Source: Shimia thalassica
GTDB taxonomy: Bacteria; Pseudomonadota; Alphaproteobacteria; Rhodobacterales; Rhodobacteraceae
Length of the DNA stretch: 64,000 bases
NCBI RefSeq assembly: GCF_001458215.1
Contig: NZ_CYTW01000004.1
Coordinates: 310,001 to 374,000, forward strand
Direction: 5' to 3'
Made by a program: the position numbers and the translations under genes. Under the pieces are notes generated by a model, which saw only the letters and a list, made by a program, of their open reading frames with translations, was not told the DNA's origin and did not search any database. Position 1 is the stretch's first letter, and the number at the start of each line of letters is the position of its first letter. Shown here piece by piece: positions 1-64,000 of this stretch.

Positions 1-209
1 CACCCTAGTTTGTAGGCAGAATAGAACACCGGAAATTTAGATGATTCTTCAACATTCACCTCCGAAGTCGAGGAACAAAACAGATATTAATCAATATCTT
101 GCGGTTGGCACGACTCTTTTTGTCACCCCAAGAATTACTTAATCAAAGGTAAACGACCGCGCCGCTTCAAGGGGACTGGAGAGGTGCGCATCCAAAAGTG
201 AGGCTGCTC

Positions 210-1748
210 ATGACCGAAGAAATCCATTCGACAGAAATGCGAGACACGCCCGCGCAGGTTATGGCAACCGGCGAAACCGAACAGATGTTCGCGGACGAAA
301 ACAGGAAAGAACACAAACGGCTCTACCGGCTGGCTTGGACCATCGAAATTATTTTGGTGGCCGTCGGTATTGCCGTGGCTTTTGCGCAGGCCTTCAACGT
401 GCCCGGCGGCACGAACCCTGCCAAAGCCATTCCGGTGCTCGGCGTGTTCATTGTGCTGGCCGCTGTCGAACTGGCCAAAATCCCGGCGGCAACCGTTGTG
501 TTTCATGCCCGTGGTCTGGCGCGCAGTCTTGCTTTGTGCGGGTTGCTTGTTGCCTCGGTGATCTCTTTCGAAACCGTGTTCAATGGGATTGAACGCTTTG
601 TTCATATGACCACAGCTCCTGTTAGCGAAGCCCGTGCCGAACATGCCGAACTGCTCGGTGAAATCGAAAGCCTGAAAAGCGTGGCCCTCGAGGATGAGTT
701 GAAAGGTGACGACATCGCCGGAGTTGATGCAGACCGCTTGGCCCAGCTGGAACAGTCTCTGGCAATGCGCGAAAGCGCCCTGCAAACCGCTCGTGAAAAT
801 CTTGAAAGCCCGGAAACACGTGAACTCAAGGCGCAGCTTACCAACCTGTTGGAGCAGCAGGATGAGGCGGGCGAAGCCGCCGCGCAAGCCTGGCAACAAG
901 AGCAGGAATGGATCATGACGCGCCTGAACGGTAGCGGCATCGATAATGCAACTCGTGGCCAGTTGAACAATCGCATGCGTTTGATGCCCGCGAAACAGTC
1001 GGTCATCACCGAAGCCCGCATCGTGTTTGACGAAGAGATCATGAAGCTCAACCAAGCGGTCGAAGCCTCGATCAGTGAGCCCTCTCCCGAAGCGTTGGTC
1101 GATGTTGAAAACAAGAAAGCGGAACGTGACGAGGCAGCCGCCGCTCTCGCTGTCTTCGAGCGTGAAAGCTCGGCACGTGCATCCGAGCGCATGGACGATC
1201 TGATCGAGATCCAGGACCGCAAGGCCGACCGGTCGCGCCGGATCGAAGAGCTTGAGGCCCAAGCCATTGATGCCGAAAACCACATCGCCCACGCGGCGGA
1301 ACTGTCACAGATGCATCGCTGGGCCTCGTTCGTGTTCGGAGTGGAAGCCAGCGAGGTGCAGGACAATCAGGCGAAACGCGTCGGTGCAATCTTCGGGGCC
1401 ATTCTTGGTATCGTTGCGGCCCTGACCGGTTCGACCGTCGCGATGTATTCCCAATGGTTCCGGATGCGGGGCGTACAACCCATCATCCGCACCGAACAGG
1501 TCGAGGTCGAGAAAGTCATCGAGAAAGAGGTCGAAGTCCCCGTCGAGGTCGAGGTGCCGGTTCTGAAACACGTCTATGTACCGATCCCCATGGGCGGCGA
1601 TGTCGAAGACGAACTTCAGGCCATTCTAGACGCGCTGCCACCGGATGCGGCAGAGGACCTGAAAAGACAACTCGCCGCCGGCTTTGCCTCTGACGACGAC
1701 ACCAATGACGAATTGCCGAAAGGAGTAAGCTATGCGAGAGCAGCATGA
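210..1748 (+). CDS. Uncharacterised four-helix membrane protein with long coiled coil
   Basis: Function unknown. In the 512-residue protein three hydrophobic segments lie near residues 41-62, 73-98 and 105-126. They are followed by about 250 residues rich in Glu, Ala, Gln and Arg that look like coiled coil, a fourth membrane segment at about 391-414, and a Val-Glu repeat stretch (VEVEKVIEKEVEVPVEVEV) in the C-terminal tail. The layout resembles DUF4407-type membrane proteins, but I do not recognise a family. ATG 210 is chosen because GAGG lies six bases upstream; an in-frame GTG at 198 would add four residues. The end overlaps the next gene by 17 bases, so the two are probably co-translated and may form one membrane complex with the ClpP-like partner (inference). 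Confidence 0.8.
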   Translation: MTEEIHSTEMRDTPAQVMATGETEQMFADENRKEHKRLYRLAWTIEIILVAVGIAVAFAQAFNVPGGTNPAKAIPVLGVFIVLAAVELAKIPAATVVFHARGLARSLALCGLLVASVISFETVFNGIERFVHMTTAPVSEARAEHAELLGEIESLKSVALEDELKGDDIAGVDADRLAQLEQSLAMRESALQTARENLESPETRELKAQLTNLLEQQDEAGEAAAQAWQQEQEWIMTRLNGSGIDNATRGQLNNRMRLMPAKQSVITEARIVFDEEIMKLNQAVEASISEPSPEALVDVENKKAERDEAAAALAVFERESSARASERMDDLIEIQDRKADRSRRIEELEAQAIDAENHIAHAAELSQMHRWASFVFGVEASEVQDNQAKRVGAIFGAILGIVAALTGSTVAMYSQWFRMRGVQPIIRTEQVEVEKVIEKEVEVPVEVEVPVLKHVYVPIPMGGDVEDELQAILDALPPDAAEDLKRQLAAGFASDDDTNDELPKGVSYARAA

Positions 1749-2904
1749 TACCCAACTTCTCGAGCAGGTCATAAGAGCCAATGCCCAGCGGCTCGAGGCG
1801 CCCGCCAAAGAACTCCGCGCGGCCTCTGATCGCCGTAATCAGGAAGTCTCGGCACAGGCGCACAGCGATGTGGCGGCAGCGGATTCAAGCGCCAGCACGG
1901 CCCTGATCCGGGCACAGGCCTATCGCGCCGTCATGGTGTTGCTGGCAATGTCGGTTCTGGCAATCGCAATCGGGTTTGCCATTTGGCTGGTTATGGGGGC
2001 AGAAACCGAACGGCAGACACAGCTTCCAGCGCCGGCGCTTGAGACCCCTGCGCCCGCACCGGCCCCCGCCGCGATCTGGCCGAACATGCCTCCGCCTGCC
2101 GCTCGGGATGAGGACGGCAGCATTGTTACCACCAATTTCAGCCTTTTCCGGACCAAGGAAATGCAATTGGGCAAAAGAGAGCTTGAGGTCGAAGCAGGCC
2201 ATCATTTCGACAAGGGCACTGACACCCAGTTCAAACATGCTTGGTGCTATACCGACATTCGCGAAAATGGCGTCATCATCAACGTTGTTCTTGGCCACAA
2301 AAAGCCAAACCAGTTCCCGGAGAGACGGCTTCCGACATCACAGGAACTGGATAAGACCGGACTTTCACTGAACGACCACCTTGAGCTTTTCAACGCCTGT
2401 CCCTGGCTGGATGGCAATCCGGACCTCGCAGCGTCTGCCTTGCCAGCACCGGCGGTTTCCAACAGCTATCATTTCACCGGTGACGTGACTGCCGCAAGTG
2501 TCGACAAATTGATTGCAGCGCTGAAAAACGGGGCACGCACGGTCGCCTTCGACTCTCCCGGCGGATTGATAAACGAAGCGATGCGCGGGTATGCAAAGCT
2601 GCGAAATGCAGGTGTAACAACCGTCGTGTCCGGCGAATGCGCCAGCGCCTGTTCGATCCTGTTCCTTGGCGGAACTGAACGCGACATCCAACCCATGGCC
2701 CGCCTTGGTGTCCACCAATGGAGTTCCGTCAGCCATCCCACCCACGAAAGCGAAGCGCAGCTTTTGTCGGGCATGCTTGTCGCTCTCTTCAAAGAGGCCG
2801 GAGTTAGCGAAGAGTTCTTTGTCGCAGGGGCCAGCACTGGAGCCAGCGACATGTACTGGCTCACCCGCTCTGAACTGCGCGACTGGGGTGTCACCACTTC
2901 CTGA
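1732..2904 (+). CDS. Membrane-anchored ClpP/SppA-fold protein (COG3904-like)
   Basis: The 390-residue protein has a basic N-terminal part, one membrane helix at about 66-88, a Pro/Ala linker (98-122), and a probably periplasmic C-terminal domain. Residues 250-390 resemble the ClpP-like crotonase fold of COG3904 predicted periplasmic proteins: an oxyanion-type SPGG at 275-278, a CASAC motif whose Ser305 is the candidate nucleophile, and GVHQW with His328 as candidate base. A serine protease role is inferred from the motifs only. A strong AAGGAG precedes the ATG, inside the end of the upstream gene. The substrate is unknown; the coiled-coil partner is the obvious candidate for interaction. Confidence 0.8.
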   Translation: MREQHDTQLLEQVIRANAQRLEAPAKELRAASDRRNQEVSAQAHSDVAAADSSASTALIRAQAYRAVMVLLAMSVLAIAIGFAIWLVMGAETERQTQLPAPALETPAPAPAPAAIWPNMPPPAARDEDGSIVTTNFSLFRTKEMQLGKRELEVEAGHHFDKGTDTQFKHAWCYTDIRENGVIINVVLGHKKPNQFPERRLPTSQELDKTGLSLNDHLELFNACPWLDGNPDLAASALPAPAVSNSYHFTGDVTAASVDKLIAALKNGARTVAFDSPGGLINEAMRGYAKLRNAGVTTVVSGECASACSILFLGGTERDIQPMARLGVHQWSSVSHPTHESEAQLLSGMLVALFKEAGVSEEFFVAGASTGASDMYWLTRSELRDWGVTTS

Positions 2905-3004
2905 ATGTAGACCAAGACAAATCTGGCCAGCGTTCACGTGTTTTTTATTTCGACCTTATTCCGCTTTAGACCGGATCAGGCCCCTTCCCTTTCCTTCTTT
3001 TGCT

Positions 3005-5614
3005 TCATGCCGCGTCCTCGTTGCGAGAGATGGAGAGGGTTGTGCCACCCAGCCCAAGAAATGCCCTCTGACGGCACGAGAAGACGATGATCTGCAAGTC
3101 TTCGGCCTGACGCGTCAGCGCGTTGAACATCTGCTCGATGCGGTCATCATCCGTATAGACGATGGCATCATCCAGTATGACCGGCGCCGGCCGTCCATCG
3201 GTGGCAAGAATGCGGGCAAAGGCCAGCCGTACCAGAAGCGAAATCTGTTCTTGCGTGCCACCAGAGAGAACACCGAAATCTTCCTGTTTTCCCCGACGGG
3301 TTATGGCCGTAATCAACCCTGTCTCCGCATCGATCACCGGTTCGGCATCGGGCCAGATCATCCGAAGCAGCGGAACAAGCTCTTTGTGAACAGCCGCCAC
3401 ATAGTTCTCTCGGGCGCTGTCGCGGGCGGCCCGAAGTGCACGATCCAGTCTCTGATACACCGCAATATCGAACCGGATGCGATCCAGCCGCTCTTGTGCA
3501 TCGGTCAACTGTTCCTCGACAAGCGCCAGTTCCTCTTCGACTGCGGCAGAAGACACCACGGCAATTCGGGAATCCAGCCCGGCCCGTTCTTCGCGCAAGG
3601 CGTTGGCTTTCTCCTCGACCGAAACAACCACAGATCTCGCGCGTTTTTCTGCCGCACGCGCGGCGGCCAGATCCGGCGCATTGCCTTTCAAGGCTTCAAA
3701 AACGGCACGTGCCTCGGCGATTTCCTGAACCAGACCCTCTGCATCGGTTTCCATCGTCTGCAAAAGGGCCGCGGGGTTATCATATCCCGCAAGTGCGGCC
3801 TTTGCCCGTGTCAGGCGCTCTTGCGCGGTTTCAGCCAGAGCTTCTGCCCGCGTCAGCACCTCTCTCAGAGCTTGTGCCTTTGTACGGGCGGCTTCCAGCA
3901 CAACCGAACCAGCCTCGCGTTTCTTGCGGGCCTCGGTTTCGGCTTGCTCGGCCTCTTGCAGGTCAGGCACATCGCCCGACACCTCGACCGGAGGCGGCAG
4001 TTCGGAAAATTCGTCCCGCAGCGCCCCAATTCCACCGGGGGCAACGGCTCTTAGATCGGCCTGCGTCACGCGCAAATCAGCCTCTGCTTTCAGAAACCGT
4101 TCATGTGATCCCCGAGCAGCGGCAAGAGTTTCCACCCCTGCAGCGGCAAGCGCTTTTGCCAATGCCGTTTCGGCCTCGCGAACCAGACGGTCATCAACGT
4201 CCGATGGCGGGGACATCTCTAATCGGCCAATGCCATCCAGATCGAGATGGACCTGACCAGTCACAACGTGGCGTTGCCCGTCTTGAACAACCTGACCGTC
4301 ACGCCAAACCTTGCCGCCGCTTTTTTCGTCATAGGTGATCGCGAAACTGGCGGCGGCACTGTCTCGGCTGCGTGTCGCCACGGACAGATCCGAAGCCAGT
4401 GTTTCAAGCGTCTGCAAAACCGCTGTCGAAACCTCGGCGACCAATGCTTTTTGCTGCTTTTCAAGCGTTTTGATCAGCCCTTCAGCCGTCTCGATGCGGT
4501 TCCCAAGTGTCTTTCGCTGTTTGGACGCAGAGCGTTCACGATCAACCCGATGGGCCAGCCGCAGATTTGCAGCCGAAGCTTCCTCAAGGTGCACCGCCTC
4601 GTCAAAACCGGTTTGCGCGGCGTCCAGAAGGCTCTGCGCCTCGTCGCGCTGCCCCCTCGCCTGTGCAACAGTTTTGCCAGTATCGGACGCCTTTTCCTCT
4701 GCCTGCTCCGCTTCCCTCAAAGCGTTGCGCAATCCAGCCATCTTGGCATCGGCCTTCTCGGCCTGCGCTTCCAGACGTCCAAGCTTGTCCTGACCGGATT
4801 GCACCTTCCGGTCATGTTCTTCAGCGTCCCTTAGCCCCGAAACCGCCCTTTCCAGAGCCTGATGCCGTTCTTCATGCGCTTCCGGGGCTTCCAGCATCTC
4901 TAATTCGCGGCGCACTTGACGCCGTCGATCCAGATCCCCTTGCAATTTGCGTACATCCTCGGCCAGCTCGTCACGGCGCAGATGCAGCCCCTGAACCTCG
5001 ACCTCGCACTTTTTCAGACCGCCATTCTGGGCCGATTTGCCGGTTGCCGTCAGATGCTGCCCCAGAAACTCGGAGCATTTGGCCAAGGCCGTTTCCATGC
5101 GTCGGCCCCCTGTCATAGCTTCGACCTCTCCGGCGACCGAGGTCATGATATCGCGCCGCGCCTTTTGTTCGTCGCCGCCGCTTTCCAGATCAACCACACC
5201 CTGTCGTACCCACAACAGGCCTGCGGGGCCGCCGTCTGAAGGTGGCTTTAACAACCCCGACAAGACATCCTCGGCCTCGGATTTTTGCGCCACAAGATTG
5301 CCGTCACGCCAGAGTTTCGCGTCTTTCCGGCTGGCCGCGCTGCTCCAGCATTTTTCAAGCTTCCATCTGGCCCCATCTGCTTCGAACTCGACAGTTACCT
5401 GCGGGTCGCCACCGACATTAGGGGTCAGCGTTTTGATAACCTTGTCAAATGACCGGTGAGACACAAAGAACACCGCATGCAGGGCATCGAAAAAGGTCGA
5501 TTTCCCGTGTTCGTTTGGTGCAGCCAACACATTAAGGCCCGATCCGAAACCACCAATCTGAACCGGATCGACAAAGCGGCGAACATTCTGAAGAGAGATT
5601 GCCAAAATTTTCAT
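3005..5614 (-). CDS. SbcC/Rad50-like (YhaN-type) AAA ATPase
   Basis: This is an SMC-like ATPase of 869 residues, probably the ATPase of a two-subunit DNA exonuclease. It has a Walker A motif APNEHGKST at 32-40, long central coiled-coil stretches rich in Ala, Glu, Arg and Gln, an ABC signature LSGGT at about 783-787, and a Walker B VILDD near 812. There is no CxxC zinc-hook motif at the coiled-coil apex, unlike SbcC and Rad50, and the length is nearer to B. subtilis YhaN. The nuclease gene lies three bases upstream in the same operon. A role in double-strand break or replication-fork processing is inferred from the family. Confidence 0.87.
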   Translation of the reverse strand: MKILAISLQNVRRFVDPVQIGGFGSGLNVLAAPNEHGKSTFFDALHAVFFVSHRSFDKVIKTLTPNVGGDPQVTVEFEADGARWKLEKCWSSAASRKDAKLWRDGNLVAQKSEAEDVLSGLLKPPSDGGPAGLLWVRQGVVDLESGGDEQKARRDIMTSVAGEVEAMTGGRRMETALAKCSEFLGQHLTATGKSAQNGGLKKCEVEVQGLHLRRDELAEDVRKLQGDLDRRRQVRRELEMLEAPEAHEERHQALERAVSGLRDAEEHDRKVQSGQDKLGRLEAQAEKADAKMAGLRNALREAEQAEEKASDTGKTVAQARGQRDEAQSLLDAAQTGFDEAVHLEEASAANLRLAHRVDRERSASKQRKTLGNRIETAEGLIKTLEKQQKALVAEVSTAVLQTLETLASDLSVATRSRDSAAASFAITYDEKSGGKVWRDGQVVQDGQRHVVTGQVHLDLDGIGRLEMSPPSDVDDRLVREAETALAKALAAAGVETLAAARGSHERFLKAEADLRVTQADLRAVAPGGIGALRDEFSELPPPVEVSGDVPDLQEAEQAETEARKKREAGSVVLEAARTKAQALREVLTRAEALAETAQERLTRAKAALAGYDNPAALLQTMETDAEGLVQEIAEARAVFEALKGNAPDLAAARAAEKRARSVVVSVEEKANALREERAGLDSRIAVVSSAAVEEELALVEEQLTDAQERLDRIRFDIAVYQRLDRALRAARDSARENYVAAVHKELVPLLRMIWPDAEPVIDAETGLITAITRRGKQEDFGVLSGGTQEQISLLVRLAFARILATDGRPAPVILDDAIVYTDDDRIEQMFNALTRQAEDLQIIVFSCRQRAFLGLGGTTLSISRNEDAA

Positions 5615-5617
5615 GGG

Positions 5618-6745
5618 TCAGCCCTCCCGTACCAGCGCCCAAAGGCGGTTCAAGGCCGTCTGCGCAACTCTGGCATCCATAGCTGACAAACCATCGTTTT
5701 GGGTTTCAGCGTAGAGTTCGTCCGCTGCCGCCCGCAAGGCGCCACCGGTGGCAATCTGGTTGAGATCATCCACTTCGTATTCCGTGGCCAACGCCTCATC
5801 CAGCAAGATAAGGCGGGCAAAATCCGGCTCGGCCTGCTCGAGAGCCTCATCAAAGCTTCCCCGTTCGGCCATCCGCAGGAACCCGCGAGCATGAAGCTGT
5901 AACAGCACATCTCGCCTTGTCGCACGATCTTGGGGCAACAGGCGTTCCAGCTCTGCCGGCGCATCACCGCCGGGGCTCAGGGGCATATCAATGGATGTCC
6001 ACTCGAACCGTCCTGTATCGACTTGCATCACCTCGGGAAGCGCGCCCGACTCGGGCAGCGTTACAACAAGACACGCCCCGCGCCCGTCATGTTTGAACCG
6101 GTCGCTTTCCGGCGTTCCACAATAGAAGGTCTGACCCCCAACCGGCAAATACCCGTGCCAGTCCCCCAAGGCGAGATAATCTAGCCGGGCCGTTTTTGCC
6201 CGATCCGGCGGGATTAGGGCCGATGTATCGGTTTCTTCACCAAAAGATACGACACCGCCATGGGCCAAGCCGATGCGCAACGCGTCATCCGGTGTCACCG
6301 CATCAACCATCCATTTGGTCAGATCAACGCCGGGGAACTGTCGCGGCAGGGGCGCAGGCAAAAGAAAGACACCGGCTTCGATCTCGACAGGTGCGGCCTC
6401 GCGCAGCAAATGCACATTGTCACCGATCTCACTCTCGAAAGCATTCCACAGTTCTTCGGCCTGTAACGAGTCATGATTCCCCGGAATGATCCACCACTGG
6501 ATTTCTGCTGCGCCGCTCATCACGGTTGCTGCCTGTCGGCGCACCTGACCGGATGGTCCTGTCGTGTCGAACGTATCCCCGGCAACAAGGATATGGCCCG
6601 CGTTGTTGTCACGCGCCACCTGCACAAGCCGTTCCAGAACCTCATGCCGTGCCTCGACCAACCGACCACGCAATTCCAGAGGCATTTGACCGAACCCTTT
6701 TCCCAAATGCAGGTCGGACGTGTGGACAAATGTAAACCCGGTCAT
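5618..6745 (-). CDS. SbcD/Mre11-like (YhaO-type) metallophosphoesterase nuclease
   Basis: This is a 375-residue calcineurin-like phosphoesterase with the Mre11 nuclease motifs: HTSDLHLG near the N-terminus, VAGDTFD, GNHDS, AHGG and LGDWHGY. These supply the Asp, His and Asn ligands for two metal ions. The start at 6745 is preferred over an upstream in-frame codon at 6838 because an AAGGGG Shine-Dalgarno precedes it and the domain begins right after Met. It is separated by three bases from the downstream SbcC-like ATPase, so the two probably form a nuclease-ATPase complex. About 240 bases upstream are non-coding apart from a possible tiny ORF. Confidence 0.9.
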   Translation of the reverse strand: MTGFTFVHTSDLHLGKGFGQMPLELRGRLVEARHEVLERLVQVARDNNAGHILVAGDTFDTTGPSGQVRRQAATVMSGAAEIQWWIIPGNHDSLQAEELWNAFESEIGDNVHLLREAAPVEIEAGVFLLPAPLPRQFPGVDLTKWMVDAVTPDDALRIGLAHGGVVSFGEETDTSALIPPDRAKTARLDYLALGDWHGYLPVGGQTFYCGTPESDRFKHDGRGACLVVTLPESGALPEVMQVDTGRFEWTSIDMPLSPGGDAPAELERLLPQDRATRRDVLLQLHARGFLRMAERGSFDEALEQAEPDFARLILLDEALATEYEVDDLNQIATGGALRAAADELYAETQNDGLSAMDARVAQTALNRLWALVREG

Positions 6746-6925
6746 GAAAACCCCTTCAATTCGTGAGACGCGCGCCCTTTGACGCCAACACGACTCAACT
6801 TGTGGCATGAGGGTGACAAAAGTTGTCGCGAGGTGCACCCCCTGTCCTCAGAAAAAACTTGAAATTCAGAACAAAAGCGAAACATCATTAGGCGTGTTGC
6901 CCTTGTCCCCGTGTTCATCGACCTT

Positions 6926-6985
6926 ATGATGGACCACTCAGACGAAGATTGGAGCACGCCGTTCTATCCGGTTGTGGAAGGATAA
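6926..6985 (+). CDS. Possible 19-residue leader ORF
   Basis: An ATGATG codon pair opens a 19-codon frame ending in TAA three bases before the ATG of the exonuclease gene. The frame stays open upstream back to 6863, so a GTG at 6911 is also possible. No clear Shine-Dalgarno precedes it. It could be a coupling or leader peptide, or chance. No homologue is recognised. Confidence 0.15.
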   Translation: MMDHSDEDWSTPFYPVVEG

Positions 6986-6988
6986 GCC

Positions 6989-7927
6989 ATGGGATGGATC
7001 AGTTCTGTTTTTGACGAAGACAAGGGCGTGACGAACCGAAAGCTGACCGTTTCAGCAAGCGGATTGCTTGATATGTCGTTCCGCTTCATCGCGCTTGATG
7101 TGGAAACGGCCAACGGTGACAGTTCGAGCATATGCCAGATTGGTTTGGCCTGTGTTCCGGACGATGGGCCGATCATGACCCTCAGTATGCTCGTTGATCC
7201 AGAAATGCACTTTAGTGCTTTTAACATTAAGCTGCACGGTATTGGACCAGATACAGTGCAGGGCCAGCCCAGTTTTGATTTGGTGTTTCCGAAGTTTCAG
7301 GAACTTTTTGAGCGACACCCGATGGTTCAGCACAGTTCCTTTGATAAACGTGCCATCGAGGGGGCCTGTCAACGATACGGACTCGCGGTCCCCCAACTAT
7401 CCTGGCATGACAGTGTTACGATGGCCCGTCGTGCTTGGCCCGAATTCAAGGGGAATGGCGGTCACGGTCTTGCAAACCTGAAGGCCGAGCTTGGCCTAGA
7501 GTTTCAACATCACGATGCGGAGGAAGATGCCAGAGCGGCGGCGCAGGTAGTTCTCTTGGCAGAGAAAAGAACCGGACACTCCTTTCAGGATTTAGCTGCT
7601 TCGAAATCCAGAAGCAAAAGAAGGTATCCCAAAGCCGTTTCTCTCGAAGGAAACAGCGTGGGTCCTCTTTTGGGTCACATTGCCTGTTTCACCGGATCCC
7701 TTTCGATTTCTCGCACGGAAGCGGCAAAAATCGCGGCCCAGGCAGGTATTTCTGTGCGCTCCAGCGTATCAACAAAAACGACTCTTCTCATTGTGGGCGA
7801 TCAGGATCTCGGCCTTACAAACGGCCAAGCGAAAAGTAGCAAACACAGAAAAGCGGAAGAATTACGCGGAGCGGGCCAAGCTCTTAGGATTATTGGCGAA
7901 AGCGAATTTCTCAAATTGTTGAACTAG
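6989..7927 (+). CDS. DnaQ-family 3'-5' exonuclease with C-terminal BRCT domain
   Basis: In this 312-residue protein the DEDD exonuclease domain begins at FIALDVETAN (Asp37, Glu39 as metal ligands), continues with HGIGPDTV and a QHSSFDKRAIE motif, and closes with HHDAEEDARAAA. A linker of basic residues follows, then a BRCT-like domain (about 222-312; HIACFTGSL, VSTKTTLLIVG), similar to the BRCT of DNA ligase. Such fusions are seen in stand-alone polymerase III epsilon-like proteins. The start has a strong GGAAGGA upstream; Met29 is an alternative. It differs from the replicative DnaQ at 32739 and probably acts in repair. It converges on the glycosyltransferase-like gene with a four-base gap. 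Confidence 0.87.
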   Translation: MGWISSVFDEDKGVTNRKLTVSASGLLDMSFRFIALDVETANGDSSSICQIGLACVPDDGPIMTLSMLVDPEMHFSAFNIKLHGIGPDTVQGQPSFDLVFPKFQELFERHPMVQHSSFDKRAIEGACQRYGLAVPQLSWHDSVTMARRAWPEFKGNGGHGLANLKAELGLEFQHHDAEEDARAAAQVVLLAEKRTGHSFQDLAASKSRSKRRYPKAVSLEGNSVGPLLGHIACFTGSLSISRTEAAKIAAQAGISVRSSVSTKTTLLIVGDQDLGLTNGQAKSSKHRKAEELRGAGQALRIIGESEFLKLLN

Positions 7928-7931
7928 GCCC

Positions 7932-8663
7932 TCAGGACGCATGCGAGCCGTCGCCAAACACCTCTTGGTTGATGGTATCGCGCTTGAACGCAAAGCTCAG
8001 AATCTCGTCATCGACGTTTTCGGGAAATGTGAGCGTGAACGTCTCGAAAATTGTTTCTTCCACAGGTGCATTCACAATCCACTGCTCGGAACGAGGCGCC
8101 GCAATCTGCGCTATGCCCTGTTCAAAGCACCATCGGGCAAGCCGGACATCCACAAATTTTTGCGAACCCTGCATATAGTCAAGCGGCGGCAGGTCTGACG
8201 GTCGCAATACAACTGTCCCGCTTCCGAGCTGATCCACATACCGGAACTTTCCACGGGGTTTGCCAAAGTGAATGACATCTCGTTTATAAGCCCGCCCTTG
8301 GTCGATTGGGCGTGGCGCCCTGTAAATTGAATAGTGATAGCCCATAACCGCGCGAATTTGGCCGAGTTGATCCAATCGCTTCAAACTTTTTGCAACATAG
8401 TCTTCCGGATAAACGAGATCGTCATCGACGAGGAAAACAGCCTGTGCAGACGCGGGGATGGAAGGGAGAAACTTACCAACATCCTTGAGGTCAGTCTCCG
8501 GAATGACGGGAACAACCGATGGCACGTCCGCCAACCAATCAGGAATTTCCTCATACTCGTTCAGCACAAGGTTAAGCCGATCAACCTGATCTGCGATTTT
8601 CGGAAGGGTTTCCTTCAAAATATCTGACCGCTTTGGGTAAGTGGCCATATTGGCAATAATCAT
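7932..8663 (-). CDS. Glycosyltransferase family 2-like protein
   Basis: A 243-residue protein with a GT-A-like N-terminus: MIIANMATYPKRS, then a central FLVDDDLVYP segment that resembles the metal-binding DxD motif, and a later GSGTVVLRPSDL loop. There are no membrane segments. It may transfer a sugar to a surface glycan, but acceptor and donor are unknown. It is a single gene, convergent with the exonuclease gene and without other polysaccharide genes beside it, and its bases look a little more AT-rich than neighbouring genes, so lateral acquisition is possible. The start is uncertain: Met6 (8648) is an alternative and no strong Shine-Dalgarno is seen. Confidence 0.7.
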   Translation of the reverse strand: MIIANMATYPKRSDILKETLPKIADQVDRLNLVLNEYEEIPDWLADVPSVVPVIPETDLKDVGKFLPSIPASAQAVFLVDDDLVYPEDYVAKSLKRLDQLGQIRAVMGYHYSIYRAPRPIDQGRAYKRDVIHFGKPRGKFRYVDQLGSGTVVLRPSDLPPLDYMQGSQKFVDVRLARWCFEQGIAQIAAPRSEQWIVNAPVEETIFETFTLTFPENVDDEILSFAFKRDTINQEVFGDGSHAS

Positions 8664-8818
8664 GATTTCGTTCTTTGGCTGAATTTAAAAAATGGTCTTA
8701 TGTTTCTGGACTATTTGGAACCAAGAGCGCCGTGACCACCCCATTATGTCGGTTCCCGTGAAATTGGTCCGTGTTTTCTTGCCAGCGCAGTGTGAATAGG
8801 CGGGTTTGGAAATATCGC

Positions 8819-9541
8819 TCAAACCGGTTCGATTGTTGCGGCCTTCATCTTTTCGTAATATGGCAACGCCTGATCCAGAACCGGTTGCAACTCGTGCGGC
8901 ACTTCGGGCAAGGGGCCTTCCGCTCCGGCGAAGCCGGTTGAATTCCAGACCGCACCGTACCAATGCGACGCCCAGACGCCATCATTGGCGTGACCGCCGG
9001 TGGGCCAGGACAACATATCCGGCGCGAATTCGAGGCCGATCACATCGCAGAGTTTGCGCAACATCCCCTCCGGGTTATCACGGATATCGTGGCTGTCGAT
9101 CACGACTGGGGTCTGTCCCCAGCTTTCGACCAATTCAAACAGTTCGGCCTGCTGACGAAACCCGATATCGTCCAGCACGGGGTTTTCACGTTTGGCCGCG
9201 TAAGAGGCAATCACGCGGGCCGGATGACGGATCAGAAAGACATTGACCACACCACGCATCCAGTCACGCGGCACACCGTCGATCATGTGTTGGGTCATGT
9301 GTTTCTGGTAGAAATGGGGCTTTTGCGCCGGATTAGAGCCTGAAAGTTGCTCGGCAACCGTGGCAGGATCCTGAGGCTGCGAAGCGAGGATTTCGTCACG
9401 CATCGGATGGTCGAGCCCCGTCATCGCCAGATAGGCGGCATAGAAGGGTTCGTCCACCACGGCGCAATCAGACCGGTTGCCAAAGCTGTACATCATCGCC
9501 GTCGACAGGTTGCGCGGGCCGCTCCACATCGCAATCTTCAT
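8819..9541 (-). CDS. Sulfotransferase-like P-loop protein
   Basis: The 240-residue protein begins with a P-loop-like WSGPRNLSTAMM (residues 6-17), matching the 5'-phosphosulfate loop of sulfotransferases, and has FLIRHPARVIASY, resembling the 3'-phosphate motif. It therefore probably binds PAPS or a related nucleotide; the substrate cannot be read from sequence. The ATG overlaps the stop of the upstream class IV aminotransferase (ATGA), so the two are translationally coupled and likely act in one pathway, perhaps on an amino acid-derived molecule (inference). The domain is compact and complete for the family. Confidence 0.83.
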   Translation of the reverse strand: MKIAMWSGPRNLSTAMMYSFGNRSDCAVVDEPFYAAYLAMTGLDHPMRDEILASQPQDPATVAEQLSGSNPAQKPHFYQKHMTQHMIDGVPRDWMRGVVNVFLIRHPARVIASYAAKRENPVLDDIGFRQQAELFELVESWGQTPVVIDSHDIRDNPEGMLRKLCDVIGLEFAPDMLSWPTGGHANDGVWASHWYGAVWNSTGFAGAEGPLPEVPHELQPVLDQALPYYEKMKAATIEPV

Positions 9542-10449
9542 TGTTGTGCGTCCTGTTCGACCAGCTTTTTATAGAGGTCACGGATGCGCAGGGTCATCGG
9601 GCCCATGTCGCCTGTTCCGATCTGGCGGCCATCGACCTCGCCCACGGGTGTCTGTGCCCCGAATGTTCCGGTCAGAAAGGCCTCGTCTGCGCCGTAAGTG
9701 TCAACAAGAGAATAGTTCCGCTCGAACACGGGGATGCCATCTGCGCGGCAAACGTCGATCACCTTTTGGCGGGTGATGCCGTTCATGCAGTAATCCCCTG
9801 TCGAGGTCCAAACCGCACCTTTGCGCACGATAAAGAAGTTGCAGGCGTTTGTGGTGTTCACAAAGCCGTTCACGTCGAGCATCAACCCCTCATCCGCCCC
9901 GGCCTTTTCCGCAGCGATACAGGCCAGAATGCAGTTCAGTTTGGAATGCGAGTTCAGCTTTGGGTCCTGCGTCATCGGCAGGCCGCGGATATGAGGCACG
10001 GTCGCAAGGCGGATTGGGCGGGGAATCGAGGGTTTCGAGTGTTCCATGATGATGGTGATCGTCGGCCCCTGTTGTGACAGGCCGGGATGTTGGAACGGGC
10101 GCGTTTTTACACCACGGGTCACCATAAGACGGGCATGCGCATTCGTGGTCATACCATTTGCCGCGCGGGTATCTTCAATCGCTTGCTTCATGGCGTCGGG
10201 GGTTATGCCGATATCAAGGTCGATGGCTTTGGCGGCCTCGAACAGGCGATCCATATGTTCGTCGAGAAATGCCCAGTGACCTTCATAAAGGCGCAGCCCT
10301 TCCCAGACACCATCCCCCAGCATGAATCCCGAGTCATATACACTCACCACGGCTTCGGCTTTTGGTACAACCTTGCCATTCAGATAGATAAGGATGTCTT
10401 CGTTTCGGGCATCTTCCTGAGCCTGATGTGTAGTGACATGATCTGTCAT
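9538..10449 (-). CDS. Class IV (fold-type IV) PLP aminotransferase
   Basis: This protein is related to branched-chain and D-amino acid aminotransferases (IlvE/Dat) and aminodeoxychorismate lyase; the substrate is not settled by motifs. Over 303 residues it shows IYLNGKVV, VSVYDSGFMLGDGVWEGLRL, a PLP-lysine region DPKLNSHSKLN, GADEGLMLDVNGFVNTT and NGITRQKVIDV. The start at 10449 is preceded by GAGGGAC; upstream in-frame codons lack this. It is first in a two-gene operon with the sulfotransferase-like gene. The pair is divergent from msrA, with about 150 bases between. Confidence 0.9.
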   Translation of the reverse strand: MTDHVTTHQAQEDARNEDILIYLNGKVVPKAEAVVSVYDSGFMLGDGVWEGLRLYEGHWAFLDEHMDRLFEAAKAIDLDIGITPDAMKQAIEDTRAANGMTTNAHARLMVTRGVKTRPFQHPGLSQQGPTITIIMEHSKPSIPRPIRLATVPHIRGLPMTQDPKLNSHSKLNCILACIAAEKAGADEGLMLDVNGFVNTTNACNFFIVRKGAVWTSTGDYCMNGITRQKVIDVCRADGIPVFERNYSLVDTYGADEAFLTGTFGAQTPVGEVDGRQIGTGDMGPMTLRIRDLYKKLVEQDAQQ

Positions 10450-10598
10450 GGGGTCCCTCGCTTTTTCGGGCACGCTAGATGCGGGTGTGCGACTTTCCAA
10501 GAGGTAAAATCTCCTCACCAAGCTGTGACATTTCCTTTCATGTGGTTGTGCCGGTCAAAGAAGCGGATCAATCATGGTTCAGGTTTGGAGGGCAAAAC

Positions 10599-11255
10599 AT
10601 GCACCGTATTCTGAAAGTGAACCCTATTTTTCTGGCAGTCCTGATTACATTGGGTGTGATGGCCCATGGGTCACGGGCGCAGGCAGCGACGGATACTCTT
10701 GTTGTGGCAGGGGGATGTTTCTGGTGTGTGGAAAGTGACTTTGAAGGTGTAAAGGGCGTCAAATCTGCCGTGTCCGGATATACGGGCGGGTCAACAAAAA
10801 ACCCGACATACAAAGACGTCACGCGCGGTGGATCAGGCCACTATGAGGCCGTCAAAATCTCTTATGACCCAAACGTAGTGACAGTCGACCATCTGTTGAG
10901 CCTGTTTTTCAGATCCGTAGACCCGACAGATGCCGGCGGTCAGTTTTGTGATCGCGGAGACAGCTATCGCACCGCGATTTTCGTCTCTAACAAGGCGGAA
11001 AAGGCAGCAGCAGAAGCGGCAAAACAAGACGCGCAGGCCGCATTGGGCAAGACAGTTGTCACCCCGATCCTGCCCAAAGCAAAGTTCTATAAGGCAGAAG
11101 ATTACCATCAGGACTACTATAAGGGCACAAACATCGTCATCACGCGCTTTGGCCCCAAACGCCAGTCCGAGGCTTATAAACGCTATCGCAAAGCCTGTGG
11201 TCGGGATGCCCGTGTGAAACAGCTTTGGGGCAACGAGGCACCCTTTACACACTAA
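10599..11255 (+). CDS. msrA: Periplasmic peptide methionine sulfoxide reductase A
   Basis: Reduces the S epimer of methionine sulfoxide in proteins. Residues 1-30 form a signal peptide (hydrophobic PIFLAVLITLGVMA, then an Ala-rich cleavage site), which places the enzyme in the periplasm. The catalytic motif GGCFWC follows, with Cys40 as the expected nucleophile, then the usual SGYTGG, HYEAVKISYDP and YKAEDYHQDYY segments. At 218 residues it is typical for MsrA with a signal. ATG 10599 is chosen for the GGAGGG just upstream and because the signal peptide starts there. No msrB is nearby. Confidence 0.95.
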   Translation: MHRILKVNPIFLAVLITLGVMAHGSRAQAATDTLVVAGGCFWCVESDFEGVKGVKSAVSGYTGGSTKNPTYKDVTRGGSGHYEAVKISYDPNVVTVDHLLSLFFRSVDPTDAGGQFCDRGDSYRTAIFVSNKAEKAAAEAAKQDAQAALGKTVVTPILPKAKFYKAEDYHQDYYKGTNIVITRFGPKRQSEAYKRYRKACGRDARVKQLWGNEAPFTH

Positions 11256-11263
11256 AGGGGTGC
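11238..11263 (+). terminator. Hairpin over the msrA stop codon
   Basis: GCACCCTTT and AAAGGGGTGC can pair with one bulged base around a seven-base loop that includes the end of msrA. There is no T run, so its use as an intrinsic terminator between the convergent msrA and kinase genes is only possible. Confidence 0.3.
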
Positions 11264-11267
11264 GGAC

Positions 11268-12140
11268 CTAGAAACGGGCGTCCTGCACGTCTTTCAGGTC
11301 TGGAATAACATCCGCGGTGCCGTGCCGTGTCACCATAAGAGCGGCAGCGCGAACAGCCAGAGAAATGGATTGCTCAAGCGAGTGGCCCCGATCCAGACCC
11401 GCCGCGATATAGCCGGCAAAGGTGTCGCCAGCGCCCGTTGTATCCACCGGAGTGACCTGCGGCGCGCCAAACTCCTGAACCTGTCCAGTCATGTTATCCA
11501 TGAGAACACAGCCCTTGGCACCCAAGGTTGTGATGACTTTGAGGTTCGTACCCTCACCAATGGGGCGGCCAGTGGCGTCGCGGTGCTGTCTGGCTTCGAC
11601 CTCGTTCAGAATAACAAGGTCGGCAAAGGAAATGACCTCTTCCAGAGCCGATGTCTCATACGGGGCGGGACAGCAAATCACGCGCATTCCAAGGCTTTTG
11701 GCGGTCTCGGCGGCATAGCGTTGTCCGTTGGTTTCATTCTGAAACATTAGGGTTCCACCGGCGGCGGCTTCGGACAGGACCAGACCAATCTGTTGATCTG
11801 TGATGCATCGATTTGTGCCGGGATAGAGCACAATTGCGTTTTCTCCTGCGGCATCCACGTTGATGATGGCATGACCGGTTGGGGTATCAAGACGTGCAAT
11901 TGCACGGGTGTCGACGCCATACTCCATCAAGCGATCCACCATCCATCCACCGTCAGGGCCAACCGCCCCGATATGGCGCACATGGGCCCCCGCACGTGCG
12001 GCAGCGACAGACATGTTAGCGCCTTTGCCACCCAGCCCTTTGCCCAGAGATGTTGCGGCAAGGGTTTCACCCGCAGCAGGCAAATGCGGCACCGCATAGA
12101 AATAATCAGCGTTGATCGAGCCGAGATTGTAGATCGTCAT
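11268..12140 (-). CDS. PfkB-family carbohydrate kinase (ribokinase-like)
   Basis: ATP-dependent sugar kinase of the ribokinase family, 290 residues. It shows the N-terminal substrate-site GKGLGGKGANMSVAAARAG and the C-terminal DTTGAGDTFAGY, where Asp239 is the expected catalytic base and GAG the anion hole. Ribokinase (RbsK) is the nearest name, but adenosine or other sugar substrates cannot be excluded because no sugar transporter or catabolic genes are beside it. A terminator for the upstream maeB gene lies just before its start, so it is probably transcribed separately. Confidence 0.88.
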   Translation of the reverse strand: MTIYNLGSINADYFYAVPHLPAAGETLAATSLGKGLGGKGANMSVAAARAGAHVRHIGAVGPDGGWMVDRLMEYGVDTRAIARLDTPTGHAIINVDAAGENAIVLYPGTNRCITDQQIGLVLSEAAAGGTLMFQNETNGQRYAAETAKSLGMRVICCPAPYETSALEEVISFADLVILNEVEARQHRDATGRPIGEGTNLKVITTLGAKGCVLMDNMTGQVQEFGAPQVTPVDTTGAGDTFAGYIAAGLDRGHSLEQSISLAVRAAALMVTRHGTADVIPDLKDVQDARF

Positions 12141-12149
12141 GAGAAGCGT

Positions 12150-12188
12150 CCAAAAGAAAGCGGGCCGGACAAGATTGCCCGACCCGCG
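12150..12188 (-). terminator. Terminator after maeB
   Basis: On the minus strand a nine-base stem (GCGGGTCGG with CCGGCCCGC, one G-U pair) with a ten-base loop is followed by TTTCTTTT. It ends the maeB transcript before the kinase gene starts. Confidence 0.72.
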
Positions 12189-12213
12189 TAAAACATCAAG
12201 GCTGATGCGTGGT

Positions 12214-14469
12214 TTAGCCCACCTTGCACGCAGCGAGGATTGCCATGTTCAGAATGTCGTTTGCTGTCGACCCTGTTGAACAGATCTGGATCGATTGATC
12301 CACACCCGCCAAAATTGGACCGATGACCGTCGCGCCCGCCATTTCCTGCATCAACTTGGTCGAAATCGATGCCGAGTGGCGTGCCGGGACAACCAGAATG
12401 TTTGCCGGACCTGTCAGACGCTGGAAAGGATAGCTTTCCTGCGCCTTTGGGTTCAGCGCCACATCCACAGTCATTTCACCTTCGTACTCGAAATCGACAC
12501 CGCGTCGATCCAGAACTTTGGGCGCAAGATGCATCTTTTCGGCGCGCTCGGACACGGGATAGCCAAAGGTCGAGAAGCTGACAAAGGCCACGCGCGGTTC
12601 GAGACCGATGTGACGGGCCACGCCAGCGGCGCGCTCCGCAATGTTGCCCAAGTCTTCTTCGTTTGGCCATTCATGGACCAGCGTATCCGCGACAAGAACG
12701 ATACGGCCATTGTGCAAGAGAGCGGTGACACCAACGGCACCGTGTTCCGCATCGGCATCAAACACGTGATTTACCAATTGCAAAACATGCGCGGATTTCC
12801 GGGTTGCGCCAGTCACAAGCGCATCGCCGTGGCCGTGTTGCAGCATCAAGGATGCAAACACATGGCGGTCACGCGCGGCAAGTTTGAACACGTCGTGACG
12901 GTCAAAACCCTTACGCTGAAGGCGGCTGTACAAGAAATCAACGTAAGTCTCGAGATGGCGTGTGTTCTTGGCGTTCACCACTTCGATCTCGCGGACGGCG
13001 TCCCCAAGACCGGCTTCTTCAAGCTTGCGTTTGACATCTTCTTCACGACCGACAACCAGAGCTTTGCCAAGGCCTGACCGTTGATAGGTGACCGCAGCCC
13101 GCAAAACGCGTGGATCGTCGCCTTCGGCAAAGATCATGCGCGCCTGTGCATTTCGTGCGCGTGCATTCAGCCCACGCAGGATAGACGCGGTTGGGTCCAT
13201 GCGGGATTTTAGGTTTTCCTGATAACCATCCATGTCGATGATCGGGCGCCGTGCAACACCGGTGTCCATGCCAGCCTTGGCAACGGCTGGCGGAATACGG
13301 TGGATCAGACGCGGATCAAACGGTGTTGGAATGATGTAATCGCGGCCAAACGAGAGTTTGCGACCATAGGCCATGGCAACTTCATCCGGCACATCTTCGC
13401 GTGCGAGTTCGGCAAGCGCCTCTGCGCAGGCGATCTTCATTTCGTCGTTGATGGCCCGTGCGTGGATGTCCAGCGCACCGCGGAACAGGTATGGGAAACC
13501 CAGCACGTTGTTGACCTGGTTTGGATAGTCCGAACGACCTGTTGCGACGATGGCGTCTGCGCGAATGGCATGCGCCTCTTCGGGGGTGATTTCCGGATCT
13601 GGGTTCGCCATGGCAAAAATCACGGGATCATCAGCCATCGAGGCAACCATATCAGCCGTCACCGCACCCTTAACCGAAACGCCAAGAAACACATCGGCGT
13701 CTTTCATGGCTTCTTCGAGGGTGCGCAGATCGGTGGCAACGGCGTGTGCCGATTTCCACTGGTTCATACCGGCGGTGCGGCCCTGATAGATCACACCTTT
13801 GGTATCGCAGACGATACAGTTTTCATGGCGCGCACCCATGGATTTCAGCAGTTCGATACAGGCGATCCCTGCGGCCCCTGCCCCGTTCAGCACGATTTTG
13901 CAGTCTTCGATCTTTTTGCCCGAGATCGTCAGCGCGTTCAAAAGACCCGCAGCACAGATCACGGCAGTGCCGTGTTGATCATCGTGGAAGACGGGAATGT
14001 CCATTTCTTCCTTGAGGCGCTGCTCGATGATGAAGCACTCGGGGGCTTTGATATCTTCGAGGTTGATGCCACCAAAGGTGGGGCCCATCAAACGCACGGC
14101 ATTACAGAAGGCGTCCGGATCTTCAGTGTCGAGTTCGATATCAATCGAGTTCACATCCGCAAACCGTTTGAAAAGGACCGACTTGCCCTCCATCACCGGT
14201 TTCGAGCCCAGCGCGCCAAGGTTACCAAGACCCAGAACAGCCGTACCGTTCGAGATCACGGCAACGAGGTTGCCTTTGTTGGTATAATCATACGCAAGCG
14301 CAGGGTTCTCGGCGATCGCCTCACATGGCACGGCGACACCCGGAGAATAAGCCAGCGACAGGTCGCGCTGTGTGGTCATCGGGACCGTTGCCTTGATCTC
14401 GAACTTGCCGGGAGTCGGCTCGAGGTGGAAGGCAAGTGCCTCTTCTGCGGTGACTTTGGTCTTTGCCAT
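12214..14469 (-). CDS. maeB: NADP-dependent malic enzyme with phosphotransacetylase-like domain
   Basis: Oxidative decarboxylation of malate to pyruvate, linking the TCA cycle to gluconeogenesis and NADPH supply. The 751-residue protein has an N-terminal malic enzyme domain (AYSPGVAVPC, FHDDQHGTAVI, NAD(P)-binding LNGAGAAGIACIEL, FAMANPDPEI) over about 1-430. A C-terminal phosphate acetyltransferase-like domain fills the rest; in this family it is regulatory and not catalytic. The start at 14469 is set by GGAGG upstream; an earlier in-frame codon (14538) lacks a site. It is divergent from mutS. Confidence 0.95.
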   Translation of the reverse strand: MAKTKVTAEEALAFHLEPTPGKFEIKATVPMTTQRDLSLAYSPGVAVPCEAIAENPALAYDYTNKGNLVAVISNGTAVLGLGNLGALGSKPVMEGKSVLFKRFADVNSIDIELDTEDPDAFCNAVRLMGPTFGGINLEDIKAPECFIIEQRLKEEMDIPVFHDDQHGTAVICAAGLLNALTISGKKIEDCKIVLNGAGAAGIACIELLKSMGARHENCIVCDTKGVIYQGRTAGMNQWKSAHAVATDLRTLEEAMKDADVFLGVSVKGAVTADMVASMADDPVIFAMANPDPEITPEEAHAIRADAIVATGRSDYPNQVNNVLGFPYLFRGALDIHARAINDEMKIACAEALAELAREDVPDEVAMAYGRKLSFGRDYIIPTPFDPRLIHRIPPAVAKAGMDTGVARRPIIDMDGYQENLKSRMDPTASILRGLNARARNAQARMIFAEGDDPRVLRAAVTYQRSGLGKALVVGREEDVKRKLEEAGLGDAVREIEVVNAKNTRHLETYVDFLYSRLQRKGFDRHDVFKLAARDRHVFASLMLQHGHGDALVTGATRKSAHVLQLVNHVFDADAEHGAVGVTALLHNGRIVLVADTLVHEWPNEEDLGNIAERAAGVARHIGLEPRVAFVSFSTFGYPVSERAEKMHLAPKVLDRRGVDFEYEGEMTVDVALNPKAQESYPFQRLTGPANILVVPARHSASISTKLMQEMAGATVIGPILAGVDQSIQICSTGSTANDILNMAILAACKVG

Positions 14470-14604
14470 TTTCAGGGTTTCCTCCGGATAGCTAGCCGCC
14501 TCATAGCGCAGGCGGTTTAATGTCACAACCAAAAGCACTTTCGCCTTTCGCCGCAGGGCCTGATTTTGTTAAGTCATGAGGCCAAATCAGGGGGAAATTC
14601 GACC

Positions 14605-17250
14605 GTGAGCGCAGCAAAGCCAGCCGTTACACCGATGATGGCACAATATCTCGAGATCAAAGCGGACCACCCCGATGCTTTGTTGTTTTACCGCATGGGT
14701 GATTTTTACGAGATGTTCTTTGATGATGCCGTCGCCGCGGCCGAAGCTTTGGACATTGCGTTAACCAAGCGTGGCAAGCACGAAGGATCGGAAATTCCGA
14801 TGTGCGGTGTACCCCATCATGCGGCCGAGGGATATTTCCTGACCCTGATCCGCAAGGGGTTTCGAGTCGCGGTCTGTGAACAGATGGAAAGCCCTGCCGA
14901 GGCCAAGAAGCGTGGCTATAAGGCCGTGGTCAAACGGGAAGTGGTGCGTTTGGTGACACCTGGCACGCTCACCGAAGATTCCCTGCTTGATGCGCGGCGG
15001 CACAACTTTTTGGCGGCCTATGTGCAGGTCCGCGACGAAGCCGCGCTGGCCTGGGTCGATATTTCGACGGGCAGCTTGCACGTTATGCCGATCACCCCGG
15101 TCCGTCTTGGGGCAGAACTGGCGCGCCTTGCCCCATCCGAGATGTTGATCGCAGAGGGTTCAGAGTCTGATTTGGCTGAAACAGTCTCTGATATGGGCGT
15201 TCCACTGACCCCTGTTTCACGTGGATCACTTGATTCCACCTCGGCCGAAAAAAGGGTTTCGGGCCTCTTCAAAACCAACTCTTTGGCGGCGTTCGGAGCG
15301 TTTGAGCGCGCTGAAATTGGCGCGCTTGGGGCGATTGTCGATTATCTGGAGCTGACGCAGAAAGGTAAAATTCCGATCTTGCGGCCGCCGCAACGAGAAG
15401 CGGTTGGAGGCACAATGCAAATTGATGCCGCAACGCGTCGGAACCTCGAACTGACACACGCGCTTTCTGGTGGCAAAGCGGGATCGTTGCTTAGCACGAT
15501 TGATCGCACCGTGACCGCAGGCGGCGCGCGTCTTCTTGAACGTCGGGTGTCTTCGCCATCCATGTCGCTTGATACCGTGCTGGGCCGGCTGGATGCGGTG
15601 ACTTACTTTTACGAAAACCGCAGCGCCGCAACAGAGCTGCGCGAGAGCCTGAAGCGTGTGCCGGATCTGGACCGCGCCCTGTCACGCCTATCTTTGGATC
15701 GCGGCGGTCCTCGAGACCTCGCCGCGGTTCGAAATGGCCTGTCTCAAGCAGAACAAATCACGGAGACCGCGCAGTTTGACGCGCTTCCTGCGTTGCTTCG
15801 GGATGCATTGAAAAATCTTGAAGGGCACGCCGACCTCAATGATCTTCTGGATCAGGCGCTGGTGTCCGAGCCCCCCCTTCTTGCGCGTGATGGCGGTTTC
15901 ATTGCCCCCGGTTTTGATGAAGACCTTGATGAAAGCAGGCGTCTTCGTGATGAGGGGCGCGGCGTGATTGCAGCGATGCAGGCGCAATACAGTGAACAAA
16001 CCGGCATTCAGGCGCTCAAGATCAAGCACAACAATGTTCTGGGGTATTTCATCGAAACCACGGCCAAACATGCCGAGACCATGATGTCAGCGCCCCTGTC
16101 GGAAACCTTTATTCACCGACAAACCACCGCCAATCAGGTGCGTTTTACCACGGTTGAGCTGAGCGAGATGGAAACCAAAATCCTGAACGCGGGCAACCGG
16201 TCGCTCGAGATTGAAAAGGGGTTCTTTGAAACACTGCGTCAGGCTGTTCTGAAAAATGCAGGGCCTATTGCGGCCACGGCGCGGGCATTGGCAGAATTTG
16301 ACCTGAGCACCGCGTTGGCAGATCTTGCCATTGGCGAGAACTGGACACGTGCCGAGGTCAACAACAGCCGGGATTTTCATATCCAAGGCGGGCGCCACCC
16401 TGTTGTTGAGGCTGCGTTGCGCCAGCAAGGCGGACAGCCGTTTGTTGCCAATGATTGCGATTTGTCAGGTGGAACCGAAAGCAGCATTTGGCTGTTAACA
16501 GGTCCTAACATGGCGGGTAAGTCGACTTTCTTGCGGCAAAACGCATTGATTGCGCTGCTTGCGCAGATGGGAAGCTATGTTCCGGCAACGCAGGCCCGTA
16601 TTGGTCTTGTGTCGCAATTGTTCAGCCGTGTTGGCGCGTCAGACGATCTCGCGCGCGGACGGTCGACGTTTATGGTCGAGATGGTGGAAACTGCTGCGAT
16701 CCTCAATCAGGCAGACGATCGCGCCCTTGTTATCCTTGATGAGATTGGTCGCGGCACGGCAACCTATGACGGCCTGTCTATCGCATGGGCCACGCTGGAA
16801 CATCTGCACGAGGTGAACCAATCTCGCGCCCTGTTCGCCACCCATTATCATGAGATGACCGCTCTTTCCGAAAAGCTGGATCATGTGGACAACGCCACCG
16901 TTGCGGTCAAGGAGTGGGATGGGGAAGTTATCTTTCTGCACGAGGTTCGCAAAGGCGCCGCTGACCGGTCTTATGGTGTGCAGGTTGCACAGCTTGCCGG
17001 ACTGCCGCCCGCAGTTGTGAACCGCGCACGAGAAGTCCTCGACCAGTTGGAAAAGAACGAACGCGAGGGACCGGCACAAAAGGCATTGATCGACGACCTG
17101 CCCCTGTTTGCAGCCAGCCCCGCACCGCAACCCGTGGCACCTAGTGGTCCGTCGGAAGTGGAAGAGTTATTGGACACCATCCTGCCGGATGAGCTTAGCC
17201 CACGCGAAGCCCTCCAGATTCTTTATGAACTAAAAGATAAGCGCGGCTGA
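14605..17250 (+). CDS. mutS: DNA mismatch repair protein MutS
   Basis: Recognises base mismatches and small loops and starts mismatch repair with MutL. In 881 residues it has the N-terminal mismatch-binding domain with the Phe-x-Glu loop (GDFYEMFFDDA), a connector and core, then the ATPase with Walker A GPNMAGKST and Walker B VILDEIGRGT, followed by FATHYHEM. GTG 14605 is chosen because AGGGGGA lies about nine bases upstream; a TTG at 14566 is a longer alternative. The stop is directly adjacent to the stop of the convergent TPM-domain gene. Confidence 0.97.
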   Translation: MSAAKPAVTPMMAQYLEIKADHPDALLFYRMGDFYEMFFDDAVAAAEALDIALTKRGKHEGSEIPMCGVPHHAAEGYFLTLIRKGFRVAVCEQMESPAEAKKRGYKAVVKREVVRLVTPGTLTEDSLLDARRHNFLAAYVQVRDEAALAWVDISTGSLHVMPITPVRLGAELARLAPSEMLIAEGSESDLAETVSDMGVPLTPVSRGSLDSTSAEKRVSGLFKTNSLAAFGAFERAEIGALGAIVDYLELTQKGKIPILRPPQREAVGGTMQIDAATRRNLELTHALSGGKAGSLLSTIDRTVTAGGARLLERRVSSPSMSLDTVLGRLDAVTYFYENRSAATELRESLKRVPDLDRALSRLSLDRGGPRDLAAVRNGLSQAEQITETAQFDALPALLRDALKNLEGHADLNDLLDQALVSEPPLLARDGGFIAPGFDEDLDESRRLRDEGRGVIAAMQAQYSEQTGIQALKIKHNNVLGYFIETTAKHAETMMSAPLSETFIHRQTTANQVRFTTVELSEMETKILNAGNRSLEIEKGFFETLRQAVLKNAGPIAATARALAEFDLSTALADLAIGENWTRAEVNNSRDFHIQGGRHPVVEAALRQQGGQPFVANDCDLSGGTESSIWLLTGPNMAGKSTFLRQNALIALLAQMGSYVPATQARIGLVSQLFSRVGASDDLARGRSTFMVEMVETAAILNQADDRALVILDEIGRGTATYDGLSIAWATLEHLHEVNQSRALFATHYHEMTALSEKLDHVDNATVAVKEWDGEVIFLHEVRKGAADRSYGVQVAQLAGLPPAVVNRAREVLDQLEKNEREGPAQKALIDDLPLFAASPAPQPVAPSGPSEVEELLDTILPDELSPREALQILYELKDKRG

Positions 17251-18309
17251 TTACCAGCTGCCGCTTGCCCCGCCACCGCTGGACGAGCCACCCCCGAAAG
17301 AAGATGAAGACGACGAGGACGACGTCTTTTTCGGGATGGTACGGGTTACTGAATAATTGTCGTGGCAGTGGTGACAGGTATAGTCGATGCGTTTTCGACC
17401 GGTAGACGAGGTGGTCGCGCTTTCGAGAATGGTTTCGTCACCTTCCAGCGTTTGATATCCACAGCTTCGGCAGGCACCGAACCGTGAAAACCATGATTTA
17501 TAGGCTTCTATCGTGACATGCTGGCAAATTTGGCACTGCCAGACATCGTAATCGATGCTGTCCAACTGCTCTTCGGTGATCTGTCCGGGCTGCAGATGGT
17601 TGTCATCCCAATGTTCATCCAGACGAACCATGTCGGTTTTGTCATAAGGACATTTCCGTGTGTGGTTGCGCTGCCAGCTGCGGAACAGCTTGACGGGGAT
17701 GGCGGCAAAGGGCGCAAGGATGAGCCATATCCAGGCCCCAAGGTTTTCAAGAACCCGCTTTGCACCAGCGAGTGCTTTTTCGGACCCCGACATCTCTGAT
17801 TCACCGGGATAGGCGCCGGTCAGATCACGTATGACCTGATCCACCCCCCTGTTGATGCCCTCGAAATAGGCGTCACTTCGAAACTTCGGTACGATCGTGT
17901 GGTCGATGATGTCCTTCATCGCGTCGTTCTTGGTTGTGCCGTATCCCGACCCCACCTCAATTCGCATGAGACGGTCGTTCACCGCGACAAGCATCAAAAT
18001 GCCGTCATTGCGCTCTGCGTTTCCTACGCCCCATGTGTTGAACAGGCCTGTGGCAAAGGGCTCGATGGCCCCAGCGTGACCGTAATCCGTCATGCTGTGA
18101 ATGGTTACGACGGTAAATTCGATATCGTGCTGCGTGCGCAGGTCTTCCAGTTTATTGCGAATTTCCTGTGCCTGTTCCGTGCTGAACAGGTTGGCAAAGT
18201 CATTCACGTAGACTTCGCTATAATCTGGATAGGTCTGTGCTCTGGCGTGTCCGACGACAAGTAGGGTTGCCAGAACAGCAGCAAAAATTGTTTTGAGAAA
18301 TCCGACCAA
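17251..18309 (-). CDS. TPM-domain membrane protein with zinc-ribbon cysteines and Gly/Ser tail
   Basis: The 352-residue protein has a signal peptide (1-24, ending ARA), then a TPM domain (YgcG/Rv2345-like, VYVNDFANLFS to about residue 170). A hydrophobic segment near 190-210 follows, then four cysteine pairs (KCPYD; CQIC; CRSC; CHHC) that look like zinc ribbons. The C-terminus is a Ser-rich then Gly/Ser tail. TPM proteins are linked to photosystem repair in plants and to membrane-stress functions in bacteria; the exact role here is unknown. It follows hrcA-grpE but is separated from grpE by a terminator. Confidence 0.82.
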   Translation of the reverse strand: MVGFLKTIFAAVLATLLVVGHARAQTYPDYSEVYVNDFANLFSTEQAQEIRNKLEDLRTQHDIEFTVVTIHSMTDYGHAGAIEPFATGLFNTWGVGNAERNDGILMLVAVNDRLMRIEVGSGYGTTKNDAMKDIIDHTIVPKFRSDAYFEGINRGVDQVIRDLTGAYPGESEMSGSEKALAGAKRVLENLGAWIWLILAPFAAIPVKLFRSWQRNHTRKCPYDKTDMVRLDEHWDDNHLQPGQITEEQLDSIDYDVWQCQICQHVTIEAYKSWFSRFGACRSCGYQTLEGDETILESATTSSTGRKRIDYTCHHCHDNYSVTRTIPKKTSSSSSSSSFGGGSSSGGGASGSW

Positions 18310-18310
18310 G

Positions 18311-18338
18311 AAAAAAGCCTCCCGTTGGGGAGGCTTTT
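18311..18338 (-). terminator. Terminator after grpE
   Basis: A perfect nine-base stem (AAGCCTCCC with GGGAGGCTT, four-base loop) reads on the minus strand into a T run. It lies between the grpE stop and the TPM gene start. Confidence 0.85.
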
Positions 18339-18344
18339 ATCAGA

Positions 18345-18905
18345 TTAACCGGGGTTTGACGACACACCCACCTGCGCGGGGCGCAGCAACCGGTCATGAA
18401 GCATGAACCCTTCTGCTGATACCTGAATGATATCGCCGGATTTCGTGCCGGGCAGCGGCGCCTCGAACATCGCTTCGTGGATCTTTGGATCGAACTTGTC
18501 ACCCACTTCAGGAGACAACACCTCGATGCCGTGTTTCTTGAAGACGTTGAGCAGCTCGCGCATGGTGAGCTGGATACCTTCGATCAAAGCAGCCGAAGCT
18601 TCCTTTTGTTCGTCGGTGATCGATTCAACGGCACGTTTCATGTTGTCATAGACGGGCAGCATATCGCGGGCCAGCTTTGATCCGCCGTATTGTTCGGCGT
18701 CACGGCGTGCTTTCTCGCCGCGTTTACGCACGTTTTCAGCGTCCGCCAGCGCGCGCATGAACTTGTCGCGGTATTCGTCGCGTTCGGCGCGCAGTTCGTC
18801 CAGTTCAATCGCTTCATCGTTCAATTCATCAAGCGATTGCGCAAATTCTTCTGCCTCGGCTTCTGCGAGGTCATCCAGAAAATCGTTTTCTTTCGGCTCA
18901 GCCAT
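18345..18905 (-). CDS. grpE: Nucleotide exchange factor GrpE
   Basis: Cochaperone that releases ADP from DnaK. The 186-residue protein has an acidic N-terminus, a long coiled-coil helix (about 25-100, ELRAERDEYRDKFMRALAD...NVRKR) and the C-terminal beta domain with the GIEVLSPEVGDKFDP...HEAMFEAP segment. It lies ten bases downstream of hrcA in one operon, the order usual for alphaproteobacteria, and ends at a strong terminator. dnaK/dnaJ are not in the window. Confidence 0.96.
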   Translation of the reverse strand: MAEPKENDFLDDLAEAEAEEFAQSLDELNDEAIELDELRAERDEYRDKFMRALADAENVRKRGEKARRDAEQYGGSKLARDMLPVYDNMKRAVESITDEQKEASAALIEGIQLTMRELLNVFKKHGIEVLSPEVGDKFDPKIHEAMFEAPLPGTKSGDIIQVSAEGFMLHDRLLRPAQVGVSSNPG

Positions 18906-18915
18906 CTCTCTACCT

Positions 18916-19980
18916 TTACCCCCGATCAGAAATCAGTTTCCCAACCAGTTGTGCCGTGTAATCAACAATCGGCACGATCCGTCCATAATTCAGGCGCTTG
19001 GGTCCGATGACACCGACTGCGCCCACAATCTTTCGATCAGCGTTCATATAAGGAGACACCACCAAAGAGGAACCCGAAAGTGAAAAAAGTTTGTTCTCAG
19101 AGCCAATAAAAATGCGCACACCGTCGCCATCTTCGGCCAGTTCAAGGAATTCTGCGATGTCTCGCTTGCGTTCCAGGTCATCAAACAGGGTCCGGATACG
19201 TTCCAGATCGGCCTCTTCTTCGTCAGTTCCCAGCAAATTGGCACGGCCCCGCACAATCAACCGATCGTGTGAGTCGTCTTCCCCAGCCCAAAGCGCCAGC
19301 CCGTTCTCGACTAGGTCACGCGCCAAAGTATCAATTTCCTGTCGGCGGGCGGCAATCTCTTTCTTGATGACCGATTGAAACTCCGAAAGGGTCCGCCCCT
19401 CGATCACCGCGTTCAGGAAATTCGCGGCCTCTCTCATAGAGCTTGGCGTTTGACCGGGCGGAGGCGTGAACAGGCGATTTTCAACATGTCCGTCAGCGAA
19501 CACCAGAACAACAAGCGCGCGATTCTGGGCGAGGCTCACAAACTCGATATGTTTGATCGGGGCTTCGTGTTTTGGCGCCAAAACAAGCGAAGCGCCATGC
19601 GTCACACCAGACAGCGCAGACCCAATCCGATCCAGCATGCCGCCCACATCGGCCGAGTTGTCGCCCAAAGTGGCGTCGATCTTCTGGCGATCCGTGATGT
19701 CGGGGTCGCTGACTTCTAACAAGCCGTCCACGAACATACGCAAACCATTTTGCGTTGGGATGCGCCCTGCACTGATATGCGGACTGTCTAAAAGACCAAG
19801 AAGTTCCAGATCCTGCATGACGTTACGGATTGTGGCGGCCGAAACTTTTTCTGACATGGCCCGCGTGAGCGTGCGCGATCCGACAGGATCGCCGGTGTCC
19901 AGATACCCCTCAACCACCCTGCGAAACACTTCGCGAGAACGATCATTCATCTCTTCCAGAATACGGGTACTGTCACTCAT
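18916..19980 (-). CDS. hrcA: Heat-inducible transcription repressor HrcA
   Basis: Represses class I heat-shock genes by binding CIRCE operators; its activity depends on GroEL. The 354-residue protein has an N-terminal winged helix (TLTRAMSEKVSAATIRNVMQ), the SPHISAGRIPTQNGLRMFVD signature and the C-terminal VGAVGVIGPKRLNYGRIVP segment, so it is complete. It is first in an operon with grpE and divergent from rph. I saw no CIRCE inverted repeat in the 115-base upstream gap; groESL is presumably elsewhere. Confidence 0.96.
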   Translation of the reverse strand: MSDSTRILEEMNDRSREVFRRVVEGYLDTGDPVGSRTLTRAMSEKVSAATIRNVMQDLELLGLLDSPHISAGRIPTQNGLRMFVDGLLEVSDPDITDRQKIDATLGDNSADVGGMLDRIGSALSGVTHGASLVLAPKHEAPIKHIEFVSLAQNRALVVLVFADGHVENRLFTPPPGQTPSSMREAANFLNAVIEGRTLSEFQSVIKKEIAARRQEIDTLARDLVENGLALWAGEDDSHDRLIVRGRANLLGTDEEEADLERIRTLFDDLERKRDIAEFLELAEDGDGVRIFIGSENKLFSLSGSSLVVSPYMNADRKIVGAVGVIGPKRLNYGRIVPIVDYTAQLVGKLISDRG

Positions 19981-20095
19981 GGGTCATCCTTGTATCGTAA
20001 ACCATTAAATGCGCCTTGCGGGAAAGGTCAATCGGGGTTGCGTTCGAACCTCTCCGCCCTGTATCCCACTGGCCAAGCTATAAAGGAAATTCACC

Positions 20096-20809
20096 ATGCG
20101 TCCTTCGGGAAGAGAACTGAATGAAATGCGCCAGGTTTCGATTGAAACCAATGTGACGAAACACGCCGAAGGCTCTTGCATGATCAAGATCGGCGATACG
20201 CATGTTTTGTGTACGGCATCGCTCGAGACGCGCGTGCCTCCTTTTATGAAGGGATCGGGTCTTGGTTGGGTGACCGCGGAATACGGTATGCTTCCCCGCT
20301 CGACGTCGTCGCGAATGCGTCGCGAAGCCGCAGCCGGCAAACAAGGCGGTCGTACAGTTGAAATTCAACGCTTGATTGGCCGAAGCTTGCGCGCGGGTGT
20401 TGATCGCGTGGCCATGGGTGAACGTCAGATCACAGTCGATTGTGACGTTATTCAAGCAGACGGCGGAACACGCTGTGCGTCAGTCACGGGTGGTTGGGTT
20501 GCCCTTCGTCTGGCGGTGAACAAGCTCATGAAGGCGGGTGACATCATCACCGATCCGCTTGTTTCTCCTGTCGCGGCGGTCTCTTGCGGTATCTATGCCG
20601 GCCAGCCGGTTCTTGATCTGGATTACCCTGAAGATTCCGAAGCCGGTGTTGATGGCAACTTTATCATGCTTGGCAACAAACAGATGATCGAAACCCAGAT
20701 GAGCGCCGAAGGGTCCACCTATTCGCGCGATCAGATGAACCAGCTTCTTGATCTGGCCGAAAAGGGTGTGGACGAGCTGGTCGCGGCACAGTTGGCAGCA
20801 ACAGCATGA
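20096..20809 (+). CDS. rph: Ribonuclease PH
   Basis: Phosphorolytic 3'-5' exoribonuclease that trims tRNA 3' ends. The 237 residues match the family length: [12 protein letters not shown] start, [26 protein letters not shown]-type segment ([12 protein letters not shown]), and [19 protein letters not shown]. An AAAGGAAA sequence precedes the ATG. The stop overlaps the start of rdgB (ATGA), giving a coupled rph-rdgB-hemW series. Confidence 0.97.
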
Positions 20810-21417
20810 CCCGCAAGTTCGAAGGGGACACTTTGCTTGTCGCGACGCACAACAAAGGCAAGCTCGAGGAGATGGCACATCTTCTTGAGCCCTTTGGCGT
20901 GAAAGTTGTGGGCGCAGGCGAAATGAACCTGCCCGAGCCCGAAGAAACAGAAGATACATTTGTTGGTAACGCGCGGATCAAGGCCCACGCGGCAGCCAGC
21001 GCAACTGGCCTACCTGCGCTGTCTGATGATTCCGGTATTACCATTGATGCCCTTGATGGCGCCCCTGGCGTTTACACCGCCGATTGGGCAGAAACCGAGA
21101 ACGGCCGCGACTTTATGCTGGCCATGACGCGCGCCAATGATGCTTTGGAAGCGAAAAACGCGGCCCATCCAAGGCTCGCCCAATTCCGGTGCACGCTTGT
21201 GTTGGCCTGGCCAGATGGACACGATGAAGTGTTTAAAGGCGTAGCGCCCGGTCATCTCGTCTGGCCCATTCGCGGGAAAGACGGGTTTGGATATGATCCA
21301 ATGTTCATTCCTGATGGGTATGATGTCACTTTTGCCGAGATGGATCGTTGGGAAAAGAACAAGATTAGCCACCGCGGATTTGCCGTAGCAAAGTTTGTCG
21401 AAGGTTGTTTTGACTGA
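20806..21417 (+). CDS. rdgB: Non-canonical purine NTP pyrophosphatase RdgB/HAM1
   Basis: Hydrolyses ITP, dITP and XTP to monophosphates and keeps deaminated purines out of nucleic acids. At 203 residues it has the usual N-terminus [14 protein letters not shown], the [24 protein letters not shown] motif with catalytic acids, [11 protein letters not shown] and [12 protein letters not shown] near the end. It overlaps rph by four bases and its end overlaps hemW. Confidence 0.97.
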
Positions 21418-22567
21418 AGATTGGAAAAATGGAGGCTTCGGCCTCTATATCCACTGGCCTTTTTGCGAGGCCAAGTGCCCCTACTGTGACTTTAACAGTC
21501 ATGTTTCCAGAGAAATCGATCAATCAAGGTGGCTTAGAGCCTATCTTCAAGAGCTTGACCGGGTTGCCGAGGATACCCCAGATCGCGTTTTGAACACCGT
21601 TTTCTTTGGTGGCGGCACCCCGAGTTTGATGGAACCAGATGTGGTTGCCACCATTCTCGAACGGATTCGGCGTTTGTGGCCCACGTCGAACGATATGGAA
21701 ATCACCCTTGAAGCGAACCCGGGATCGGTCGAGGCCACTCGGTTTCGGGGATACCGTCAAGGCGGCGTAAATCGCATTTCCATGGGAATTCAGGCTCTGA
21801 ATAACCATGATTTGAAAAAACTGGGCCGAATTCACAGCGTTGAAGAAGCGATAGCAGCCTTTGATATCGCGAGGGATACATTTGATCGTGTCAGCTTTGA
21901 TCTGATCTATGCCCGTCAGGATCAAACCCTGAAGCAATGGGAAGCAGAACTTCAACAGGCCCTGTCGATGGCAATTGATCACCTGTCTTTGTACCAGCTG
22001 ACTGTTGAAGAAGGCACGGCGTTTGGAGATCGCTACGAGCGCGGCAAACTTCGCGGGCTACCTGCTGATGATCTCGCAGCGGACATGTATGAGATGACCG
22101 AAGCCATCTGCAAAGAGCACGGGTTTGAAGCCTATGAAGTCTCTAACTATGCCAAACCCGGGTATGAATCGCGACATAACCAGATCTATTGGCGTTATGG
22201 AGATTATGCGGGAATTGGGCCCGGTGCCCATGCCCGGATGACGATAAACGGGGTCAAATACGCCGTTGAAAACTGGCGCAACCCTGAACGCTGGTTGTCA
22301 GCCGTACAGGACGGCACAGGAGAAAATGTGCGGGATATCGTTGATCCCGAAGGCCAGTCCATTGAATTCTTGTTAATGGGGCTACGTTTAAACGAAGGTA
22401 TTGATCTTTCACGTTATGAAGGCCTTGCCGGACATAAACTCAATGAGGCCAAAGTTGATGCACTGCGTGAAATGGGGATGGTTTACACAGAAAATCAAAG
22501 GCTTAAGGTGAAACCTAAAGGTCGAATGGTCCTTAATGCTGTATTGTCAGAATTATTGGTAGATTAA
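21410..22567 (+). CDS. hemW: HemW, radical SAM haem chaperone
   Basis: Homologue of oxygen-independent coproporphyrinogen oxidase, now seen in the family as a haem-binding chaperone. The [4Fe-4S] motif CEAKCPYC (CxxxCxxC) lacks the fourth Cys of true HemN, and the protein has FFGGGTPSL and GIQALNN segments. It has 385 residues. TTG 21410 fits an AAGG five bases upstream and overlaps the end of rdgB; TTG 21395 is an alternative that adds five residues. Third in the rph-rdgB-hemW operon. Confidence 0.93.
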   Translation: MTEDWKNGGFGLYIHWPFCEAKCPYCDFNSHVSREIDQSRWLRAYLQELDRVAEDTPDRVLNTVFFGGGTPSLMEPDVVATILERIRRLWPTSNDMEITLEANPGSVEATRFRGYRQGGVNRISMGIQALNNHDLKKLGRIHSVEEAIAAFDIARDTFDRVSFDLIYARQDQTLKQWEAELQQALSMAIDHLSLYQLTVEEGTAFGDRYERGKLRGLPADDLAADMYEMTEAICKEHGFEAYEVSNYAKPGYESRHNQIYWRYGDYAGIGPGAHARMTINGVKYAVENWRNPERWLSAVQDGTGENVRDIVDPEGQSIEFLLMGLRLNEGIDLSRYEGLAGHKLNEAKVDALREMGMVYTENQRLKVKPKGRMVLNAVLSELLVD

Positions 22568-22570
22568 GTC

Positions 22571-22924
22571 ATGCGGTATCTGTGGGCACTGTTCGGTCTT
22601 CTTGCTCTTGCACTGGGAACAATTGGAATCGTTGCCCCGCTCTTGCCGACCGTTCCCTTTTTACTTTTGGCCGCGTTTTGCTTTTCTAAATCTTCTGAAC
22701 GGTTGCACAATTGGCTGCTCTCGCACCCAACTTTTGGACCCCCGATCGCCGATTGGAATGAGAGAGGCGCAATCAGCCTTGCCGCGAAACGGCTTGCCAC
22801 CATTTCGATTGTTGTCGTCTTTGGAATTTCAATCGCAATTGGGTTGCGCACAACCCTTTTGCTTATTCAGGCCGCAACGCTCAGCTGTGTTTTACTGTTT
22901 ATATGGACGCGACCTAATTCGTAG
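22571..22924 (+). CDS. ybaN: DUF454/YbaN-family small membrane protein
   Basis: The 117-residue inner-membrane protein of unknown role has hydrophobic segments at about 4-20, 24-38 and 72-108. The family motif is visible: LGTIGIVAPLLPTVPFLLLA, then CFSKSSERLHNWLLSHPTFGP. It follows hemW by three bases, so it is probably co-transcribed. Its last 11 bases overlap the 3' end of the convergent parB gene. Confidence 0.9.
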   Translation: MRYLWALFGLLALALGTIGIVAPLLPTVPFLLLAAFCFSKSSERLHNWLLSHPTFGPPIADWNERGAISLAAKRLATISIVVVFGISIAIGLRTTLLLIQAATLSCVLLFIWTRPNS

Positions 22925-23813
22925 ACGTCAGGATCCGACAAATTTCATCCAGTTGATCCAAAGAGGCGTATTTGATTGTTACATGGCCAGTTTCGCCGCC
23001 AAGCTTGTGATCAACCAATACCTTCATACCAAGATTTGCGGACAAATCTCCTTCGAGCGCAATTGTATCTGCGTCTTTCTTGGCCTTTTCGACGGGTCTT
23101 TGCGGCTTATCACCAGCCGTCTTGTTTGCCGCTGACTTGGCCAAAGCCTCGGTTTGACGCACGGAAAGGCCGCCTTTGACAACCTTTTTGGCCAAAAGAG
23201 AGGGATCTTCGGACGTAATTAGCGCCCGCGCATGACCTGTGGACAGATCGCCGGCTTTCAAAAGAACAAGAACATCGTCAGGAAGCTGCAAAAGACGCAT
23301 CAAATTCGCGATGTGGCTTCGGCTTTTACCCAATGCCTCGGAAAGTTTTTCCTGAGTGTGCCCAAATCGGTCCATCAACGCACGATACCCAGCCGCTTCC
23401 TCAACCGGGTTAAGGTCAGCGCGCTGAATGTTTTCAATAATGGCAATCTCGAGAACTTCTGTGTCGTCGTATTCGCGCACAACAACAGGAAGTTGATGAA
23501 GCTGAGCCATCTGTGACGCACGCCAACGGCGTTCACCTGCAACGATTTCAAACGTCCCGCCCTCTTGCTCGCGCACGATAAGAGGCTGAATCACACCCTT
23601 TTCGCGAATTGATGCGGCGAGTTCTTCAAGCTGGTCTTCCGTAAAATCCCGTCTTGGCTGATCGGGGTTCGGAACAACCTTTTCGATCGGAACAAACATA
23701 TCCGCCCGGCGCGAGGTCTCTGCATCAGGTGGCGTCTGGTCTTCTGTAACATCTGCCATCAGCGCGGAAAGGCCACGGCCCAAACCGCGTGTTTTAGTCT
23801 TTTTCGAAGCCAT
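22914..23813 (-). CDS. parB: Chromosome partitioning protein ParB
   Basis: CTP-dependent DNA clamp that loads at parS and spreads along origin DNA. The 299-residue protein shows the ParB/Srx domain (VVPNPDQPRRDF, IREKGVIQPLIVR, and the CTP-site GERRWRA), the helix-turn-helix (LGKSRSHIANLMRLL) and a C-terminal dimerisation tail. ATG 23813 is chosen for GGGGAGG six bases upstream; an in-frame codon at 23837 would add eight residues. It is downstream of parA, and two parS sites lie 1.4 and 3.3 kb away. Confidence 0.97.
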   Translation of the reverse strand: MASKKTKTRGLGRGLSALMADVTEDQTPPDAETSRRADMFVPIEKVVPNPDQPRRDFTEDQLEELAASIREKGVIQPLIVREQEGGTFEIVAGERRWRASQMAQLHQLPVVVREYDDTEVLEIAIIENIQRADLNPVEEAAGYRALMDRFGHTQEKLSEALGKSRSHIANLMRLLQLPDDVLVLLKAGDLSTGHARALITSEDPSLLAKKVVKGGLSVRQTEALAKSAANKTAGDKPQRPVEKAKKDADTIALEGDLSANLGMKVLVDHKLGGETGHVTIKYASLDQLDEICRILTSTN

Positions 23814-23826
23814 TTTCGCCTCCCCT

Positions 23827-24636
23827 TTATGCGGCAAGTGTCAGCTGTTTGTTCAAAAGCTCTTTTGCAAGGGCGCGATACGCCTCAGCACCTTTTGAAC
23901 TTGGATCATACTGTAGAACCGGTTGCGCAAAAGATGGGGCTTCGGAAACACGCACGTTGCGCGGAATTTTCGTTTCGAAAACCAGTTCCCCAAGATTATC
24001 ACGCGCGTCCTGCTCTACTTGTTGAGAAAGATTGTTCCGGGCATCAAACATCGTCAGAACAATGCCTTCGATACGCAGCTTGGTATTCGCGGTTTGCCGA
24101 ACTTCCCGCACCGTCAACATCAGCTGGGACAGGCCCTCAAGTGCAAAAAATTCACTTTGCAGCGGAATCAGCACAGAATGAGCGGCAATCATCGCGTTTA
24201 CCGTCAAAAGGTTAAGCGATGGCGGACAATCAATCAGGACATAATCCCAGTCATATGTGTCCATCGCGGGCTGTCGCAGCGCATCGTGCAGAAGAAAGCT
24301 TCGTTTTTCGTTGGAAATAAGCTCAATATCGGCAGAACTCAGATCAACGGTCGCCGGAATGATCGACATTCCGTCCAGTTCTGTAGGCTGAATGACGTCC
24401 GCCAGTTCAGCATCTTCCACCAAGAGATCGTATGTCGTAAATTCCCGATCCTGACTTTCGATCCCGAGGCCGGTCGAGGCGTTCCCCTGGGGGTCAAGAT
24501 CGACGACCAGAACACGATTTCCAGTTTCCTGAAGCGCGGCGGCAAGATTGATGGTGGTCGTTGTTTTGCCAACGCCCCCCTTTTGGTTTGCAACCGCAAT
24601 GATCTTTGGGCCTTGTGGGCGGGTGGGATCAGACAC
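23827..24636 (-). CDS. parA: Chromosome partitioning ATPase ParA
   Basis: Walker-type ATPase that moves ParB-parS complexes to the new cell pole. At 269 residues it has the deviant Walker A KGGVGKTTT, the LVVDLDPQGNASTGLG segment and VLIDCPPSLNLLTVNA. GTG 24636 is chosen because GGAG lies nine bases upstream; TTG 24651 is another in-frame codon. Its start overlaps the end of rsmG by eight bases. It forms an operon with rsmG upstream and parB downstream. Confidence 0.97.
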   Translation of the reverse strand: MSDPTRPQGPKIIAVANQKGGVGKTTTTINLAAALQETGNRVLVVDLDPQGNASTGLGIESQDREFTTYDLLVEDAELADVIQPTELDGMSIIPATVDLSSADIELISNEKRSFLLHDALRQPAMDTYDWDYVLIDCPPSLNLLTVNAMIAAHSVLIPLQSEFFALEGLSQLMLTVREVRQTANTKLRIEGIVLTMFDARNNLSQQVEQDARDNLGELVFETKIPRNVRVSEAPSFAQPVLQYDPSSKGAEAYRALAKELLNKQLTLAA

Positions 24637-25252
24637 GTCTAATTTCTCCAACCTTAAGAATAACGGCTTCGGGTTCAGTCTTACTTTTAATTGCGTCGTA
24701 TTTGAAAGACCACGATTCCTGCGCCAGCTTCACTTCTTTTTGCCAAGTGGCACCTTTTGGGAACAATGCAATGCCGCGTTCGCCTAAATGCCGTTCGGAG
24801 AATTCAAAAAGAAGCGATAGATCCGCAAGTGCTCTTGCTGACAAAACATCTGCTCTTTGGGGGTCTGCCTTCTCAATACGTTCGGACAAAACGGTGGCCG
24901 GAACCTCGGTTTCGCGCAAGACGGTCCTAAGAAACGCGCATTTTCTCTGATCGCTTTCGATCAGGGTGATTTTCCTAGAATTTGCGTTTTCGGCCGACAG
25001 TATGGCGATCACAAGCCCGGGAAATCCACCGCCACTGCCGATATCTACCCAATTTTGCGCATTTTCTGGTGGCAACTCATAGATTTGAGCGGAATCCAGA
25101 ATGTGCCTCATCCAAAGATCTTTGAGGGATGACTTTGAAACCAGATTGATTTTTGGATTCCACTTTTCAAGCAGGCTCGACAACAACAAAAGCTTTTCGG
25201 ATGTTTCACGTGAAACATTCAGTTGTGCCAAAACCTCTTTAGCGCCATTCAT
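24629..25252 (-). CDS. rsmG: 16S rRNA (guanine527-N7) methyltransferase RsmG (GidB)
   Basis: SAM-dependent methylation of G527 in 16S rRNA. In 207 residues it has LLEKWNPKINLVS, the HILDSAQI segment, the SAM-binding VDIGSGGGFPGLV and LIESDQRKCAFL. The ATG at 25252 shares one base with the mnmG stop (TGATG). The codons for residues VSRET form a perfect parS palindrome at 25202-25217, so the early coding sequence serves two roles. Confidence 0.96.
   Translation of the reverse strand: MNGAKEVLAQLNVSRETSEKLLLLSSLLEKWNPKINLVSKSSLKDLWMRHILDSAQIYELPPENAQNWVDIGSGGGFPGLVIAILSAENANSRKITLIESDQRKCAFLRTVLRETEVPATVLSERIEKADPQRADVLSARALADLSLLFEFSERHLGERGIALFPKGATWQKEVKLAQESWSFKYDAIKSKTEPEAVILKVGEIRRV
25202..25217. 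promoter_or_regulatory. parS site 1 (inside rsmG)
   Basis: A perfect 16-base palindrome TGTTTCACGTGAAACA, the consensus ParB-binding centromere site, about 5 kb from the putative origin. It lies in the first 51 bases of the rsmG coding sequence. Confidence 0.93.
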
Positions 25253-27114
25253 CACGCAGATTTACTCCTTCTGATCTGCTTTAACTTAGCAAGGATCAAA
25301 GTTAATGCTGCTGGTGTCATCCCGTCAATGCGTCCCGCCTGCCCCAGGTTTCCCGGACGAACATGCTCAAGTTTGGATTTGAGTTCGTTGGAAAGACCGT
25401 CAACACCGCCAAAATCAAAATCGGATGGAATAGACTGATTCTCATCGCGCTTCATTGCCTCAACGTCGCGCTGTTGACGTTGGATGTAGTTGGCGTAAAG
25501 GGAATCTCTTTCCAACTGTTGACGAACCTCTTCATCAACAGACGAAAACCTGTCGTCCAACGGAGTGATATCTGAATAAGATACCTCAGGAAACGCGAGA
25601 ACCTGATAGGCCGTTCGTTTGCTGCCATCCCGGTTGACGGAAATTCCTGCTTCGCTCAATTGCTTTGGCGTAAAGGGTGTCTCTTCAAGTAGAGACTTTG
25701 CAGAAGCAAGACGTTCCTTTTTGTTTTCAAAGACTTCTTTCCTCTGCTCACTCACAAGACCAAGATCAATACCAACTGGCGTGAGGCGTTGATCTGCGTT
25801 GTCCGCCCTCAAAGAGAGACGAAACTCAGCGCGAGATGTAAACATACGATAAGGTTCAGTGACCCCTCGTGTCACAAGGTCATCGACCATTACCCCAATA
25901 TAGCTGTCAGATCGGCTAAACGTTTTTGGATCTTTCCCTTGAGCTGACAATGCTGCATTCAAACCAGCCACCAAACCCTGAGCCGCCGCTTCTTCATAGC
26001 CGGTCGTCCCGTTGATCTGTCCCGCGAGGTATAGGCCAGGCACATTCTTTACTTGCAATGTACCGTCAAGAGACCGCGGATCGACATAGTCATATTCAAT
26101 CGCATATCCAGGTTGAAGAATTTCGCAGTTCTCCAAGCCGCGCATCGAATGGACATAATTATCCTGCACATCCACGGGTAAAGAGGTGGATATTCCATTG
26201 GGATACACGGTATCGTCATCAAGTCCCTCGGGTTCAAGGAAAACCTGATGGGAGGTTTTGTCGGCAAATCTAACAATCTTGTCTTCGATCGAAGGGCAAT
26301 ACCTGGGACCTACGCCTTCAATGTGACCACCGTACATAGCGGATCTATCAAGATTTTCCCGAATGATATCATGGGTTTGCTCATTCGTGTGGGTGATCCC
26401 ACAAGACACCTGTTTGGCGAATGGAGCTTTATTCAGGAATGAGAAAACAACCGGCTCATCATCTCCGGGTTGGCTCTCAAGGATATCCCAATTGATCGTC
26501 TTTCCATTCAAACGGGGTGGCGTTCCGGTCTTCAAGCGCCCCAAGGGAAGGTCGAAACCGTCAATCCTCTCGGCAAGTTTGACGGACGCGTTATCCCCCA
26601 TACGGCCACCCGAACGGGACACATCCCCGATGTGAATGACACCTCGCAGAAACGTACCGGTCGTTAAAACAACCGCATGCGCGGACACTTCGGACCCATC
26701 GGCGAGGATAATCCCGCGAACAGCATCGCCATCCATCAGGAAGTCGGTGGCTTCACCCTCAACAATAGTGAGGTTTTCAATAGCAAGGATTTCAGCCAAC
26801 ATGCTCTCGCGATAGATCTTTCTATCCGCTTGGGCGCGCGGGCCCTGCACTGCTGGCCCTTTTCTGCGATTAAGAAGCCGAAATTGAATACCAGCTTGAT
26901 CGGCCACGCGTCCCATGAGGCCGTCCAAGGCGTCAATTTCGCGAACCAAGTGCCCCTTTCCAAGCCCACCAATTGCAGGATTGCACGACATTACGCCGAT
27001 TCCAGAGGTTTTCAGTGTGATCAGCGCGGTTTTGGCGCCCATTCTTGCTGATCCGGCTGCAGCGTCTGCACCGGCATGTCCGCCTCCAACAACGATGACA
27101 TCAAAATGTTTCAC
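25252..27114 (-). CDS. mnmG: tRNA U34 carboxymethylaminomethyl-modifying enzyme MnmG (GidA)
   Basis: FAD-binding partner of MnmE that installs the cmnm5 group on U34 of several tRNAs. The 620-residue protein has the dinucleotide-binding [31 protein letters not shown] and [14 protein letters not shown], and ends in the basic C-terminal domain. GTG 27114 is chosen because AAGGAG lies eight bases upstream; GTG 27123 is in frame but nearly touches that site. A parS palindrome fills the space between ribosome site and start. It lies 12 bases after mnmE. Confidence 0.95.
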
Positions 27115-27122
27115 GTGAAACA
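27107..27122. promoter_or_regulatory. parS site 2 (at the mnmG start)
   Basis: Second perfect copy of TGTTTCACGTGAAACA. It lies between the AAGGAG ribosome site and the first codons of mnmG, about 3.3 kb from the putative origin. Confidence 0.93.
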
Positions 27123-27126
27123 CTCC

Positions 27127-28425
27127 TTACTTACCGATACAAAAGCTTGAAAAGATTTCGTCCAACAGGTTCTCGACATCTACGCGACCAACGATTGAAT
27201 CCAAAGCCCGAATCGCAGTTCGTATCTCTTCGGCAGCAATTTCATAGCTATCCGGCCCCAACGCAACAACGGCCCTGGCCGAAGTCAAACTGTCTTGGGC
27301 ACCTAACATCGCCCTGCGATGGCGTTCTCTGGTAGCGATTCCAGACCGTGCCGCCTTGGAGGAAAGTACTTCAGTGATGTCGCGGACAAGTTCATTCACA
27401 CCCTGCCCCGTCTTTCCAGACACAGCGTCTGGCACATCTTCAAGGGTATCGGCCTTTGCCGCGCGTACGATATCGCCAGAAAACGGTTCAAAGTCCGGCT
27501 TTTCACCGGATTCGATCAAAAAGACGCGCAGATCGGCGTTAGCTGCGCGTTCTTTCGCGCGCTCGATACCGATACCTTCAACGTGATCTTCTGTCTCTCT
27601 GAGACCAGCAGTATCCAAGAGAGTGACAGGAAGGCCATTCAATTCCATGCGAACTTCGATGACATCTCGCGTTGTGCCGGCGAATTCAGACGTAATTGCC
27701 GCCTCGCGCCCTGCAAGAGCATTCAAAAGGGTGGACTTCCCAACATTTGGCGCCCCGAGAATGGCAACCTCAAACCCTGTTCGGATGCGTTCGGCAGTTT
27801 CAACGCCTTCAATTTCCTTTGAAAGTTGGGCCTGAACCCCGGTCAAAAGATCGTTAACCTCGGGTGAAACGTCGACGGGAACCTCTTCGTCCGCGAAATC
27901 AATGGTGACCTCAATCAGAGCGGCGGCCCGAATAAGGTTCTCTCGCCATTGGCCGGCAAGATTTCCCAGATCACCCGACAAAACCCGAAGCGCCTGACGA
28001 CGCTGTGCCTCGGTTTCGGCATCAATCAGGTCAGCAAGGCCCTCGACTTGAGACAAATCCAGACATCCGTTTTCAAGAGCGCGACGCGTAAACTCTCCTG
28101 CTTCTGCCAAACGTAAACCATCCATATCGGAAAGCTCGCGCAATACGGCGTTCACCACGGCAACCGAGCCATGCAAATGAAGTTCAAGAACGTCTTCGCC
28201 TGTAAAACTGCTTTTCTCTTTGAAGAAAAGGACCAGCGCTTGATCCAAACGGCGCCCTTCGCGGTCTTTCAACAACCGTAAAGAGGCCATTCGCGGTTCC
28301 GGAAGATCACCAAACAGCGTTTTTCCAGCGTTTTGAGCCAGAGATCCAGACACACGAACGACAGCGACCCCCGCTTTACCGGGGGCCGTTGCGAGTGCAA
28401 AAATCGTGTCAGGCACGTATGCCAT
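27127..28425 (-). CDS. mnmE: tRNA modification GTPase MnmE (TrmE)
   Basis: K+-activated GTPase that works with MnmG. The 432 residues hold the N-terminal folate-binding domain ([21 protein letters not shown]), a helical domain, the inserted G domain with [12 protein letters not shown] and the switch [10 protein letters not shown], and the C-terminal FCIGK with the conserved cysteine. It is complete and ten bases downstream of rho. Confidence 0.97.
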
Positions 28426-28435
28426 TGAAAACCTC

Positions 28436-29707
28436 TTAGGTGTTCATCGAGTCGAAAAATTCTGTATTCGATTTGGTTTGCTTCAACTTGGAGATCAAGA
28501 ATTCGATACCGTCTGTGGTACCCATCGGATTAAGGATGCGGCGCAGAACGAAGGTCTTCGCAAGATCAACCTTATCGACAAGCAGCTCTTCTTTCCGCGT
28601 ACCGGATTTAAGGATATCGATCGCTGGGAAGACGCGTTTGTCAGCAACTTTACGATCCAGAACGATCTCAGAGTTACCCGTACCTTTGAACTCTTCGAAG
28701 ATCACTTCGTCCATACGGCTTCCTGTATCGATCAATGCAGTCGAGATGATTGTCAGCGAGCCACCCTCTTCGATGTTCCGGGCCGCACCAAAGAAACGCT
28801 TGGGACGTTGCAGGGCATTTGCATCAACACCACCTGTCAGAACTTTACCTGACGAAGGCACGACTGTGTTAAACGCTCTACCAAGTCTTGTGATCGAATC
28901 GAGAAGAATAACAACATCTCGTTTATGCTCGACCAGACGCTTGGCTTTTTCGATCACCATTTCCGAAACAGCAACGTGACGCGACGCAGGTTCATCAAAC
29001 GTAGACGAGATGACTTCGCCTTTTACAGACCTTTGCATGTCTGTGACTTCTTCAGGACGTTCATCAATCAGCAAGACGATCAAATAACACTCTGGGTGGT
29101 TGGCTTCGATGCTGTGTGCGATGTTTTGCAACAGTACGGTTTTACCAGTCCGCGGCGGCGCAACGATCAAAGACCGCTGTCCTTTACCGATTGGCGCGAC
29201 AAGATCAATGATACGAGCAGAACGGTCCTTGATGGTGGGATCTTCGATCTCCATCTTCAGGCGCTCGTCAGGATACAGTGGCGTCAGGTTGTCAAACGCA
29301 ACTTTGTGTTTCGCTTTTTCGGGTGTTTCAAAGTTGATCAGGTGAACAGCCGTGAAAGCAAAATAGCGCTCATTCTCTTCTGGCGCCTTGATCACACCAT
29401 TTACGGTATCACCCGTCCGCAGGCTGTATTTCCGGATCATTTCCGGGCTGACATAGATATCGTCCGGACCCGGAAGATAGTTTGCCTCGGGGGATCGCAA
29501 AAACCCGAATCCATCCTGAAGCACTTCGAGTACACCGTCGCCGGAAATTTCCCATCCATCATCCGCGCGTTCGCGCAGAATCTGGAACATCATTTCGCCT
29601 TTTCGCATCGTCGAGGCGTTTTCGATTTCGAGCTCTTCGGCCATAGACAAAAGGTCTTTTGGGCTTTTTGCCTTGAGTTCGGCAAGAGCAAGTTTTTCTG
29701 TGGTCAT
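28436..29707 (-). CDS. rho: Transcription termination factor Rho
   Basis: Hexameric RNA helicase that ends transcription at Rho-dependent sites. In 423 residues it shows the N-terminal Rho_N helix domain, the RNA-binding cold-shock-like domain ([23 protein letters not shown]), Walker [10 protein letters not shown], and [16 protein letters not shown] 29707 gives the usual MTTEKL-type start; an in-frame codon at 29728 is less likely. The roughly 157 bases upstream could hold its autoregulatory leader, but nothing specific was seen. Confidence 0.96.
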
Positions 29708-29864
29708 TGGAAACATCCCAAACAGCAAGCCATAAAAACGGCTGTATGCTGCATCTCTATCATCAATTTTATGTCGGAAGACACTCGACCCGGACGGGCC
29801 AGTTGCGGGTTACATAAGGACAGAGAGCCGCAGAGTCAATTTTTCTTAGCAAATTTGAGCCAAT

Positions 29865-30314
29865 TCAGAATTTCACGACGACCGAGACAACGATGATGAC
29901 CATCAAGATTGTCGGGACTTCGTTCATCATTCGATATTGCCGGCCTGTCAGAGTGTTTTCACCACGACCGAATTGTTTTCTTTTGATCATTAGCCAATGA
30001 TCAAAGGCCGTCATTGCGATGACGCCGAATGCTTTCGTATAGGGCCATACAGACGTCCAGTCGACAATACCCGGGGTGAACACCAGTGCGAGCCCTGCGA
30101 GCCACGTTGCGATGCTTGCTGGGGCCATAATGTAGCGCTGAAGCTTGTATTCCATAATGCGGAGCGTTTCATCAAGCTGATCCCCGTTCTGGGCCCTCTC
30201 CGCATGATACACGAAGAGACGAGGCAGATAGAAAATACCTGCCATCCACGAAATCACAGCCATGATGTGAAATGCGAGAACGTATTCGTAAATATCCGAG
30301 AGGAAGTCAGTCAT
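29865..30314 (-). CDS. hemJ: Protoporphyrinogen IX oxidase HemJ
   Basis: Integral-membrane enzyme of late haem synthesis. The 149 residues form four hydrophobic helices with the conserved AFHIMAVISWMAGIFYLPRLFVYH (one His in the first helix is expected to bind haem) and MIKRKQFGRGEN, RMMNEVPTILMV. It is the gene next to the putative origin on the left and is transcribed away from it. Confidence 0.95.
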   Translation of the reverse strand: MTDFLSDIYEYVLAFHIMAVISWMAGIFYLPRLFVYHAERAQNGDQLDETLRIMEYKLQRYIMAPASIATWLAGLALVFTPGIVDWTSVWPYTKAFGVIAMTAFDHWLMIKRKQFGRGENTLTGRQYRMMNEVPTILMVIIVVSVVVKF

Positions 30315-30726
30315 GTGAATTTTCCGAACCGAGGTGAGCTCTTTACTAATAATAATAAGAAGAAAGAAAAAGGATGATGTTTTTGATGTGTCGTCTTTTT
30401 CTTGGGATTATTTACTTTTCAAAAGGGTTTTCCACATTTGGATTATTTGAATTTTTTTGGAAAGATGAAGAGGGACACATTTTGAAAAATTAAACGTGTT
30501 CAAATATTTAGCTATGAAACCTACCTAAGGTCAGCTTGTGGAAAACTTTGTGAGCAAAATTGTACGACATAATTACACACAGGTTTAAAGTTATCCCCAT
30601 CCACCGTGGAGAAAACACGTGGAACACCGTGAAACGGGGTGTGTTTCCACAGCTTGCAAAGTCGGTTCGAATTTTCCAAAGATAATCCCCAAGCTTGTTG
30701 CACCGAAACTCCACGGATTTATCCAC
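30315..30726. other. Probable chromosomal replication origin (oriC)
   Basis: A 412-base stretch without a gene between hemJ and maf. DnaA-box-like 9-mers: TTTTCCACA (30428-30436), its reverse TGTGGAAAA (30537-30545), TTATCCCCA (30591-30599), GTTTCCACA (30643-30651) and the perfect TTATCCACA (30719-30727). The part at about 30440-30520 is strongly AT-rich and could be the unwinding element. The neighbours (parAB, rsmG, mnmG, mnmE, rho, hemJ on one side; maf, aroE, coaE, dnaQ on the other) are the usual alphaproteobacterial origin neighbours. Genes on both sides diverge from it. Confidence 0.82.
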
Positions 30727-30727
30727 A
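30719..30727 (+). promoter_or_regulatory. Perfect DnaA box overlapping the maf start
   Basis: TTATCCACA matches the consensus at all nine positions. Its last base is the A of the maf ATG, so DnaA binding could also affect maf expression. Confidence 0.75.
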
Positions 30728-31326
30728 TGCCCCCTCAGATTATTCTAGCTTCCGGTTCTGACATCCGCGCAAAACTGTTGCGCGACGCTGGCGTGGACTT
30801 TGATGTTATTACGGCCAAAGTTGATGAAGAAATGATTAAACTCTCTCTGGAAGCAGAGGAGGCCCCACCCCGGGATATTGCGGATTTCCTGGCCGAAACC
30901 AAAGCGGGCAAGGTCGCTGCCAAACATCCAGACAAAATGGTGATCGGGTGTGATCAGGTTTTGGATTTCAAAGGGCGCATTTTTTCCAAGCCAAAGACCA
31001 TCGAAGAAGCCCGTGAACAGCTTCTCGCGCTTCGCAATGAACGTCACATGCTGCTGTCAGCCGCTGTGATCTTTTTCGAAGGAAAGCCAATTTGGCGCCA
31101 CGTTGGAACGGTTCGTCTTATGATGCGGGACTTTTCGGACGATTATCTTGATGACTATTTACAGCGAAACTGGGACAGCATTCGCTGGTCCGTTGGTGGT
31201 TACAAGTTGGAAGAAGAGGGTATTCGTCTTTTTCACCGCGTCGACGGTGACTATTTCAATGTGCTTGGATTACCATTACTCGAAATCTTGAATTATCTGA
31301 TGGCGCGTGGAGATCTGAGTTCATGA
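30727..31326 (+). CDS. maf: Maf-family nucleotide pyrophosphatase
   Basis: House-cleaning hydrolase of modified or non-canonical nucleoside triphosphates. At 199 residues it begins with IILASGSDIRAKLLRDAGV, which replaces the usual S-x-S-x-RR by SGSDIRAK, and has GCDQVLDFKGRIFSKP and the C-terminal DGDYFNVLGLP. The ATG at 30727 is chosen because the protein begins as the family does; a longer frame opens at 30619 but would run through the origin. It is first in the maf-aroE-coaE-dnaQ operon, whose genes overlap by 4-8 bases. Confidence 0.93.
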   Translation: MPPQIILASGSDIRAKLLRDAGVDFDVITAKVDEEMIKLSLEAEEAPPRDIADFLAETKAGKVAAKHPDKMVIGCDQVLDFKGRIFSKPKTIEEAREQLLALRNERHMLLSAAVIFFEGKPIWRHVGTVRLMMRDFSDDYLDDYLQRNWDSIRWSVGGYKLEEEGIRLFHRVDGDYFNVLGLPLLEILNYLMARGDLSS

Positions 31327-32156
31327 CAATTCCTTCAATTCCTTTGGCCGGTGTCATCGGATCACCAATCGCCCATTCGCGGTCACCTCAACTTCATGGG
31401 CACTGGCTCAGGAAATATGGTCTTGCCGGGCATTATGTGCCTTTGGAAGTTACACCCAAGAATCTGAAAAAGGTGCTTAAAACCCTGCCCAAGATGGGTT
31501 TTGTGGGGGCAAACGTAACCATTCCGCACAAAGAGCATGTGATGGAACTGGCTGATATGGTGACGGATCGAGCAACGCTGATCGGGGCGGCCAACACGCT
31601 GATCTTCCGAGAAGACGGGCGTATCCATGCGGACAACACCGATGGTTACGGGTTTATTGAAAACCTGCGTCAGGGTGCGCCGGATTGGCAACCCGATGCA
31701 GGGCCGGCTGTGGTTTTGGGTGCTGGCGGGGCCGCGCGCGCGGTTATTGCGTCATTGCTTGATGCAGGTGTGCCGGAAATCTTGCTCACCAACCGGACGC
31801 GTGCGCGGGCAGACACATTGCGCGATGATTTCGGAACCAAGTTGCGCGTTGTCGAGTGGATCAAGGCTGGCAATATTCTCGAGGAAGGCGCGACAGTTGT
31901 GAACACAACATCCCTTGGTATGGCCGGAAAACCGGACCTGCGGGTGCCTCTGGACGGGTTGCAAAAATCTGCGGTTGTAACGGACTTGGTTTATAACCCC
32001 TTGAAAACGCAACTTCTTGAAGCCGCAGAAGAGGCGGGATGCGTTACGGTTGATGGCCTTGGGATGCTGCTTCATCAGGCGGTTCCCGGTTTCGAGAGGT
32101 GGTTTGGTCGTCGCCCGATTGTTGACGACGAGGCACGACAGGCGGCTTTGGCATGA
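31323..32156 (+). CDS. aroE: Shikimate dehydrogenase
   Basis: NADPH-dependent reduction of 3-dehydroshikimate in aromatic amino acid synthesis. The 277 residues show GVIGSPIAHSRSPQLHGHW, NVTIPHKEHV (Lys as catalytic residue), ADNTDGYGF (Asp partner), and the NADP-binding VLGAGGAARAVI. The start overlaps the maf stop by four bases. Confidence 0.96.
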   Translation: MTIPSIPLAGVIGSPIAHSRSPQLHGHWLRKYGLAGHYVPLEVTPKNLKKVLKTLPKMGFVGANVTIPHKEHVMELADMVTDRATLIGAANTLIFREDGRIHADNTDGYGFIENLRQGAPDWQPDAGPAVVLGAGGAARAVIASLLDAGVPEILLTNRTRARADTLRDDFGTKLRVVEWIKAGNILEEGATVVNTTSLGMAGKPDLRVPLDGLQKSAVVTDLVYNPLKTQLLEAAEEAGCVTVDGLGMLLHQAVPGFERWFGRRPIVDDEARQAALA

Positions 32157-32746
32157 GTTTCCGTCTGGGGCTGACCGGGTCCATCGGCATGGGAAAATCA
32201 ACAACCGCCGACCTGTTTCGGGCTGCTGGTTGTGATGTGTGGGATGCGGATGCGGCCGTGCATCGGATGTATGATGTTAGTGGGCGGGCCGTCGCGCCGA
32301 TCCAGTCGGCTTTACCGACTGCGGTGGAGAACGGTGCCGTGTCGCGCGATCGTTTAAAGGAATTGATCGGACAAGACCCGTCGGTGTTGAAAACCCTCGA
32401 GAAGATTGTCCATCCGCTGGTCGCAGAAGACCGCGCCGAATTTGTCAGTAAATCGGAGGCTGATATTTTGGTTTTCGACATTCCCCTGTTGTTTGAAACG
32501 GGTGGAAACAAGACAATGGATGCGGTTGTTTGTGTCTCTGTTCCTGCGGAAATTCAAAAAAACCGCGTTCTGGCCCGCGGTACAATGACCGAAGCCCAGT
32601 TTGAGCAGATCCGCGCCAAACAGATGCCAAATGAAGAAAAATGCGCGCAATCGGATTTTGTGATAATAACTGATACGCTTGACCATGCGCGTGAACAGGT
32701 CGAAGCGGTTGTGGTGACCCTGAGAAAGCAAATTCAAAATGCGTGA
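32153..32746 (+). CDS. coaE: Dephospho-CoA kinase
   Basis: Last step of coenzyme A synthesis, ATP-dependent phosphorylation of dephospho-CoA. The P-loop GLTGSIGMGKST opens the 197-residue protein, followed by VWDADAAVHRMY, LVFDIPLLFETG and MTEAQFEQIRAKQMP. It overlaps aroE by four bases. Confidence 0.96.
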   Translation: MSFRLGLTGSIGMGKSTTADLFRAAGCDVWDADAAVHRMYDVSGRAVAPIQSALPTAVENGAVSRDRLKELIGQDPSVLKTLEKIVHPLVAEDRAEFVSKSEADILVFDIPLLFETGGNKTMDAVVCVSVPAEIQKNRVLARGTMTEAQFEQIRAKQMPNEEKCAQSDFVIITDTLDHAREQVEAVVVTLRKQIQNA

Positions 32747-33470
32747 AATCGTAATGGATACCGAGACAACGGGTCTGGACCCCTTTACCGGTGACCGCAT
32801 CGTTGAGATTGGATGTGTTGAGTTGTTCAATCACATGCCGACGGGTCGAACCTATCATCAGTACATCAACCCTGAACGCTCGATGCCGATCGAAGCCTTT
32901 CAGGTGCATGGGATCGGCCCAGATTTGCTTGAGCCTCCTCAAGAACCCGCCGCGGGCGCCGTTTCGTTGCGTGATAAACCGGTGTTCAAAGAGATCGGTC
33001 AATCGTTCTTGGACTTTGCAGGTGATGCAAAGCTGGTGATCCACAATGCGTCATTCGATATCAAATTTCTAAACGCCGAATTGAAGTGGATGGGTTTGCC
33101 CCAAATTCCGTGGGAACAGGCCATCGATACGCTGGCCATCGCCCGGAAAAAGTTCCCGGGATCGCCCGCGTCCCTTGATGCGCTGTGCCGCCGGTTCAAC
33201 ATTGATAATGCCAACCGGACCCTGCACGGGGCGCTGCTCGACTCTGAAATCCTGGCCGATGTGTATCTGGAGCTGATCGGAGGGCGGCAACCTGATTTCG
33301 CCCTGTCGGCGGTCGATAAGGGCGGAAAAGGCAGCGTCGCAGAAGACAGCTGGCGCCCACAACCGAGACCATCCCCCCTGCCCTCACGGCTTACAGCGGA
33401 AGAAAAACAGGCGCATTCGGCATTTGTCGACGATATGGGCGAAGACGCGCTTTGGAAAAAATTGGGTTAA
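32739..33470 (+). CDS. dnaQ: DNA polymerase III epsilon subunit (proofreading exonuclease)
   Basis: 3'-5' proofreading subunit of the replicative polymerase. In 243 residues it has REIVMDTETTGLDP (catalytic Asp, Glu), VIHNASFDIKFLNAEL and a C-terminal HGALLDSEILADVYLEL, the set of DEDDh residues. It starts eight bases inside the end of coaE. A 14-base palindrome (33462-33475) covers its stop codon, followed by a terminator. Confidence 0.95.
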   Translation: MREIVMDTETTGLDPFTGDRIVEIGCVELFNHMPTGRTYHQYINPERSMPIEAFQVHGIGPDLLEPPQEPAAGAVSLRDKPVFKEIGQSFLDFAGDAKLVIHNASFDIKFLNAELKWMGLPQIPWEQAIDTLAIARKKFPGSPASLDALCRRFNIDNANRTLHGALLDSEILADVYLELIGGRQPDFALSAVDKGGKGSVAEDSWRPQPRPSPLPSRLTAEEKQAHSAFVDDMGEDALWKKLG

Positions 33471-33476
33471 CCCAAC

Positions 33477-33509
33477 AAAAAAGGCGCCCTTAATGAGAGC
33501 GCCTTTTTC
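33477..33509. terminator. Bidirectional terminator between dnaQ and secB
   Basis: A ten-base stem (AAAAAGGCGC with GCGCCTTTTT) around an 11-base loop gives a T run on either strand, so it can end both the dnaQ operon and the convergent secB transcript. Confidence 0.8.
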
Positions 33510-33525
33510 AGAATAAAGATATCGC

Positions 33526-34026
33526 TTAGGCGTCGGCTTTTGGGGCCTCGGCTTGGGCTTCGGCCTGACGGCGCATGATTTCCTGACGGTACAGCTGCAT
33601 GAAATCGATGTTTTCCAGGTTCAGTGGTGGGAAGCCACCATCACGTGTCACGTCAGATACGATGCGACGGATGAACGGGAAAAGAAGACGTGGGCATTCG
33701 ATCAGCAAGAACGGATGCAGCTGGTCATCTGGAACACCTTCGATGTGGAAAATGCCAGCATAGTCCATCTCGAGGATGAACATTTTGTCACCGGATTCTT
33801 TTGCCTGCGAGGTAATCTTGAGTTTCGTCACGACTTCATACTGGTGCTCTTGCTCGCGTTTTTGAGCATCAAGGTTCACTTGAACCTGAACGTCGGGCTG
33901 TACTTCGCCAGTTGCACGCTTTTGAGCCAGAATATTCTCGAACGACATGTCGCGAATAAATTGAGCCAAAACGTTCATACGAACCTGTGGTGCGGCCTGG
34001 GCGGTATCACTGCCGTTTTCGGACAT
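33526..34026 (-). CDS. secB: Protein-export chaperone SecB
   Basis: Holds preproteins unfolded and passes them to SecA. The 166-residue protein has the family core QFIRDMSFEN, VVTKLKITSQ, EMDYAGIFHIEGVPD and HPFLLIECPRLLFPFIRRIVSDVTRDGGFPPL. It is complete. It precedes the bidirectional terminator. Confidence 0.97.
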   Translation of the reverse strand: MSENGSDTAQAAPQVRMNVLAQFIRDMSFENILAQKRATGEVQPDVQVQVNLDAQKREQEHQYEVVTKLKITSQAKESGDKMFILEMDYAGIFHIEGVPDDQLHPFLLIECPRLLFPFIRRIVSDVTRDGGFPPLNLENIDFMQLYRQEIMRRQAEAQAEAPKADA

Positions 34027-34081
34027 TTGTATCTCCTGAAATTCCTAATCCGCTATTGCTTAACAGTTAGGGTTTGCGGTC

Positions 34082-34567
34082 TCAATGCTTTGTCCACCCA
34101 GAAGGCTGGTGAGTTGGACGTTTAGAGGGGTCAACTTCAACAAATTCGCCTTCAATAACGCCTTCATCCCTTGGGTGGGTGGTATTTTGGGTATGAACGC
34201 CGCCCATGCTGAAGCTTTGGACCTGAACGCGTTTACGCAAGTAGTTGAACACCGATTTTCGAACCGGTGGCATCAATAGGGCAAAACCCATTGCGTCGGT
34301 GAAAAATCCAGGTGTCAAAAGAAGCGCTCCGGCGATCAGGATCATTGCGCCATGGGCCAGTGGCTCTGTCGGGTCGTTCAGCTCGGAAAATGATCTTTGA
34401 AGATTTCCCATGGCAAGTGCACCCTGATTGCGCACAAGAAAGGTGCCCAGCATTGCTGTCAAAATGACGACAGCCAAGGTTGGCCATAGACCAATCGCGC
34501 CGCCGACCTGAATAAACAAAGCGATTTCGATTAGAGGGACACCGACAAAGGCCAAAAACAGCCACAT
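34082..34567 (-). CDS. fxsA: FxsA-family cytoplasmic membrane protein
   Basis: Named for the E. coli protein that reduces exclusion of phage T7 by F; the normal cell role is not known. In 161 residues it has two or three hydrophobic segments (LFLAFVGVPLIEIALFIQVG, LWPTLAVVILTAMLGTFLV, GAMILIAGALLLTPGFFTDAM) and ends in a polar tail. ATG 34567 fits GGAG eight bases upstream; TTG 34582 is a longer choice. It is divergent from timA. Confidence 0.93.
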   Translation of the reverse strand: MWLFLAFVGVPLIEIALFIQVGGAIGLWPTLAVVILTAMLGTFLVRNQGALAMGNLQRSFSELNDPTEPLAHGAMILIAGALLLTPGFFTDAMGFALLMPPVRKSVFNYLRKRVQVQSFSMGGVHTQNTTHPRDEGVIEGEFVEVDPSKRPTHQPSGWTKH

Positions 34568-34671
34568 TTTTTCATTCTCCAAGGTTTCACAGGCCTAGTG
34601 GACTTGACCGGGCCTGTGACTTACATAAGTGCAGTATACGCCTGTTTCCATGCCCTTGCGACGAGGTCCAA

Positions 34672-35328
34672 ATGAATTCGCCTATTCTCCAGCTTCTTGT
34701 CTTGGCCGGCATTGCTCTTTTTCTGATAATTCGGTTGCGTAATGTTCTTGGCACCCGAGACGGATACGAAGCCCCACGCCAAGCACAACAACCAACCGAG
34801 CGCCCCGGTCCTGCGCTGGAGGTGATCGAAGGAGGTCCTGACAGCGATATTCTGGATCACGCGGAAGAAGGCAGCGAACCTGCCAAAGCTCTGATGGACA
34901 TGAAGAAAGCCGAGCCAAGCTTTGGCGTCAGCGATTTTCTTCAAGGCGCCCGCGGTGCTTATGAAATGATCCTCATGGGATTTGAGCGTGGCGAGCTTGC
35001 TGAAATCAAACCCTTCCTGTCTGACGATGTCTACGAAGCATTTGCCGGCGTTGTGAACGCCCGTGAAGAGCAGGGTCTGACTGTCGAAGGCGATTTTGTC
35101 GGGCTGCGGGAAATGTCCTTGCACGATGCGACATTTGATCACGACACGCGCATCGGCGAGATTTCGGTACGTTTTGTTGGTGAATTGACCCATGTGGTGC
35201 GTGACCGTGCTGGCGAAATCATCGAGGGTGACGAACGTCAGGTGAAACGCCAAAAGGACGTTTGGACTTTTGCGCGTGCTATGGGGTCGAACGATCCCAA
35301 CTGGCAACTCGTCGCCACGAGCGAATGA
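34672..35328 (+). CDS. timA: Tim44/TimA-domain protein
   Basis: The 218-residue protein has an N-terminal membrane helix (about 6-22), then a Pro/Gln-rich linker and a C-terminal Tim44-like domain (SDFLQGARGAYEMILMGFERG to the end, VWTFARAMGSNDPNWQLVATSE). Bacterial TimA proteins are peripheral inner-membrane proteins whose mitochondrial relative aids protein import; the bacterial role is not settled. Its stop overlaps the mltA start (ATGA), the usual alphaproteobacterial arrangement. Confidence 0.9.
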   Translation: MNSPILQLLVLAGIALFLIIRLRNVLGTRDGYEAPRQAQQPTERPGPALEVIEGGPDSDILDHAEEGSEPAKALMDMKKAEPSFGVSDFLQGARGAYEMILMGFERGELAEIKPFLSDDVYEAFAGVVNAREEQGLTVEGDFVGLREMSLHDATFDHDTRIGEISVRFVGELTHVVRDRAGEIIEGDERQVKRQKDVWTFARAMGSNDPNWQLVATSE

Positions 35329-36362
35329 TCCGTTGGTTTCGGGCTGCAATCTGTGCTGGTCTTTTATTGACCGGCACCAATGCGGTGTCCGAAACCACCT
35401 ATTCCATACTGGATTTCTCTGATCTCGAAGGGTGGGCGAGCGACGATCATGCCGCCGCCCTTGAGGTCTTTCGAAACACATGTACCGACTTGAATGCACC
35501 AGACTGGCGTTCGATCTGTGCAGCGGCCAGTGATTTCAAAGATCCGCAAATGTTCTTTGAGTTGTTGTTCCGCCCCGTTTTGATCGCAGACGGAAAAGAC
35601 GGGCTTTTCACCGGATATTTCGAACCTGAACTAGATGGCGCGCGCGCACCATCCGCGCGGTATCGCCATCCAGTTTACAAAATGCCCAGAGAGGCCCGCC
35701 AACAATCGGTGTGGCTGTCCCGTCGTGACATTGAAACCACCAGCGTTATGCAGGGCCGTGGTTTGGAAATCGCTTGGGTTGATGATCCGGTAGAGCTATT
35801 TTTCTTGCAGATTCAGGGGTCTGGCCGGATCAAGCTGCCGGATGGGTCGTTTGTGCGTGTTGGCTATGGCGGCGCAAACGGGCAGCCGTATCGCTCTATC
35901 GGGGTCGAACTGGTGCGACGCGGGATCTATAAATCGCATCAGGTGAGTGCCCAAGTCATCAAGAATTGGGTCAGGCGCAATCCAATTGATGGGCTCGAGC
36001 TTTTGCGACACAACGATTCATACGTTTTTTTCAGAGAAGTCAGCAAAGTGCCGGCCCACAGGGGACCCCTCGGGGCAATGAATCGTTCGATTACCGAGAT
36101 GCGATCTGTTGCCGTAGATCCAAAATTCACGCCTCTTGGGGCGCCGGTCTGGGTCGAGAAAGACGGTAAAATTCCATTGAGACGTCTGATGATTGCACAA
36201 GACACCGGCGCGGCCATCAAGGGGGCGCAGCGCGCGGACATCTTCTTTGGTACCGGAGATGAAGCAGGAAAAGCGGCGGGTAAGCTCAAGGATCCGGGGC
36301 GCATGATTGTGCTTTTGCCGATCCAGCGGGCCTATGCCATGTTGCCAGAGGCGGTTCTATGA
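35325..36362 (+). CDS. mltA: Membrane-bound lytic transglycosylase A
   Basis: Cleaves peptidoglycan glycan strands. The 345-residue protein has a signal sequence (about 1-20), an MltA core with LFTGYFEPELDGAR and FLQIQGSGRI, and a C-terminal 3D domain with AVDPKFTPLGAPVWV and QDTGAAIKGAQRADIFFGTG (Asp pair as catalytic acids). No lipobox Cys is evident. The ATG at 35325 overlaps the timA stop; a longer frame begins at 35262. Confidence 0.95.
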   Translation: MIRWFRAAICAGLLLTGTNAVSETTYSILDFSDLEGWASDDHAAALEVFRNTCTDLNAPDWRSICAAASDFKDPQMFFELLFRPVLIADGKDGLFTGYFEPELDGARAPSARYRHPVYKMPREARQQSVWLSRRDIETTSVMQGRGLEIAWVDDPVELFFLQIQGSGRIKLPDGSFVRVGYGGANGQPYRSIGVELVRRGIYKSHQVSAQVIKNWVRRNPIDGLELLRHNDSYVFFREVSKVPAHRGPLGAMNRSITEMRSVAVDPKFTPLGAPVWVEKDGKIPLRRLMIAQDTGAAIKGAQRADIFFGTGDEAGKAAGKLKDPGRMIVLLPIQRAYAMLPEAVL

Positions 36363-36937
36363 CACGACGCCGGCTTACCCCTGAGGAAGTGGACCTTTGG
36401 CGCAAGGTTGCGGATTCGGCGCATCGCATGCACCCCGAGCGATCGCATCACGAGGCCCCAAAACCCAAGCCCAAACCGGTCAAAGTGCCCAGCCCGCGTT
36501 TGTCCGGTTTTGAGGTGGGCGCGAAATCACCATCACGGCCAGTTACGCATGATTTGATGCCCGGAATATCTGAGCGTGTGGCGCGGCAGCCGGTCAAAAT
36601 GGACAAAAAGGCCTTTGGGCGGTTAAAGCGTGGAAAGCTGGTACCAGAGGGCAAAATCGACCTTCACGGCATGACCCTTGATCAGGCCCACCCTGCCCTA
36701 ACCGGTTTTTTGTTGCGCTCGCATTCGGAAGGAAAGCGTCTTGTCCTGGTGATTACCGGCAAGGGGAAAACCAAATATGATGAAGGCCCCATTCCGACGC
36801 GCCGCGGTGTTTTGAAACACAACGTGCCACACTGGCTGTCTATGGCGCCATTGGCTGGCGTTGTGCTTCAGGTCTCGGAAGCGCATCTCAAACATGGCGG
36901 ATCTGGCGCGTATTACGTCTATTTGCGGCGACATTAG
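36359..36937 (+). CDS. Smr-domain protein (DUF/YdaL-like nuclease)
   Basis: The 192 residues begin with a basic, Pro-rich N-terminus and end with a Smr domain (about 95-192): KIDLHGMTLDQAHPAL (LDxHG motif), RLVLVITGKGK and GAYYVYLRR. Small MutS-related proteins of this type can be nicking endonucleases, but recent work in bacteria also links them to ribosome rescue. ATG overlaps the mltA stop by four bases. Confidence 0.92.
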   Translation: MTRRRLTPEEVDLWRKVADSAHRMHPERSHHEAPKPKPKPVKVPSPRLSGFEVGAKSPSRPVTHDLMPGISERVARQPVKMDKKAFGRLKRGKLVPEGKIDLHGMTLDQAHPALTGFLLRSHSEGKRLVLVITGKGKTKYDEGPIPTRRGVLKHNVPHWLSMAPLAGVVLQVSEAHLKHGGSGAYYVYLRRH

Positions 36938-36944
36938 AGGTGGG

Positions 36945-38045
36945 TTACTTTTTAACCCGCAAAGCCTCTTCCGGAGAAAGCTCGTAAACAACGGCCTTGC
37001 TGGCGCTGAGCTGCGTTTCGGAAATGCGGTCCATCATGCTTCGAGATCGGTCTTTGGTGAATGCCGAGTGAAGGCTCGCCCCTTCGAGCATCGCAATCAA
37101 AGCAGGGGATTCGAGGATGACAAAGTGCGAATTGCCGGAGTCTTTGCTGAAATCTGAAACATCCAGAAATGTAATGGGCAGGTCGGCCAGACTTTCATCG
37201 CTTCCAAGCCCCAAACGTTCGTGGTTGTTGAGCCGAGAGGACAACAGCAAGGCGCGATCGTGTTCTGACGTGACTACGAGAAACGGACTTGGCAGCTTTT
37301 TGATGCGCGCCGCCTGTTCATGAAACACATCGACGGAAATATCCGGCGAAATCATTGCGACACCGTCGATATTGGCGTTCGACCAGCCCGGCTTTGCTAT
37401 CTCTATTTGCCGCAGGGTTTCCATAACCAAAAGCCCGCCCATGGAATGGCCCACAATTTGGATCTTTGCGCCGGTTTGATGAAGAAGATATAGAGTCTGT
37501 TCAAGCGCATCTCGGGCAAAAAGGGCGCTTTCACGGTCATATGTGTACCCCGCCGGATGCCCTGCACTTGGCCAGGAAAAGACCATCGGCAAACCCGGCA
37601 TATCAAAGTCCGACTTCATCTGCGCAACCCGGAAAACCGTATCCGCGTACCCGTTGAAGTAGCCGTGGACATAAAGAACGACCTCTCGCTGTGCTGCGGG
37701 GTGCGTTGTCAATTGCCGTCTGATATCCTGAACAAAGGCCTGTTCGCCGGAAAACTGTTTTTGTGTGACCAGAGCAAAGTGTTTGTTCGGGTTTGGCTTG
37801 GCACTGTAAATCGGGGCTTCGCCCTCTTTCCTTTCGGGAGGCATCGATACATCGGAAAGCAGGAAGGTTGTGCTGCTCGCCCGCTTGTCACTGAAATATC
37901 CGACATCGTTGCGCGCGCGGTTGGTGGCCACATAAACGGGTACGATATCACCAATATTTGCCGCCTCTGGAACCAGCGGGGCTGGTGTCCGATCCGTACA
38001 GGCCATCAAAAGCGATAGTGCAAATATAAGAGGAATTGCCCTCAC
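36945..38045 (-). CDS. Alpha/beta-hydrolase lipoprotein (DUF900)
   Basis: The start GTG 38045 gives a lipoprotein signal (IPLIFALSLLMAC, with Cys at about residue 16) and AAGGA lies nine bases before it; an upstream in-frame codon at 38078 does not give this. In the 366 residues the DUF900 hydrolase core shows VVLYVHGYFNGY, FSWPSAGHPAGYTYDRE and the nucleophile elbow QIVGHSMGG. Substrate unknown. It converges with smr across a seven-base gap. Confidence 0.87.
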   Translation of the reverse strand: MRAIPLIFALSLLMACTDRTPAPLVPEAANIGDIVPVYVATNRARNDVGYFSDKRASSTTFLLSDVSMPPERKEGEAPIYSAKPNPNKHFALVTQKQFSGEQAFVQDIRRQLTTHPAAQREVVLYVHGYFNGYADTVFRVAQMKSDFDMPGLPMVFSWPSAGHPAGYTYDRESALFARDALEQTLYLLHQTGAKIQIVGHSMGGLLVMETLRQIEIAKPGWSNANIDGVAMISPDISVDVFHEQAARIKKLPSPFLVVTSEHDRALLLSSRLNNHERLGLGSDESLADLPITFLDVSDFSKDSGNSHFVILESPALIAMLEGASLHSAFTKDRSRSMMDRISETQLSASKAVVYELSPEEALRVKK

Positions 38046-38067
38046 GGACCGATCCTTTTCTAAGGAC

Positions 38068-38104
38068 AAACAAAACAACTATGCCCAAGCCTCGCGGCTT
38101 GGGC
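38068..38104 (-). terminator. Terminator after hslU
   Basis: A perfect nine-base stem GCCCAAGCC with GGCTTGGGC and a TCGC loop is followed on the minus strand by a T-rich stretch. It lies just past the end of hslU. Confidence 0.8.
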
Positions 38105-38115
38105 CAGAACCTATT

Positions 38116-39426
38116 TTAAAGAACGTATCTGCTTACATCGACAGATTTACTCAATTCACCAAGATTTCTATCCACGAAATCGGCATTTACTGTGATCCCG
38201 TCACCCGAACGATCCGGCGCGGTAAAGCTCAACTCTTCAAAGACGCGCTCCATCACGGTGTAAAGCCGCCGCGCGCCAATGTTCTCGACGCTTTGATTGA
38301 CGTCGGCCGCGATCTTGGCAAGGGCGGCAATGCCGTCATCGGTAAACGTCACCGTTACCTCTTCGGTTGCCATCAGCGCGGTATACTGGCGTGTCAGCGC
38401 GTTGTCTGTTTCGGTGAGGATGCGAACAAAATCCTCTTCTGTGAGTGCCCGCAGTTCGACCCGGATAGGCAGACGCCCCTGCAGTTCGGGCAACAGGTCA
38501 GACGGCTTGGCGATGTGAAACGCACCAGAAGCAATAAACAGGATGTGGTCTGTTTTGACGGGTCCGTGTTTTGTGCTGACTGTGGTGCCTTCGATCAAGG
38601 GCAGCAGGTCGCGCTGAACACCTTCGCGGCTCACGTCGCCTCCGCGGGCTTCTTGGCGGGCGCACACCTTGTCAATTTCATCAAGAAACACGATGCCGTT
38701 CTGCTCAACAGCCTCAAGCGCGACGCGTGTGACGGTTTCGTCATCCAACAGCTTGTCCGCCTCTTCCGAAATCAGAACTTCATAGCTCTCTGCGACGGTC
38801 AGGCTGCGTTTCACGGTCCGCCCTCCCATAGCTTTTCCAAAAAGGTCACCAAGATTCATCATACCCATCTGCCCGCTCGGCTGGCCGGGAACATCAAACA
38901 TGCCGCCCATAGGATTGGATGTATCTGCCAGTTCGAGATCAATGATGGTATCGTCAAGTTCGCCTGACTTGAGCTTTTTACGGAACATTTCACGTGTTGC
39001 ATCGCGCGCATCTGTGCCGGCAATGGCTTCGATAACGCGCTCTTCTGCTGCGGCATGAGCGTTTGCTTTGACATCTTCGCGCATGAGGTCTCGTGTCATG
39101 GAAATTGCGCTGTCGACCAGGTCACGCACGATTTGTTCCACGTCGCGCCCGACATAACCGACTTCGGTAAACTTGGTCGCCTCGATTTTGATAAAGGGCG
39201 CGCGGGCAAGTTTTGCCAAACGGCGGCTGATTTCGGTTTTGCCAACACCTGTGGGCCCGATCATCAGGATATTTTTGGGATATACTTCTTCTCGCAGATC
39301 ATCCGACAGCTGCTTGCGACGCCAACGGTTTCGCAGCGCGACCGCAACGGCGCGTTTGGCATCGTTTTGGCCAATGATAAAGCGATCGAGTTCGGAAACG
39401 ATTTCGCGGGGGGTCAAGTCAGTCAT
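38116..39426 (-). CDS. hslU: HslU ATPase (ClpY) of the HslUV protease
   Basis: Hexameric AAA+ unfoldase that feeds substrates to HslV. The 436-residue protein has [32 protein letters not shown], Walker [10 protein letters not shown], an inserted I domain with a Gly/Met-rich stretch ([20 protein letters not shown]), Walker [11 protein letters not shown] and a C-terminal YVL end that docks on HslV. Its start overlaps the stop of the aldo/keto reductase (ATGA). A terminator follows. Confidence 0.96.
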
Positions 39427-40457
39427 GAAAGAACCTTTGTATGGAGTTCGTCTGTCATCATGTCGTCAAACCATGCGGGATAGCGGCGTGCTGGTGTCAT
39501 CGCACCATCAATTGCGTCCATCTCCGCTTGCGACAGGGAGAGAGAAGCCGCCGCAAGGCTGGCTTCAAGTTGTGATTGTTTGCTGGCGCCAATGATCGCG
39601 GTGTGATCGCGCCGTTTGTTCAGTATCCACGCCAAAGCAATCTGCGCGGAAGTTGCGTTATGCGCCTCTGCCACAGCAGAGACCGCGGCCAATACAGATT
39701 GGGCATGCTGCGGGGATATTTGAAGAAAGTCCCCTTCGGCCAAACGACCCTCGCCCTGATCGGTTTTTGACAAGTCGTATTTCCCTGTCAAAACGCCAGC
39801 GGCAAGCGGTGACCAGGCCATCAGACCAAGACCCATGGCGTCTGCCATTTTGAGGACATCACTTTCGATATCACGTGCCACAGCGTTATAAAGATACTGA
39901 CCTGCAATGAACTGATCCATGCCATTATCACGCTGAAACTGGATGGCGCGGGCGACCTGCCAGGCGGGCCAGTTCGAACAGCCGATATAGCGGACCTTTC
40001 CACTATCGATTAGTGCCTGAAGCGTGCGAAGTGTTTCTTCCAGCGGCGTTGTGAAATCTGTTTTGTGCAGGACAAGAAGGTCAATCCAGTCGGTATTCAG
40101 CCGCGTTAGAGACTTTTCAACCTGTTGAAAGATCTGACTGCGCGACAGGCCCGCATCAGGTATGTGGTCCGAGTTTCGAAACCCGATCTTGGTGCAGACA
40201 ACAGCCTTTTCCCGCTTCCCAGCGAGAGATTTCCCCAAAATGGTTTCGGCCTCACCATTCGAATAGCCATCGGCGGTGTCAAACAGGTTCACACCTGCCT
40301 CGAACGCAGTATCCACCATGCGGCGGGCTTCGGTTTCGCCAACCTTTGCCACACCGGGAATCCAGTCAGACCCATAGGTAAAGGTCATTGTTCCCAAGGC
40401 AAGCCGGGAAACGATCAGGCCCGATTGGCCCAAACGCGTATAAGTCATTTCGTTCAT
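39423..40457 (-). CDS. Aldo/keto reductase
   Basis: NADPH-dependent carbonyl reductase of the AKR fold, 344 residues. The catalytic tetrad is visible: Asp60 and Tyr65 ([13 protein letters not shown]), Lys in VCTKIGFR, and His in LLVLHKTD; the NADP site is seen in [14 protein letters not shown]. It resembles YajO/Tas-type enzymes; the substrate is unknown. The ATG shares one base with the hslV stop (TGATG) and its stop overlaps hslU by four bases. It is thus placed inside the hslVU operon. Confidence 0.9.
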
Positions 40458-41011
40458 CACGAGATGGTTTCTACGGTCAGCTTGCCGTTGGTATAAACAC
40501 AGATGTCTGCGGCGATTGCCATCGCGGCGCGGGCCACTTCTTCGGCCGACTTTTCACCTTCCATCATGCCGCGCGCAGCAGCCAATGCAAAGTTTCCGCC
40601 CGACCCGATTGCCGCCACATCATGTTCAGGCTCAAGGACATCCCCCGCACCCGTGATAACAAAAAGATCCTTGCCATCAGAGACAATCAGCATTGCTTCG
40701 AGTTTTTGAAGGTACTTGTCTGTACGCCAGTCTTTGGCCAACTCAACAGATGCCCGTGCCAGCTGACCCGGGGTGGCCTCAAGCTTGGCTTCCAGTCGTT
40801 CAAGCAATGTAAACGCATCAGCGGTCGAGCCGGCAAATCCCGCGACCACATCAAACCCACCGGGCGACAAACGACGCACTTTGCGGGCCGTTCCCTTGAT
40901 GACGGTTGGCCCAAGCGAAACCTGTCCATCCCCTGCGATGACGACCTCACCACCTTTTTTTACACCGATGATGGTTGTTCCGTGCCAGCCGGGGAATTTG
41001 TCGTCAGCCAT
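40457..41011 (-). CDS. hslV: HslV peptidase (ClpQ)
   Basis: Proteasome-like threonine protease. At 184 residues, the mature N-terminal Thr follows HG in [12 protein letters not shown], so the first 11 residues are a propeptide. [18 protein letters not shown] and [16 protein letters not shown] match the family. The start at 41011 is set by GGAG upstream; an earlier in-frame codon (41065) lacks a site. It is the first gene of hslV-AKR-hslU. Confidence 0.96.
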
Positions 41012-41109
41012 TTGGGTCTCCTGTTTTGGTTCGCCATATATGAGGCGCGTGAGGCTTTGGCACAAGGGCGGCCTTGCTCAACATTCAGGTTCAGCTTAGC
41101 GTCGCAACA

Positions 41110-42015
41110 ATGATCAACCATCCCAAAGTGACCTTTTTCCTCGAAGATAGTCTTCGCAAGCAGGCCGAGGCGGGCAATCATAATTTCCTGAAACTGGTAT
41201 CCGAGGTTCTACAAGAGTCCCGTTTTCAGGTGTCTTATGCTCATCCGGATCAGGCAGATGCGCGGGATGGGTCCCATGCCCTGTTTCACATGCAACACCC
41301 TGATCGTTCAAATGGGGTGACGGTCCGGCGCAGTTACTATTATCCCTTTTGGCAAATTGAACGCACCAGCGAACGTTGGAATTGGGATGTGGCGCGGGCG
41401 TCGTTTGATCCTTCTGACGTTGATCCAAAAACAGCACGACAGTTTTACCGGTTTTGGCAGAAACGCCTTTTCAAAGACGCCCCCAGCACGACAAGCAAAG
41501 CGGGGTTTGTCTATGTCCCGCTTCAGGGAAAGCTGCTTAACCAAAGATCGTTTCAGACCCACAGTCCGCTGGATATGCTGCGCCATGTATTAGCGCAGGA
41601 CAGAGAACGCGATGTGATTGCCACGCTTCACCCCGGGGAACACTACGTGCCAAAAGAGCTAAACGCCTTGAAGCGTCTGGAACAAAAAGAGCCGAGATTG
41701 TCCCTGCGGATGGGGGAAATGGACGCGCTGCTTCCTCATTGCGACTATATCGTCACCGAGAATTCGAGCGTCGCGTTTGCGGGGTATTTCTTTAAGAAGC
41801 CCAGCATCCTGTTCGCGGGTATCGATTTTCACCACATCGCAAGTAATGTGAGTGATCTGGGTGTTGAGGGCGCTTTTCAGCGGGTGCTGGACGTCAAACC
41901 AAACTATCCGTTTTATGTGTGGTGGTTTCTGCAACACAAATCGATCAATGGCGGACGTCCTGATGCCAAAGACAGGATACACCAACGCCTGATCGACCTT
42001 GGCTGGTCCGTCTGA
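41110..42015 (+). CDS. Capsule-synthesis-like protein (KpsC/KpsS-type glycosyltransferase fold)
   Basis: A 301-residue cytosolic protein without membrane segments or signal. The C-terminal part has ATLHPGEHYVPKEL, DYIVTENSSVAFAGYFFKKP and SILFAGIDFH, which resembles the sugar-nucleotide loop of KpsC/KpsS capsule synthesis proteins (PF05159). Function here is unproven. No capsule genes lie beside it; it is divergent from hslV and convergent with trxA. The start is uncertain (TTG 41074 is longer, and neither has a clear ribosome site). Confidence 0.62.
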   Translation: MINHPKVTFFLEDSLRKQAEAGNHNFLKLVSEVLQESRFQVSYAHPDQADARDGSHALFHMQHPDRSNGVTVRRSYYYPFWQIERTSERWNWDVARASFDPSDVDPKTARQFYRFWQKRLFKDAPSTTSKAGFVYVPLQGKLLNQRSFQTHSPLDMLRHVLAQDRERDVIATLHPGEHYVPKELNALKRLEQKEPRLSLRMGEMDALLPHCDYIVTENSSVAFAGYFFKKPSILFAGIDFHHIASNVSDLGVEGAFQRVLDVKPNYPFYVWWFLQHKSINGGRPDAKDRIHQRLIDLGWSV

Positions 42016-42016
42016 C

Positions 42017-42051
42017 AAAAAGGCGCCCCTCTTTTCAGAAGGACGCCTTTT
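42017..42051. terminator. Bidirectional terminator before trxA
   Basis: AAAAAGGCG and CGCCTTTT form the outer stem, with CCTCTTTTCAGAAGG inside. The A and T runs on both sides allow termination from either strand between the capsule-like gene and trxA. Confidence 0.72.
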
Positions 42052-42071
42052 CGTAGAAATGTGTTGTCTGC

Positions 42072-42392
42072 TTAGAGCGACTCTTCGATCCAGCTTTGCA
42101 AAGCAGCTTTTGGTGCAGCGCCAGATTTGTTCGAAACAACCTGGCCGTCTTTGAAGATAAACAAAGCAGGAATGCCACGAACGCCAAGTGCAGCAGCAGC
42201 ATTCGGGTTTGTGTCTACGTCGACCTTGGCGATTTTGACCTTGCCATCAAGCTCGGCAGACAGCTCTTCCAATGCGGGACCGATTTGTTTGCAGGGTCCA
42301 CACCATTCGGCCCAGAAATCGACGACAACAGGCACGTCGGATTGTGTTACTTCGGCTTCAAAGGTGGCATCGGTGACAGCGACGGTTGCCAT
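42072..42392 (-). CDS. trxA: Thioredoxin 1
   Basis: General disulfide reductase. The 106-residue protein has [18 protein letters not shown] (active site WCGPC), the cis-proline region [11 protein letters not shown] and the usual length. It lies downstream of addA; the 61-base gap may hold its own promoter. In this group trxA commonly follows addAB. Confidence 0.97.
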
Positions 42393-42453
42393 GGTTCTTC
42401 TCCTGAAAGGGATATTAGGTTGACCGAGAACCTATGTAGCCCCACCCCCATCG

Positions 42454-45400
42454 TCAAGAGAGCGCAGCAGCGGTTAACGCTTTTGTCACAACTTCGTTGG
42501 GCAGCGTCATAAGCTGGGCCGTTTTCGTCCACAGGATCGCCGCGCGGATCTCTCTGTCCGGATAGATTTGTCCCAGACCCTCAACATATGCTCCCATCTG
42601 GCGCAAAACACCTTCTGGCGTCTGTTCTGGCGTGTTGGGAACCGTCGCGTTTGTTTTAAAATCGACGACCAAAACATAGTCCGGCGTCACAATAAGCCTG
42701 TCGATAATGCCGTGGATGCGACTAGAGCCAAGGTTTGCCGTGATCGGAACTTCGGCCAGCGTGTCGTCTTCAAACAAAAAGGACAGTTCCGGAGTGCTGA
42801 GAACGTCTGCGGCTTCGATCAAAAGCGCAGAAAGCTGAACCTCGTTCGGGCCTTCGGGTCCCTTGGGCAATAAATCAGCAGCTGCCTGCGGCCAGCTTTG
42901 CCTGTCGTGTTCAGGAAGATGTTCCAGCAACAAATGAACCCAACTGCCCCATTGCATCGCAGCCTCTTCGTCGAGACCGGCCTCGCCGGGCAGTGCTTTG
43001 GCGCCCCCCAGATCAGAGGGTGAAAGCGTTGATACAACCGGATCAACCGGCGCGACAGGGGTGCGAAATTGCGCGGCGAGATCGGGAAGCGCGACTTCTG
43101 TTTCTTCGTTTTCTTCAACAATTGGGCCAGACCAGTCGCCATGGCTGTACCGAAGCCCCTGCCCGCCGGGAAAATCAAAAGGCTCTGCTCCTGCGGTTTC
43201 AAGTCCGCGCTGGATGGCTTCGTACCAGGTTTGTCCGTCTTTCCCGAGGTCTCCTGCGGCTACGGTGATCAACCACTTTTCCGCACGCGTCATGGCCACA
43301 TACAACAACCTTTGACGTTCTGCTCGCAGAAGGTCGGCTTTGCGCTCGCGTTCTTCTTTCATTTCGGCGGGGGCCTTATCGGCGGGCACCGACCACAAAG
43401 GAATGCCTTCCCTGCCGATGATTTGCCCATCGTTGCGAATGAGACGTTTTCCTGTGTCTGGCAAGATCACAATCGGCGCCTCAAGACCTTTGGATCCATG
43501 CACGGTCATGACCCTGATCCTGTTTCCGGCACTGTCCATCTGACGCTTGATCTCAAGGTCGTCGGTTTCCATCCAGACAAGGAACCCGGTAAGGCTGGGT
43601 ACTGCGCTGCGCTCATAGGCAAGCGCCTGTGACAGCAGCGCGTTTATCCCATCTTCGGCCTCAACCCCCAGCCGTGCCAGAAGTGTATGGCGCCCTTTGT
43701 GGCGAGTCAGGATCCGCTCAATCAGATCGTAAGGCCGCAAGAAGTCTGCTTGTGCTTGAAGGTCATGCAATATCTCGAGCGTTTGTGGATAAGCTTCCGC
43801 CTGTTCGCGTAGTGCAGCCCAAAGAAGCTTGCCACCCCTGCCCTGTGCCAGATCATAAAGCTGTTTTTCGGACCATCCAAACAAAGGGCTGCGCAGCGCA
43901 ACAGCCAAAGACAGATCGTCTTCCGGGGTCGCCAGAAAAGAAAGAAGTGCTCCGAGGTCTCGCACGGCCAGTTCTGCACCAACCTTGAGCCGGTCAGCAC
44001 CGGCAATTGGCAGATCATGAGCCTTGCAGGCGCGGATGATTTCGTGAAACAGATTGCTGCGCCGTTGAACGAGGATCAGAAAATCGCCTGCTTGCACGGG
44101 GCGCTGATTGTATAATCCCGTTTCGCCCTTTTCAGCTGGAATAGTCTCTTTCTCATCGATCAGACGTTTGATTTCGGCGGCAATCCTGTCTGCCAGAACA
44201 ACCGAGTGATGCGTTTCGCCAAGACGGTCGACCGGCTTGTACCATTCTTCTTTGTCCGGTTTCGGGCTTTCATCGACAACCGGCCACAGGTCGGCACGAC
44301 CGGGCATATCATCATGAAAGGCGCGGTGTTTCATGTCTTGTGGAAATCCCGCCTGTTCCTGTTGTTCAAACACCAGATCAACCAAACGAAGAACTGCGGC
44401 AGATGAGCGGAAGGAATACTCGAGCTCGAGCGAAAGCAGAGGTTTTTCCGTGGGTTCCAAACGGTCATCAAAATCGGAGCGCATGCGATCAAATTCGGCA
44501 GGGTCTGCGCCCTGAAAGCTGTAAATCGATTGCTTCTTGTCCCCGACAACGAAAATCGTGCGCTCGACATCACTGCGTGCGCCTGACCCGCTGGTGAATT
44601 CTTGCGCCAAACGCTCGATGACCTGCCACTGCTCGGGGCTGGTGTCTTGAGCTTCGTCCACAAGGATATGGTCAATCCCGCCGTCCAGTCGAAACAGAAC
44701 CCATTCGGCGACCATGGGATCACTGAGCAGGGCGCGGGCCCTCAGGATCAGGTCGTCGAAATCAAGCCATCCCAAAAGCTGTTTACGGGTTTCGTATTTC
44801 TCGAGAAATTGCACACCAAAGGCGGCCAGAGCCTGACTGCGCTGGGCCATATCATAGGCAAGCCGGGCCTTGCGTGTGTCTTCAACACGCAACATCAACG
44901 GTTCTAGCCGCGCCATCAAATCCGGATGGTTTTTCTGGACGCCTTTGGTTGGAAAAGACCCTATCTTGGCGGAAAACGGTGATTTTGCAGCGCCCCCCGT
45001 CAGAAACACGCCCTCTAGAACCGGCAAGGCAGACCAGTCAATCGTGCCCAGTTGGGCAAGCTTTTCCGCATTCTTGTTGTCGGTTGCGCCACCTGTTCGC
45101 AGTGCGACGATCAGTTCGGCAATCAATTCGGTCTCGCCACCGCAAAACGCCCGGCTGGTCAGCGTTTCGACATTGATCGGGCTATCGAAGCCAAGCACGG
45201 CATAAACGCCAGTTTCATCCGGAACGCTGTAGAAAAGATGGCGGTTCCGCACGATCTCGTTTGTGAGATCTTCCAGAGATTCACCGGTAAAATGCCGAGC
45301 CAAATCCGAAATAACAGAAGACCCTTCGTCTGACGCCATGGACGAAACAATTTCTTCCCGCAGCAAAGCCGCAGCCCGATCTTCCATTTCGGAAAACATC

Positions 45401-45825
45401 GGAGAAACGCCCGCCTCGAGAGGAAAACGTCGGAGAAGTGACGAACAAAACGAGTGAATGGTCTGGATTTTGAGACCACCAGGCGTCTCGATCGCGCGTG
45501 CAAAAAGGGTGCGGGCCTCTTTGAGCAAATCACCATCAAGTGGTCCCGTGACCCCCAGTGTGTTCAGGTCATCACGAAGCTTCTGGTCTTCAAGCATCGC
45601 CCATGCACCCAGCCGCTTGAACAGACGGTTCTGCATCTCGCTTGCTGCGGCTTTCGTATAGGTCAGGCACAGAATGTGCTGGGGCAAAACACCCTGAAGC
45701 AACAGGCGCGCCACGCGGTCTGTCAAAACGCGGGTTTTCCCAGACCCTGCATTCGCAGACAGCCATGTTGATTGCATGGGCTGGGCGGCTTGTACCTGTC
45801 GTTCGGTTGCATCGTTGCGTTGCAT
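42454..45825 (-). CDS. addA: AddA helicase-nuclease of double-strand break repair
   Basis: Large subunit of the AddAB recombination complex that resects double-strand breaks for RecA. In 1123 residues it has the UvrD-type helicase: Walker A SANAGSGKTRVLTDRV, Walker B ILVDEAQDTSPEQW, the GDKKQSIYSFQGADP and VMTVHGSKGLEAPIVILPD motifs, and a C-terminal PD-(D/E)XK nuclease with VLVVDFKTNA. The ATG shares one base with the addB stop (TGATG); an in-frame longer start is inside addB. Confidence 0.96.
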   Translation of the reverse strand: MQRNDATERQVQAAQPMQSTWLSANAGSGKTRVLTDRVARLLLQGVLPQHILCLTYTKAAASEMQNRLFKRLGAWAMLEDQKLRDDLNTLGVTGPLDGDLLKEARTLFARAIETPGGLKIQTIHSFCSSLLRRFPLEAGVSPMFSEMEDRAAALLREEIVSSMASDEGSSVISDLARHFTGESLEDLTNEIVRNRHLFYSVPDETGVYAVLGFDSPINVETLTSRAFCGGETELIAELIVALRTGGATDNKNAEKLAQLGTIDWSALPVLEGVFLTGGAAKSPFSAKIGSFPTKGVQKNHPDLMARLEPLMLRVEDTRKARLAYDMAQRSQALAAFGVQFLEKYETRKQLLGWLDFDDLILRARALLSDPMVAEWVLFRLDGGIDHILVDEAQDTSPEQWQVIERLAQEFTSGSGARSDVERTIFVVGDKKQSIYSFQGADPAEFDRMRSDFDDRLEPTEKPLLSLELEYSFRSSAAVLRLVDLVFEQQEQAGFPQDMKHRAFHDDMPGRADLWPVVDESPKPDKEEWYKPVDRLGETHHSVVLADRIAAEIKRLIDEKETIPAEKGETGLYNQRPVQAGDFLILVQRRSNLFHEIIRACKAHDLPIAGADRLKVGAELAVRDLGALLSFLATPEDDLSLAVALRSPLFGWSEKQLYDLAQGRGGKLLWAALREQAEAYPQTLEILHDLQAQADFLRPYDLIERILTRHKGRHTLLARLGVEAEDGINALLSQALAYERSAVPSLTGFLVWMETDDLEIKRQMDSAGNRIRVMTVHGSKGLEAPIVILPDTGKRLIRNDGQIIGREGIPLWSVPADKAPAEMKEERERKADLLRAERQRLLYVAMTRAEKWLITVAAGDLGKDGQTWYEAIQRGLETAGAEPFDFPGGQGLRYSHGDWSGPIVEENEETEVALPDLAAQFRTPVAPVDPVVSTLSPSDLGGAKALPGEAGLDEEAAMQWGSWVHLLLEHLPEHDRQSWPQAAADLLPKGPEGPNEVQLSALLIEAADVLSTPELSFLFEDDTLAEVPITANLGSSRIHGIIDRLIVTPDYVLVVDFKTNATVPNTPEQTPEGVLRQMGAYVEGLGQIYPDREIRAAILWTKTAQLMTLPNEVVTKALTAAALS

Positions 45826-48755
45826 CACCCCAGATCCTCTGCTTTCGGTTTGTCCGTGACATCCCATTCGCCGAACCTTGCGAGCTGGTCATAATCGCTG
45901 TGGTCGCGGTCGCTGTGCATGGCGCGTCGGGCCGTAAAACCGTTTTCGGCATCCATGAAATGCGCGATCAGTTGTCTAAACTCGTCCCAGATTTGCGCCG
46001 GTGTAGTGTCGGCCAGAGGTGCGCGTTCATCTTTGGGCGGATTTCCCAGACCAAGATAAATGGCATCGACCACATCGGCCGGATCGATGTCCTTGAAACC
46101 GCCCCGTTCTGCCATGGCGGCCTCTAACAGCAGCTGTTTGTCAAAGAACTTCTGTTCATCCTGAGAGGGAGGTCGACCTGTTTTGTAGTCGTAAATAACC
46201 AAATCGCCTTTCTCGGTGCGATCAATCCGGTCAGCCTTGGCCGATAGGGTAAACCCAAGCTCTGGAATTTCAGACCGGGCCTTGCATTCATAAGCGATTG
46301 GAATTGCATTCGCCCGTCGGCCAATTTCGCCACTGACAAAATGGCCTGAAACGCGCTCTATGCGTGCTTTCCAAAGAGCGCGGGCCGTGGCCCAAGGGAC
46401 GTTTTCTGCCAAAACAGTCTCTGAAATCTCCAAGAGATGCGCGCTGTTGAGGTGAGTTGCGTCTGCGTCAACATCCCTGACAAACTGCTCCAGAACTTCG
46501 TGAACGATGATGCCGCGCAACAATGCATCTGGGGTTTTCATCAAACTGTCCAGGGGGCGCAGCTTTAATATGTGGCGCGCATAAATCGCATAGGGGTCAC
46601 GAATGAGCTTCTTGATTTCCGTGACCGAGAGACGATCAGGTCGCACTGCAACAGGTGGGCGCGGTGAGGGTCGGTTTTCCGAGGGAACCTCTTGGACCCG
46701 CTCGAGGGATTTCACCATCGAAAGCCACTCCTGCCCACGGGCTTGCATATCTGATAACGCTTGAACACCGCCTTGGTCAGGCAAACCCTTTAGCAGGTTG
46801 GTAAGCCGATTGACCCAGCGGGACGAAACGGTTTCGGCTTCGTCAGACCGGATGGATCTTGTAAGCCAGACCTGCGGCGCACCGACGGCTTGTTGAAAGT
46901 CATGAGCCGAAAGCCCAATTCGCCTTTCGGGCAGTAATAGACCCGCATCATGGCGCATTTTTCTGTTCAGCCACGGGTCAGGAGACGGTGCTTCGGGCCA
47001 GCTGCCTTCGTTCAATCCACCAAGAATAACCAGATCGGCCCCTTGAACGCGGGCTTCCAGAGTACCCCAAATCAATACATTCGGATGGCCCTTGTCGCGA
47101 TTGCGGACCTCTCCTCCGGCAATGACGGAACCAAACAGGTCGGCATAATCACGCGCCTCTAGGGGGCCGGCATATGTGGCATTGTCTCTAAGTTGCGCGA
47201 TAACTTTTGCGGCTTCTCGGCCTGCGGCTTCGTCCCAAAGACCGCCGCTGCCCTCATCCGAACCCGCGGCAATTCTTTCACTAAGGGCAATATGTGTCTC
47301 CAGAACGGCAGAAAAGTCAGGCGACCCCGCAATAATTTGTCCGCAAAACTGTGAAATGACCCATTCGATCCACACCAAAGGCGGTTCTTTTTGTGCGCCG
47401 GCCCATGCGCGCAGGGTGTCCGGTTCGGGATAGGTCATCCCCTGCTTGCGCATCGCCAGTTCAAGATCGCGAGTATGCAACAGGTGCAAGTTCCGGTCCT
47501 GCCCGCTGTGACACAGGGGATGTTTGAGAAGCGTCAATAGTGCTTCGGCGGTTAACTCTTTGACCAAAAGAGCGGCCGTATGTCGGAGAAACCGACCGGG
47601 CGGGCTGAGCTGTAAGGGCATACCGGCGCTGTCGTCCGGAACAAGATCCCAACGATCCAGAGCGGCTGTGACCTGACGGGTGAGCATCCGATCCGGCGTA
47701 ATCAAAGCCGCCGTGACACCTTCTTGTGCGGCTTGTCGCAACCTCATCGCAATCGCGAGCGCCTCTTCGCGCATGGACGGCGCCTCGACCAACGTCATAT
47801 GTCGCGTGGCTTCTTCCAGATTGCCCAGCAACGGGCCCTCTTCCAGCCATTGATCCGTGACAGGTGCCGGACGCAGCGCCAAAGACACCAACCGGTTTCT
47901 TTCTGTGTTCGGGGCATCCAACCCCGCCCAAGGCACAACATCGCTGGCCGACAAATCCAGAATGCTCAAAAGCTTCTGAAACCTGAATTGTGGATGATCT
48001 TCGCTGCTCAGGGCATCTGATAAAGTGGTCCAGACTGTTCTGGGCATGTCAAAGTCAAAGCCGGGTAAAACCAGTGCGCCCTGAGGAAGTTTTGCCACCG
48101 CTTGCATCAACAACATCGTCGTTCCGCGCGATCCGGTAGAACCCGCAATGATGACCGGATGCCTGGGCGGATTTTGATCCCACTGATGCATCAAACCTTC
48201 AACAATCATCCTTTGCCGCGCTTCGGCATCCGGCTGATCCTCGATCCGCTCCAAAAAGTGGCGCGCGATTGCAAAGAAGGTTTTTGCGCGTTCCCAATGA
48301 CCTGACTGGTCGGACACATCCAAACCTTCGATCACGTCGGGGCTGACGCCTTCGCCGCTCATCTCGTCCATCAAAGTGGCGAGTGAATCCGCCAGATCAT
48401 AGAGAGACGACCGTGCCGCAAGATCGGGTTGGGCATCGAGAAGTTGAGCAACCAGTTGCACAAGTTCGAACCGTTTTCGCATAGGAGAGATTGCAGGGGG
48501 AACGCCCAATGATCCGGATAAATTGCCAAAATCGGTCAAAAGATGAATGCGGGGCAAAAGGCATGGTGGGCCCTGATCGAACAGGGCGCGCACGCGCCGT
48601 TCCATGCGTCGGGTGTTCAGGATCAACTGCACCCGCGCCATGTCTTCAGGCGGGCTATTGGCAAAGCGGCTGCGCAACCCCTGAACCAAGACCTCAGGGA
48701 AATCGGCACCCGGAGGCGCGGCAAAAACGCGAGGCTGTTCAGAAGGATTAAACAT
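45825..48755 (-). CDS. addB: AddB subunit of double-strand break repair
   Basis: Partner of AddA, with inactive helicase-like N-terminal parts and an active C-terminal nuclease. At 976 residues it shows FAAPPGADF in place of a normal Walker A, and the nuclease motif LVIYDYKTGRPPSQDE with the QLLLEAAM following. The alphaproteobacterial AddB lacks the iron-sulfur cluster cysteines of B. subtilis AddB, as here. The start is inside the end of murU; a longer frame begins at 48821. Confidence 0.95.
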   Translation of the reverse strand: MFNPSEQPRVFAAPPGADFPEVLVQGLRSRFANSPPEDMARVQLILNTRRMERRVRALFDQGPPCLLPRIHLLTDFGNLSGSLGVPPAISPMRKRFELVQLVAQLLDAQPDLAARSSLYDLADSLATLMDEMSGEGVSPDVIEGLDVSDQSGHWERAKTFFAIARHFLERIEDQPDAEARQRMIVEGLMHQWDQNPPRHPVIIAGSTGSRGTTMLLMQAVAKLPQGALVLPGFDFDMPRTVWTTLSDALSSEDHPQFRFQKLLSILDLSASDVVPWAGLDAPNTERNRLVSLALRPAPVTDQWLEEGPLLGNLEEATRHMTLVEAPSMREEALAIAMRLRQAAQEGVTAALITPDRMLTRQVTAALDRWDLVPDDSAGMPLQLSPPGRFLRHTAALLVKELTAEALLTLLKHPLCHSGQDRNLHLLHTRDLELAMRKQGMTYPEPDTLRAWAGAQKEPPLVWIEWVISQFCGQIIAGSPDFSAVLETHIALSERIAAGSDEGSGGLWDEAAGREAAKVIAQLRDNATYAGPLEARDYADLFGSVIAGGEVRNRDKGHPNVLIWGTLEARVQGADLVILGGLNEGSWPEAPSPDPWLNRKMRHDAGLLLPERRIGLSAHDFQQAVGAPQVWLTRSIRSDEAETVSSRWVNRLTNLLKGLPDQGGVQALSDMQARGQEWLSMVKSLERVQEVPSENRPSPRPPVAVRPDRLSVTEIKKLIRDPYAIYARHILKLRPLDSLMKTPDALLRGIIVHEVLEQFVRDVDADATHLNSAHLLEISETVLAENVPWATARALWKARIERVSGHFVSGEIGRRANAIPIAYECKARSEIPELGFTLSAKADRIDRTEKGDLVIYDYKTGRPPSQDEQKFFDKQLLLEAAMAERGGFKDIDPADVVDAIYLGLGNPPKDERAPLADTTPAQIWDEFRQLIAHFMDAENGFTARRAMHSDRDHSDYDQLARFGEWDVTDKPKAEDLG

Positions 48756-49440
48756 GTCTTGGTTCCAACAGGGTTTCGGCCAGTGGGATGCCTTCGGGAG
48801 AGCCCACATCACACCATTCACCGTCGTAAGGCAGCCCGAAGAGCCGTTTGTTTTCCGCCATCTTGTTCCAGAGAAGGTTTAAGGAAAACGCGGGTTCGTC
48901 AAAATCATGCAGACCGTTGGTTTTTATAATCTGAATGCCGCCATAAACATGGCCGGGTCCGCGGCTAAGGCGACCGTCCGGGCCGATCACAAAATCCCCC
49001 TGCCCTTTGTGGCCCAAAACGCGATCCCTTGGCACGCAGATCAACAAAGCATCCATCTGATCTGGATCCCAAGCATCTTTCAGCACTGAAAACGGGTTCG
49101 GACCACGCCAGATCGCATCGGTGTTTGCCGTAAAAACGGGCCCATCCCCGAGCAGTGGCAAGGCATTGCGAAGACCGCCACCCGTTTCAAGAATATCCGG
49201 CGTTTCGACCAGCGTTTGAACACCGGAGCCTTCAAGGTGTGCCAACAGTTTTTCAGGCAGGTAATGGAGGTTGGCAACGACTGTTGCGATTTCGGAGCTT
49301 CGAACAAGGTCAAGCGTATGATCAATCAGGGCCCGACCACCCACGGTAACCAATGGTTTTGGCCGATCCGCTGTCAAAGACCGCATTCTGGTTCCAAAAC
49401 CAGCAGCAAACAACATTACAGCGTTGGGATCGTTGCGCAT
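48748..49440 (-). CDS. murU: MurNAc-1-phosphate uridylyltransferase MurU-like
   Basis: Nucleotidyltransferase of the cell-wall recycling bypass, making UDP-MurNAc from MurNAc-1-P. The 230 residues contain the GT-A signature MLFAAGFGTRMRSLTADRPKPL and ANTDAIW with the metal-binding Asp. Pairing with an AmgK-type kinase one gene upstream, with a 25-base overlap, supports this assignment over other sugar nucleotidyltransferases. The downstream addB overlaps its end by eight bases. Confidence 0.88.
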   Translation of the reverse strand: MRNDPNAVMLFAAGFGTRMRSLTADRPKPLVTVGGRALIDHTLDLVRSSEIATVVANLHYLPEKLLAHLEGSGVQTLVETPDILETGGGLRNALPLLGDGPVFTANTDAIWRGPNPFSVLKDAWDPDQMDALLICVPRDRVLGHKGQGDFVIGPDGRLSRGPGHVYGGIQIIKTNGLHDFDEPAFSLNLLWNKMAENKRLFGLPYDGEWCDVGSPEGIPLAETLLEPRHV

Positions 49441-50435
49441 TTTTCTTTTAACCTGTTGAGAATGTCCGAAGACGGAGCGGGCAGGTCTTGCAAGACCACA
49501 TCGCGAATGGGTTCGAGTGCAGGATGCGCCAGATCCCGAAGTAGATACCCCCAGACGCGCGGTATGAAATCAACATAGTGCGCTTTTCCAAAATGCATGC
49601 AAAGCCGCGCGAACACGCCTAAAATCCTCAGATTTCTCTGTGCACCCAGCACGTGGTACGCGGCGAGGAATTCCTGCATATCAACGCCCGAATGCTCAAC
49701 GTAATGCGCGATCATCCGGTGTTCTGTTGTTTGAGGAACATCGCGGCGGGCATCCTGCAACAAAGAGACCAAATCATACGCACGGTGCCCTGCCATCGCA
49801 TCCTGATAGTCCAGCAATCCAACGCGTGCGACGCCCTCGCGATCAGGAAGCCAGAGCAGGTTTTCCGCATGATAGTCCCGCTGGATAAGCACGTCACATA
49901 AAGGCGCATGCTGTTGTAGAAGCTGCTCAAACCGGTTTTGGAACAGGTTCGCCTTGTCCTCATCTGCCACCTCTGCGCCACGCAGATACCAACGCCATGC
50001 CAAAGCCGCCATTTCCGCCATAAAGGCCGGAGAATACGGAGCAATATCTTCTGGAACCTCAACGGAATGCAGAGAGATCAGAACATCGGTTGCGGCCTCG
50101 TAGAGAGGTGTTTCTGTGGTCTCATCCGCCGCGACCACGCGCGCAAAAAGATCATCACCAAGATCTTCCAAAAGAAGAAACCCGTTTTCAACGTCGGCCG
50201 CCATCACCTCGGGCGCGGATAACCCCTGACTGCGTAACAGGTTGGTAATGCTGATAAAGGGCCGGACGTCTTCCCCTTTGGTGCTGGGTGCATCCATCAA
50301 AACAGCTTTGCCTTGCGGTCCCGCGATACGTTCGTACCGCCGGTTCGAGGCATCCCCTGCAAGCGGGCTTCGGATTGCGCCTTGCCAGCCTGCATTTTCG
50401 AGAAACATATCGATAGCGGCGCTGCGGTCAGTCAT
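49416..50435 (-). CDS. amgK: MurNAc/GlcNAc anomeric kinase AmgK-like
   Basis: Phosphorylates the anomeric carbon of N-acetylmuramate in peptidoglycan recycling (family knowledge from Pseudomonas). The 339-residue protein has the aminoglycoside phosphotransferase fold with GDASNRRYERI, LLLEDLGDDLF, the catalytic loop LIQRDYHAENLLWLP and the metal Asp in GLLDYQDAMAGH. Its start is eight bases inside the end of tsaE; its end overlaps murU. Confidence 0.9.
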   Translation of the reverse strand: MTDRSAAIDMFLENAGWQGAIRSPLAGDASNRRYERIAGPQGKAVLMDAPSTKGEDVRPFISITNLLRSQGLSAPEVMAADVENGFLLLEDLGDDLFARVVAADETTETPLYEAATDVLISLHSVEVPEDIAPYSPAFMAEMAALAWRWYLRGAEVADEDKANLFQNRFEQLLQQHAPLCDVLIQRDYHAENLLWLPDREGVARVGLLDYQDAMAGHRAYDLVSLLQDARRDVPQTTEHRMIAHYVEHSGVDMQEFLAAYHVLGAQRNLRILGVFARLCMHFGKAHYVDFIPRVWGYLLRDLAHPALEPIRDVVLQDLPAPSSDILNRLKEKCATIPTL

Positions 50436-50904
50436 CTGAAATCATTTCTATCAAAGGTTTCCATCGTAGGTCGGTGCCCTCAATCACAAGCAATCGGTGG
50501 CCTTCTGTTTCGTTCAGGGCAAACCTGAGTGAAAGGGCATTTTGTGGGGCAAGCTCGGCCAGTCTGTCCGGCCATTCCACCAGACACACGGAATCCTCAA
50601 ACGCATCCACCAAACCCAGTTCGATCACCTCATCGGGCGAGCTCAGGCGATACAGGTCTGCATGCCATATATCGAAAGATTGGGTTTCGTAGGTTTGCAC
50701 AAGCGTAAATGTCGGAGACGGGACGTCTTCGGGAGCGTCCAGAAGGTATTGGATCAGGCTTCGCGCAAAATGGGTCTTTCCCGCGCCTATTCCGCCCTCA
50801 AGAAGCAAAACATCCCCAGCACCAAGAACAGTGGCAAATTTTTTGGCCAAAGCAGTGGTTTCTTCAGGGGATTTCAGGAGGAGCGAAAGAGAATAATCGG
50901 GCAT
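50428..50904 (-). CDS. tsaE: tRNA t6A biosynthesis ATPase TsaE
   Basis: ATPase that supports TsaB/TsaD in making N6-threonylcarbamoyladenosine at A37 of tRNA. The 158 residues show Walker A LEGGIGAGKTHFARSL, PSPTFTLVQTYE and HADLYRLSSPDEVIELGL (the family DLYR motif). It starts the tsaE-amgK-murU-addB-addA series and lies 45 bases downstream of the DivL-like gene. tsaD is in this window at 62437. Confidence 0.95.
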   Translation of the reverse strand: MPDYSLSLLLKSPEETTALAKKFATVLGAGDVLLLEGGIGAGKTHFARSLIQYLLDAPEDVPSPTFTLVQTYETQSFDIWHADLYRLSSPDEVIELGLVDAFEDSVCLVEWPDRLAELAPQNALSLRFALNETEGHRLLVIEGTDLRWKPLIEMISDD

Positions 50905-50949
50905 TCCCCGAGATTACACCGCCTGCCTGTGCCTGCAAGGCGGATCACA

Positions 50950-52488
50950 TCAAACAACAAGCTTTTCCGGTGTCTTTTGCGGACTTGGTTGCGGGGAGGA
51001 AACCTTGAACAATACAAGCGAAGCCCCCCCGTGAATCGCGGTAGTGGTCAAGTTCAATTGGAGCCCTGATGACAACTTCAGGGGAAACTGCCTGAGCGAC
51101 TTGCTGGTTGAGTGGCGTATGTGTTGACGAATGACAGGCCACGAAGGACTGTCCTTGCACTTGGTTTTCCATGTGTTGATGGCGTGGTCGATGGAATAAT
51201 CGTTCAGATTTGCCGTTGGGTCTTCTTTCCAAAACTTTTGATAGGCGCGATTACAGAAGGTCATGCTACCGCCCGGAGAAAAAACGGCCATTGGTTGTTC
51301 GATCGCATCCAAAATGGACTGGCTCAGTTCAAGTTCGGCCCGAAATCTGCGCGTCAGGGATACTTCTGCGCTAATATCTTCGAACAACAATGCGATGGCA
51401 CCATCCGGATGAGGGCGGCCAATAACGCGATAGGTTACACCGGACGGAAGCGTCCAGGTTTCGCAATATCTGTCGTCGGTTGCTGCAACGACCAGCTCGG
51501 CAATCTGTTCCCGCCACGAGGAATAGTTTTTGGGCTCGGGCATGACCCTGTTTTCACGAAGCCTATCAAAGAAGGAAAGCAAACTGGGCCGAGATGATAA
51601 AAAATCGGCTGGCAAATTGGTGAGATCGATCAAGGCCGGATTAAACAGGGCAAGCTGTCGATTGCGATCAAACAGGGCAAGGCCAATCGATAGCTGTGCA
51701 AATGTCTTGGTCAGCGTTTGGACAAAGTTGCGCTGGGCAACTTCGGCATTCACAATCGCGTTTGCATCAATGGCGTAGTGTGTTTGTCCATCCGTATGCG
51801 CAACTGAAGTCACATCAAACCAATAGCTGTGGTCCGGATTATTGCCCGAAAGTGCAGTGCGCCTTGGCTCTGGGCTGGTCTGCATAGGCAGATTGGAAAA
51901 CAGCTCAGGAAAACTGTCGGAACACTCCCTGCCAAGGTTTTTGGCGAGTTCACCATATGCAGCATTTGCCCAGACAATTTCTCCGGTGTCTGACGAATGC
52001 CAAACAGGGTTGGGCGCTTGGTTGAGCGCTTCATTCAATTCCAGCTTTTGAGTGCCATCACTTTTCTTCGGGCAAGGTGACGTATCAAAAAGGGATATGC
52101 GTGAACGTGCGCCCCATTGTTCAATTGTCAGAAATGAAGTGTCCGTCGCCACCAAAGCGGCGTGGGTTTTCGTTTCCTTGCCAGATGCAGATCCGAGAAC
52201 AGCTGGAATATCGCTAAACCGGGTTTCTAGTACCTTGGAAAGGGCAGACCAATCGCATGGGGTTTCGCTAAGCTGGGCAGCCAAAAAGGAATGAGCTGGC
52301 GCATTCGCATCCTCAAGCACGCCGTGTTGAAACAGGAAAATGGCCGGAACACGTTGTTCCCCTGAGGCAATCGCTGCGCGCCATTTCCCAAAGCGCCCCA
52401 TGGCCCAAAATAACACACTCAAACCCAAAGACAGGGCGATCACAAGGATGCCCTGCACAAAGGTGAAATCCGGAAAGATTTCTGACAT
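50950..52488 (-). CDS. divL: DivL-like PAS-domain protein lacking kinase domains
   Basis: The 512 residues have an N-terminal membrane helix (13-31) and at least three PAS-like segments: about 168-230 (GEIVWANAAYGELAKNLG), 265-375 (LSIGLALFDRNRQLALFNP, ending VIGRPHPDGAIALLFEDIS) and 388-500 (ILDAIEQPMAVFSPGGSMTFCN). No DHp histidine or HATPase motif is present. In Caulobacter the DivL pseudokinase lies next to tsaE, and in Rhodobacter a PAS-only DivL regulates CtrA; gene order and domains support this call. A CtrA-type box precedes the start. Confidence 0.75.
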   Translation of the reverse strand: MSEIFPDFTFVQGILVIALSLGLSVLFWAMGRFGKWRAAIASGEQRVPAIFLFQHGVLEDANAPAHSFLAAQLSETPCDWSALSKVLETRFSDIPAVLGSASGKETKTHAALVATDTSFLTIEQWGARSRISLFDTSPCPKKSDGTQKLELNEALNQAPNPVWHSSDTGEIVWANAAYGELAKNLGRECSDSFPELFSNLPMQTSPEPRRTALSGNNPDHSYWFDVTSVAHTDGQTHYAIDANAIVNAEVAQRNFVQTLTKTFAQLSIGLALFDRNRQLALFNPALIDLTNLPADFLSSRPSLLSFFDRLRENRVMPEPKNYSSWREQIAELVVAATDDRYCETWTLPSGVTYRVIGRPHPDGAIALLFEDISAEVSLTRRFRAELELSQSILDAIEQPMAVFSPGGSMTFCNRAYQKFWKEDPTANLNDYSIDHAINTWKTKCKDSPSWPVIRQHIRHSTSKSLRQFPLKLSSGLQLNLTTTAIHGGASLVLFKVSSPQPSPQKTPEKLVV

Positions 52489-52533
52489 AGCAACCTCTTC
52501 ATCGAATGGTGCTGCTATTGTCTTATCGGATCG

Positions 52534-52548
52534 TTAACAGAGGGTTAA
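52534..52548. promoter_or_regulatory. Perfect CtrA-type site upstream of divL
   Basis: TTAACAGAGGGTTAA matches the full CtrA consensus TTAA-N7-TTAA. It is in the 64-base gap between the end of regB and the start of the DivL-like gene, 46 bases before the divL ATG. Confidence 0.6.
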
Positions 52549-52552
52549 CGGC

Positions 52553-53956
52553 TTAAGGCAATTGGGAAAATCGAGGGTTTTCGCCGATTGGAATGGCGTT
52601 TTTCTCGGAGTTGGCATCCACCGTATCGCGGGGCCAGACCACTTCGACAATTGCGCCCGACGCTTTGGTGCCAGCCGCAGTTGCCGCCGGGTTTTCCGAT
52701 CCGTTCGCAAAACTAAGCTCTGCGCCGCTGCGTTCCAGCAGTGTTTTGGCAATGAACAGCCCAAGACCCATACCTTCGTATCCTGGGCGCTGTTTGCGAT
52801 CCCTTTCGCTGCGACGGCGCCGCACAAAGGGGTCACCGATGCGCCCGATCAAATGGAGGGGATACCCGCGTCCGTCGTCCATGATACGCAGGGTTATGGT
52901 GTTTTCATCCCAACCCGCCTCGACCCAGACGTTTTCGCGGGAAAAATCCACGGCATTCTGGATCAGGTTACGCAATCCATGAATGATTTCAGACTTTCGC
53001 AGAACCAAAGGCGCATTTTCATCATCGACCTGAGGGGCCGCAATCTCAAGGTGAACGTCTTTGCCGCGGTCCATGTGGGGTTCTGCGGCTTCTTCGATCA
53101 ATGTCATCAAAGGTGCCTTGCGCAGATGCAGGTCATCCTTACCGGCCCGGCCCATGTCGCGCAGGATATCGCGACACCGATCGGCCTGTTCACGGATCAA
53201 CGCCGCATCTTCGTAAAGGGTTTCGTCGTCTTCAAGCTCCTCCATCAACTCGGCGCTTGTCAGCTTGATCGTGGCAAGGGGCGTTCCCAATTCATGAGCC
53301 GCCGCAGCCACCACCCCGCCAAGATCGGTCAGTTTTTGCTCTCGGGCGAGTGCCATCTGGGTCGCGGCAAGCGCCTCTGACATAGATGACATCTCTGACA
53401 CCACTTTGCGCGAGTAGACCGCAGAGAATACAATGGCGATCACAATCGCGGCCCATGTTCCAAACAGGAAGACATCCGGCATTCTCAGGATAAACCACTG
53501 TTCGGTCCGCAAGGGTAAGTGAAACTCAAGCATGACCGTTACAAGCACGATAGCCAACGAGGCCAATGCAACCGTCGAGCGCACGGACAGCACAGATGCC
53601 GAAATTGTGATGGGACCCACCAACAGCACCGAAAACGGATTGTGAAGCCCGCCCGTCAGAAACAGCAAAAAGCAAAGCTGCAACAGGTCGAACAAGATCA
53701 TAAACGTGTTTTCGGTTTCGGAAAGCAGCTTGTTTTCCGGGAACACAAACATGGCAATCAGGTTGCCTATAACGGAAATACCAACCGCCAGATAACAAAG
53801 CCCGTATTCCTGCTCGAGGCCGAAATACCATTGGGCAACCATGAGCGCGATTACCTGACCGGCCACAGCAAACCAGCGAACCCTGATTATGGTTCTAAGA
53901 CGAATCCAATTACTACGGCGTTCACCCGATAGTAGTTCAGCAGAAAAATCGGACAT
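52553..53956 (-). CDS. regB: Redox-sensing histidine kinase RegB (PrrB)
   Basis: Membrane sensor kinase that controls photosynthesis, respiration and carbon/nitrogen genes by redox state. In 467 residues there are about six membrane helices with the quinone-binding TGGLHNPFSV (101-110), the H box AAHELGTPLATIKL (His221), a Cys261 in ADRCRDI that corresponds to the redox-active cysteine of RegB, and an ATPase with NLIQNAVDFSREN, DDGRGYP and GMGLGLFIAKTLL. It is divergent from senC, with 88 bases between. Confidence 0.95.
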   Translation of the reverse strand: MSDFSAELLSGERRSNWIRLRTIIRVRWFAVAGQVIALMVAQWYFGLEQEYGLCYLAVGISVIGNLIAMFVFPENKLLSETENTFMILFDLLQLCFLLFLTGGLHNPFSVLLVGPITISASVLSVRSTVALASLAIVLVTVMLEFHLPLRTEQWFILRMPDVFLFGTWAAIVIAIVFSAVYSRKVVSEMSSMSEALAATQMALAREQKLTDLGGVVAAAAHELGTPLATIKLTSAELMEELEDDETLYEDAALIREQADRCRDILRDMGRAGKDDLHLRKAPLMTLIEEAAEPHMDRGKDVHLEIAAPQVDDENAPLVLRKSEIIHGLRNLIQNAVDFSRENVWVEAGWDENTITLRIMDDGRGYPLHLIGRIGDPFVRRRRSERDRKQRPGYEGMGLGLFIAKTLLERSGAELSFANGSENPAATAAGTKASGAIVEVVWPRDTVDANSEKNAIPIGENPRFSQLP

Positions 53957-54044
53957 GGGTGATTGTTTACCTCTTGCCTGTCGCCGAACAATTGATAGGT
54001 CTCTTCTGTCCTTCGATCAACATGCTCGGTTAAGGAGTTTCACA

Positions 54045-54668
54045 ATGGTTCGTACAGTTGCAGTCTTGGCGGTCGTTGCCGTAATCGCCCTTTTGGGTGG
54101 AATGTGGTTTGTCTCGCGCGACGCAGGAAGCGACGATCAGTTTGCGCAGTGCCGTATAGGCGCGATTGCAGGCGGTACATCAGCCATCGGTGGTCCCTTT
54201 ACCCTTGTCAGCGAAACAGGCGAGACCGTGACGGACAAAGACGTCATCACCGAACCCTCGCTGCTGTATTTCGGCTATACCTTCTGTCCTGATGTTTGCC
54301 CATTGGACAATGATCGTAATGCGCAGGCCGTTTCGATTCTCGAAGGAAAAGGCACCATGGTGCAGCCGGTGTTTATCTCGGTCGATCCTGCACGGGACAC
54401 ACCCGAAGTCATGGCCGAGTTTACAGATGTGATGCACCCACGGATGCTGGGTCTGACCGGATCGCTCGAGCAGGTCAAAGCCGCAAGCCAGGCTTATCGC
54501 ACCTACTATAAGAAGCAGGAAGGCGATGATCCCGAATACTATCTGATGGATCACTCGACATTCAGCTATCTGGTTCTGCCCGAACATGGTTTCGTCGAGT
54601 ATTTCAAACGAGATGTGACCCCTGAGCAAATGGCTGACACTATAGGTTGTTTTGTCAAAAACATGTAA
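54045..54668 (+). CDS. senC: SCO1/SenC/PrrC copper chaperone
   Basis: Membrane-anchored protein that helps load copper in cytochrome oxidase and may influence RegB signalling. The 207 residues contain an N-terminal helix (4-22), then a thioredoxin-like domain with FGYTFCPDVCP (Cys81, Cys85) and YLMDHSTF (His170), the three copper ligands. The start has TAAGGAG upstream; an in-frame ORF begins at 53889 but overlaps regB. Second gene of the regB-senC-regA cluster. Confidence 0.95.
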   Translation: MVRTVAVLAVVAVIALLGGMWFVSRDAGSDDQFAQCRIGAIAGGTSAIGGPFTLVSETGETVTDKDVITEPSLLYFGYTFCPDVCPLDNDRNAQAVSILEGKGTMVQPVFISVDPARDTPEVMAEFTDVMHPRMLGLTGSLEQVKAASQAYRTYYKKQEGDDPEYYLMDHSTFSYLVLPEHGFVEYFKRDVTPEQMADTIGCFVKNM

Positions 54669-54682
54669 TTGTGTCGCACTGT

Positions 54683-54711
54683 TTGACCGCCTTGTATTCA
54701 CAAGCTAATAC
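54683..54711 (+). promoter_or_regulatory. Likely sigma-70-type promoter of regA
   Basis: TTGACC (54683-54688) and TAATAC (54706-54711) are separated by 17 bases, close to the housekeeping consensus. The predicted start would be about 25 bases before the regA ATG. Confidence 0.55.
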
Positions 54712-54741
54712 TTGAATAAATGAGGATGAGGAGAGTGGCGC

Positions 54742-55296
54742 ATGGCGGATAGCAATTTGCAGGAAATCGGGCCCGACAAATCCCTTTTATTGGTGGATGA
54801 TGACGAACCGTTTCTGAGGCGACTTGCCAAAGCTATGGAAAAGCGCGGCTTTGATGTCGAAACAGCCGGATCTGTTGCGGCCGGAAAAGCCATTGCAACC
54901 GCCCGCCCGCCTGCATATGCCGTTGTGGATCTTCGTCTGGAAGACGGCAACGGTCTTGAGGTCGTCGAAGTTCTTCGTGAAAAACGTGAAGAAAGCCGTG
55001 TTGTGATCCTGACCGGCTATGGCGCGATTGCCACGGCGGTTGCCGCGGTTAAAAGCGGCGCGACCGATTATCTGGCAAAACCCGCAGATGCACAGGATAT
55101 CATGTCCGCTCTGTTGGCCCCTGAAGGAGAGCTTCCTCCGCCGCCGGAAAACCCGATGTCGGCCGATCGTGTGCGCTGGGAGCATATCCAGCGGGTCTAT
55201 GAGCAATGCGACCGCAATGTTTCCGAAACTGCGCGTCGTTTGAACATGCACCGCCGGACGTTGCAGCGGATCTTGGCGAAACGCTCGCCAAGATAA
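54742..55296 (+). CDS. regA: Response regulator RegA (PrrA/ActR)
   Basis: Cytosolic partner of RegB that activates and represses redox-responsive genes. The 184-residue protein has the receiver acids VDDDEPF and the phospho-acceptor Asp63 in VVDLRLEDG, the conserved Thr in LTGYGAIATAV, Lys in LAKPADA, a Pro linker PPPPEN and a Fis-type helix-turn-helix (NVSETARRLNMHRRTLQRILAKR). GGAG precedes the ATG and an own promoter is seen in the upstream gap. Confidence 0.96.
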   Translation: MADSNLQEIGPDKSLLLVDDDEPFLRRLAKAMEKRGFDVETAGSVAAGKAIATARPPAYAVVDLRLEDGNGLEVVEVLREKREESRVVILTGYGAIATAVAAVKSGATDYLAKPADAQDIMSALLAPEGELPPPPENPMSADRVRWEHIQRVYEQCDRNVSETARRLNMHRRTLQRILAKRSPR

Positions 55297-55319
55297 TCCA
55301 CGACACCAAAGAACTGATC

Positions 55320-55817
55320 TCAGTCTTTTAGGTCATATCGCTTTAGGGTCTTGTTTACCTTCGTACCATCCGCCAGTTCGATATTGTCGAGCTGGCCCCA
55401 GTCGCGAAATCCGCGGCTTTGGTAATAAGCGAGACCGCCAGAGTTATCCGCCCGGATATTTGCGTTGATCCAATCATACCCCAGATCAATTGCAGCCTGT
55501 TTTGTGGCTTCGAACAGGGCCGAGCCAATGCCAAGCCCAGAGCGGCCGGTTTTTACAAAGGTGCCAATATCACAGGCCTCGGGGGGCAGTTCGGGCCATA
55601 TTCCGATCCATTGAAAGCCCAGCATTTCGCCCGTGTCATCAATGGCGACATGCCATGTCGAGCGATCCGCATTGTCAAAAAGCCACCCCTCAAGCGCATC
55701 ACGTGTCATCGGTTCGGTCAGCGCGGTGGTGCCCCCGGCAGCTATGATTTCGTTTAGCAGGTCTGCTACCTGACGAATGTCAGCGGAAGCGCCGGGTCGG
55801 ATCGAAAGCTTTGACAT
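55320..55817 (-). CDS. GNAT N-acetyltransferase
   Basis: A 165-residue acetyl-CoA-dependent acetyltransferase. It shows SIRPGASADIRQVADLLNEII, the acetyl-CoA loop segment KTGRSGLGIGSALFEATKQ and LAYYQSRGFRDWG near the C-terminus. This pattern is like phosphinothricin-type or L-amino acid acetyltransferases, but the substrate is unknown. It lies two bases downstream of the HD-domain gene, so the two are co-transcribed. Confidence 0.88.
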   Translation of the reverse strand: MSKLSIRPGASADIRQVADLLNEIIAAGGTTALTEPMTRDALEGWLFDNADRSTWHVAIDDTGEMLGFQWIGIWPELPPEACDIGTFVKTGRSGLGIGSALFEATKQAAIDLGYDWINANIRADNSGGLAYYQSRGFRDWGQLDNIELADGTKVNKTLKRYDLKD

Positions 55818-55819
55818 AA

Positions 55820-56404
55820 TCAGATTTGCCCCAAAAGTTCATTGTGTCGCGCAGTATAGTCGTTTCTGACCTCAACAGGTGGGCGCAAACGAATGTTCAG
55901 ATCACGAATGACACTCAGATCCGGCTTGCCAAATATCTTGTTCGCTTCGCTTTCGGTAAAGCCTGCAATGGACGTGGCTTCCATCCATGCGCTAAAGGTA
56001 TCCGCTTTTTTGATCTGGCGTTTGATTTGAACGGGGGTGGCGGCAGGCAGGCCAAACCGGATGTGGATTGCGGCTGTCAGACGTTTGTCCAGTTCTTCAT
56101 AGCTTGGTCCAACCGCCGATTTTACAGGGGAAATCATGTCTCCGATCACGTATTCCGGCGCGTCGTGCAACAGCGCCACGAGACGCCACTTGGCAGGGGC
56201 CTTGGGGTTCAGGCGACCAAAGATTTCTTCAACCAGCAGGGAATGTTCGGCAACGGAGTAAGCAAAATCTCCTTTGGTCTGCCCATTCCAGCGCGCCACA
56301 AAGGCAAGCCCGTGGGCGATGTCTTCGATCTCGATATCCACGGGTGTCGGGTCAAGCAGATCAAGTCTGCGCCCCGAAAGCATTCTTTGCCAAGCACGTG
56401 CCAA
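55820..56404 (-). CDS. HD-domain phosphohydrolase (YfbR-like 5'-nucleotidase)
   Basis: Likely hydrolyses deoxynucleoside monophosphates. The 194-residue protein has the HD residues AEHSLLVEEI and ALLHDAPEYVIGD; later helices follow the YfbR/HDDC2 pattern. TTG 56404 is chosen because AAGGAA lies about nine bases upstream and the family often begins near here; Met8 (56383) is a shorter alternative. It is followed by the GNAT gene. Confidence 0.87.
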   Translation of the reverse strand: MARAWQRMLSGRRLDLLDPTPVDIEIEDIAHGLAFVARWNGQTKGDFAYSVAEHSLLVEEIFGRLNPKAPAKWRLVALLHDAPEYVIGDMISPVKSAVGPSYEELDKRLTAAIHIRFGLPAATPVQIKRQIKKADTFSAWMEATSIAGFTESEANKIFGKPDLSVIRDLNIRLRPPVEVRNDYTARHNELLGQI

Positions 56405-56686
56405 ACCGGGGTTCCTTCCTTACCAAACGGGTCTTTTGGTAGCCGATGGCGCGCGCGTTTTGCAACAGGTCATCAGCCTGAAACAGTGATTGCCCAGATT
56501 TTGCCACAATTCACGCGTATTCTGAAAACCGATACGGGATCGCTCGCTGCCAACGGTTATGTGATTTTGTGTGTTTTGAATTGCCGGCTGACGGTACCGA
56601 TATCTGAGACGAGGGGGGCACGTTTAATGCTTCCTCCCGCGTGTCCTCCTCTTTCACATCACAGTGACAGGAGAAGGAGTATCACA

Positions 56687-57001
56687 ATGTTCAAACGTCT
56701 AATCACCGCTGGTTTGTTGTTCGGTATGGCAGCTGCTGCACCGCCTGCTTTTGCAGGGAATTGTGGATTGCGAAACACTGTTATCGAACGACTTCAATCA
56801 AAATACAGTGAAACGTTGTCCGCGCGTGGGCTTCAGGGGCATCAGACATCTGCCACTATGGTCGAGGTCTGGGCGTCTGAAGAAACAGGCACATTTACCG
56901 TTATCGTAACCTCGCCACAGGGTGTTTCCTGTGTGGTCGCGGCGGGAACAGATTGGTTCCAATCGACCGAAGAAGCCCAGCCAGAAGGCACTTCAAGCTA
57001 G
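56687..57001 (+). CDS. Small secreted protein of unknown function
   Basis: A 104-residue protein with a signal peptide (FKRLITAGLLFGMAAAAPPAFAG, cleavage likely near residue 24). The mature part has two cysteines (about 26 and 82) that could form a disulfide, in GNCGLRN and VSCVVAAG. GAGAAGGAG lies just upstream. I recognise no family. The 282 bases before it (56405-56686) are non-coding. It is followed by ahcY after 72 bases and could be co-transcribed with it. Confidence 0.78.
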   Translation: MFKRLITAGLLFGMAAAAPPAFAGNCGLRNTVIERLQSKYSETLSARGLQGHQTSATMVEVWASEETGTFTVIVTSPQGVSCVVAAGTDWFQSTEEAQPEGTSS

Positions 57002-57073
57002 CTGCCATTGTCGAAACCCTATTGCAGTGCTATCTGAAGCCCAATTCCCTATATATCCAAGGAGCTGGGCGCC

Positions 57074-58465
57074 ATGGCGACCGATTATATCGTAAAAGAC
57101 ATCAACCTGGCGGCGTTTGGCCGTAAAGAGTTGGATATCGCAGAAACTGAAATGCCGGGCCTGATGGCTTTGCGTGCAGAATACGGTGACAGCAAACCTC
57201 TTGCAGGGGCGCGTATTGTCGGGTCGCTGCACATGACCATCCAGACTGCTGTTCTGATTGAAACGCTTGTGGCCCTTGGTGCCGATGTGCGCTGGGCGTC
57301 TTGCAACATCTTTTCAACTCAGGATCACGCGGCTGCGGCGATTGCCGCGGGCGGCACGCCTGTTTTTGCCATCAAAGGTCAAACCCTTGAAGAGCATTGG
57401 GATTATCTGGACCGCTCGTTCATGTTCCCCGAAGGCGCCAACCTGATCCTTGATGATGGTGGTGATGCCACACTGTATGTCTTGCTGGGTGCGCGCGTCG
57501 AAGCAGGTGAAACCGATCTGATTGAAACACCCACTTCGGAAGAAGAAGTCGCGGTTTTCGCACAGATCAAAAAACGTATGGCAGCAAGCCCCGGCTGGTT
57601 CACCAAAACACGCGAAGCCATTCAGGGTGTTTCCGAAGAAACGACCACGGGTGTGCACCGTCTCTATGAACTTCACAAAAACGGTCAGCTGCCATTCCCG
57701 GCAATCAACGTGAACGACTCGGTTACCAAATCGAAGTTCGACAACAAATACGGCTGCAAAGAGTCTCTGGTAGATGGCATCCGCCGCGCGACAGATACAA
57801 TGATGGCTGGTAAAGTTGCCGTTGTTTGCGGATACGGCGATGTTGGTAAAGGTTCGGCTGCGTCGCTGAGCGGCGCCGGCGCCCGCGTGAAAGTCACCGA
57901 AATTGATCCGATTTGCGCGCTTCAGGCAGCAATGGACGGTTTTGAGGTTGTGACCTTGGAAGATGCCGTTGCAACGGCTGATATCTTTATCACCACCACC
58001 GGTAACAAAGACATCATTCGCATCGAACACATGCGCGAGATGAAGGACATGGCGATCGTTGGCAATATCGGTCACTTCGACAATGAAATTCAGATTGCGA
58101 GCCTGAAAAACCACAAGTGGACCAATATCAAAGAACAGGTAGACATGATCGAGATGCCATCCGGCAATCGCATCATTTTGCTGTCAGAGGGCCGCTTGCT
58201 GAACCTTGGTAATGCAACAGGGCACCCGTCTTTTGTGATGTCGGCGTCTTTCACCAATCAGGTTTTGGCCCAGATCGAGCTTTGGACGCGCGGTGACGAG
58301 TACAACAACGAAGTCTACATCCTGCCCAAGCATCTGGATGAAAAAGTGGCCCGACTGCACCTCGAGCGTATTGGCGTCAAGCTGTCGAGCCTTTCGAAAG
58401 AACAGGCGGATTACATCGGAGTGACCGTCGAAGGACCGTTCAAACCAGAGCACTATCGCTACTGA
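57074..58465 (+). CDS. ahcY: S-adenosylhomocysteine hydrolase
   Basis: Splits S-adenosylhomocysteine into adenosine and homocysteine and so keeps methylation going. The 463-residue protein shows [38 protein letters not shown] (active-site Lys), the NAD site [16 protein letters not shown] and [16 protein letters not shown], ending in the family PDHYRY-like KPEHYRY. AAGGAG precedes the ATG. A terminator follows. Confidence 0.97.
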
Positions 58466-58484
58466 TTTGAGATACATTAAAACG

Positions 58485-58518
58485 AAAGCCGCCGATTGTT
58501 CCGATCGGCGGCTTTTCT
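58485..58518. terminator. Terminator after ahcY, possibly bidirectional
   Basis: A perfect 12-base stem AAAGCCGCCGAT with ATCGGCGGCTTT around a seven-base loop, followed by TTCTTATT. The next gene ends three bases further on the opposite strand. Confidence 0.86.
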
Positions 58519-58521
58519 TAT

Positions 58522-59457
58522 TTAATCGAACAGTTTGGCCAAAGCATTTTGGTCAATATCCTTGATCAGACGCGCGATCACATTTGGTTTGGTGATCCCG
58601 TCAACAGACACGATCACCCGATGTGAAAGCGGCACGGATACTCGCAAGCCATTGCGGGTGTTATAAGCGCGCCCGATGGGTCGTTGAATGATGCTTTCGC
58701 CCATTGGTACGGTCAAATTCACGATGTCATAGCCCGCCAACCGGTTTCGTTCGACCAATTCATTTGAATTTGCACGTTTGGCTTGTTTGGTGGCCAGCGT
58801 CTCGATCCATTCTGACTTGTTTTCCGGGGCGCCCAGAGCACTTTTCTCGCTCGTGAATCTCATCCGAACCGACATGTATTCCCCGTTTGGATGCAGATAC
58901 ATCGCGCGCGTACGTGTTTCTGCAAGAATACGTTCTTCAAAACCCGGTTTGCGGTAGGATTTGATAAAGAACTGCAAGTGCTTGTAACCGGCATTCTGTT
59001 CAAGACTGTGATGATTGGCGCGGTTTTCACGGGGCCACCTCTGTTGGATATTGTCGAGGACATCGGGGTCGCGCGCGTCCATCGTTGTTACACGCACCCA
59101 GCCTTTTGGCGCTTCTGGCAAATAGGGCAGGGGTCCCTTGTTGCGGCTGTCATACAAGCCAAGCTTGCGGCCGAAGTATCCTTTGAGAAGTCCCGGATCT
59201 TCCTGCGCGCTGGAATGTGTTGCACTGTCATTTCCCAAAGACGCCACAAGTGTACCGGATAGCCCTGACGAGACCTCTCGAAGGCTGAGAATGACAGCAA
59301 GGGACGGCAAAATGAGCCCCAAAACAACGACGAGCAAATATAGGGCGAATTTCCCATTCGAGGACTTTTCGCGTTTCGGCTCTGGCTCGGTCGGTTCGGG
59401 GCCGGTGTGATCAAGGTTCTTAAGGCGATTTTCGAAAGACTGTTTCTTTGAGGTCAT
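58522..59457 (-). CDS. Uncharacterised single-pass membrane protein
   Basis: The 311-residue protein has a Pro/Glu/Lys-rich N-terminus (to about 36), one membrane helix at about 37-59, and a mostly periplasmic remainder. GWVRVTTMDARDPDVLDNI and a C-terminal HRVIVSVDGITKPNVIARL are notable, but no known domain is recognised. Met at 59457 is chosen because the protein begins polar there; no strong ribosome site is seen and a longer frame runs to 59535. It is divergent from the DUF2853 gene. Confidence 0.72.
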   Translation of the reverse strand: MTSKKQSFENRLKNLDHTGPEPTEPEPKREKSSNGKFALYLLVVVLGLILPSLAVILSLREVSSGLSGTLVASLGNDSATHSSAQEDPGLLKGYFGRKLGLYDSRNKGPLPYLPEAPKGWVRVTTMDARDPDVLDNIQQRWPRENRANHHSLEQNAGYKHLQFFIKSYRKPGFEERILAETRTRAMYLHPNGEYMSVRMRFTSEKSALGAPENKSEWIETLATKQAKRANSNELVERNRLAGYDIVNLTVPMGESIIQRPIGRAYNTRNGLRVSVPLSHRVIVSVDGITKPNVIARLIKDIDQNALAKLFD

Positions 59458-59775
59458 AACCAATACTTTTGAAAAATTACAAAACAACTCCTCAACAAAA
59501 ACCAAAAATGCTGGGCAGGAATGTGGCGCAATCACGAAAAATATCGCTCACAGTGCAATTTTGGTCAGCAGCGTTTCATCTGGACTTTACGCTCAAGACC
59601 GAAGCGAAGAGTCCATTGTGAGTGGGTGCAGTGGTAAAGCCCGTTTTGGTTAGGGGGAGACCGCAGAATTTTTTCCCTTTGTGATGGTGGTCGGAATGTC
59701 TAACCTGAGGACGAGCCGTGTGGTTCGGTTTTTGTGACATCAGGGGATAGTCCCCGAGACCTGGGAGAATGACTA
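59458..59775. other. 318-base gap with possible leader of the DUF2853 gene
   Basis: No gene is seen. The left part is A-rich without an evident signal. On the right, TTGTGA (59679-59684) and TAACCT (59701-59706, 16-base spacing) could be a weak promoter. The hairpin CGAGCC-gtgt-GGTTCG (59712-59727) with a T run and the hairpin GGGGA-TAG-TCCCC (59743-59755) lie before the GGGAG site of the next gene. Their effect is unknown. Confidence 0.35.
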
Positions 59776-60117
59776 ATGGGTAAACGCGATGAGTTGATCG
59801 CCAAATATGCTGACGACCTTAAAAACAAATGCGGCATGGAGCCCGATATGGATCTGTTGACCAAAGTGACCATCGGTTGCGGTCCGGCCATTTACAATGA
59901 TGACGCATCGACCGTCGCCTCGTCGCAAGAAAGCGAACTGGAAACCGTTAAGAACAATTTCCTGATCAAGAAGCTTGGTCTCGCTGATGGCCCCGAGTTG
60001 ATGGAAGCTATTAACTCTGTTGTGGAAACCTATGGTAAATCCGAGCGCAACAAGTATCGCGCGGTTGTTTACTATATGCTGACCAAGCATTTCGGAAAAC
60101 AGTCGGTCTACGGATAA
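59776..60117 (+). CDS. DUF2853-family small protein
   Basis: The 113-residue soluble, mostly helical protein has the family features KRDELIAKYADDLKNK, GCGPAIYNDDASTVA and the C-terminal KYRAVVYYMLTKHFGKQS. Its function is unknown; the family is widespread in alphaproteobacteria and Bacteroidetes. GGGAG precedes the ATG. It stands alone with its own leader and a strong terminator. Confidence 0.9.
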   Translation: MGKRDELIAKYADDLKNKCGMEPDMDLLTKVTIGCGPAIYNDDASTVASSQESELETVKNNFLIKKLGLADGPELMEAINSVVETYGKSERNKYRAVVYYMLTKHFGKQSVYG

Positions 60118-60135
60118 CCCGCTGATAACAATTTG

Positions 60136-60172
60136 GAAGCGCTCACTGGGTTAAGTGAGCGTTTCTTTTTTC
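60136..60172 (+). terminator. Terminator after the DUF2853 gene
   Basis: A 12-base stem (GAAGCGCTCACT with AGTGAGCGTTTC, one G-U pair) with a six-base loop, then TTTCTTTTTT. Confidence 0.86.
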
Positions 60173-60339
60173 ACTGGTATTTGAACCAGTTGATGTTTGT
60201 AGAGAACAGGCCCGATAGGCTATAACTCTATCAACAGGCTAGGATGGCCGGACCCAATTTTGATACGCGTGTGGTGAGTAGGGAGCACGTGGGGAGATGG
60301 GGGTTCTGGACGTACTGGCGGACAGGCCCCCCATCAAAT

Positions 60340-60738
60340 TTAAAGGAGTGTCAAAACCACTCCCATGATGCTGCAGCCGATAATGGCATATCCGGCGTCA
60401 ATCAGGGTGAGGGTCAAGTTTCGACCTGCAAAGGCATAATTTGTTGCGATCCACGGCGCGACCAGAAACAGCCCGAGCCCCAGCCCAGCCGTCAAACCGG
60501 CACCTATTCCCATCTCCAAAATACCGCTTACAGAAAAGATGTGGCGCATCATTCCGGCCACGAGAACAGCCCCCAGGAAGGCAACGATATAGGGAACAGG
60601 CCCGCCATTTGGTGGTTTTCCGTCTTCCTGCGCCTCAATTCCTGCCGCAGTCATCCATGGCCGAGACAGGCTCATGTACCAGATTGCGCCGAAAATATAG
60701 GATGACAAGCCCGCGGCCAGCACTGCAAGAAAGCTCAT
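60340..60738 (-). CDS. DUF1761-family membrane protein
   Basis: The 132-residue protein has four hydrophobic helices (about 2-20, 50-70, 75-95, 108-130) and the family segment GAIWYMSLSRPWM. Function unknown. It lies alone on the minus strand between DUF2853 and the EVE-YCII-gpsA-tsaD group. The 167 bases on its 3' side (60173-60339) hold a GATGGGGG/CCCCCATC inverted repeat without a T run. Confidence 0.88.
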   Translation of the reverse strand: MSFLAVLAAGLSSYIFGAIWYMSLSRPWMTAAGIEAQEDGKPPNGGPVPYIVAFLGAVLVAGMMRHIFSVSGILEMGIGAGLTAGLGLGLFLVAPWIATNYAFAGRNLTLTLIDAGYAIIGCSIMGVVLTLL

Positions 60739-60796
60739 AAACCCTCTCCGTTTTAGGTTTGCTTTGGTCGAGTATGTCCTGTTCGCGGGTATTCGC

Positions 60797-61210
60797 CTAT
60801 AGGCCGCCCAGTTCGCAGATGATCTTCCATTCCGTTTCGGTGACGGGCTGTACTGACAAGCGCGAATTCTTCACGAGAACCATTTCCGACAATCGCGGAT
60901 CGGCCTTAATAGCTTCCAGTGTGACGGGTGTCGGCACGGTTTCAACCGCTTTGATGTCGACACACTCCCATCGCGCGTCATCCGTCGTGCTGTCAGGGTG
61001 GGCTTCGGCGATCACCTCGACTATGCCAACAACCGATTTTTCTTTCAGCGAATGATAAAAGAAACCGCGGTCCCCAACAGCCATCTCGCGCATGAAGTTG
61101 CGCGCCTGATAGTTTCTCACACCGTCCCACTCTTCGCCGGCGTCACCTTTATCGATCTGGTGTTGCCAGCTCCAGGTGTTGGGTTCGGATTTGAACAGCC
61201 AAAAGGCCAT
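60797..61210 (-). CDS. EVE-domain protein
   Basis: The 137-residue PUA-like protein has WLFKSEPNTWSW, WDGVRNYQARNFMREM, GDRGFFYHS and GIVEVIAEAHPD, the EVE-domain pattern; such domains bind modified bases in DNA or RNA. Which base is unknown here. Its ATG shares one base with the YCII stop (TAATG), so the two are coupled. Last in the tsaD-gpsA-YCII-EVE group. Confidence 0.92.
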   Translation of the reverse strand: MAFWLFKSEPNTWSWQHQIDKGDAGEEWDGVRNYQARNFMREMAVGDRGFFYHSLKEKSVVGIVEVIAEAHPDSTTDDARWECVDIKAVETVPTPVTLEAIKADPRLSEMVLVKNSRLSVQPVTETEWKIICELGGL

Positions 61211-61479
61211 TAGCCCAAAACCTTGTTCCAGGTGATCAGCTCGACGCTGTCGAACAAATCGGCCTTTTTATACGGATCGTTCGCGGCCCATTCCTGAGCT
61301 GCAGCCATATCCATATTCAGGATAATAAGTGATCCGCACATTTCACCGTTTTCGTCCAGAAACGGCCCTGCCATTTCCATGGCATCCGTGGCCTTCAAAT
61401 AGGCAACATGCGCGTCACGGTTGGATTTGCGAATTTCCAGTGCACCGGGTTTGTCTTTTGCAATCAGGGCAATTTTCAT
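61210..61479 (-). CDS. YCII-family protein
   Basis: An 89-residue small dimer-forming domain of the YCII family (MKIALIAKDKPGALEIRKSNRDAHVAYL split by His24 as the conserved site). The ending PYKKADLFDSVELITWNKVLG matches the family. Function unknown. It lies one base after gpsA and its stop overlaps the EVE start. Confidence 0.9.
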   Translation of the reverse strand: MKIALIAKDKPGALEIRKSNRDAHVAYLKATDAMEMAGPFLDENGEMCGSLIILNMDMAAAQEWAANDPYKKADLFDSVELITWNKVLG

Positions 61480-61480
61480 A

Positions 61481-62440
61481 TTATTCCTCCTTTGGCGGCC
61501 GTGACAAAAGCATCTCGATCACATCCGCAATTTTCATGTTCTGATCCAGAAGCGCAACCACCGCATCGGTAATCGGCATCTCGATATTCATAGTTTCCGC
61601 GCGCTTTTGAACTGCACGGGCCGTCGCCGCGCCTTCGACGGTGATAGAGGGGTCAAAGACGTCTCCCTGTCCAAGAGACAGCCCAAGCCGATAGTTGCGG
61701 GACTGGTCGGACGTGCAGGTCAACGCCAGATCACCAAACCCTGCTAGCCCCGCGAGCGTTTCAGGTTGCGCGCCAAGCGATTGTGCCATGCGCTGCATTT
61801 CGGCGTAGCCTCGCGTCATCAAAGCGGCGCGTGCGCTTTCCCCGAGACCTGCGCCAATCGCGGTTCCACAGGCGATGGCAATGACGTTCTTCAAAGCCCC
61901 GCCAAGCTCGGCTCCGATCGTGTCGGTTGTCCGATAAATTCGCAAGTTAGGCGTTGTTAGAGACTGTTGAAGACGCTTTCCCGCGGCCTCGTCCTGAACT
62001 GCGAGGGTAAGTGCCGTTGGCAATCCTTTAGCAATATCCGTGGCAAAGCTGGGGCCGGTCAAAATCGCTGCCGTCGCATTGGGTGCGCAGGCGCTTATCA
62101 CCGCGACGGGCCCCAATTCGGTCTTGAGTTCCACGCCCTTGCAGCATGCGACGAGCGTTTTTCCGTCAAGATTTGGTGCGCTTTCCAGCATCTTGCGAAG
62201 TTGCTGCATCGGTATCGCCAAAAGGATCGTGTCCGACAGGGCGGTCTCAAGATCTGATGTGACCGAGATTTCCTTTGGAAACTCGACACCGGGCAACCGG
62301 GACGTGTTGCGGCGTTCCGATTGCATGGCGGCAGCATGTTCCGGCGTGCGTGTCCACAAGGTGACCGAAGTGCCCGCGCGGGCGAGGGATATCGCTAGTG
62401 CCGTGCCAAATGCACCGGCGCCCAACACACTAATGGTCAT
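61481..62440 (-). CDS. gpsA: Glycerol-3-phosphate dehydrogenase [NAD(P)+]
   Basis: Makes sn-glycerol-3-phosphate for phospholipid synthesis from dihydroxyacetone phosphate. In 319 residues it has the nucleotide fold [43 protein letters not shown], the catalytic Lys in [13 protein letters not shown], and [23 protein letters not shown]. Its start overlaps the tsaD stop by four bases, and the YCII gene follows after one base. Confidence 0.97.
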
Positions 62441-63534
62441 GCCTTTGCTCCCTTCTTACCGCTCCCGAGAAGGGCGGGCGCCTTGTTGTCCAAAGGCCAC
62501 CGCGGCCGTGCGACAAGGGTCATGTCATCTGTGTGGCCCAGTCGAAACCGTTCCAGACCGGCATAGGCAATCATGGCAGCATTATCCGTGCACAACGCCA
62601 AAGGCGGCGCGGTGAACTGCACGCCAAGATCACTGCAAACAGTCTCTAACCTTGCGCGAATGGCAGTATTTGCCGCAACGCCACCCGCAACAGCCAAGAG
62701 AGGGATTTGAGGCGTTTCCGCAAGATAGAGATCAATCGCACGGCGGGTTTTTTCGGCCAGAACATCGACAACCGCCGCTTGGAAACCGGCACATAGATCC
62801 GCCTGATCCCGTTCCGTCAGCCCGCCTTTTTCTGTGACGACGCTATCGCGTGCACGCAGCAATGCGGTTTTTAGCCCCGAGAATGACATGTCACATCCGG
62901 GCCGGTCCAAAAGGGGGCGCGGAAAGCGAAACTTTTTGGGATCGCCGCGTTCAGCCGCTTTTTGCACCGACGGCCCGCCGGGTTGGGGTAGCCCCAAAAG
63001 TCGGGCTGTTTTGTCAAAAGCCTCTCCCGGGGCGTCGTCAATTGTGCCGCCCAGCCGAGAAAAGTCTTCTGCACCACGTGCGATCAGGAATTGGCAATGC
63101 CCACCGGACACTAGCAGCATCAAATACGGGAAGGTCACATGGTCGGTCAGGCGAGGCGTCAAGGCATGTCCGGCAAGATGGTTTACACCAATCAACGGTA
63201 TCCCAAGACCAGAGGACAGTCCCTTTGCGCACATGACTCCCGACAAGACTCCCCCAATTAATCCGGGCCCGGCCGTGACAGCGATGGCATCGATATCCGA
63301 AAGGGACACCTGTCCGGCGGCAAGCGCCTCTTCCACGCAGATATCCAGCTTTTCAGCATGAGCGCGCGCGGCAATTTCCGGAACAACGCCCCCAAAAGCG
63401 GCGTGGAGGTCGGCTTGTCCATGAACCACAGACGCGAGGATATCGGGCGCGCCTTCGCCGTTACACCGTAAAATAGCAGCTGCGGTATCGTCGCAACTGC
63501 TCTCTAATCCCAGAATTGTCAGCGTTTTTGTCAT
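62437..63534 (-). CDS. tsaD: tRNA threonylcarbamoyltransferase TsaD
   Basis: Catalytic subunit that transfers the threonylcarbamoyl group to A37 of tRNA. The 365-residue protein has [15 protein letters not shown], the iron-binding HxxxH in [24 protein letters not shown], and [16 protein letters not shown]. The start is uncertain between 63534 and 63540, with no clear ribosome site; a longer frame reaches 63675 but would overlap hemD. Divergent from hemD, 72 bases away. Coupled to gpsA. Confidence 0.95.
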
Positions 63535-63606
63535 GCCCATAGCCGTTGCGCCAAACCCATTAGGCAGGTAACACCGATATGTGTCCGGAACAATGCTGGC
63601 TGTGTT

Positions 63607-64000
63607 ATGAACCCGCAAGTGCCTACGATTGTCTTGACGCGCCCTTTGGGGGCGTCCGAGCGGTTTGCCGATCAATTGCGGGTGTCCGGGGTGAATCTTC
63701 CAATTGCAATTTCACCTGTTCTCGAGATTGTCCCGACGGGTTTTACCCTTCCGGAACGGTTCTCCGGCGCGATCTTTACATCGACGAACGGGGTTGCTGC
63801 AGTTCAGGGGCATGACCTTCCGGCATGGTGCGTTGGGGACAGAACAACGCGAGAGGCGCGCCTGAAAGGTTGGCGGGCTTTTTCTGCTGATGGAGATGTA
63901 GAGGCATTGCTGAGTTTGATCCTGCAGGATGCGCCCAAAGGCCCTCTGGTTCATTTCCGAGGCGTTCACTCAACAGGAGACCTCGCCCAACGCTTGACGT
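63607..64000 (+). CDS. hemD: Uroporphyrinogen-III synthase, N-terminal part
   Basis: Partial at the right edge: 131 codons are visible without a stop. Family-like segments are [18 protein letters not shown] near the start, then [20 protein letters not shown] and [19 protein letters not shown], and [16 protein letters not shown]. It makes the asymmetric tetrapyrrole from hydroxymethylbilane. The ATG at 63607 starts 72 bases from tsaD in divergent orientation, the arrangement common in alphaproteobacteria. Confidence 0.88.

Follow-up and report, generated by a model that had tools for sequence, protein, structure and literature searches.

A predicted chromosomal origin of replication between hemJ and maf in a Shimia-like member of the Rhodobacteraceae

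Described alphaproteobacterial origins and the flanks of the hemJ-maf locus

The chromosomal origin of Caulobacter crescentus, Cori, lies between hemE and COG1806 (PMC1914354) and, according to the available parts of two papers (PMC1914354 and PMC4468827), contains an AT-rich part and several mostly weak DnaA boxes and has parS within 8 kb. Within the Rhodobacteraceae, oriCs have been assigned by Ori-Finder in 101 strains (PMC6699656) with DnaA boxes, a GC-disparity minimum, a local GC minimum and nearness to parAB as criteria, features that the locus described here shares, the skew minimum at the level of the window; the parts of that paper examined name neither hemJ and maf flanks nor an unwinding module. 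Further, no description of a hemJ-maf origin or of the conserved motif reported below was found in the titles and abstract openings of the literature searched, which is no proof of its absence in print.

The DNA analysed here, which we call the window, is a stretch of 64 kb, positions 310001-374000 of contig 4 of a 4.35-Mb draft genome in 12 contigs, and the organism is inferred to be a Shimia-like member of the Rhodobacteraceae. The segment at 30315-30727 (413 bp, GC 0.373) can with high probability be taken as the oriC of the chromosome; it is of the ordinary alphaproteobacterial kind but has derived flanks. An earlier note on this DNA had described genes diverging to both sides of the segment, and this is the case, with hemJ on the minus strand and maf on the plus strand. 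Family matches place rho, mnmE, mnmG, rsmG, parA and parB, in this order, leftward beyond hemJ, and aroE, coaE and a dnaQ-like exonuclease gene rightward beyond maf. A scan of the window against Rfam gave no match at gathering thresholds. The coordinates of the features are collected in Table 1.

The earlier note had also held that known alphaproteobacterial origins share hemJ and maf as neighbours. As far as the available parts of the sources go, this does not apply to the immediate flanks, for which hemE and COG1806 are described in Caulobacter and Rickettsia, but it does apply farther out in two loci of the class, L181 and L182, where the gene order is hemJ-hemH-hemE, a gap of ~650 bp, COG1806 and maf (by Pfam families in L181). 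In the genome studied here, the hemE and COG1806 flanks of a Caulobacter-type Cori are absent from the origin, as are its CtrA sites. The single URO-D (hemE) match in the genome lies on contig 3, and COG1806 (Kinase-PPPase) gave no match in the genome by either family or protein search; hence, it is hemJ and maf that border the origin. Because L181 and L182 keep the complete series from hemJ to maf with the gap between hemE and COG1806, the hemJ-maf origin seems to be this locus with its former flanks gone, and the origin appears to have kept its place through the loss or relocation of the genes that stood between hemJ and maf. Compared with C. crescentus Cori by description rather than by alignment, the locus is alike in its corresponding syntenic position, its AT-rich part, its several mostly weak DnaA boxes and its parS within 8 kb, but differs in having hemJ and maf as immediate flanks and no CtrA consensus.

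For comparison, 77 Rhodobacteraceae segments including the window were gathered, and removal of 5 duplicates left 72 distinct segments; because the relatives were all retrieved through similarity to Maf, they are a chosen set. Six loci in which no hemJ was found near maf (L039-L044) and 18 loci with distant Maf relatives, in which no hemJ was found (L185-L202), stayed unaligned. The left flank is hemJ in 60 of the 72 segments and rho in 12 (L019-L021, L151, L157, L161, L164-L166, L170, L178 and L180), and all 72 could be aligned despite the 12 with rho on the left. Stability and slot counts refer to 71 segments because one, L172 (364 bp), is too short. A second set was built from COG1806, which was matched in 67 of 115 genomes; 30 loci were taken, of which 27 have hemE upstream within the 1.5-kb flank. 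These 27, which were used for the triplet analysis, and L181 and L182, which were not aligned among the Rhodobacteraceae segments, make up the 29 class origins.

Table 1. Features of the predicted origin and its surroundings (positions in the window)
Feature	Position	Strand	Basis
parB (22914-23837) and parA (23827-24651)	22914..24651	-	family match
parS, perfect palindrome, inside rsmG (GidB)	25202..25217		motif search
parS, perfect palindrome, in first codons of mnmG (GIDA)	27107..27122		motif search
rho	28436..29713	-	family match
hemJ (UPF0093, 5.5e-56)	29865..30314	-	family match
Predicted oriC, hemJ-maf intergenic segment	30315..30727		DnaA-box cluster, nearby skew minimum, alignable in 72 segments
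Proposed DNA unwinding element, A-rich on + strand	30339..30389		least stable 50 bp of the 64-kb window
Origin motif with the highest conservation (AAAGGATGATG plus two bases), perhaps a degenerate DnaA-trio array	30369..30381	+	alignment of relatives
Degenerate DnaA box (TTGGGATTA) at the slot closest to the unwinding element, where the majority reads TGTGGATTA	30402..30410	-	alignment of relatives
DnaA box, one mismatch (TTTTCCACA)	30428..30436	+	slot filled at ≤1 mismatch in 23/71 relatives
Second AT-rich stretch, sequence poorly conserved (core of the earlier note)	30440..30520		stability, alignment, composition
DnaA box, one mismatch (TTTTCCACA)	30537..30545	-	slot filled at ≤1 mismatch in 44/71, opposite strand 0/71
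DnaA box, one mismatch (TTATCCCCA)	30591..30599	+	slot filled at ≤1 mismatch in 10/71
Exact DnaA box, last base part of maf start codon	30719..30727	+	motif match
maf (Maf, 5.6e-43)	30727..31326	+	family match

DnaA boxes, partition sites and GC skew

The segment contains one exact match to TTATCCACA, three matches with one mismatch and six with two mismatches, the last at 30573, 30643, 30672 and 30683 on the plus strand and at 30437 and 30605 on the minus strand. Thus, the one perfect box of the earlier note was found, but its count of four boxes with one or two mismatches was too low. The clustering of the boxes goes beyond chance: 2000 dinucleotide-keeping shuffles of the segment held on average 0.0075 exact boxes, 0.14 at ≤1 mismatch and 1.7 at ≤2 mismatches, with at least one exact box in 0.75% of the shuffles and with four boxes (≤1 mismatch) or ten (≤2 mismatches) in none. 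Similarly, none of 3139 segments of 413 bp taken elsewhere in the window, in steps of 20, reached four or ten boxes (maxima of 1 and 5). In the window as a whole, the motif occurs 15 times at ≤1 mismatch compared with 8.65 expected (5 of 100 shuffles reach 15). This enrichment is only mild, and the excess is that of the cluster at 30315-30727. The spaced inverted box pair is found at one place in the 4.35-Mb genome. A lone exact DnaA box lies away from the cluster, on the minus strand at 43784-43792.

The boxes recur among the relatives at set distances from maf (tolerance of 4 bases). Slot -191 is filled at ≤1 mismatch in 44 of 71 segments and is the sole slot filled in more than half, followed by slots -298 (23), -324 (21), -253 (10) and -136 (10); at none of these slots did any of the 71 segments have an opposite-strand box at ≤1 mismatch. 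Within the last 40 bases before maf, TTATCCAC at ≤1 mismatch is present in 69 of 72 segments (shuffled mean 1.9, maximum 6 of 72), and a same-strand box within the last 40 bases before COG1806 is present in 8 of 29 class origins, the latter being a count without a null. Because the exact box overlaps the maf start codon by its last base, DnaA may also influence maf expression. No consensus site for CtrA (TTAA-N7-TTAA) or IHF and no GANTC motif was found in 30315-30727; the CtrA consensus occurs in 6 of the 72 Rhodobacteraceae segments and in 3 of the 29 class origins, and GANTC in 55 of the 72.

Both parS and parAB are near the segment. A genome-wide search for parS at ≤1 mismatch returned just two sites, both perfect, 5.1 and 3.2 kb from the segment; both (25202-25217 and 27107-27122) are located within coding sequence. 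The cumulative GC-skew curve of the window reaches its lowest value, -427, at 30261 and drops again, to -407, near 54 kb. Skew was followed in the window and in sampled 10-kb stretches of its contig, which belongs to a 12-contig draft and extends only 38 kb to the right of the locus. Eight of nine samples between 1 and 330 kb were negative, and that at 360-370 kb was positive; the sample immediately left of the locus, 320-330 kb, was slightly positive (+0.005). Five relatives were sampled sparsely. In G032, a single contig from the same class, the skew turns between the sample at 3.553 Mb and the contig start, with maf at 3.607 Mb. In G017, of the same genus, the turn lies between 258 and 300 kb and maf at 238 kb, a displacement of ~20-60 kb, and in G037, of the same class and with weak skews, the turn lies between 2.75 and 2.95 Mb and maf at 3.007 Mb, a displacement of ~55-255 kb. 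The samples from G015 and G023 were noisy and agree only roughly with the locus. The earlier note had named a distant skew minimum as a finding that would speak against an origin here; over the window, the contig samples and the sparse samples of relatives, and at the level of a draft assembly, the skew does not refute it.

We considered the possibility that the segment is instead a DnaA-regulated divergent promoter of hemJ and maf and that the true origin lies elsewhere, for example near dnaA. The divergence of the two genes and the overlap of the exact box with the maf start would suit such a promoter. However, only one DnaA box at ≤1 mismatch is present in the 3.5 kb around dnaA, which is on contig 6 and not on the origin contig; the exact conserved motif described below is kept in 5 of 12 rho-flanked segments without hemJ; and the parS sites and the skew minimum of the window are found at the hemJ-maf locus. 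We therefore regard a promoter of this kind as an extremely improbable explanation. Overall, the box cluster, the local skew minimum, parS and parAB nearby, a box pair unique in the genome and a segment that is conserved even where its neighbours differ support the identification of 30315-30727 as the origin, as the earlier note had proposed. As a separate observation, dnaA itself has one exact DnaA box upstream (L014 2766, contig 6), which may serve autoregulation.

The candidate unwinding element and the conserved hemJ-side motif

Stability was lowest in the 64 kb at 30342-30372 for 30 bp, at 30339-30389 for 50 bp and at 30344-30424 for 80 bp; an AT-rich unstable stretch thus lies beside the boxes. 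The earlier note had placed an AT-rich core at 30440-30520, and this stretch is indeed rich in AT (0.728, compared with 0.459 for the window); as a candidate opening site, however, it is surpassed by 30339-30389, which is less stable and has an AT content of 0.765. An origin that begins to unwind in the core and not at 30339-30389 is, in our estimate, unlikely. It would agree with the overlap of the core with the second least stable 80 bp (30436-30516), with next-ranked 30-bp and 50-bp stretches in or near the core (for 50 bp, 30407-30457 and 30479-30529) and with those relatives in which the least stable 40 bp fall in the second quarter of the segment (17 of 71 Rhodobacteraceae segments and 5 of 29 class origins). 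In all the others (54 of 71 and 24 of 29), the least stable 40 bp fall in the first, hem-side quarter, which also holds the conservation peak. By halves, the hem-side half contains the least stable stretch in 71 of 72 and 29 of 29, a count that cannot separate the two candidates because the core is also in that half. Of the two stretches, 30339-30389 is thus a more probable unwinding region than 30440-30520.

The conservation peak abuts this proposed unwinding element. In a thinned set of 52 segments, the best 12-mer is 30370-30381, with a mean top-base frequency of 0.85 compared with at most 0.77 in 1000 column permutations, and the wider pattern around the motif occurs once in the genome. 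Exact GGATGATG is present in 31 of 72 segments (in one, L183, elsewhere in the segment) and on the opposite strand in none, and GATGATG is present on the plus strand in 52 of 72 and on the opposite strand in 1. Because 26 of 60 hemJ-flanked segments contain exact GGATGATG, and in 25 of these it is separated from the start of hemJ by 52-67 bases, the conserved AAGGATGATG stretch could be part of a hemJ leader, acting in promoter or translation control, and not of the origin. Yet in 5 of the 12 rho-flanked segments the exact motif is still 349-367 bases from maf but 160-221 bases from rho, and this constancy of the distance to maf speaks against a hemJ leader; in addition, a G/T-rich triplet module is found at this end in hemE-COG1806 origins. 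We judge the leader distinctly unlikely and favour a motif that belongs to the origin.

Compared with the basal unwinding system described for Bacillus subtilis and others (available parts of PMC8287927), the locus is alike in polarity, with a triplet-like stretch separating the AT-rich part from the first TGTGGAT box. In contrast to that system, the window has no trio array above shuffles, and the motif reads 5'-GATGATG-3' and not 3'-GAT-5'. A formal search for DnaA boxes with at least three DnaA-trios within 16 bp (60 shuffles for each segment, with our own simplified scoring) gave a best array with P of 0.33 in the window, which is not significant, and the window was therefore not assigned to this system; P fell below 0.05 in 15 of the 72 segments and in 2 of the 29 class origins. 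In L161, a TAGTAGTAG run is 0 bp from a box with 1 mismatch, and in L165 such a run is 3 bp from a box with 2 mismatches. The AAGGATGATG of the window was also considered as an array of canonical trios and rejected on its orientation.

The authors of PMC8287927 suspect, in the parts of the paper available, that deviant trios exist. Triplet arrays were scored with seven patterns in two sets, two halves and two strands, chosen post hoc, and are to be read as a lead only. On the plus strand of the hemE half of the 27 class origins, T-N-G scores a mean of 3.33 compared with 2.33 in shuffled sequence and reaches at least 5 of 6 in 6 of 27 origins compared with 0.2 expected; the other three combinations of half and strand show no excess (2.11/2.10, 2.33/2.26 and 2.00/2.15). 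At the same end, the Rhodobacteraceae have little T-N-G excess (2.40 compared with 2.30), and the window scores only 2 of 6, but G-N-T (3.29 compared with 2.31) and N-A-N (5.54 compared with 4.89) are raised. G-N-T is also raised in the class origins (2.89 compared with 2.41), and N-A-N is raised in their hemE half on the opposite strand (4.93 compared with 4.50), not on the plus strand (4.30 compared with 4.31). These differences between the Rhodobacteraceae and the class count against a single shared motif. It is conceivable, although we lean against it, that a polarised array of deviant DnaA-trios is common to alphaproteobacterial origins and separates the unwinding element from the first box. 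Such an array would be made of T-N-G repeats in hemE-COG1806 origins and recast as GATGATGAT in the Rhodobacteraceae, unlike the canonical 3'-GAT-5'.

Proposed working of the origin and its meaning

We are highly confident that the locus is the chromosomal oriC, and we propose that it works through DnaA on its boxes, opening at 30339-30389 and segregation by ParB, parS and ParA. DnaA, encoded elsewhere, would bind several weak boxes in addition to the spaced ones at 30428, 30537, 30591 and 30719. By analogy with described origins, the DnaA oligomer would grow toward the hemJ side and open the least stable, A-rich stretch at 30339-30389, where the helicase would be loaded and from which forks would depart both ways. 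ParB on the nearby parS sites would, together with ParA, separate the new origins. DnaA binding, the direction of the oligomer, the site of opening, segregation and the activity of the origin are all predicted here from sequence and analogy.

Overall, the analysis adds modest new detail to an ordinary object, namely its derived flanks and the better placement of its candidate unwinding element. Origin calling by hemE-COG1806 flanks alone would overlook this origin. For a Shimia-like marine bacterium, the locus provides a predicted origin that is well supported at the level of sequence and a case of an origin that appears to have remained fixed while its neighbours were lost or moved, and the conserved hemJ-side module may offer a precise target for the question of how alphaproteobacterial origins open.
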